This document shows positions 1 to 39,221 of a DNA stretch of 39,221 bases, piece by piece. Position 1 is the first letter of the stretch. Each line of letters starts with the position of its first letter. Origin of the DNA: Verrucomicrobiota bacterium. GTDB lineage: Bacteria > Chlamydiota > Chlamydiia > Chlamydiales > SM23-39. The stretch lies in contig JAGWKU010000001.1 in the NCBI GenBank assembly GCA_028873375.1, positions 75,763 through 114,983 on the forward strand, written 5' to 3'. The translations under genes and the position numbers were made by a program. The notes under the pieces were generated by a model, which did not search any database, was not told the DNA's origin, and saw only the letters and a program-made list of their open reading frames with translations.

Positions 1-1
1 G

Positions 2-532
2 GATGGCGAAATGGTCATCAATACAAGCACATGGGAAAAGACACACGGCTTCACTGACTGCATCGCTTCGAATGCCTCAAGACAGGAATTCAAGGTCATC
101 AATGCATTGGCATCGCGCGGCGGAGCCTGGGATCGAGAGGGGTTGTCTAGGTTCTTAAATATTGAAAACCACATTCTCGATAACTGGATCGATAGCTGCC
201 GCAACAAGAGTTTGATCGTTCAAAATGGCAATACATACCGCCTTCATTTACAAAATCCAAAGCTGCAGGTCATTCCTGAAACACGATTAGAGCAATGGCT
301 TGTCACGAAAGCGACGAAGCATGCACAGCGGGTGAAGAAGAGATATCGCCCTGTGCAAATTGAAAACATTGCGAAAGCGGCGTTTGGAAATGATTTTGCG
401 ATTCGAAAAACCACTGAAATTTTTCTGCCCGTTTATAGTATCACGGTACAAAATCCCGATGGTTCTCAGATGACATCGTACTGGAATGCGCTGAATGGAA
501 AGCGCCTTTCCCAGCCTTATAACATCGAATAA
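2..532 (+). CDS. Hypothetical protein, probably 5'-truncated by the window edge
   Basis: ORF stays open upstream of the ATG at 11 to the window edge; no antisense competitor; family not recognised. Confidence 0.55.
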   Translation, partial: DGEMVINTSTWEKTHGFTDCIASNASRQEFKVINALASRGGAWDREGLSRFLNIENHILDNWIDSCRNKSLIVQNGNTYRLHLQNPKLQVIPETRLEQWLVTKATKHAQRVKKRYRPVQIENIAKAAFGNDFAIRKTTEIFLPVYSITVQNPDGSQMTSYWNALNGKRLSQPYNIE

Positions 533-537
533 GGCCG

Positions 538-828
538 TTATTCCTGAGAAGTCTTTTGCTTAATAAAGGATTGGATCCACTCTTTAAGAATCTTAGCATT
601 CACTGCAAGTTCGTGCTCAGTGTTTCCGCACGATAGAAAAGTGACTTTATTGCCAAGTGAGATTGGAGGAGCCCCTACTATTTGGGTCCCTCTCTTAATT
701 TTATCGGAGAGGGCCGCGCGAAGTTCTTTTGCCTGAATTTCTCCTTTACAGGTCACTAGGATGAGAGGGGTTTCAGGTGTTGTGACCTGAACTTCCCAAT
801 TAGTTTTTGCAGAGACTCTAGTAGCCAT
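538..828 (-). CDS. Small hypothetical protein (96 aa)
   Basis: Intact ORF with ATG, fits the minus-strand gene series; no recognisable domain. Confidence 0.55.
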   Translation of the reverse strand: MATRVSAKTNWEVQVTTPETPLILVTCKGEIQAKELRAALSDKIKRGTQIVGAPPISLGNKVTFLSCGNTEHELAVNAKILKEWIQSFIKQKTSQE

Positions 829-895
829 AAAACTCCCGCTTAATAAGGCAAAGAGTTTAGGTCTTTCATTCTTTTCCTTGAAGGAGAAACTTTTT

Positions 896-2221
896 TTATT
901 CCTTCATCGATAAGAGGAACTCTGCATTGCTCGACGTCTTTTTCAAGCGCGCGGTCAGCAGGTTCATCGCATCTACTGGTGTAAGATCTGCAATTCCTTG
1001 ACGTAAGAGATAGATTTTTTCCAACTCTCCTGGGTGGTAGAGCAGTTCTTCTTTACGGGTACCCGATTTGACGAGGTCAATGGACGGATAGATGCGTCGG
1101 TCGGCAAGTCTGCGATCGAGCACGAGTTCCATGTTGCCAGTTCCCTTAAACTCCTCGAAAATGACTTCGTCCATGCGAGAGCCAGTATCGATCAGGGCTG
1201 TGGCGATGATGGTGAGCGAGCCGCCTTGTTCAACGTTACGCGCAGCGCCGAAGAAGCGTTTTGGCTTATGAAGGGCGTTGGCGTCGACACCACCGGTAAG
1301 GATTTTGCCTGAATGAGGTTGGACGGTGTTGTAAGCGCGGGCTAGACGAGTGATGTTGTCGAGAAGAATGACGACGTCATAGCCGCACTCAACAAGACGT
1401 CGAGCTTTTTCAATGCACATCTCTGCGATTTGAACGTGGCGCTCTGGTGGTTCGTCGAAGGTCGAGGAGATTACCTCTCCTTTGACCGTACGGATCATGT
1501 CGGTGACTTCTTCAGGGCGCTCGTCGATGAGGAGCACCATGACTGTCACTTCGGGATTGTTGATCTCAATGGCATTGGCGATGTTTTGGAGAAGGACGGT
1601 TTTCCCCGATTTCGGTTGAGCGACGATAAGGGCGCGCTGGCCTTTGCCAATCGGAGCTGCGAGATCGAGAACGCGAGTGGAGAGCCTTTCTTTAGTTGTC
1701 TCCATGACAAGGCGTTTGTTGGGATAGAGAGGAGTTAAGTTCTCAAAGAGGACCCGGTCGCGTGTTTGTTCAAAAGTCTTTCCGTTGATTTTTTCAACTC
1801 GTTGCAGCGCAAAGTATTTTTCTTTTTCTTTGGGGGCGCGGATGGTGCCATAAAGAGTGTCTCCTTTGCGGAGGTCAAATCGGCGGATCTGCGCTGGCGA
1901 AACATAAATATCTTCAGCGGAGGGAAGGTAGTTGTAGTTGGGTGAGCGGAGGAATCCAAATCCATCGGGTAGTACTTCGAGGACACCTTCGCCGACGAGC
2001 ACTTCATTGGGTCGCTCGGACAGGGTTTTCACAATTTCAAAAACGACGCCTGATTTGGGGAGGGGGGCGGTGTGCTTTAGTCCCATGCTTCTTGCGAAGG
2101 CCTGGAGCTGATCGATGTTCATTCGCTGAAGATCGGCAATGCGGGTGATGTTTTCATTGCCCGTATAGCCATTGTTTGGTTCTGAAGTTTGTTGGTGCTC
2201 AACTTGTTGTTCGTGATTCAT
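896..2221 (-). CDS. rho: Transcription termination factor Rho
   Basis: Walker A ([15 protein letters not shown]), [17 protein letters not shown]-binding [16 protein letters not shown] motif. Confidence 0.97.
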
Positions 2222-2817
2222 GAAAAATACAACTCCGCTAATTTTTTGACTTGTTGTCGTAACTCTGGAATAGATCCGTTATTGATGATCGTCGAATGAG
2301 CTTTTTGAGATTTGATCGAGGGAGAGATTTGATGGCTCATTCGTTGTTCATACTCTAGACTTGTGTGACCTTTTTGTTGGAAGCGCTGCTTCGCGATTTC
2401 TTCATCTGCAATCACCGCAATAATAGCGTCGAATTCCTTTTCTTTTCCAATCTCGAAGAGCAAAGGAATTTCTACGACAAAGGCCGTATGAATTCCTGCC
2501 TGACAGGCCTCTTGGTATTTGTTCTTCACGCTCTCTAGCACGGCTGGATGCAAAATTTGCTCGAGCTGGTGCAGGCGTTTTGGGTCCTGAAATACTTTCT
2601 CCGCTACGAGACGTCGATTGATTTTTCCATGTTGAAGAATACTAGCGCCAAGTATGCGGATGATTTGTTGTCCGAGATCAGTTTGGGGGTCAAGTAGTTC
2701 GTGGACGATTGCATCAGCACTCACCACGAAGGCACCCAGCTCTTGAAAAAGCTGGCAAACGGTTGATTTCCCGCTTGCTACCCCGCCTGTGATAGCAATT
2801 TTCTTTAATTTTAGCAT
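2218..2817 (-). CDS. coaE: Dephospho-CoA kinase
   Basis: P-loop [19 protein letters not shown]-like motif, HPAV motif; start taken at the ATG (MLKLKK) rather than the upstream TTG. Confidence 0.93.
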
Positions 2818-5483
2818 TCCGCCCAATTTTTGCCAACAGCGATATGTACCTCAATCGGTACGTTCAACAAAAGGACTTTTTCCATTTTTTCTTTTGCAAG
2901 TTGCTTAAATGCAGGAACTTCAGAGTCTGGAGCTTCAAAAACAAGTTCATCGTGAATTTGAAGAATCATTTTTCCCTGGAGGTTTCTCTGCTCAATTTCT
3001 CGGTCAATAGCGATCATGGCCATTTTGATCAGGTCAGCAGCAGTCCCCTGAAGAGGGGTATTGACAGCGAGTCGCTCGGCAGCAGCTCGGATGGATGGAT
3101 TTTTGTTGTTGATTTCGGGGATGGGGCGTTGCCGGCCTGTCAGTGTTTTTGCTCGGCCCGTCTTGCGCACTTCAGCTTTACATTCTTCTAAGTAGCGGGA
3201 AACGAGAGGATATCGCTCGAAGTAGGTTTTGATAAATTGGGAGGCTGCTTGCATGGAAATCCCTAACTGGCGCGAAAGGCTAAAGGGTCCCTGGCCATAT
3301 AAAATGCCGAAATTAACCGTCTTTGCTTGGGAGCGCATTTCAGGCGTAACTTCAGCAATAGGCACGCCAAATACGCGAGAGGCTGTATAGGCGTGGATGT
3401 CTTCTCCATTTTGGAAAGCGTGGATGAGCTCAGGATCTTCGCTGAAATGGGCAAGGAGGCGAAGCTCGATTTGAGAATAGTCGGCTCCGATAAAACTCCA
3501 GTCCTCTTTTTGTGGTTTAAAGCAGGAGCGGATTGCGAGTCCTTCTACCGAGCGAATGGGGATATTTTGCAAGTTGGGATCTTGGCACGAAAGGCGCCCC
3601 GTGGCGGTGATCGATTGGTTGAAAGTGCAGTGAATTCGCCCTGTGTTTGGATTGATCGATTGGGGCAATGCTTCAGCATAAGTAGAACGGAGTTTTTCCA
3701 ATGTTCGATAATTGAGAATGAGCTGAGCGATGGGATGTTCTTCAGCGAGTTCTTCGAGGACGTCGGCGCTGGTGGAAAATTCAGTTGTTTTCCTGCGGGG
3801 ATTTTTAAGGGCGAGCTTTTCATAAAGAATATGACTGAGTTGCTTAGGAGAATTGAGATTAAATTCCTCTCCCACTTCCTGGAAAATTTGGCTCGTCAAT
3901 TGAGAAAGACTGAGGGATAACTGGTGTCCTAAGCCGTCGATTTTTTGGACATCTAGGTAAATGCCGGTTCTCTCCATACGGGCGAGGATCGGAAGAAGAG
4001 GGAGCTCAATGTCGTAAAAGAGGCGATCGAGTTTTTTTTCTTCTAACTCTTCTTGGAAATATTCTTTGAGACGGCACGTGTAGTCGACATCTTCGCAGCA
4101 GTATTCTCTTACTTTTTCGATCGGAGCTTCAAGCATGGTCTGCTGATTTTTGCCTTTGCCGATGAGATCTTCGATAGGAATTTTGACTTTCTTGAATTTT
4201 TCGAGGGTCAGTTCATCGAGATTATGGCGGCGATTTTGAGGATCGAGTAGGTAGGATGCGAGAATGGTATCAAAGCCGATATGTTTGAGTAGAATGCCGA
4301 TGTTTTGGAGGATGTGATAATCGTATTTCAGGTTGTGACCATAAAAAGCGCAAGAAGCGTGAGCAAAAAATTGGCGGAGTGCTTCTTTCACTTTTTGTTC
4401 GCCGAGTTCTCCATTGCAAGGAATGTACCATGCCTCGCCGGGTTCGTAGCTAAAACCAATTCCGACGATGTGCGCGAGGAGAGGTTGTTCTCCGGTCGTT
4501 TCTGTATCGAGAGCGACCTCTTTTTGTTGGGAAAGAAGAGAGAGAAGTTCCTGTAAAGCGGGTTCACTGTCGACGAGGAGATAATGGTGTTTGTCGGTGT
4601 ATCGCTTTCCCTTTTTTTGAGTCGTTGGTTCCGGAACATTCATCTCGCGGAGCAGCGAATTGAATTTCATCCGGTGGTAAAACTCGATCAGTTTGTCGCT
4701 GGTTGGTTGCTTGAGTTGGTAAAATTCTTGTGCGGTGGGGACATCGACTTTGCAGTTGAGCGTGGCGAGTTCTCGGCTCATGAGCGCTACGTCTTTTTGC
4801 GTTCGGAGAGTTTCTTGTTTTTTCTCCCCCTTCACTTTCTCTGGGTGGGCGAGGATTTCATCGAGCGTGCCGAATTCTTGGAGAAGAGAAGCGGCTGTCT
4901 TAGGGCCAAATCCTTCTAGGCCGGGGATGTTGTCGGATGCATCGCCGACGATCGCGAGAAAATCGAGCATTTGTTTGGGAGGGATGCCATAGAGCTCTTC
5001 AACTTTTTTTGCGTCGATGAGGAGATCTTTTTGGGGATGGATCATGAAGATGTGATCTCCCACGAGCTGCATCAGGTCTTTATCGCTCGAGCAGAGATAG
5101 ATTTCAGCCCCTTGCTTCTCGGCCCACAGAGCGACGCTGGCCATGGTGTCGTCGGCTTCAATTCCTTCATAGCAGAGAATCGGGATGCCGGCGAGCTCGC
5201 AAAATTGATGGGCCCATTCGAATTGAGGGAAGAGATCTTCGGGCGCCCCTTTGCGGTGCATTTTGTAATCGGCGTAGACGGCCTGCCGCGATTTTTTGTT
5301 GTCAGGACCATCGAAGACGCAGACGACATGTTCGGCCGAATGCTCCTTGAGGACTTTTTGGACAGAGCGGATAAAGCCGTAGAGAGCACTGGTCGATTGG
5401 CCCTCATTATTGGTCATGGGGCCAATCGCGTAATAGGAACGGAAGAGGTAGTTAACTGCATCGAAGATGTAAAGTCTTTTCAT
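2811..5483 (-). CDS. polA: DNA polymerase I (5'-3' exo, 3'-5' exo and polymerase domains)
   Basis: GADYSQIELRLLAH, RSQAKTVNFGILYG, QIHDELVFE; 3'-5' exo DTETTG motif present. Confidence 0.97.
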   Translation of the reverse strand: MKRLYIFDAVNYLFRSYYAIGPMTNNEGQSTSALYGFIRSVQKVLKEHSAEHVVCVFDGPDNKKSRQAVYADYKMHRKGAPEDLFPQFEWAHQFCELAGIPILCYEGIEADDTMASVALWAEKQGAEIYLCSSDKDLMQLVGDHIFMIHPQKDLLIDAKKVEELYGIPPKQMLDFLAIVGDASDNIPGLEGFGPKTAASLLQEFGTLDEILAHPEKVKGEKKQETLRTQKDVALMSRELATLNCKVDVPTAQEFYQLKQPTSDKLIEFYHRMKFNSLLREMNVPEPTTQKKGKRYTDKHHYLLVDSEPALQELLSLLSQQKEVALDTETTGEQPLLAHIVGIGFSYEPGEAWYIPCNGELGEQKVKEALRQFFAHASCAFYGHNLKYDYHILQNIGILLKHIGFDTILASYLLDPQNRRHNLDELTLEKFKKVKIPIEDLIGKGKNQQTMLEAPIEKVREYCCEDVDYTCRLKEYFQEELEEKKLDRLFYDIELPLLPILARMERTGIYLDVQKIDGLGHQLSLSLSQLTSQIFQEVGEEFNLNSPKQLSHILYEKLALKNPRRKTTEFSTSADVLEELAEEHPIAQLILNYRTLEKLRSTYAEALPQSINPNTGRIHCTFNQSITATGRLSCQDPNLQNIPIRSVEGLAIRSCFKPQKEDWSFIGADYSQIELRLLAHFSEDPELIHAFQNGEDIHAYTASRVFGVPIAEVTPEMRSQAKTVNFGILYGQGPFSLSRQLGISMQAASQFIKTYFERYPLVSRYLEECKAEVRKTGRAKTLTGRQRPIPEINNKNPSIRAAAERLAVNTPLQGTAADLIKMAMIAIDREIEQRNLQGKMILQIHDELVFEAPDSEVPAFKQLAKEKMEKVLLLNVPIEVHIAVGKNWAEC

Positions 5484-5733
5484 CCATCTCGTCGGTTATG
5501 AATTGAAAGCGAAGAACCTCTTTTCCATCGATCGCAACAGTACCGAGGAACATGTCCAAAGGGCGGACCCAGATGTCGTGCTCGCCGTAAAGCGCTTTGT
5601 AAACGACCACTTCTTCGAGCGTTTCTGAATCGCGGCCGACAGCAAGCACTTGATAGCGCTGTCCTTTGTAGTGTTCGTAGATGCCAGTGTGCAATTGCTT
5701 CGCGGCTGTTGAAAAAGCGGGCAAATCACTCAT
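5452..5733 (-). CDS. DUF1653-like small protein
   Basis: GIYEHYKGQRYQVLAVGRDSETLEEVVVYKALYGEHDIWVRPLDMF; start chosen at MSDLPAFS; short overlaps with polA and sppA. Confidence 0.8.
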   Translation of the reverse strand: MSDLPAFSTAAKQLHTGIYEHYKGQRYQVLAVGRDSETLEEVVVYKALYGEHDIWVRPLDMFLGTVAIDGKEVLRFQFITDEMDEKTLHLRCS

Positions 5734-6787
5734 GGGATATTCCTGGTTCAAAGAGGTAGGAAAATTGGTCGCGGATGGCGGGCGAACGCTGATCGCCGAA
5801 ATTGATGATGTGCTCGAGTTTGCCCGTGAAAAGAGAGGAGCCACTGCCCATGAGAGAGCTATACCAATCTTTTTTGGTTTCAAGGGTAACGATTTGATAG
5901 GGCTTTTCGGGATCGATGTTCGCTTCGGTCATGAGATCGCGAAGGGCCATTTGATCATCGGCGTCCGCGACATCGATATAGCCGAGTCGCTGAGCTGTGG
6001 GACCATCAAAAATTTTCGCGCCGTATTCGGATATCAATTTGTCTTTGTTGAGATTGGGGTGAGCAGCTGTGACGATATCGACAAAACGGTTGTAGAAGAA
6101 AGCCATCACTGCTTGGATCGCGGCGTCTTCATCGGGCTTCCAGGGGCGGAATGGATTCATCATGTCTTTGTCCAATCCTTGGGTGATCGTTTTCGATTGG
6201 ATGCCGAGGCGACCCATAGCATCGGAAACGTTGAAGAAGGGACCAAAGACCACGCCAACTGAGCCGACGACGCTAGCGGGACTCGCATACAGTTTATCCG
6301 CAGCGGAGGTGACGTACATGCCGCCGGAAGCGCACATGCCATCGACGTAGGCGAAGATGGGAACGTTGTATTTTTGTTTATATTCTTTGAGCATGCGATA
6401 GATGTTGTCCGAATCGGTCACCGTGCCGCCAGGTGTGTTGACGTGGAGCAGAATTGCCTTGATTCGATTTTTGAGAAGAAGGTTATTTTGAGAATCGAGA
6501 AGAATGCTTTGGACTACGTCTGTGTCGAGTTTTTCTGGCTCGCCGATGACGCCGTGAATATTGATCTGCAAAATAGCGGGAGAGCTGATTGGGCGGAGTT
6601 CGCTTTTTCCGTTGAGATCGGGTAAGAGGGTAAGAGAGGTCTTCTCTTCAGCATTGTAAGGAGAGGAGAAAAGAGAGTAGATAAAGCTAATGAGGAAAAG
6701 GGCTAAAAAGAACCCAATGATTGAGAAGAATACTTTGCAGAAGCTCCGAAGAGCTGAGACAAAGATCGATTCGCGTGCAATTTCCAT
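5726..6787 (-). CDS. sppA: Signal peptide peptidase SppA/SohB-type S49 protease
   Basis: N-terminal TM segment; NTPGGTVTDSDNIYRML and YVDGMCASGGMYVTSAADKLYASPASVVGSVGV motifs. Confidence 0.92.
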   Translation of the reverse strand: MEIARESIFVSALRSFCKVFFSIIGFFLALFLISFIYSLFSSPYNAEEKTSLTLLPDLNGKSELRPISSPAILQINIHGVIGEPEKLDTDVVQSILLDSQNNLLLKNRIKAILLHVNTPGGTVTDSDNIYRMLKEYKQKYNVPIFAYVDGMCASGGMYVTSAADKLYASPASVVGSVGVVFGPFFNVSDAMGRLGIQSKTITQGLDKDMMNPFRPWKPDEDAAIQAVMAFFYNRFVDIVTAAHPNLNKDKLISEYGAKIFDGPTAQRLGYIDVADADDQMALRDLMTEANIDPEKPYQIVTLETKKDWYSSLMGSGSSLFTGKLEHIINFGDQRSPAIRDQFSYLFEPGISHE

Positions 6788-6817
6788 TCATATCTCCTTG
6801 TTTTCAAAAAACTTAAC

Positions 6818-6844
6818 TCAAATGTAAAGCCGCTTTACATTTGA
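6818..6844. repeat. Palindromic repeat copy 1: TCAAATGTAAAGC-C-GCTTTACATTTGA
   Basis: Perfect 13-bp arms with 1-nt centre, just past the pgsA stop codon; same core as copies at 20357 and 36602. Confidence 0.85.
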
Positions 6845-6849
6845 ATTTC

Positions 6850-7356
6850 TCATGCTGTCGAGGCGTGCCTCGGAAGTTGAAAGAGTTCGAGAAAGGCAAA
6901 CCAGCCCATTAGAATGAGTGTTGCAAAAACATACCAGGGGAAGGAGATGCCGATGACAGAGCCCATCAAGAGAATAAATTGTAAAGCAGTGGTCACTTTT
7001 CCCCAGCGAATCGCGCGGAATACGATCGATTTCCAACGGCCGGCGATCAACATTCCCATCCCATAAAGGCAAAGCGCGATATCGCGCGAGAGCATGGCTA
7101 AGATTTCAAAGAGGCCGATGCTCGCTTCACTGAAGAGAATAGCCAAAGCGACATAGACAAAAAATTTATCCATGGCAGGATCGAGGATCGCTCCGAGTCG
7201 ACTCACCGATTTACTTTTGCGGGCAAAATAGCCATCGACGCTGTCGGTGATCATCGCCAGAATAATCGCAAACAAACGGATCCCTGGGCTTTCTTGCAAA
7301 AACAAAAAAGCAAGGGGGGCTCGGATAAGAGACAAGCTATTTGAGATCGTGATCAT
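6850..7356 (-). CDS. pgsA: CDP-alcohol phosphatidyltransferase (phosphatidylglycerophosphate synthase-like)
   Basis: CDP-OH-P motif region TDSVDGYFARKSKSVSRLGAILDPAMDK; start chosen at ATG (MITISNSL). Confidence 0.88.
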   Translation of the reverse strand: MITISNSLSLIRAPLAFLFLQESPGIRLFAIILAMITDSVDGYFARKSKSVSRLGAILDPAMDKFFVYVALAILFSEASIGLFEILAMLSRDIALCLYGMGMLIAGRWKSIVFRAIRWGKVTTALQFILLMGSVIGISFPWYVFATLILMGWFAFLELFQLPRHASTA

Positions 7357-7390
7357 TCCATGGGATGGTTGTTTCGGCAATCCTTACATC

Positions 7391-8011
7391 TTAAGGACTG
7401 TCGTTTTTAGTATAAGAAGTCTTTCTCTTATACCAAACTAGGCCAATTATCGACATCACAAAGGCGCCGAATAGGAGGAGATTGATGGTTTTTAAGGGCT
7501 GGAGAATCGCCTGATAATTTTTTCCTGCGAGGTAGGCGAGAGTAAAAAGAGTTGTATTAGAAGCGAGGCACGCGATCCCGTCGCTCAAAATAAATTTTCC
7601 GAAAGGCATCCGTCCCATCCCAGCAGTTAAGAAGAGGCAATTGCGTACGCCAAAGGGTATGAATCGGCCGATGAGAAGAGTCCAAAACCCATATTTTTGA
7701 TAGTAGAGATGGATTTGATCGAGTCGCTTGGGAGAAATTGTTTTCGCAAACCAGCGGAAATTCCACAATCGGGGGCCAAATTTGCGTCCAATGCCATAAC
7801 AGACCCAATCGGAGAGATAGCAGCCCAAAAAGACAGCGGCAAAGAGGAGAAACGTGTGTTCGGGGATGACGGTCGCTGCCAGCACGGCGCTTAAAATAAT
7901 CATCAAATCCTCACTGATCGGCACGTTGATGCCAGCGAGCATCAATGCGCCAAAGATGATCCAATGGGCATGCTGGGCGTGGTCAAAAATAAATTGAATG
8001 ATCGTATCCAT
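7391..8011 (-). CDS. DedA/SNARE-associated (VTT) family membrane protein
   Basis: GANVPISEDLMI..., IGRFIPFGVRNCLFLTAGMGRMPFGKF motif, multiple TM helices. Confidence 0.85.
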   Translation of the reverse strand: MDTIIQFIFDHAQHAHWIIFGALMLAGINVPISEDLMIILSAVLAATVIPEHTFLLFAAVFLGCYLSDWVCYGIGRKFGPRLWNFRWFAKTISPKRLDQIHLYYQKYGFWTLLIGRFIPFGVRNCLFLTAGMGRMPFGKFILSDGIACLASNTTLFTLAYLAGKNYQAILQPLKTINLLLFGAFVMSIIGLVWYKRKTSYTKNDSP

Positions 8012-8045
8012 TCAAGTGTGATACATAATAAAAAATTCGTTTTCT

Positions 8046-8062
8046 TGCTATTAATAATAGCA
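8046..8062. repeat. 17-bp palindrome TGCTATTA-A-TAATAGCA
   Basis: Perfect 8-bp arms in the gap between the translocase stop and dedA start. Confidence 0.5.
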
Positions 8063-8098
8063 TTTCCGCTCTGTTATTTTGAACCTGAATAGGCTCTT

Positions 8099-9667
8099 TT
8101 ACGCGGTTTCTTTAGCGAGAACGGGCTTGGGAGCTGGCGTCTCTGGAATCTCCAGCTTAGCATCGCCTTCGACCAGGGCGTCAAATTGCTTGCCGAGGGA
8201 GATGACTGAGAGGATCCAGATAAGGAGGACGACGATGAAAATGCCAGCGACGACAGGGGTGCTAGCGGAAACAGTGGTAAAGAGGAGTAGGAGGCCTTGA
8301 TGGATGACTGAGCCACCCGATTTCCCTAATCGGGAGCCAACGCCGTCAATGGCTGCTTTACCTTTGAGCTTTGATTCGTTGCTTAAGGGAATGAAGGCCA
8401 TCTCTTTGGTTGCATCAAAGAAAGTATATTTAGAAGCGCGGGTAAAGATATTTTGCATCGAGCCGAGGAACAATCCAAAGGCGAGGGGTGAAAAGCCAGC
8501 CATCGCAGCAAAGGCATCGAGCCCGGCGTTTTGGAAGAGAATGAATGCGAAGAATCCGAGTCCTGTGACGAGGGTAACAGCGGCCGGGATCATGGCGCTC
8601 GTCGTCCAGGAGAAGCGTCGAATGACATTGCCGGTCACGAAAATAGCCGCAAAAGTGGCGACAATGCCGATTACCTTGGTCACCTGTCCCATGTACGATT
8701 GGAAGTCGCTTGGGTCTGGATAAAGGGCATGGATCTGGTTTTTCCAGACGACTTCAACGAGGTTGATGGCGACGTTATAGGTCAATACAATGGCTGCAAT
8801 GCATATTAAATACTTGGATTTTGCAAGGTAGGCCATGTTCTTGCGCATCGACATTTTCACTTTTTCAGGAGGAGGGGTCGTGTCGTTCATTCTTTGCGCT
8901 TTTTCAGCAGGTCCTAGAACGCGGGTATTGAGCCAGCGGAAAATAGCGATAGCGAGAATACCGCAAGCGATGATCGTGCAATTGAGGAAGAGGACCGATT
9001 GCTCCCATTTAGTCGTCCCGTAGGAGATCGAGGGGCTGAAAGAAATATCGGAAAACCAAACAGAAATTTGACCTGACATAATGGACGAGGCATTTGCGCC
9101 AATCATTAAAAGGCCGTAGTAGCGCTTCGCTTCGTGGACGCTCGTCACTTCATTCATGAATCCCCAGAAGAGGACAGAGAAAATAGCCGAACTCCAAAGG
9201 TCGCACATCACATAGAAAAGAGTGAAGGTCCAGTTTCGGAAGATGGCGATGAGGCCCTTAAACCCAGATGGAAGAAGCGCTTGTAATCGGTCGGCAAATT
9301 CATGAGGGTGGAGATAATCGCGCAGAGGATAGAGGACGAACGTGAAGAGGAAGAAAAATGAGAGGAAAATGAACATCATGATGTAGAAGACTTTTTCGCG
9401 ACTGAACCGATTCGCCAGACGAGTGAAAACGTAGGTGAGTAAAATGGCGCAAGGGATGATCGCCCAAACTTTGATGAATGGGATCGTTTCTGCTCCTGAG
9501 TTGGGAGCCGTGACGACCATCGAGTCTTTGAAGGTGCGAAGGAGGTTATAGTTGAAGGCAATCAAGAAGAACATCCCCAGCATGGGGAAAAATTTTTTCC
9601 ACTCAGACCGGTAGACAGGCCAAAAAAAGGACCGCCACCCTTTAAATTCTTCCTTGTCTGTCTCCAT
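8099..9667 (-). CDS. ATP/ADP translocase (Tlc/NTT nucleotide transporter family)
   Basis: About 12 TM segments; FFLIAFNYNLLRTFKDSMVVTAPNSGAETIPFIKVW is characteristic of the family. Confidence 0.95.
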   Translation of the reverse strand: METDKEEFKGWRSFFWPVYRSEWKKFFPMLGMFFLIAFNYNLLRTFKDSMVVTAPNSGAETIPFIKVWAIIPCAILLTYVFTRLANRFSREKVFYIMMFIFLSFFFLFTFVLYPLRDYLHPHEFADRLQALLPSGFKGLIAIFRNWTFTLFYVMCDLWSSAIFSVLFWGFMNEVTSVHEAKRYYGLLMIGANASSIMSGQISVWFSDISFSPSISYGTTKWEQSVLFLNCTIIACGILAIAIFRWLNTRVLGPAEKAQRMNDTTPPPEKVKMSMRKNMAYLAKSKYLICIAAIVLTYNVAINLVEVVWKNQIHALYPDPSDFQSYMGQVTKVIGIVATFAAIFVTGNVIRRFSWTTSAMIPAAVTLVTGLGFFAFILFQNAGLDAFAAMAGFSPLAFGLFLGSMQNIFTRASKYTFFDATKEMAFIPLSNESKLKGKAAIDGVGSRLGKSGGSVIHQGLLLLFTTVSASTPVVAGIFIVVLLIWILSVISLGKQFDALVEGDAKLEIPETPAPKPVLAKETA

Positions 9668-9779
9668 ACCCTCGTACTAGGTTTTTTGGATGTTTACAGC
9701 ATCGCATATCTGGCTATTTTTGGTTGAGTACTTCGTGCACTCCTGCTTAAATAAATGCAAGACTCTGTTAGTAAAATAT

Positions 9780-10970
9780 TTAATCCTTGGCTGAAAGGCA
9801 GTCAATGCCCGGCAAATGACCATATTCAAGAAATTCTAATGAGGCCCCCCCTCCTGTTGAAAGGTGGGCAAACTGGCCAGCGAGTCCCATTTGATGGATG
9901 GCGGCAACCGAGTCTCCCCCTCCCACGATGACCTCTGCCGTCGATTGGGCGAGCCGTTCGGCGATTTGGTGGGTGCCGACTGCAAAAGAGACCATTTCAA
10001 AAACTCCGAGAGGACCATTCCAAAAGACAGTGGATGCTTTCCCTAAAAGAGCGCTCCAATTGGCCACGGTTTGGGGACCGATATCCATCCCTCGCCACCC
10101 AGCAGGAACTCCCTCTTTTGCCGTGATGGTTTTTCGCTTGGCTTCATTAGAAAAGGCATCCGCGATGACCACATCGACTGGCAAATAGAGGCTTTTGCCG
10201 CTCTGCAAAATTTTTTTGGCTGTTTCTATTTCCGAGTCTTCACATAAGGAGTCGCCAATTTCGATCCCTTTTGCTTTAAAAAAAGTAAAGGCCATCCCCC
10301 CTCCAATAAAGAGGGTGTCGACCTGATTTAGTAAATTTTGAATGACCCCTGCTTTACTTGAGACTTTGGCGCCTCCAATGATCGCATAGAAAGGACGCTT
10401 AGGATTGTGAAGGAGTGGAGAGAGGAAGGCGATTTCTTTTTCCATCAAGAATCCTACAGCGGATCGGCGGGGGAAATAGCGGGCGATGAGAGCTGTTGAA
10501 GCATGAGCTCGGTGAGCGGTGCCAAAAGCGTCATTGACGTAGATGTCCCCTAGCTTCGCCAATGAAGTTACAAAGAAGGGCTCTTTATCGGGTTCTTCTT
10601 CTCCTGCGTGAAAACGTAAGTTTTCGAGCAACAAGACTTCGCCTGGTTTGAGTTGTTGGGCCATTGTTTCCACTTGAGCGCCTATGCAATCGGGTGCGAA
10701 AAAGACTGGCTTTTTCAACAACTCAGACAGCCGTTTTGCGCAAGGAGCGAGAGAAAATTGAGGGTCGGGTGCTGCTTTGGGACGACCGAGATGGCTCATC
10801 AAAACGAGAGAAGCTCCGTGTTGAAGAATATACTGGATTGAAGGAAGCGCGGCTTGGATGCGCGAGTCGTCAGAAATGGAGCTATCTTTTTTTTGCGGGA
10901 CATTGAAATCGACCCGCATTAAGACCCGTTTCCCACTCAGAGAAAGATCGCGCAATGTCAATGGTTGCAT
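9780..10970 (-). CDS. pgk: Phosphoglycerate kinase
   Basis: RVDFNVP, SHLGRP, ENLRFHAGEE, IGGAKVSSK, WNGPLGVFE, GGGDSVAAI; start at ATG MQPLTL. Confidence 0.97.
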   Translation of the reverse strand: MQPLTLRDLSLSGKRVLMRVDFNVPQKKDSSISDDSRIQAALPSIQYILQHGASLVLMSHLGRPKAAPDPQFSLAPCAKRLSELLKKPVFFAPDCIGAQVETMAQQLKPGEVLLLENLRFHAGEEEPDKEPFFVTSLAKLGDIYVNDAFGTAHRAHASTALIARYFPRRSAVGFLMEKEIAFLSPLLHNPKRPFYAIIGGAKVSSKAGVIQNLLNQVDTLFIGGGMAFTFFKAKGIEIGDSLCEDSEIETAKKILQSGKSLYLPVDVVIADAFSNEAKRKTITAKEGVPAGWRGMDIGPQTVANWSALLGKASTVFWNGPLGVFEMVSFAVGTHQIAERLAQSTAEVIVGGGDSVAAIHQMGLAGQFAHLSTGGGASLEFLEYGHLPGIDCLSAKD

Positions 10971-10988
10971 GCACAATGCATAACAAGT

Positions 10989-11741
10989 TTAGAAAAGATC
11001 TGCAAATGGATTGGCAGATTGCTCGAAGCCGCCCCCTTTCTTTCGCTGCTTCAATTCAAAGCGGATTGAATAGAGAAGATCTTGGTCGAAATCTTTTCTC
11101 TCCGCCCACCGCAAATATTCAAGAGGGATTTCGTCAAATCGCCGTCCTTTGTGTTTGCCCAAAGGCATTGCTTTCAATTTGATCGGTTTTTGGAGAATGC
11201 GAAGAATTTCTTCGACTGTTTTATAGGGCTTGGCTAAGTATTTAAACACTTCGATGTTGGTGAGAACGTCACTCATGGCGCGGTGAGCCCCTTGTGGCTC
11301 AATGTTGAAGTGTTGCCGCAATTTGTCGAGCGAGTTGATCGGGCTTTCACCATATAAACGAGCCATTCGAAGGGTGTCAATGTGAGGCATGTGGAGGATT
11401 TTCGTCGGGATTTGGCACCGCTTGGCTTCGGCTGCAATGAGTGCAATATCGAATCCAATGCCGTGTCCAACGATGATATGCCCCTCAATCAATTTCAAAA
11501 GAGAAGGGAGAACCGCGCCGATTTTCGGTTTGCCAGTGATCATCTCTTGCGAAATATTGTGAATGTCTTGAGAAATTTTGGGGATTTCTCTTTCTGGATC
11601 GACGAGCGATTCAAATTGGTGCAACACTTTATCTAAAGTGAAACGAGCCACTGCAATTTCAACGACCCGATCTTCCGCTGGATCGAGCCCGGTCGATTCG
11701 CAATCGAGGCAAACAAATACTTCATCTTGCATCAATCCCAT
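10989..11741 (-). CDS. dnaQ: DnaQ-like 3'-5' exonuclease (DNA pol III epsilon family) with C-terminal DUF3820-like segment
   Basis: LDCESTGLDP exo I, VGHGIGFDIAL exo II, HRAMSDVL exo III; C-terminal LGKHKGRRFDEIPLEYLRWAE. Confidence 0.9.
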   Translation of the reverse strand: MGLMQDEVFVCLDCESTGLDPAEDRVVEIAVARFTLDKVLHQFESLVDPEREIPKISQDIHNISQEMITGKPKIGAVLPSLLKLIEGHIIVGHGIGFDIALIAAEAKRCQIPTKILHMPHIDTLRMARLYGESPINSLDKLRQHFNIEPQGAHRAMSDVLTNIEVFKYLAKPYKTVEEILRILQKPIKLKAMPLGKHKGRRFDEIPLEYLRWAERKDFDQDLLYSIRFELKQRKKGGGFEQSANPFADLF

Positions 11742-12325
11742 TGCAATGCCTCGTTGATTTTTCGAATGAGCATTTTTCGATCTCCTAGCTCGTGGCTCGA
11801 GAAGGACATTTTCTCAGAAAGATCCCACTCAATTTTTTTTTTGCTCTCAGATGAAGAGAGTTTATCTCGTTTGGTAAAAATGACCAATAGAGGAATCTTT
11901 TTTGCTATCGCCCATTCAGCAAGTGTCAGATCTTCTTCAGAAGGTGTTCGGCGAATATCGATCAGGAGCAAGAGGAGACGAAGTTCAGTGCTTTGATTCA
12001 GGTATAGATCGATCGCTTGGCTCCATTCGCGGATGGCCTTTTTGGGTGCTTTCGAGTAACCGTAGCCTGGTAAATCGACGAAAAGGGCTTTTTCATCGAT
12101 GACAAAGAAGTTGATCCGTTGCGTTTTGCCGGGAGTAGCCGATGTTTTGGCAAGGCCTTTAATTTTCAGCAGAGCATTGATCAAGCTTGATTTACCGACA
12201 TTCGATCTTCCAGCTAGGGCAATTTCAGGTAAACGGTTGCCCTGATCGTTTTTCAAACGGGGAAATTCTTTTGAATCTAAGGCAGAGATGGCGAAACGAC
12301 CCTGTTCAAAGGAGAGCTTGGACAT
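11732..12325 (-). CDS. engB: Ribosome biogenesis GTP-binding protein YsxC/EngB
   Basis: ALAGRSNVGKSSLINALL, SATPGKTQRINFF, VDLPGYGYSK, TKRDK; internal ATG (MSKLSFEQ) chosen over the longer ORF. Confidence 0.94.
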   Translation of the reverse strand: MSKLSFEQGRFAISALDSKEFPRLKNDQGNRLPEIALAGRSNVGKSSLINALLKIKGLAKTSATPGKTQRINFFVIDEKALFVDLPGYGYSKAPKKAIREWSQAIDLYLNQSTELRLLLLLIDIRRTPSEEDLTLAEWAIAKKIPLLVIFTKRDKLSSSESKKKIEWDLSEKMSFSSHELGDRKMLIRKINEALQWD

Positions 12326-12722
12326 AGCGGCCTCCTTCGGGAGTGTGCGAGAAATATATGTGATAGGTGTGATGTGGAAGGATCGAAGGAATTCGCTCAG
12401 GCCACTCAATCGCGGCAATCCCGCCGGCCTCAAAAAATTCCTCAAATCCGAGAGCGACAAAATCGCGCTCTTCTTTGAGTCGATAAAGATCGAAATGGTA
12501 GACCCCTGGATACATTTGAAGGTAAGTAAAGGTAGGGCTTTGGGCGATGTCGTCGATATGCAATCCGCGCAACAGGCCTTGGACAAAAGTGGTCTTCCCA
12601 GCGCCCAAATCGCCATGCAAAGCGAGGATAGAATTCGGTTTTAGTCGAGACGCTATTTCCGCTCCAAAGATAAGAGTCTCCTCATGAGAGACCAGCAATT
12701 TCTCTACTCGCTCTCGACCCAT
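12306..12722 (-). CDS. tsaE: tRNA threonylcarbamoyladenosine biosynthesis ATPase TsaE
   Basis: LALHGDLGAGKTTFVQGLLRGL, SPTFTYLQMYPGVYHFDLYRL, IEWPERI. Confidence 0.93.
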   Translation of the reverse strand: MGRERVEKLLVSHEETLIFGAEIASRLKPNSILALHGDLGAGKTTFVQGLLRGLHIDDIAQSPTFTYLQMYPGVYHFDLYRLKEERDFVALGFEEFFEAGGIAAIEWPERIPSILPHHTYHIYFSHTPEGGRYVQALL

Positions 12723-13429
12723 TTTTCCAAGTAGGAAGCGAATTCAGTATGCTCCGAAAGAGCTTCCACGAATTCAGCAATTTTTTCTTCCGTTAGGTGC
12801 TTTTGGATAAAGGCGAGGAAATGCTCTTCGATTTGGAAGCGGTTTTGATTTTGCACCTCGAAGAGGGTGAGGAATTTGATGTGGTTTTTTTTGAAATCTT
12901 CGAAGATCGCTTGCTTACTGTTAAAGAGTTTGCCGGTGATCACCGAGGAATAAACCACTTTTTTCATAGAAGCTTTCCGCTCCGACATGTAGTTGCGAAT
13001 CACTTCTGGGTCTTCCGACACAAAGAAGCGTTTCACAGGAAGGCCGCCGACGCGCTCTTTATTTTCGGGGCACTTCGAAACCCAATCATAGATCGCATCT
13101 TGTGGGTTTGGATGAGTATTATCGCCGAAAACTTTGCCGGTAAACGGACAAATATAAATTTTCTTTGTCTCCTCATTCACGCTCTGCTGGCCGAACTGAA
13201 TGGTGATTTCTGTCTCGCGCCAGAGCTTACCTTGCGATTCGAGGCGCTTAATAAGGTCCTCAAGGCTCTGGTAAATCATTTTTTCACGAGGGAAGAGGAC
13301 GGGCTTTAGTTTATACTTCTCTTCGACAAAGGTTAAATAAATAGTTACGAGGTCGGTGTTCTTATTCTTTTTTAGAAATTTTAACAGTTCGTTTTTTTGC
13401 TCCGTAGTAACGGTGAGCGTTGTTGTCAT
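12704..13429 (-). CDS. Conserved chlamydial hypothetical protein (CT538-like by position, probably DUF2709-type)
   Basis: Adjacent to tsaE and dnaQ as in Chlamydia; clean ATG start; family assignment from memory. Confidence 0.6.
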   Translation of the reverse strand: MTTTLTVTTEQKNELLKFLKKNKNTDLVTIYLTFVEEKYKLKPVLFPREKMIYQSLEDLIKRLESQGKLWRETEITIQFGQQSVNEETKKIYICPFTGKVFGDNTHPNPQDAIYDWVSKCPENKERVGGLPVKRFFVSEDPEVIRNYMSERKASMKKVVYSSVITGKLFNSKQAIFEDFKKNHIKFLTLFEVQNQNRFQIEEHFLAFIQKHLTEEKIAEFVEALSEHTEFASYLEKWVESE

Positions 13430-13495
13430 TTGGACCTCAAATACAGAATTTTTTAGGAGCCCAGTTTATCGCAACATGGAATATTGAACAACACC

Positions 13496-13525
13496 TTGCT
13501 TTTTGGAGCCCTCGCGTGGTATATT
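13496..13525 (+). promoter_or_regulatory. Possible sigma70-type promoter for the ldh-argS unit (TTGCTT-N18-TATATT)
   Basis: In the divergent gap, about 35 bp upstream of the ldh start; -10 is 5/6, -35 is weak. Confidence 0.3.
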
Positions 13526-13559
13526 TCTTTAGAAATTTTTATTAATTTAGGACCCTCCT

Positions 13560-14735
13560 ATGAATAGGCAGCTTCTAGTAGAAAAAACTGTAAAAACCCC
13601 AAAAAAACGGTTGTCTACGCTCATTCAAGAAGGGAAAAAATTTTCTCTCCAAATGGAAAAAATCGCCGTCGAAGGGTATGAGCAAGTAATCAAGGTGACC
13701 GACAAGAACGTCGGTTTGACGGCGATTATCGCAATCCATGATACGACACTCGGGCCTGCGCTCGGGGGAATTCGAATTTATCCTTACGCAAAATTCAACG
13801 ATGCACTCGAAGACGTGCTTCGCCTTTCCAAGGGGATGACTCACAAATCGGCTGTAGCTGAAGTGGGTTATGGTGGCGGAAAAAGCGTAATTATCGCCGA
13901 TCCCAAAACAGAAAAGACACCGGAACTCTTGATGGCTTTTGGCGCCGCAGTGGAAAAATTAGGCGGCTGTTATATCTGCGCAGAAGACGTTGGTTGTACG
14001 ACTGAAGACGTAAAAACGGTTCGCCGTTCAACGAAGTATGTCGTTGGGCTGCCGCATGCGAAAAGCAGCGGCGACCCAGGACCTTTTACGGCATGGGGTA
14101 CCTTCCGAGGAATCCAAGCGACGCTGAAGCAGCTCTTTGGCTCGAAGAAAATGGAGAAGAGAGCCATTGCAGTCCAAGGACTCGGCAATGTCGGCAAGCA
14201 TCTCATCGATCACCTTTATTGGGCCGGCGCAGACCTTATCCTCTCCGATATCGATTCAGTGCTCTTGAAGAAGATGGCTGCAAAGTATGGCGCTCGAACC
14301 CTTCCTCCCGATCAAATTCTTAAAGCGGAGTGCGATGTTCTTGTTCCTTGCGCTTTAGGCGGCATTTTCAACGACCAGACGATTCCCTTTTTGCGCTGCA
14401 AAGGAATTGCTGGGTCAGCTAACAACCAGCTCTTGAAAGATTCTCACGCGAAAGCTCTCCGCGATCGCAATATTTTGTATGCGCCAGATTTCGTGATTAA
14501 TGCAGGCGGCCTTTTGAATGTCGCCGCAGAACTCGAAGAGGGTGGCTATTACCCAGCTCAGCCCCGCGCTAAAGTCCATCGCATTTACGACACGCTGATG
14601 GCGATTTATGAAATTGCGACGCGAAACAAAGAATCAACTCATGAGGCAGCCCTCGCCTTGGCCAGCTATCGCTTGAAGTATGGTATTGGCAAGAGAGTCC
14701 TCCCACCCACTTTCCACCATAACATAGAGAAATAA
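13560..14735 (+). CDS. ldh: Leucine dehydrogenase (Glu/Leu/Phe/Val dehydrogenase family)
   Basis: IAIHDTTLGPALGGIRIYPY, GMTHKSAVAEVGYGGGKSVI, AVQGLGNVGKHL, PDFVINAGGLLNVA. Confidence 0.92.
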   Translation: MNRQLLVEKTVKTPKKRLSTLIQEGKKFSLQMEKIAVEGYEQVIKVTDKNVGLTAIIAIHDTTLGPALGGIRIYPYAKFNDALEDVLRLSKGMTHKSAVAEVGYGGGKSVIIADPKTEKTPELLMAFGAAVEKLGGCYICAEDVGCTTEDVKTVRRSTKYVVGLPHAKSSGDPGPFTAWGTFRGIQATLKQLFGSKKMEKRAIAVQGLGNVGKHLIDHLYWAGADLILSDIDSVLLKKMAAKYGARTLPPDQILKAECDVLVPCALGGIFNDQTIPFLRCKGIAGSANNQLLKDSHAKALRDRNILYAPDFVINAGGLLNVAAELEEGGYYPAQPRAKVHRIYDTLMAIYEIATRNKESTHEAALALASYRLKYGIGKRVLPPTFHHNIEK

Positions 14736-16489
14736 TGGAAACCTTCCTCGCTCATTTACAGCGCGAGGCAAGTGAAGCAATTGCCCGTGCCTTTGCGGGG
14801 AGTCTCACTCCTGAAGAAGCAAAGGCCGATCTGGCCCCTTGCGCGCAAGATGAATTCGGCCATTATCAATGCAATAGCGCCCTTCGCCTCTCTAAACAAC
14901 TCAAACAAAACCCGCGTGCCATCGCTCAAAAAATCATCGATGCGTTGGACCCCCTGTTTTTAAAAACGTTTTCTAAAATTGAGATCGCAGGGCCTGGTTT
15001 TATCAATTTTACTCTCTCTCCTCTTTCTCTTTCCCACCAACTGCAAGGGATGCTGAAAGACTCATTTCTCGGCGTTCCCCGCCCGAGAAAACAGCAAAAG
15101 ATCATTGTCGAATTTTCAAGCCCCAACATTGCAAAAGAGCTCCACGTCGGCCACCTCCGCTCAACCATCATCGGCGACTGCCTAGCCCGCCTCTTTGAAT
15201 TCCTTGGACAAGAGGTAGTGCGACTCAACCACATCGGCGATTGGGGCACGCAGTTCGGCATGCTCATCACTCTGATGAAAGAAGAAGCTCCCGCTGTTCT
15301 TCATGGCAAAGAAAAAACCGATCTCGAAAAGCTTCTAACTTGGTATCGAGCTTCAAAAAAACGATTTGATGAAGATTCCTCCTTTAAAAAAAGAGCACAG
15401 CTCGAAGTGGTGAAGTTACAATCGGGCGATCCTGAAGCGATGCATGCGTGGAAGATCATTTGCGACGCATCTCGCAAAGGATTCCAAGAGATTTACGATC
15501 TTCTCGACGTCCGGATTGTCGAGCGAGGCGAATCGTTTTACAACCCCTTTCTCAAGGAAGTGGTCGATGAACTCGGCCATAAAGGTCTCATTACTGTGTC
15601 GGATGGCGCCAAGTGTGTCTTTCTCGAAGGATTTAAGAATCGAGAAGGAGACCCGCTTCCCCTCATGGTTCAGAAATCGGACGGTGGTTACAACTACGAC
15701 ACCACTGATATGGCGGCTATTCGCTACCGAATTTTTGTCGACCGAGCCGATCGAATCATCGTCGTCACTGACAATGGACAAAGTCTTCACTTTCAACTCG
15801 TGTTTGCCGCTGCAGAAAAAGCGGGCTGGCTCGATCCGAAAAAAACGCAGGTCGACCACGTTGGATTTGGCCTCGTGCTAGGCACCGATGGAAAGAAATT
15901 CAAAACGCGCTCAGGCGAAACAGAAAAATTGATCGATCTTCTCACCGAAGCTGTTGATCAAGCGCGCCAGATCATGATTGAGCGTTTGCCAACTGTTTCT
16001 AAAGAGGAAATTGAACGGCTTGCCACAGTGATTGGAATTGGCGCTGTCAAATACGCCGACCTCTCCTCGCATCGGACAAAAGACTATACCTTCAGCTATG
16101 AGAGAATGCTCCGCTTTGAAGGCAATACAGCGGTCTTCTTGCTTTATGCCTACGTTCGAATCAATGGCATCAAGCGCAAGACACAGGCCGATATGAACTA
16201 CCTCCTCGCTCACAATCATATCTCGCTGCACCACCCAACAGAAATTTCTCTTGGCCTCCACGTCCGCCGTTTTGGCGAAATTCTCGAGAGCGTTGCCCGA
16301 GATCTTCTCCCCAACCGACTCGCTGATTATCTCTATGAACTCGCCGAGAAATTCAACGCCTTTTTCCGCGACTGCCGTGTAGAAGGAACAGCCGAAGAGG
16401 GAAGCCGTCTTCTTCTCTGCGAACTCACAGCTCGCGTTCTTAAGCAGGGGCTTGAAATCCTAGGTCTCAAAACTGTCGAGCGGATGTAG
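14735..16489 (+). CDS. argS: Arginyl-tRNA synthetase
   Basis: SSPNIAKELHVGHLRSTIIGD, NHIGDWGTQFGML; overlaps ldh stop (TAATG). Confidence 0.97.
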   Translation: METFLAHLQREASEAIARAFAGSLTPEEAKADLAPCAQDEFGHYQCNSALRLSKQLKQNPRAIAQKIIDALDPLFLKTFSKIEIAGPGFINFTLSPLSLSHQLQGMLKDSFLGVPRPRKQQKIIVEFSSPNIAKELHVGHLRSTIIGDCLARLFEFLGQEVVRLNHIGDWGTQFGMLITLMKEEAPAVLHGKEKTDLEKLLTWYRASKKRFDEDSSFKKRAQLEVVKLQSGDPEAMHAWKIICDASRKGFQEIYDLLDVRIVERGESFYNPFLKEVVDELGHKGLITVSDGAKCVFLEGFKNREGDPLPLMVQKSDGGYNYDTTDMAAIRYRIFVDRADRIIVVTDNGQSLHFQLVFAAAEKAGWLDPKKTQVDHVGFGLVLGTDGKKFKTRSGETEKLIDLLTEAVDQARQIMIERLPTVSKEEIERLATVIGIGAVKYADLSSHRTKDYTFSYERMLRFEGNTAVFLLYAYVRINGIKRKTQADMNYLLAHNHISLHHPTEISLGLHVRRFGEILESVARDLLPNRLADYLYELAEKFNAFFRDCRVEGTAEEGSRLLLCELTARVLKQGLEILGLKTVERM

Positions 16490-17014
16490 TTATTTCAACG
16501 GGTTGCTCGAGAACCTATTATACTTTTTGATCATCTCTAAGAGCCTCTTCACATTGTCTGGATGAGTTTCTTGGTAGTATCCCTTTTCCGCATTGCCACC
16601 TGTGACGGGGAATTCTTCTTTGACTAAATATGCATAGAAATCAATAGGCTCAGTCGGGAAGGAGATCGCTATATGCACTTCTTTTTCACTGCAGAGACAC
16701 CCTCTACTTTTATAAATTGAAACAACGACTTTTTGAATAGGAGAAGAAGAGTCTGTATTGATGTATGTTTTTGAAATGTTTTGATTTTGTTGCAATCTGT
16801 TCACTTCTTTTAATATTCCGGATTTGCCGGGATACACTGCACTCCACACTTTTTCTTTAAAAATATTAAAGAGTTCCTCTGCCTCCTTTTCTGATGCTCT
16901 CATAGGCATTGGACATTTCGTATAACTCATGCTTCTCGGTCGAGGCTCAATGAAAGGAGTTTTTATTTCGTCATCAAATTGAATGGACATGGACATTCCT
17001 GAATGTTGCGCCAC
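16490..17014 (-). CDS. Hypothetical protein (174 aa)
   Basis: Intact ORF in a gap otherwise unexplained; stop codon abuts the argS stop; no recognised family. Confidence 0.6.
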   Translation of the reverse strand: MAQHSGMSMSIQFDDEIKTPFIEPRPRSMSYTKCPMPMRASEKEAEELFNIFKEKVWSAVYPGKSGILKEVNRLQQNQNISKTYINTDSSSPIQKVVVSIYKSRGCLCSEKEVHIAISFPTEPIDFYAYLVKEEFPVTGGNAEKGYYQETHPDNVKRLLEMIKKYNRFSSNPLK

Positions 17015-17035
17015 AGCAGTATACTAGAAAAAATT

Positions 17036-18031
17036 TCAAAAGGAAAGGTTGCGCGTTTTGGAGGAAGCGCCAGGTTCTTCGCGGACAAGATGAGGAACGC
17101 CGTATCCAGAGAGACGCTCTTGCACGTATTGGAGGAGCTCGCGACCGCGGGCAGCAGGCACATCGAAATGGGCCGAGCCTTCGACAGGATCAAGCAAATT
17201 GAGGTAGTAAGGCATGATGCCTGCATCGATCAATGTTTCACAGAGCTGTAACAGGGTCTCTTCGTTGTCGTTGACGCCTTTGAGAAGGACTGAAGAATTG
17301 AGCAGAGGAATCCCTAACTGACCGACTTTTCGTAGAGCAGAGAGAATGTCTTCGTCTAGCTCTCGTGCGTGATTACAATGGATGACGAAATAGATTTGTT
17401 TTTGACAACCGCTGAGGAGTTCGAGAAAGGAGTTATCGATGCGTTCAGGGATGCCGATGGGAAAGCGAGTGTGAAATCGGATGCGGCGGATGTGGGGAAT
17501 CTCATCGATAGCATGGAGGTATTGCATGAGCGCTGCGTCGTTCAAAGAGAGCGGGTCGCCACCGCTCAAGATGACTTCGCGGAGGTCGGTGTGTTTTTTT
17601 AAGTAGGCTAGTTCGCGGGTGAGATCGGACGTGCCTGTTTCGTAGGGGAAATTTTGCCGGAAACAGTAGCGACAATGCATGGCGCAGGCGGAGGTGGGAA
17701 GGAGAAGCGCGCGTCCATGGTATTTGTGGAGGAGCTTCTTTTCTTTGCGAAAGTCAGTATCGCAGACCGGGTCGGTGACAAAGCCCTCTTTTTTCTCTTG
17801 CTCGGCGATGAGGGGGACGAATTGGCGGAATAGGGGGTCATTGATGTCATTTTTCGCTATCTTGGAGGCGAGTCTGTGGGGCAGGTTGAGGATGAATTTA
17901 GGAGCGTTCAGGAGCTGGGCTCGATTTTCCTCGGAGAGTTCGAGAAAGTCGGCTAGGTCGCGAACCTGTGTAAAATTTTCTTTTTGAATCTGTCGCCATC
18001 GGGAGGTCGGAGTTCGAAGGGAGAAGCTCAT
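17036..18031 (-). CDS. epmB: EF-P beta-lysylation protein EpmB / lysine 2,3-aminomutase-like radical SAM enzyme
   Basis: Radical SAM TSACAMHCRYCFRQNF, REVILSGGDPLSLND, short (about 330 aa) form; start at MSFSLRTP. Confidence 0.85.
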   Translation of the reverse strand: MSFSLRTPTSRWRQIQKENFTQVRDLADFLELSEENRAQLLNAPKFILNLPHRLASKIAKNDINDPLFRQFVPLIAEQEKKEGFVTDPVCDTDFRKEKKLLHKYHGRALLLPTSACAMHCRYCFRQNFPYETGTSDLTRELAYLKKHTDLREVILSGGDPLSLNDAALMQYLHAIDEIPHIRRIRFHTRFPIGIPERIDNSFLELLSGCQKQIYFVIHCNHARELDEDILSALRKVGQLGIPLLNSSVLLKGVNDNEETLLQLCETLIDAGIMPYYLNLLDPVEGSAHFDVPAARGRELLQYVQERLSGYGVPHLVREEPGASSKTRNLSF

Positions 18032-18044
18032 AGTGGGATCTATT

Positions 18045-19436
18045 TTAGAGAGCCAGGGCGCGAGAGTCAACGCCTGTTAGTGTCGGAATGGGGGGAATTT
18101 CCCCCTTTTTGATGGTTAGACGGGTAATATTGGCCCCCAGAGAGGAAAGTTTACCTACGAGATCCTCATAGCCGCGGTCGAGGAAGTCGACGTTCGTGAT
18201 GGTGCTCTCGTCAGGAGAAAGAAGGGCCGCCATGACGTAGGCAAAGCCAGCCCGGAGGTCGGGAATCGAGATTTCCTTACCTTTGAGAGGGGTGGGGCCT
18301 TTGATCACCAGGCTATGGTGATGGTTATTGGTCGCAAACCGGCACGCCTTTCCGCCGAGGCACTGGGTAAAGAGCTCGATGTCCGCTCCCATTTCTTTGA
18401 GGGTATGGGTGTAGCCGAAGCGATTTTCATAGACTGTTTCGTGGATGACTGAGGCGCCTTGGGCCTGGGTAAGAAGGACGACAAAGGGTTGTTGCCAATC
18501 GGTCATGAAACCAGGATGGACATCGGTTTCCAGGTGGAGGCCGGCGCGGAGAGGTTGGTCATAGAAGAATTCGATACCATTTGAGCGAACATGAAAGCCG
18601 CCACCCACTTCGCGCAATTTGTTCAAGAAGGCAATCATGTTGTGATGCTCGGCCCCCTCCACGAAAACGCGCCCTTTTGTGCTGACTGCAGCGACTGCAT
18701 AAGAGGCGACTTCGTTTCGGTCGGTGAGGACAGTGTGCTCTACATCGTGAAATTGCGTCGCCTGCTCGATACAGATCGTTCGATCGACATCGACCATGAT
18801 GTTGGCGCCTAATTTTTGTAAGAAAAGGATGAGGTCGATGATCTCTGGCTCAATCGCCGCGTTTTTGATGAGCGTTGTCCCTTTTGCACGCACGGCCGCG
18901 AGGATGGTATTTTCAGTGGCGCCGACAGAGGGGTAACTAAGTGTAATGATTGTGCCACTCAGTCCTTGATGCGCTTGCGCAAAATAGGCACCTTCTTTTT
19001 TCATTCCCCGATATTCAATGCGCGCGCCGAGTTTTTGCAGAGCGTGAATGTGAAGGTCAATCGGTCGCATGCCAATCAAGTCGCCGCCGATGGTGGGAAC
19101 GATGATGTCTTGATCGGTACGACCAAGTAAAGCGCCGATCATAAGAATGGGAATTCGATTCGATCCGCAATAACGCTGTGGAACATAGGTAGTCTTGAGT
19201 TCGCTTGTCGAAATTTCAAGTGTACGAGCAGCTTTGTCCCATTTGACTTCAGAGCCGATTTCTTTGCACAGATTGACGGTGATTTCGACATCTCCGATGT
19301 TGGGAACATTGTAAAAAGTACATTTTTTATCGGAAAGAAGGGAAGCGACGAGCAACTTTGTCATAGCATTTTTCGCACCGGAGGCCCGAATGTGCCCCTG
19401 CAGTGGTTTGCTTCCCGTGATTTTCAAGACATCCAT
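18045..19436 (-). CDS. murA: UDP-N-acetylglucosamine 1-carboxyvinyltransferase
   Basis: IRASGAKNAMTKLL, GGDLIGMRPIDLHI, HPGFMTDWQQPFVVLLTQAQG, IPDLRAGFAYVMAAL. Confidence 0.95.
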   Translation of the reverse strand: MDVLKITGSKPLQGHIRASGAKNAMTKLLVASLLSDKKCTFYNVPNIGDVEITVNLCKEIGSEVKWDKAARTLEISTSELKTTYVPQRYCGSNRIPILMIGALLGRTDQDIIVPTIGGDLIGMRPIDLHIHALQKLGARIEYRGMKKEGAYFAQAHQGLSGTIITLSYPSVGATENTILAAVRAKGTTLIKNAAIEPEIIDLILFLQKLGANIMVDVDRTICIEQATQFHDVEHTVLTDRNEVASYAVAAVSTKGRVFVEGAEHHNMIAFLNKLREVGGGFHVRSNGIEFFYDQPLRAGLHLETDVHPGFMTDWQQPFVVLLTQAQGASVIHETVYENRFGYTHTLKEMGADIELFTQCLGGKACRFATNNHHHSLVIKGPTPLKGKEISIPDLRAGFAYVMAALLSPDESTITNVDFLDRGYEDLVGKLSSLGANITRLTIKKGEIPPIPTLTGVDSRALAL

Positions 19437-19537
19437 ACCAAAGATCTTAAACTAAAGTTGAATTTTTAGACGATTTTTCTTGCGCTTACGAGAGGAAATA
19501 GGATTTTTATCAGGGAATTTGGTAGACTCTTTGGTAT

Positions 19538-20041
19538 ATGGAAAACAGATTTCCGGTTTTTCGGACAGGGATTGGGCAAGATAGTCGCCGATTTTTATCC
19601 GCTGATTCATCCAAGCCATGCATTATTGGGGGCGTTATTTTTGAAGGCACTCCTGGTCTCGATGCTGATTCCGATGGAGATGTTGTTTATCACGCGATTT
19701 GCAATGCGATTACTTCTCTCACAGGTGTTCCGATTCTCAGTGGAATTGCGGTCGAACTTTATCGCAAAGATGGAATCACCGATTCACAAGTATATCTAGA
19801 ACGAGCGCTCAAAACTCTTCATAAGCAAACGATTATCCATGTCGCTCTTTCCATCGAGGGAAAGCGGCCTCATTTTGAAGAAAAAATCGAGGCGATGCGC
19901 AAGAAAATTGCTCACGTGCTTGGCATTCGCTTTTCGCAAGTGGGTCTCACCTCCATCTCTGGCGACGGTCTCACCGACTTTGGTTGCGGTGACGGTCTTC
20001 AATGTTTCTGCACTCTCACCACCGCCGAAGAGCCCCTCTAA
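19538..20041 (+). CDS. ispF: 2-C-methyl-D-erythritol 2,4-cyclodiphosphate synthase (divergent)
   Basis: RTGIGQDSRRFL, IIGGVIFE, DSDGDVVYHAICNAI; location next to cysJ as in Chlamydia. Confidence 0.88.
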   Translation: MENRFPVFRTGIGQDSRRFLSADSSKPCIIGGVIFEGTPGLDADSDGDVVYHAICNAITSLTGVPILSGIAVELYRKDGITDSQVYLERALKTLHKQTIIHVALSIEGKRPHFEEKIEAMRKKIAHVLGIRFSQVGLTSISGDGLTDFGCGDGLQCFCTLTTAEEPL

Positions 20042-20074
20042 CCCTACTTTACATTGTTAAATAAAAAGAGAAAA

Positions 20075-20335
20075 AAATGGAATCTCCCGACCGTCGGGCT
20101 GTTCCGATCTCGCTCCACCCCCGCGGCCCAGGGGCCCTACCTGAGACTTTGCCGATCGGATGTCCTGACGGGCATCCTATCGCGTATTCCCCACCCCTAA
20201 AGGCGATGCGCCTTTGGGGACCCCGGCGCCGCTCGTCGTGCACGCGAAAGGGCGTGCAACGACTGGTCCTCGAAGCCGCAGGTAGGCCCCTGAGCCGCGG
20301 GGCGCGGAGCATCCCGACGGTCTGTGGTGATTAAC
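20075..20335 (-). ncRNA. Candidate structured RNA / GC-rich multibranched inverted-repeat element
   Basis: P1 20091-20098 with 20313-20320; 32-nt arms 20112-20143 with 20279-20310; hairpins 20158-20177, 20194-20219, 20235-20263; minus-strand 3' hairpin CCCGACGGTCGGG followed by a T-rich tract. Confidence 0.5.
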
Positions 20336-20356
20336 CTTTCTTTTCCATTTATTCCT

Positions 20357-20379
20357 AAATGTAAAGCGGCTTTACATTT
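20357..20379. repeat. Palindromic repeat copy 2: AAATGTAAAGC-G-GCTTTACATTT
   Basis: Perfect 11-bp arms with 1-nt centre, 14 bp past the cysJ stop. Confidence 0.85.
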
Positions 20380-20393
20380 GAAGGAAAGGGTTG

Positions 20394-21515
20394 TTAGTAA
20401 ACGTCTTGGAGATAGTGGCGGGAGTGGCGGAGCGATTTGAGATATTCACGCGCTTTGTCTTCAGGCAGATGGCCGCATTCGCGAGCGATGCGTTGGAGAG
20501 TGAGATCGACATCCTTCGCCATTTTCTCTGCATCGCCGCAGACATAGAGGTAGGCGCCTTCTTGGAGCCATTTCCAGAGAGTTTCTCGTTCTTCCCAGAG
20601 ACGATGTTGTACGTAGGTTTTTTCGGCTGTGTCGCGAGAGAAAGCAAGGCTAAGGCGGAGCCGTTGTTGCCGTTCGAGTTCGAGCCAGTAGTCAGAGTAA
20701 TAAAAGTCGGTGGCTCGATTTCGCTCTCCAAAGATGAGCCAATTGCGTCCTTTGTGTTGGAGTGCGAGGCGCTCTTGTAGAAATGCTCGGAAAGGGGCGA
20801 TGCCAGTGCCAGGGCCAATGAGGATGATGGGAGCTTCGGGGTCGGCTGGCAATGTAAAGCCATTCGAAGGCTGGAGGTAAATGGGAATGGAAGTTTCTTG
20901 CGGCTGGGCATATTCGCAGAGGAAATGACTTCCCACTCCTTGCCGAGTACCGCCGAGAACTGGATAGGTGAGAAATGCAACGGTGAGATGGATTTCCTGG
21001 GGAAATACTTTTGGCGAAGAGGCAATAGAGTAGAAGCGGGGCATTAGGGGAAGGAGGATGGCACAGAGCTCTTGTGGTGTGATGGGGGCTGGAAAGAGAT
21101 GGAGTAGGTCGATGAGCTGGTGGGTAGCAAGCAGTTCTGTGAGCAGGTGTTTGTTTTCAGGAATGAGGAATTCTTCGAGACCCGAAGCACCTCTCTCTCT
21201 GAGCAACTTGAGTAGAGAGGAGGTGCATTTGGCAAGATTCGCTTTGAAGAGGAGAATTTCGCGAAGGGAAAGCGTGCGATTAGAGCGAGTGTCGAAGATC
21301 GATTCTTCCCCTGTCGCGTGGAAATAGCGAAGAATTTTTTCGATGAGAGCTGGGTCGTTCATCGGGAGAACGGCGATGCTATCGCCCACCTGGAAAGGGA
21401 AATGATCCTGCCCTAGATCTAGGCTGATGTGAAACGTCCGCTTCGTCGATCCCGGCTTGTTGAGGAGGAAGCGTTCCTTGATCTTCGCGATAAATGGGTT
21501 GGTTTTAGAGTGCAT
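20394..21515 (-). CDS. cysJ: Sulfite reductase flavoprotein-like (FAD/NADPH-binding) oxidoreductase lacking the flavodoxin domain
   Basis: MPRFYSIASSPK, VGSHFLCEYA, ILIGPGTGIAPFRAFLQER, YVCGDAEKMAKDVD; start at MHSKTNPF. Confidence 0.85.
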   Translation of the reverse strand: MHSKTNPFIAKIKERFLLNKPGSTKRTFHISLDLGQDHFPFQVGDSIAVLPMNDPALIEKILRYFHATGEESIFDTRSNRTLSLREILLFKANLAKCTSSLLKLLRERGASGLEEFLIPENKHLLTELLATHQLIDLLHLFPAPITPQELCAILLPLMPRFYSIASSPKVFPQEIHLTVAFLTYPVLGGTRQGVGSHFLCEYAQPQETSIPIYLQPSNGFTLPADPEAPIILIGPGTGIAPFRAFLQERLALQHKGRNWLIFGERNRATDFYYSDYWLELERQQRLRLSLAFSRDTAEKTYVQHRLWEERETLWKWLQEGAYLYVCGDAEKMAKDVDLTLQRIARECGHLPEDKAREYLKSLRHSRHYLQDVY

Positions 21516-21543
21516 TGACAAGTGGTTGATCTCTCGTTACATT
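21515..21543 (+). promoter_or_regulatory. Sigma70-type promoter TTGACA-N17-TACATT
   Basis: Perfect -35, 17-bp spacer, 4/6 -10; upstream of an AGGAG and ATG for the small lipoprotein; -35 overlaps the cysJ start codon. Confidence 0.6.
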
Positions 21544-21564
21544 AAGCAAAAAAGGAGCAGGTTC

Positions 21565-21702
21565 ATGAAGTCCATCGCATTCCTCGTGGTTCTTCTTTTT
21601 TTAGCAAGTTGCGGCGACACGGGGGGATATCAACGGGGATATGTCATTTCGCATTCGGTTGTTGAAGAAAGCGTAGAATCGCCTATACCGGCGCAGGAAT
21701 AA
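21565..21702 (+). CDS. Small lipoprotein (45 aa)
   Basis: [33 protein letters not shown] signal peptide with lipobox LASC; 20-bp convergent overlap with gltX. Confidence 0.7.
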
Positions 21703-23197
21703 AAAACTCCTTACAATTCTTTTTCTCCCATCCCTTTTTCAGTTGGTCCATCTTTTTATTAGATAGGCCGCCGACCGCTTCAATTGCTTGGAGCAGTCGC
21801 ACACGGGTTCGGTCTTTACCAAGTAGTGTGACCGATTCGAAGAGAGGAGGACCTTGGTGTTTACCCATGACTGCCGCGTAGAGCGATTGGATGACGAATT
21901 TCTTGTGGTGAACGCCAAAGATTTCAGCGATCTGGTGAGAAGCTGTCTCGACCGCTTTACCGCTCCAATCCTCTTGCTCATCAAGGCTCCAAATGGTCGC
22001 TTGGAAGATCGCAGCCGTCAGTTCTGGCGTCGCTTGTTTTGGAATGAGGAGTTCGGGCGTGATTTTGAGGTCGTTGATGAACAGAAAATCACACAGTTGG
22101 ATGAAATCGCCAAAAGTCTTGATCCGCGTGTGGACGAGAGGCATGAGTTTACGCATGAACTCTTCATTGAAACTCCATTGAACCAATCGATCCCACAGTT
22201 CGTTTTCAGAAATCGTTTCAATGAGCTTCTTCTGGTTGACCCAGTTGAGTTTTTGCACATCGAAAAAGGCGCCTGAAGTTCCAATCCGTTTTGAATCGAA
22301 GGCGCGGATGATCTCGTCGAGCGAGTAAATTTCTTTCTCGTCGGGCATGCTATAGCCCATGAGTGTCAGGAAATTGACCAGCGCTTCAGGCAAATAGCCG
22401 CTATCTCGGAAGTAGAAAATCGATGTGGGGTTTTTTCGCTTCGAGAGTTTTTTTCCATCTTTGCCGAGTAAGAGAGGCATGTGCATAAAGGTGGGAGGCG
22501 TCCATCCAAATGATTCGTAAAGGAGAATGTGTTTGGGAGTAGAGCTCATCCACTCATCGCCTCGGATCACATGTGTGATCTTCATGAGTCGGTCGTCGAC
22601 TACGTTAGCTAAATGGTAAGTGGGAAAGCCATCTGATTTCAAAAGCACTTGGTCATCGATATCGGCCCAAGGAGCAGTGACCCGTCCTTTGATTGCATCC
22701 TCGTAGACGCATTCGCCAGTCAGAGGAACTTTCAATCGGATGACAAAGGGTTGTCCTGCCTCTTCTCGTTGACGTACTTCTTCAGGGCTCAAGTTGCGAT
22801 AGCGGCGGTCGTAGCCGGCTCGCTTTCCCTGCTTAGCAGCCACTTCTCTCATCTCTGCTAGCTCTTCGGGCGTTGCAAAGCATTTATAAGCCTTACCATT
22901 GGCGAGTAGTTCATAGGCGTGTTGACGATATGTTTCGGTTCGCTCGGATTGGCGATAAGGACCGTAGGGGCCGCCAACATCAGGGCCTTCATCCCAGGTA
23001 ATGCCGCACCAGCGGAGAGCTTGGATGATATTTGCTTCATACTCAGGCCGGCTTCTCGTCTGGTCGGTATCTTCAATCCGCAGAATAAATTTCCCGCTGA
23101 AGTGGCGAGCAAAAATTAAATTGAAAAGTGCGATGTAGGCGGTTCCTACATGGGGGTCTCCGGTGGGAGAGGGGGCAACGCGAACTCGAACAGTCAT
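21683..23197 (-). CDS. gltX: Glutamyl-tRNA synthetase
   Basis: [46 protein letters not shown]. Confidence 0.97.
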
Positions 23198-23257
23198 AAA
23201 TCCTCAAGAAAATGGATTTCCATTTTCTCAGTCTGAGGACTTTATCTCAAGAAGGCT

Positions 23258-25198
23258 TCACCGCTTCTCATCACAGCTGAGGAGGAAGATGAGGTCTTTC
23301 ATGGCGTTGAGCGTCTCTACAAACTGTAAATCGCTTTGGCCAAACAGCTCAATTGTCTCCGAATCAAAATTTTTCTTTTTAATCTCACTCAAGAAATTTT
23401 GATAATTTTTATTTGATTCGATCCGCAGTTGAGAATTTTTGCGCAACGTCTCCATGTAGGGCTCATAGGTTGAGAGCCTGGTTTGCAAATTATACTTATA
23501 CATGGGGCCTAGCTGGAGACGATGGAAAGGGGTGACGTCTGAGAGATCGTCTTCAAAATGGGGTTCGATTTCATCATAGTCGAGAGGAAACTTGGAAAAT
23601 TCTTCTCCAATATCAATTTCTGAGAGAAGGCCTGGCACCACGATATTGGCTTGCACGCCTTTGAGCTGTGGACTTTTGCCAGAAACAGTGTAATAGCGGC
23701 CTCTCGTCACTTTGTATTCCCCTTGCGGGTTTACTTTTGGATTATGAACAGGATCGAGAGTAAAGGTTTGGAAAGAACCTTTGCCAAAGGTATGAGAATC
23801 GCCAATTACCAAACCGCGCCCATAATCTTGAAGTGTTTGAGCGACAATTTCTGCTGCCGAAGCTGAGGCTCGATTGGTCAAGATCACGAGAGGTCCATCC
23901 CAAACTGGTTTTCCTTCCAATTCGCGCAAGTGTTGCAATTTGCCGGTATTGTCTTTGATCGAGCAGACAATTCCTTTATTGATGAAAAGACCGGTGACAG
24001 AAACGGCTTGAGTGAGAAGACCGCCTGCATTTCCGCGCAAGTCGAGGATAACCCCTTTGAGCTTTTGATCTTTCTTCGCTTGTTCAAGAACTTTTCGAAT
24101 ATCTCCCGCTGAAGAGCTCTTTTGGTCTTGATAAAAGGAGAAGAGTTTTAAATGAGCAATGACGCCGTCGCCATAGGGTTCGAAAGAAGAATCTAAACGG
24201 GTTTCTTCCAAGACGACTTCGTTGCGAATGAGTTCGATCTCCCACTTTTCGACCTCTCGGTTTTCTCCCTCTCCCACTTCTCGGAGGATGGTGAGTCGAA
24301 CAGGAGTCCCTTTTTCTCCGCGGATGAGGTCCACCGCTTCAGTGATATCCATCCCGACGATCGGTTCGTCGTCGACAGCGATGATTTTGTCATTGATTTT
24401 GACCTTATTGCTTTGGCTTGCAGGACTATTTTCTAGGATACGGATGATCGTCAACCCATCGAGATTATCGCGCAATTGGGCCCCGATGCCAAAGAGTCTC
24501 TGTTGGACTTGGATCATGAATTGGTTGGCTTCGCTCGGAGTGAAGTAATTGGTGTGGGCATCGAGGGCTGAAGCGCAGGCCTTGAGGACGCAGGAAAGGG
24601 TGATTTTGAGTCTATCGTCGCTGTTTTGACCCAGCAATTCAGCTTCTCGATTGAGGCGTCGCTTGTGAATACGCTGGAAGAACTTTTCCTTGGTCTCCTC
24701 GCCGAGCTTTTCAGCGGCTTCAGCTTGGAGGGCTCGGATGCGGAGGAGGCGGGTTTCCAGTTCTTCGACCGTTGCAGCCCAAGTGAGGTCTTTAAATTCG
24801 TCCGATTTTACGCCGGAGGGGTTTTCCTGCTTTTCAATAGCTGCTTCAAGGACGGCTCTTCGGTCGACGACACCAGAAAAAACATCATGGATTTCTTGGA
24901 AGAGGGTGAAATCGGTGTTTTGGAAGCCATCAATAGCTTTTTGGAGAGTTTTTTCGCTTGGGTTGATCCATTCTTCTACTTCAGAAGATAAAAAGTAGGT
25001 CTTGGTTCCATCGAGCTCCTCGAGGTAGTTCTGGAAGGCCCTCTGGACCAGCTCAGGAGACAGGCGTTTATAGGAGGCATGGGCCTTGAGGATTTCCTCA
25101 ACCTTGATCTTTACATCCTTGGGCCCCAGTTGAGGAGGCTTGGCGTCGAGAAAAAGAGCGGTGAGGAGAAAAAGGAGGAAAAACCTTCGAATTAGCAT
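23258..25198 (-). CDS. tsp: Tail-specific protease (PDZ/S41, Tsp/CtpA family)
   Basis: PDZ region IGAQLRDNLDGLTIIRILENSPA, catalytic NRASASAAEIVAQTLQDYGRGLVIGDSHTFGKGSFQ; signal peptide. Confidence 0.93.
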   Translation of the reverse strand: MLIRRFFLLFLLTALFLDAKPPQLGPKDVKIKVEEILKAHASYKRLSPELVQRAFQNYLEELDGTKTYFLSSEVEEWINPSEKTLQKAIDGFQNTDFTLFQEIHDVFSGVVDRRAVLEAAIEKQENPSGVKSDEFKDLTWAATVEELETRLLRIRALQAEAAEKLGEETKEKFFQRIHKRRLNREAELLGQNSDDRLKITLSCVLKACASALDAHTNYFTPSEANQFMIQVQQRLFGIGAQLRDNLDGLTIIRILENSPASQSNKVKINDKIIAVDDEPIVGMDITEAVDLIRGEKGTPVRLTILREVGEGENREVEKWEIELIRNEVVLEETRLDSSFEPYGDGVIAHLKLFSFYQDQKSSSAGDIRKVLEQAKKDQKLKGVILDLRGNAGGLLTQAVSVTGLFINKGIVCSIKDNTGKLQHLRELEGKPVWDGPLVILTNRASASAAEIVAQTLQDYGRGLVIGDSHTFGKGSFQTFTLDPVHNPKVNPQGEYKVTRGRYYTVSGKSPQLKGVQANIVVPGLLSEIDIGEEFSKFPLDYDEIEPHFEDDLSDVTPFHRLQLGPMYKYNLQTRLSTYEPYMETLRKNSQLRIESNKNYQNFLSEIKKKNFDSETIELFGQSDLQFVETLNAMKDLIFLLSCDEKR

Positions 25199-25453
25199 AA
25201 GCACCTGCAATTCAAAACTTTAAGTGAATCTTTGGCGGGTCAGCGATTCAGTCGCTTTCGCATCTAAAAGGTGACTATATCGAAAAAGGGGTCTTGATGC
25301 CACTGAAATTATGGAGGAGCAACTTATTGATTATTAGATCGTTAAAAATTGAATATAGGGATAGAGGCGGATCTTTACGAATTCCTCACTTTTCGCAAAG
25401 AAAACTGTTGATTTTAAGTAACTAAATATGAAATAATGATTACTTAAGAAAAG

Positions 25454-25467
25454 AGATAATATTATCT
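25454..25467. promoter_or_regulatory. 14-bp perfect palindrome AGATAATATTATCT upstream of euo (possible operator)
   Basis: In the AT-rich tsp/euo divergent gap, followed by a similar half-site AGATTATC. Confidence 0.3.
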
Positions 25468-25564
25468 AAAAGATTATCGCTCTAGTTCAAGAATTAATTT
25501 TAGGGCGAGTCTTATAAGATTAGATGATTTAAAAAATTAACTTTATAATAGGAGGAAAGAAACC

Positions 25565-26002
25565 ATGGAACAACAAACATCCTGGGGACAAAACCAGCCG
25601 GTGAATGATTCAAATAAAGTCGTATCCATTACGGAAGCGGCGCGAATCAACAATGTAACTCGCCAGGCAATTTATGTAGCCATTAAGCAAAAGAAGCTGA
25701 AGGCAACGAAAGATTCTACACGTTGGACAATCCATTTGGATGACCTCGAAGAATACCGAAAAAACAAGTATTCTCGTACGAAGTCGATGTTTAACGGCGA
25801 GCTTCTTTTTGATAATCGAAAAGGTTATTATTCGGTTAATCAAGCCGCGAAGCTCTTGAACGTGCCTGCGCAGAAGATTTACTACGCAACGCGAGTTGGC
25901 TTATTGAAAGCATCCCGCAAGGGAGCTGCTTGGGTTATCGGCATCGATGATCTCAAGACGTACCAAGAGAATTACCTCAATAGAAAACCGAAAGTCGGTT
26001 AA
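25565..26002 (+). CDS. euo: EUO-like DNA-binding protein with two excisionase/MerR-like HTH units
   Basis: SITEAARINNVTRQAIYVAIKQKKLKATKD and YSVNQAAKLLNVPAQKIYYATRVGLLKASRKG; AGGAGG upstream; between tsp/gltX and recJ as in Chlamydia. Confidence 0.8.
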   Translation: MEQQTSWGQNQPVNDSNKVVSITEAARINNVTRQAIYVAIKQKKLKATKDSTRWTIHLDDLEEYRKNKYSRTKSMFNGELLFDNRKGYYSVNQAAKLLNVPAQKIYYATRVGLLKASRKGAAWVIGIDDLKTYQENYLNRKPKVG

Positions 26003-26047
26003 TTTCTCTCGTTACTCATGAGTTAATTTTTTTTCATCTAAACAAAA

Positions 26048-26073
26048 GTCGCCCCTCGGGGGCGATTTTTTTT
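26048..26073 (+). terminator. Rho-independent terminator (TCGCCCC-TCG-GGGGCGA-T8), probably bidirectional
   Basis: 7-bp GC-rich stem, 3-nt loop, T-tract; between convergent euo and recJ. Confidence 0.9.
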
Positions 26074-27799
26074 ATTTAGGCTCAACTTGGAAATCTTTGA
26101 TGAGGAGTTGAATGCTCGCCTTGTTGAGGAACATGTTTACCTGGGGCGTGAAGGCGATCCGCAGGGAGAGATTTTTTTTTCGGAGTTGATCTCGACGGCC
26201 GGCTAAGCCAAATCCAATTCCCTCTAGCATTCGATCATCTTGCTCTAAGAAGAGCTTCATATGAAATTTTCCGATCAATTTGGGAGGCCATACTTGCGCT
26301 GCGTCACAATAAAGAAGCGGTGCAGGATTTTCGTTTCCAAATGGTTCGAGTAAGTTGAGCGATTCCATGAAGTCAAAGGTCAGATCTCGAAAGTCGATTT
26401 TAGCATCGAGATATAATTTATTGATCACATCTTTTTCTTTGAGTGCTTGATCGGCCGCTTGGATGAAGCGTTGCCGAAAAAGCGGAATGTTCGCTTCTTT
26501 GATCGTGAGCCCAGCGGCATAGTCGTGCCCTCCAAAATTGATCAATAGATCCTCGTTTTGTTTGAGGATTGGCAAGAGAGGAAATTCAGGGATGGTTCGA
26601 ATCGATCCTTTTCCTATGCCCTGCTCGATCGAAATGATGAGGGTGGGACGGTTGTATTGTTTAGCAATGCGGGCCGAAATGATCGCGATGATGCCTGGAT
26701 GCCACCGATTTGAATGAAGTACGATGGCTTTTTCACGGAGAATTTCGGGATGTTGGAAGATCGTATTTTCGATGTCATCAGATGCTTCACGTTCGATTTT
26801 TTGCCGTTCGAGATTCGAGAGATCGAGTTCGTGGGCCAAACTTTCGGCTTCTTTGCTATCGCGGATGAGGAGAAGTTCTACTCCTTTAATGGGCTCAGCA
26901 ACGCGACCTAAGCTATTGAGGCGAGGAGCAATTTTTGAGGCGATATCGGACGGAGTGATTTCATTGGGCTCAAGGTCGCTGACTTGAAAAAGTTTGGTGA
27001 GTCCAATGCGGCGCGATTTTCGCAATTGCTTCAAGCCATAACGGACGAGAATGCGGTTTTCGCCTCGCAGGGCTCCCATATCGGCAATAGTTCCGAGGGC
27101 AACGAGATCAAGATAATTTTTGAGGTCGATTTTTGGCGTCGCGATTTCTTCTTGTTCGCTGAGAGCGTTAGTAAGAGCGTGGGCGAGTTTGAAGGCAACT
27201 CCAACACCTGTTAGGTCTCGGTTGGGATAAGTGCTATTGATGAGTTTGGGATTGAGAGTAGCGACGCAGTGGGGGATTTTTGAGGTGGGTTCATGGTGGT
27301 CGGTGACAATGACATCGATTCCGTGTTGAACCACTTCTTGGATTTCACGGGCTGCTGTGATGCCGCAGTCGACAGTGATGAGCAACTTACAGTGATGTTT
27401 TAAAGCGACTTGCAGAGCATCGCCGATCAGACTTTTTTTCAATGTAGCGCGATTCGGGATGTCAACAAAAACTTTGGCATCGATATTGCGGAGAAAATCA
27501 GTGAGAAGAGCGGCAGCCGTCATCCCATCGACATCATTATCTCCGTAAATCAAAATCGGTTCCTTTTCTCTGAGAGCTGTCAAAATGCGTTGGACAGCTT
27601 TATCCATGTCGGGGAAGAGATCAGGATCGAGAAGATTCGGAAGTTTTGCGTACAGAAATTCATTGATTTCTTCGAGCGTTTTAAAACCTCGTGAAATCAG
27701 AATCTGAGCCGTAACGGGATGAATATTAAATTCGTTCGTAATGGCTTGAAAAAGAGATGGATTCTTCTCAGGATAAACCCATAAAGGAGCATGAGCCAT
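26072..27799 (-). CDS. recJ: Single-stranded-DNA-specific exonuclease RecJ
   Basis: IYGDNDVDGMTAAAL, ITVDCGITAAREI, VTDHHEP, FGGHDYAAGLTI. Confidence 0.95.
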   Translation of the reverse strand: MAHAPLWVYPEKNPSLFQAITNEFNIHPVTAQILISRGFKTLEEINEFLYAKLPNLLDPDLFPDMDKAVQRILTALREKEPILIYGDNDVDGMTAAALLTDFLRNIDAKVFVDIPNRATLKKSLIGDALQVALKHHCKLLITVDCGITAAREIQEVVQHGIDVIVTDHHEPTSKIPHCVATLNPKLINSTYPNRDLTGVGVAFKLAHALTNALSEQEEIATPKIDLKNYLDLVALGTIADMGALRGENRILVRYGLKQLRKSRRIGLTKLFQVSDLEPNEITPSDIASKIAPRLNSLGRVAEPIKGVELLLIRDSKEAESLAHELDLSNLERQKIEREASDDIENTIFQHPEILREKAIVLHSNRWHPGIIAIISARIAKQYNRPTLIISIEQGIGKGSIRTIPEFPLLPILKQNEDLLINFGGHDYAAGLTIKEANIPLFRQRFIQAADQALKEKDVINKLYLDAKIDFRDLTFDFMESLNLLEPFGNENPAPLLYCDAAQVWPPKLIGKFHMKLFLEQDDRMLEGIGFGLAGRRDQLRKKNLSLRIAFTPQVNMFLNKASIQLLIKDFQVEPK

Positions 27800-27862
27800 C
27801 TAAAACCGCGTTAAATTTTTTCGTAGTATACTCATCTCCAATATTTAATATATAGAAACACT

Positions 27863-33643
<5,781 letters not shown>

Positions 33644-33650
33644 TCAATCT

Positions 33651-34427
33651 ATGACCGCTGCCTCAGAAGCGCCTGTGGAAGAAAATCGTTTCTTCCTGCC
33701 CGAAGACCTGACTCTTCTCAATCCTCACAATATTCCTGAGCATATTGCAATCATAATGGATGGGAATCGCAGATGGGCGAAGCAGCGAAATTTACCGCCG
33801 ATGATGGGGCATTGGGAAGGAGCAGAGATCCTCACTGATGTGGTCAATGCGGCCTCCGATCTGGGGGTGAAGACGTTGACCGTCTATGCTTTTTCGACGG
33901 AGAACTGGACGCGGCCGAACAATGAAGTCGAGGCACTCATGAATATTTTCGAGTGTTATCTGATTCAAAAGCGGAGCCAAATGATCCAAGATGGAGTTCG
34001 ACTACAGGCGATCGGCGACTTAGACCGCCTTCCCCCTCGCGTTTATGATGCTTATCTGCTTACCAAGCAAGCGACAGAACACTGCACTAAGATCAATCTC
34101 GTTCTCGCCATGAATTATGGAGGGAGAGATGAACTTCGACGGACCATTTCCAAAATTTTGGAGCGCCATGATCAAAAAAAGATTTCTCCTGGCGAGCTCA
34201 CCGAAGAATTCATTGGGAACTATCTCGATACTGTCCCTTTTAAAGATCCCGATTTATTGATCCGCACGAGTGGAGAATGTCGAGTGAGTAATTTTTTGCT
34301 TTGGCAAATCTCTTACACTGAAATTTATACGACAGAAGTGCTATGGCCCGATTTTTCTCCAAAGCAACTTCTAGAAGCGATCATGGCTTATCAGCGTAGA
34401 TCGCGAAGAAAGGGAGGATCTTTATGA
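33651..34427 (+). CDS. uppS: Undecaprenyl diphosphate synthase (isoprenyl transferase)
   Basis: HIAIIMDGNRRWAKQR, YAFSTENWTRP, RTSGECRVSNFLLWQISYTEIY. Confidence 0.95.
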   Translation: MTAASEAPVEENRFFLPEDLTLLNPHNIPEHIAIIMDGNRRWAKQRNLPPMMGHWEGAEILTDVVNAASDLGVKTLTVYAFSTENWTRPNNEVEALMNIFECYLIQKRSQMIQDGVRLQAIGDLDRLPPRVYDAYLLTKQATEHCTKINLVLAMNYGGRDELRRTISKILERHDQKKISPGELTEEFIGNYLDTVPFKDPDLLIRTSGECRVSNFLLWQISYTEIYTTEVLWPDFSPKQLLEAIMAYQRRSRRKGGSL

Positions 34428-35275
34428 AGGATTTAGGTCGCCGTTTAGCCGTCTCATCGGTTTCGATTGTCATCGTGGTTGGACTGCTTCTTTTTGCTTA
34501 CCAAGATATTTTTCAATATGCCGTCGCTCTTTTGGTCGCCGGATTGGCTGGAGTAGCAATTTGGGAGTACGAGCAATTTGCGAAGGCGAAGGGAGGACGA
34601 ATGATTCTTCCCGCTCTCATCGGGATTACGATGTGTGAAGTCTTCGCCTTTTTCCTCTCTGCCCGCTACCCCTCGATGGACAGTCTTCCTTTGATTGTTT
34701 TTTTTCTGGGGTTTTTAGTTCTGTTCGCTCTCCATTTCCGGCAAAGAGATGGAGCAGTAGTCGATCTCTCAGTCTCTTCGTTTGGCCTTCTCTACATCGC
34801 TATTCCACTGGGGATGCTCCTCGGTATTTTATACATTTCTTCGGCTCTCGAAGATGGCCGCTGGTGGGTCGCCTATCTCCTCGTTGTGACAAAAATCACC
34901 GATATTGGCGCTTATTTTGCTGGCAGTTTATGGGGGCGTAGGAAACTGGCTCCTCATATTTCTCCTGGGAAAACAGTAGAAGGCGCTCTTTTTGGGTTGG
35001 TTTGCGCGATCTTAGCTAGCTACGGATTTCATTTCTTGAGCAGTTATTCAGGCGCTGTCCATTTTGAATTAGGAACGTATGAGTGGCTGTTTCTTGGGTT
35101 GACGCTGGGTGCCACAGGACAATTTGGCGATCTCTCAGAATCGCTCCTCAAACGGGATGCCAATAAAAAAGATAGCAACGCCCTGCCTGGTCTAGGCGGA
35201 GTGCTTGATTCAGTTGACTCGCTTCTTTTTAACGCCCCTATTATTTATTTTTATCTACAGTACATTAAGCCATGA
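34424..35275 (+). CDS. cdsA: Phosphatidate cytidylyltransferase
   Basis: ITDIGAYFAGSLWGRRKLAPHISPGKTVEGALFG, GDLSESLLKRDANKKDSNALPGLGGVLDSVDSLLF; ATGA overlap with uppS. Confidence 0.95.
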   Translation: MKDLGRRLAVSSVSIVIVVGLLLFAYQDIFQYAVALLVAGLAGVAIWEYEQFAKAKGGRMILPALIGITMCEVFAFFLSARYPSMDSLPLIVFFLGFLVLFALHFRQRDGAVVDLSVSSFGLLYIAIPLGMLLGILYISSALEDGRWWVAYLLVVTKITDIGAYFAGSLWGRRKLAPHISPGKTVEGALFGLVCAILASYGFHFLSSYSGAVHFELGTYEWLFLGLTLGATGQFGDLSESLLKRDANKKDSNALPGLGGVLDSVDSLLFNAPIIYFYLQYIKP

Positions 35276-36603
35276 TCATTGCAATTGACGGCCCTTCTGG
35301 AACGGGCAAATCTACAGTCGCTAAAAGCGTCGCTAAGCAGCTAAAGTTTACCTTCTTCGATACGGGGGCGATGTACCGCTCCTTTGCCTGGTGGGTCTTG
35401 AAGCAGCAAATAGATCCTCACGATGAAGAAAAGGTGAAAGTGGCTCTGACTGGCTTTGAATATCAGATTGAAACCGATCCTGCTCGTGAACGGAGATACA
35501 TTGTCAATGGAATTGATGTATCTATGGCCATTCGGACGCAAGAGATCTCTACTGCGGCTTCGATCGTAGCCAAGTATCCCGATGTTCGACAAACAATGGT
35601 CAAGATTCAACGCAAATACGGAGCGCTAGAAAACACGGTCTTTGAAGGACGCGACATGGGAACTGTCGTCTTCCCTCAAGCAGAAGTGAAGGTTTTCTTG
35701 ACGGCGAAAGCAGAAGTCAGAGCTGAACGGCGTTATCGCGAACTCCTTATCAAATTCCCCGATCTCACCGAATCTCTCTCTTTCGAACAGATTTTAAAAG
35801 AAACTGAAGAGAGAGACCGAAACGATATGACCCGCGCTATTTCCCCTCTCAAGAAGGCGCCCGATGCTATTTTAATCGACACCTCTTATCTCACGGCACA
35901 GCAAGTCATCGATCAGATCATTGCCCAAGTGAAGCTAAAGCAAAAAAAAACTTCTTTTTCGATGGGAATTTTTTATGGGGTTGTCTACTGGCTAGCCCGT
36001 CTCTATTTAAAGCTCTTTTATCGCTTGAAAATTTACGGATTGTCCCATTTTCGTTCCGGATCTGCGATCATTGCGGCAAACCATGCTTCCTATTTAGACC
36101 CTCCGGTGGTATCGATCTCTTGTCCCGAAGAAGTCCATTTCTTGGCCAAGGAATCTCTTTTCCGGGTGCCTGTGCTTGGATTTCTCATTCGTCATCTCAA
36201 TTCTCATCCGGTCAGCCGAGATGTAGGAGATGCGACGACGTTTCGACTGATCATTAACCTTCTTCAAAAAGGGAAAAAGATCATCCTTTTCCCCGAAGGA
36301 AATCGAACGGCCGATGGGCAGCTCCAGCCGATTGAACGAGGACTGGCTTTCCTAACAATGAAAGCTCGCTGCCGCATCCAGCCCGTTTACATCTCAGGCA
36401 CCTTTAAGGTTTGGCCTCCAGGTCGCCCCTTTCCCAAATTTTTTGGTCGCATTGCCTGCGTTTTTGGCTCTCCTATTGAATGGGAAGAGTTTGAAGGATT
36501 AGAAAAAAGAGAAGCTGAAAAGCAAATTACCGAGCGGATGAAAAGGGCTCTCTACAATCTAAAAAACTGGTACGATGCTGGCGCTAAAGGCTTTCCACCT
36601 TAA
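35272..36603 (+). CDS. Fused cytidylate kinase / 1-acyl-glycerol-3-phosphate acyltransferase (Cmk-PlsC)
   Basis: N-term IAIDGPSGTGKSTVAKSVAKQL, FFDTGAMYR, FEGRDMGTVVFP; C-term NHASYLDPPVV, LFPEGNRTADG (PlsC HX4D and PEG). Confidence 0.93.
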   Translation: MIIAIDGPSGTGKSTVAKSVAKQLKFTFFDTGAMYRSFAWWVLKQQIDPHDEEKVKVALTGFEYQIETDPARERRYIVNGIDVSMAIRTQEISTAASIVAKYPDVRQTMVKIQRKYGALENTVFEGRDMGTVVFPQAEVKVFLTAKAEVRAERRYRELLIKFPDLTESLSFEQILKETEERDRNDMTRAISPLKKAPDAILIDTSYLTAQQVIDQIIAQVKLKQKKTSFSMGIFYGVVYWLARLYLKLFYRLKIYGLSHFRSGSAIIAANHASYLDPPVVSISCPEEVHFLAKESLFRVPVLGFLIRHLNSHPVSRDVGDATTFRLIINLLQKGKKIILFPEGNRTADGQLQPIERGLAFLTMKARCRIQPVYISGTFKVWPPGRPFPKFFGRIACVFGSPIEWEEFEGLEKREAEKQITERMKRALYNLKNWYDAGAKGFPP

Positions 36604-36622
36604 TGTAAAGCGGCTTTACATT
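36602..36622. repeat. Palindromic repeat copy 3: AATGTAAAGC-G-GCTTTACATT
   Basis: Perfect 10-bp arms with 1-nt centre; overlaps the cmk-plsC stop codon and contains the thiN stop codon. Confidence 0.85.
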
Positions 36623-37239
36623 TGCTTTTGGAGGCAGCAGATCAGAATGCCTTCGCGAATTGAAATACGAACTTTGTCTTTCAAACAGATGTTCGAAATA
36701 CCGATAAATCGATAATCGAGCATTCCGGAATTGAGTTCCCATTTCAGGCCTTTGGTAGTAATTCCTCGGGCAGGCCCGTTCACTGGCAATAGGGAGAGCG
36801 TTTGCCCCGGGAAAACAGAGATTTCGACAGAACCTTGGATCGCAAAGAGGATTTCTTTTTCGGTCTCTAAGCGGATGGAGCCTGGATAACGAGAGAGGAG
36901 GAGCAGGTTTGTGACGCTGTGGTCGATTCGTTCTCCCCATGCGCCGAAGAGAGAAAGAGAGGAAGCGCCTTCGACGAACTCATGTTCGATGGCGAGCTCG
37001 AGATCTGTTTGATCCTTATCTTTCGGGAAAGAGAGTTTCAAGACGGTGGGGTATTCCTCAAGCAGGGCAGCTGAGGCGGAATCAAAATCGCCGAGAATGA
37101 GGTGAGGCGTGAGGCCGAGTTCTTTGCAGTACCGGAGTCCTCCGTCGACAGCCACAATTCTCGAATAATTTTTTAATAGAGGGAGGAGCTGGAGAGGGTC
37201 GCCGATATGGCCGTTGGCAATTAGGGCAGTCGATTTCAT
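36616..37239 (-). CDS. thiN: Thiamine pyrophosphokinase
   Basis: VAVDGGLRYCKELGLTPHLILGDFDSA, FPKDKDQTDLELAIEH, GAWGERIDHSVTNLLLL; start MKSTAL preceded by AGGAG. Confidence 0.9.
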   Translation of the reverse strand: MKSTALIANGHIGDPLQLLPLLKNYSRIVAVDGGLRYCKELGLTPHLILGDFDSASAALLEEYPTVLKLSFPKDKDQTDLELAIEHEFVEGASSLSLFGAWGERIDHSVTNLLLLSRYPGSIRLETEKEILFAIQGSVEISVFPGQTLSLLPVNGPARGITTKGLKWELNSGMLDYRFIGISNICLKDKVRISIREGILICCLQKQM

Positions 37240-37252
37240 CAGGTCTCCTGAA

Positions 37253-37342
37253 ACCCGGTCCTTTAGGGCCGGGTAATTCACATCCAAATTTGGGAGGAGT
37301 TCGAAACTCCTCCCAAATCATTCCCCGTCCTTTAGGGCGGGG
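37253..37342. mobile_element. Three-hairpin element, possible IS200/IS605-derived non-autonomous (PATE-like) remnant
   Basis: ACCCGGTCCTTTAGGGCCGGGT (37253-37274), ATTTGGGAGGAGTTCGAAACTCCTCCCAAAT (37288-37318), CCCCGTCCTTTAGGGCGGGG (37323-37342); outer hairpins share GTCCTTTAGGGC in the same orientation. Confidence 0.45.
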
Positions 37343-37369
37343 TTCATAGTGATGGGCTGGTTGAAGTGA

Positions 37370-37453
37370 TGCGGCCAAGATGACTCGAACATCCACCGAG
37401 TTTCCTCGACTAGAACCTGAATCTAGCGCGTCTGCCAATTTCGCCATGGCCGC
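37370..37453 (-). tRNA. tRNA-Leu (anticodon CAG), no encoded CCA
   Basis: Minus strand GCGGCCA...TGGCCGC acceptor, CTAGA-TTCAGGT-TCTAG anticodon arm, long variable arm TCGAGGAAACTCGG, GTTCGAGTC T-loop. Confidence 0.93.
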
Positions 37454-37569
37454 AGAGGGATGATTGTACAAGGGCCTTGTGATTTAGAAAAACAGAAAAA
37501 AATCTTTTCCTTGCTTTGAGTAAAAATAGGGATTCTCGATAAACTTAAGAAGATTTGAAGGAGAGCTAT

Positions 37570-37896
37570 ATGTCAGAAAAAGGAACTATCAAACACTTAA
37601 CGGATGATAATTTTGAAAAAGAAATTGAGAAGGGGGTTACCCTGGTCGATTTCCACGCCAATTGGTGCGGGCCTTGCCGAATGCTAGCGCCTGTGTTGGA
37701 AGAGGTAGCCAAAGAAGTGAAGGGAAGAGCTAACATTGGAAAGATCGATATCGATAGCGAGCAAAAAATTGCAGGTCAATTCCAAATTACCTCAGTTCCC
37801 ACGCTGATCTTATTTAAAAATGGCAAGGAAGTGAACCGCTTGGTAGGACTTCGCAACGCCAGCACAGTGAAAGATTTTATTTTATCGGCCACATGA
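37570..37896 (+). CDS. trxA: Thioredoxin
   Basis: FHANWCGPCRMLAPVLEEVA, QITSVPTLILFKNGKEV; start MSEKGT with AAGGAG upstream. Confidence 0.96.
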   Translation: MSEKGTIKHLTDDNFEKEIEKGVTLVDFHANWCGPCRMLAPVLEEVAKEVKGRANIGKIDIDSEQKIAGQFQITSVPTLILFKNGKEVNRLVGLRNASTVKDFILSAT

Positions 37897-38111
37897 TCAG
37901 TCGATTTCTTACATTGGCTATTTTTCTCATGGTTGCAACAGGCATAGCCTTGCATTTTGAGGTAGAGATCCCTTGGTTTTCTTCCTGGATTGGACATTTG
38001 CCGGGTGATCTTATCTTGAAAAAAGGGAAGGCGATCATTTTCCTTCCCTTTACCACTTCTTTTATTCTCAGCGGTCTTTTGACGGCGCTAGGTTCTCTAT
38101 TCAAAAAGTAG
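37893..38111 (+). CDS. DUF2905-like small membrane protein
   Basis: LPGDLILKKGKAIIFLPFTTSFILSGLLTAL; ATGA overlap with trxA. Confidence 0.75.
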   Translation: MISRFLTLAIFLMVATGIALHFEVEIPWFSSWIGHLPGDLILKKGKAIIFLPFTTSFILSGLLTALGSLFKK

Positions 38112-38553
38112 CAAAGTTCGTCTGTCGAAGAGCTTCATAGAGAGCGATGGCTGCGCTTGAGGCGAGGTTGAGACATCGTTGCTCGGGCACCATTGGAATT
38201 CGATAAAAGTGGCCGGGGTATGTTTCCCAAAGAGTTTCTGGCAAGCCTGACGTTTCCGAACCAAATATCAGAAGGGCATTTGAGGGGTAGGAAGCCTCTG
38301 TATAAAGCTGCTTTGCCTTGCTGGAAAAGAAGAAAATGGAAGCTCGGCTCTCTTCAATAAATGTAGGCAAATCGTCGATCACCTCAAGGGCGACTTGATC
38401 CCAATAATCGAGGCCGGCTCGCTTCATATGGCGACTGGAGAGGCTAAACCCAAGGGGGCGAACGAGCACCAGCCCCGTATGGGTAGCTGCGCACGTCCTG
38501 GCGATATTACCTGTATTTTGGGGGATTTGGGGTTGGAAGAGGACGATTTTCAT
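38101..38553 (-). CDS. trmL: SpoU-family tRNA (cytidine/uridine-2'-O-)-methyltransferase, TrmL-like
   Basis: PQIPQNTGNIARTCAA, LIFGSETSGLPE, IPMVPEQRCLNLASSAAIALYEALRQ. Confidence 0.92.
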   Translation of the reverse strand: MKIVLFQPQIPQNTGNIARTCAATHTGLVLVRPLGFSLSSRHMKRAGLDYWDQVALEVIDDLPTFIEESRASIFFFSSKAKQLYTEASYPSNALLIFGSETSGLPETLWETYPGHFYRIPMVPEQRCLNLASSAAIALYEALRQTNFATF

Positions 38554-39221
38554 CGAATCGGAGTATCGGGGAGATCGAGGAAGGGGCTCTTCTGAGTTGC
38601 GGTGGTTTTAGCGCCCCCTTGCCCATCGGCTCGAATGACCTCGACTTCAAAGATCAGTAAAGCGTTGGGAGGGTGGCCTTCTTTCCCGTAGCCTAAATCG
38701 GGATGGATATAAATAGTGCGTGCTTCGCCTTCTTTCATTCCGGGGATCCCTAAACGAAGACCGGGGAGAGCTTCATCGAGACAAAGAAGCTCTTCGCGGG
38801 GAGAGGTTTCCTGGGACTCTCCGCGTAAGGTGCGAACTGAGTAGCGAATAATGGGAGAATTGTAAGGTTCAACGGGCTCGCCTGTCCCTTCTCGTGTGAT
38901 CTGGTATTGTACTTTCCCCTCTTCGAGAGAACTAATGTCGGAATTTTTTTCATTTTTTCGAAGAAACGTTTCTGCTTCAAAGAGATTTTTTTTTGCGGAT
39001 TGCTCGGTCTGTTTTTTTTTTAAAACAGCAATTTCTTGCATGCACTCTTCTTCATTCAGAGGAGATTCTTTGCCGGCCATCTCATCTTGCAATCCCTTGG
39101 CGAGGGCTTTGAGGTCAAGCGGCAATTCGAGTTGCTCGATGTTTTTTCCAATCAAATGTCCTAGGGCTTCTGAGAGTTTTACGATTTCGTCATTCGTTGT
39201 CTCTGCGAACAGGCAGCAGCT
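38550..39221 (-). CDS. mip: Mip-like FKBP-type peptidyl-prolyl isomerase (partial, continues past window end)
   Basis: FKBP_N-like helical region; GMKEGEARTIYIHPDLGYGKEGHPPNALLIFEVEVI; frame open to the window end. Confidence 0.82.
   Translation of the reverse strand, partial: SCCLFAETTNDEIVKLSEALGHLIGKNIEQLELPLDLKALAKGLQDEMAGKESPLNEEECMQEIAVLKKKQTEQSAKKNLFEAETFLRKNEKNSDISSLEEGKVQYQITREGTGEPVEPYNSPIIRYSVRTLRGESQETSPREELLCLDEALPGLRLGIPGMKEGEARTIYIHPDLGYGKEGHPPNALLIFEVEVIRADGQGGAKTTATQKSPFLDLPDTPIR

Follow-up and report, generated by a model that had tools for sequence, protein, structure and literature searches.

The GC-rich palindrome between ispF and cysJ is very likely a single copy of a palindromic repeat that is lineage-specific, dispersed, and non-autonomous, of the MITE or palindromic-element kind. 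The repeat is probably mobile DNA. (By "the window" we mean the whole stretch of DNA that was analyzed, which is 39,221 nucleotides long.) The original prediction offered two options for this element, a structured non-coding RNA (with minus-strand transcription favored) and a mobile repeat with structure. The mobile repeat held up and the minus-strand RNA did not: about eight lineage-specific copies are dispersed in the genome, and in relatives the ispF-cysJ spacer is empty or differently occupied. The copies, from the genome of an environmental chlamydia, make up what appears to be an unreported family of dispersed palindromic repeats in groundwater Chlamydiota, and repeats of this kind may partly account for the breaks in these assemblies. 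(We found no earlier report of this repeat family in the open-access papers that we searched, which is less than a full literature check.)

The window copy (Table 1) has a GC content of 67% at 20100-20299, versus about 50% in its flanks. Its closing arms are 89% complementary and its inner arms are 94% complementary. Three internal hairpins are predicted, and the overall shape is multibranched. The GC content, the arms, and the folds bear out the predicted GC-rich stretch with a closing stem, long arms, and three hairpins. When both strands were folded and compared to shuffled sequences, as had been proposed, the z-score was -9.1 for the plus strand and -7.9 for the minus strand, and none of 200 shuffles matched the folding of the element on either strand. 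After comparing 13 ends from eight copies, we place the limits of the repeat at about 20060-20354, which is slightly wider than the original 20075-20335, because the AT-rich ends (AATAAA...TTTATT) are common to other copies.

Table 1. The palindromic repeat, its parts and neighbors, and related palindromes. Coordinates are positions in the window unless a locus is named.
Feature	Position	Strand	Basis
Upstream convergent gene, ispF	19538..20041	+	Pfam YgbB, E 3e-28
Half of the 23-bp palindrome, left flank (CTTTACATTG)	20047..20056	none	Direct reading; compared across copies
Type A palindromic repeat as a whole, with its AT-rich ends AATAAA.../...TTTATT	20060..20354	none	End comparison, C55 homology through the right end, fold
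Left closing arm (GACCGTCGGGCTGTTCCG), conserved end motif of type A	20089..20106	none	Complementarity and end comparison
Left inner arm (CCCCGCGGCCCAGGGGCC)	20119..20136	none	Complementarity
Internal hairpin 1 (GATCGGATGTCC TGAC GGGCATCCTATC)	20154..20181	none	Direct reading and fold
Core segment, in opposite orientation to C55, C12, and C113	20172..20242	none	blastn orientations
Internal hairpin 2 (CCCCTAAAGGCGATGCGCCTTTGGGG), module common to other palindromic elements	20194..20219	none	Sequence matches
Internal hairpin 3 (CGTCGTGCACGC GAAAGG GCGTGCAACGA)	20234..20264	none	Direct reading and fold
Right inner arm (GGCCCCTGAGCCGCGGGG)	20285..20302	none	Complementarity
Right closing arm (CGGAGCATCCCGACGGTC)	20305..20322	none	Complementarity and end comparison
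23-bp palindrome (AAATGTAAAGCGGCTTTACATTT), separate dispersed motif adjoining the repeat	20357..20379	none	Genome-wide site count
Downstream convergent gene, cysJ-like flavoreductase	20394..21521	-	Pfam FAD_binding_1 and NAD_binding_1
TATACCG...CGGTATA loci	L145-L152, L156, L102:5558-5721, L046:5021-5229

We searched the rest of the genome (a draft assembly of 1.74 Mb in 150 contigs, 94% complete) and found about eight scattered copies of this repeat, which we call type A, including the copy in the window. The others are on contigs C6 (at 45.4 kb), C12, C55, C66, C113, and C132, with a diverged one on C70. Over their main matched stretches, the copies are about 79-92% identical. They appear to be intergenic, and by simple mechanical ORF calls, six of the eight lie between convergent genes. 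The ends AATAAA...GCCCGTCGGG are common to the copies, in inverted orientation, and all matches to the end motif in the genome fall in palindromic copies. The copies are mosaics, with variable interiors. C55 and C12 are the longest copies (~470 nt) and fold as nested palindromes; the inner palindrome is missing from the window and C6b copies; in C113, much of one arm is gone; and C66 and C132 retain mainly one half of the repeat. Internal hairpin 1 is also present in C12, C6b, C66, and C132. In blastn alignments, window positions ~20172-20242 are reversed relative to C55, C12, and C113 while the flanking parts keep the same orientation, which implies that a hairpin module flipped between copies. 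That the type A copies are few and diverged counts against our reading, as far as recent mobility is concerned.

The BLASTN comparison to Chlamydiota that had been suggested turned up homologues dispersed within the element's own genome; the type A element is absent from 233 other Chlamydiota genomes, except for one shared hairpin module. This module (hairpin 2) is also found in palindromic elements of contig C62 of the same genome and of G014 and G025; the two other groundwater Chlamydiota with this hairpin, which there lies in a different palindromic element, are RIFCSPHIGHO2_12_FULL_49_9 and NC_groundwater_921. There was no match to the element in plasmid and phage collections, nor in viral contigs, which were searched with the hairpin-module pattern alone.

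ispF and cysJ are convergent neighbors, with both stop codons placeable, in 19 other genomes of the family. The two genes overlap or sit 6-8 nt apart in 13 of these, and the other six spacers are 21, 29, 41, 105, 211, and 825 nt. Among relatives that share this gene order, no homologue of the window element was found at the locus. Unrelated palindromes occur in the spacers of G019 (41 nt) and G020 (105 nt), and the 825-nt spacer of G014 has two small ORFs and a TATAC-type palindrome. (Read by eye, the small ORFs beside this palindrome, at locus L079, look like a MazF-like toxin-antitoxin pair.) The 105-nt palindromic insert of G020 (locus L077) has near-identical sequences on its two sides, TAATAGACGTC and TAATAGACATC, which may be a target-site duplication. 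An exact empty site was not found in any close relative; the genus is represented by one genome.

These comparisons also bear on whether the element is a trans-acting structured non-coding RNA that is transcribed from the minus strand, which we consider very unlikely. Such an RNA would fit with the very stable predicted fold and with the seven two-sided pair-keeping cells counted on five copies (versus 1-4 in slid controls), although the alignment behind that count is too mixed, with C6a and C6b badly placed. However, the element is absent from this locus in relatives, and among the copies, the core is inverted and the interior is variable. The original prediction had also argued that A/C mismatches in the long arms favored the minus strand, but this was not borne out: with G-T pairing forbidden, the single mismatches inside stems of five copies, read on the plus strand, comprise 11 G.T and 16 A.C (p = 0.44). 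The stems of the window copy have two A.C and one G.T. Similarly, the folding energy of the window core is -147.9 on the plus strand and -147.4 on the minus strand, and the differences between strands run both ways among the copies. We did not find a promoter-like site. Rfam 15 gave no matches to known structured RNA families in the window at the gathering score, which also argues against an RNA. That the window element is a newly found conserved RNA gene is not supported, and this candidate should be dropped from the list of RNA genes unless RNA data disagree.

Nor is the element at all likely to be a short protein-coding gene, which we view as an extremely improbable explanation. Two open frames, of 85 and 87 codons, do span it (20077-20334 on the plus strand and 20049-20312 on the minus strand), but GC-rich DNA gives long open frames by chance, and these two have no Pfam match. 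Furthermore, the inversion and the length differences between copies would probably break both frames.

We also considered that the repeat might now be kept as a two-way transcription terminator or 3'-end stabilizer between convergent genes, which is compatible with a mobile origin. This is possible but somewhat doubtful. The convergent setting of six of the eight copies argues for it, as do the ends, which are A-rich before and T-rich after the GC-rich stem on either strand. Other genera have different palindromes in the ispF-cysJ spacer, and in other bacteria REPs are likewise concentrated in spacers between convergent and co-directional genes (PMC3733652). However, insertions are also least harmful at gene ends, and in most relatives ispF and cysJ overlap or abut and nothing separates them, so the genes can do without such an element. 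A scan for simple intrinsic terminators (a short GC-rich hairpin and then a T run) found no sites in 19900-20500, which also counts against this role, although the scan does not model long stems.

We return to the mobile palindromic repeat as the best explanation. We propose that DNA transposition or hairpin-mediated copying dispersed the repeat, and that it entered or survived at gene ends, a setting in which no promoter is disrupted. Once inserted, the repeat would leave a very stable hairpin at the 3' end of each of the two convergent mRNAs, and as a side effect this may limit read-through or slow decay. The original prediction took interspersed copies with target-site duplications as the mark of a transposable repeat. 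The dispersed copies are there (about eight), but no clean target-site duplication could be made out: the flanks of C55 each hold a complete 23-bp palindrome, itself a genomic repeat. No transposase gene with type A ends was found in the draft assembly. As drivers, we rejected Y1 transposases, which are present in this genome as fragments alone, and IS630-type (DDE_3) transposases, which are present in part; for neither was a link to the repeat shown. We also noticed that a search for SbcD came up empty in this genome and that none of the 32 genomes of the family (f1) has a match over the curated cut-off, while 8 of 14 control genomes do. This lack of SbcD matches would agree with long palindromes being tolerated, but it is no proof.

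The palindrome beside the repeat, AAATGTAAAGCNGCTTTACATTT, is a motif in its own right. Its 19-bp core has 37 exact sites in the genome and none in the control; in the window, the palindrome is at 6822-6840, 20357-20379, and 36603-36621. It flanks C55 on both sides, lies to the right of the window copy (with half of one on the left), and is on one side of the C6b, C132, and C70 copies, an association that we noticed post hoc and without a proper null. Contig C6, with 6.6% of the genome, has 13 of the 37 core sites (p about 4e-7, also noticed post hoc). In G027, there are 21 sites (with up to 1 mismatch), none of them on contig C13 (at least 465 kb). The distribution hints at a regional, macrodomain-like pattern. 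At the ends of genes, the palindrome frequently overlaps the stop codon. We dropped the idea that TGTAAAGC is a DNA uptake signal, as its solitary copies are without the extended context found in the palindromes.

A second class of GC-rich palindromes, TATACCG...CGGTATA, measures 164 bp here and reaches ~220 bp in other genomes, and its ends carry 5'-TA. It turns up in 11 of the family's 32 genomes, with 40 partial matches in this genome and 25 to 37 each in G003, G004, G014, G025, G030, and G031; the copy numbers are lower than these counts because many matches are halves of one element. Several of the copies in this genome are at contig ends. One hairpin module is common to this class and type A. 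Conceivably, though we think it improbable, the several types of modular palindromes, with their shared hairpin parts and their preference for convergent gene ends, and the adjoining 23-bp palindrome, which is clustered in part of the chromosome, together make up a chromosome-organizing or gene-end system that is specific to this chlamydial family, and are more than mobile DNA.

Among known repeats, REP units are 20-40 bp. REP and BIME are modular palindromic units that concentrate at gene ends (PMC3733652), and type A copies are also modular palindromes at gene ends. However, REPs have RAYT transposases, while this genome has just Y1 transposase fragments that are not linked to the repeat. 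The Correia (NEMIS), ERIC, and RUP MITEs have TA at their termini (PMC2229807), as does the TATACCG...CGGTATA class, but type A lacks such ends. In architecture only, type A also seems comparable to the Rickettsia palindromic elements (RPEs), which are palindromic repeats with long stem-loops, scattered through the genome of a bacterium that depends on its host; RPEs measure 105-146 bp and frequently sit in frame within genes (PMC2229807), while type A copies are larger and appear to be intergenic. The closest described parallel appears to be YPAL (RU-2) of Yersinia, which is 168 bp (versus ~240-480 for type A) and for which target-site duplications (3-26 bp) and filled and empty sites were shown (PMC2229807). 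YPAL is palindromic, has no cargo, and is not AT-rich, and its targets span dyad symmetries or lie next to them (PMC2229807). Similarly, and again by architecture only, type A is palindromic, has no cargo, is not AT-rich, and often adjoins the 23-bp palindrome.
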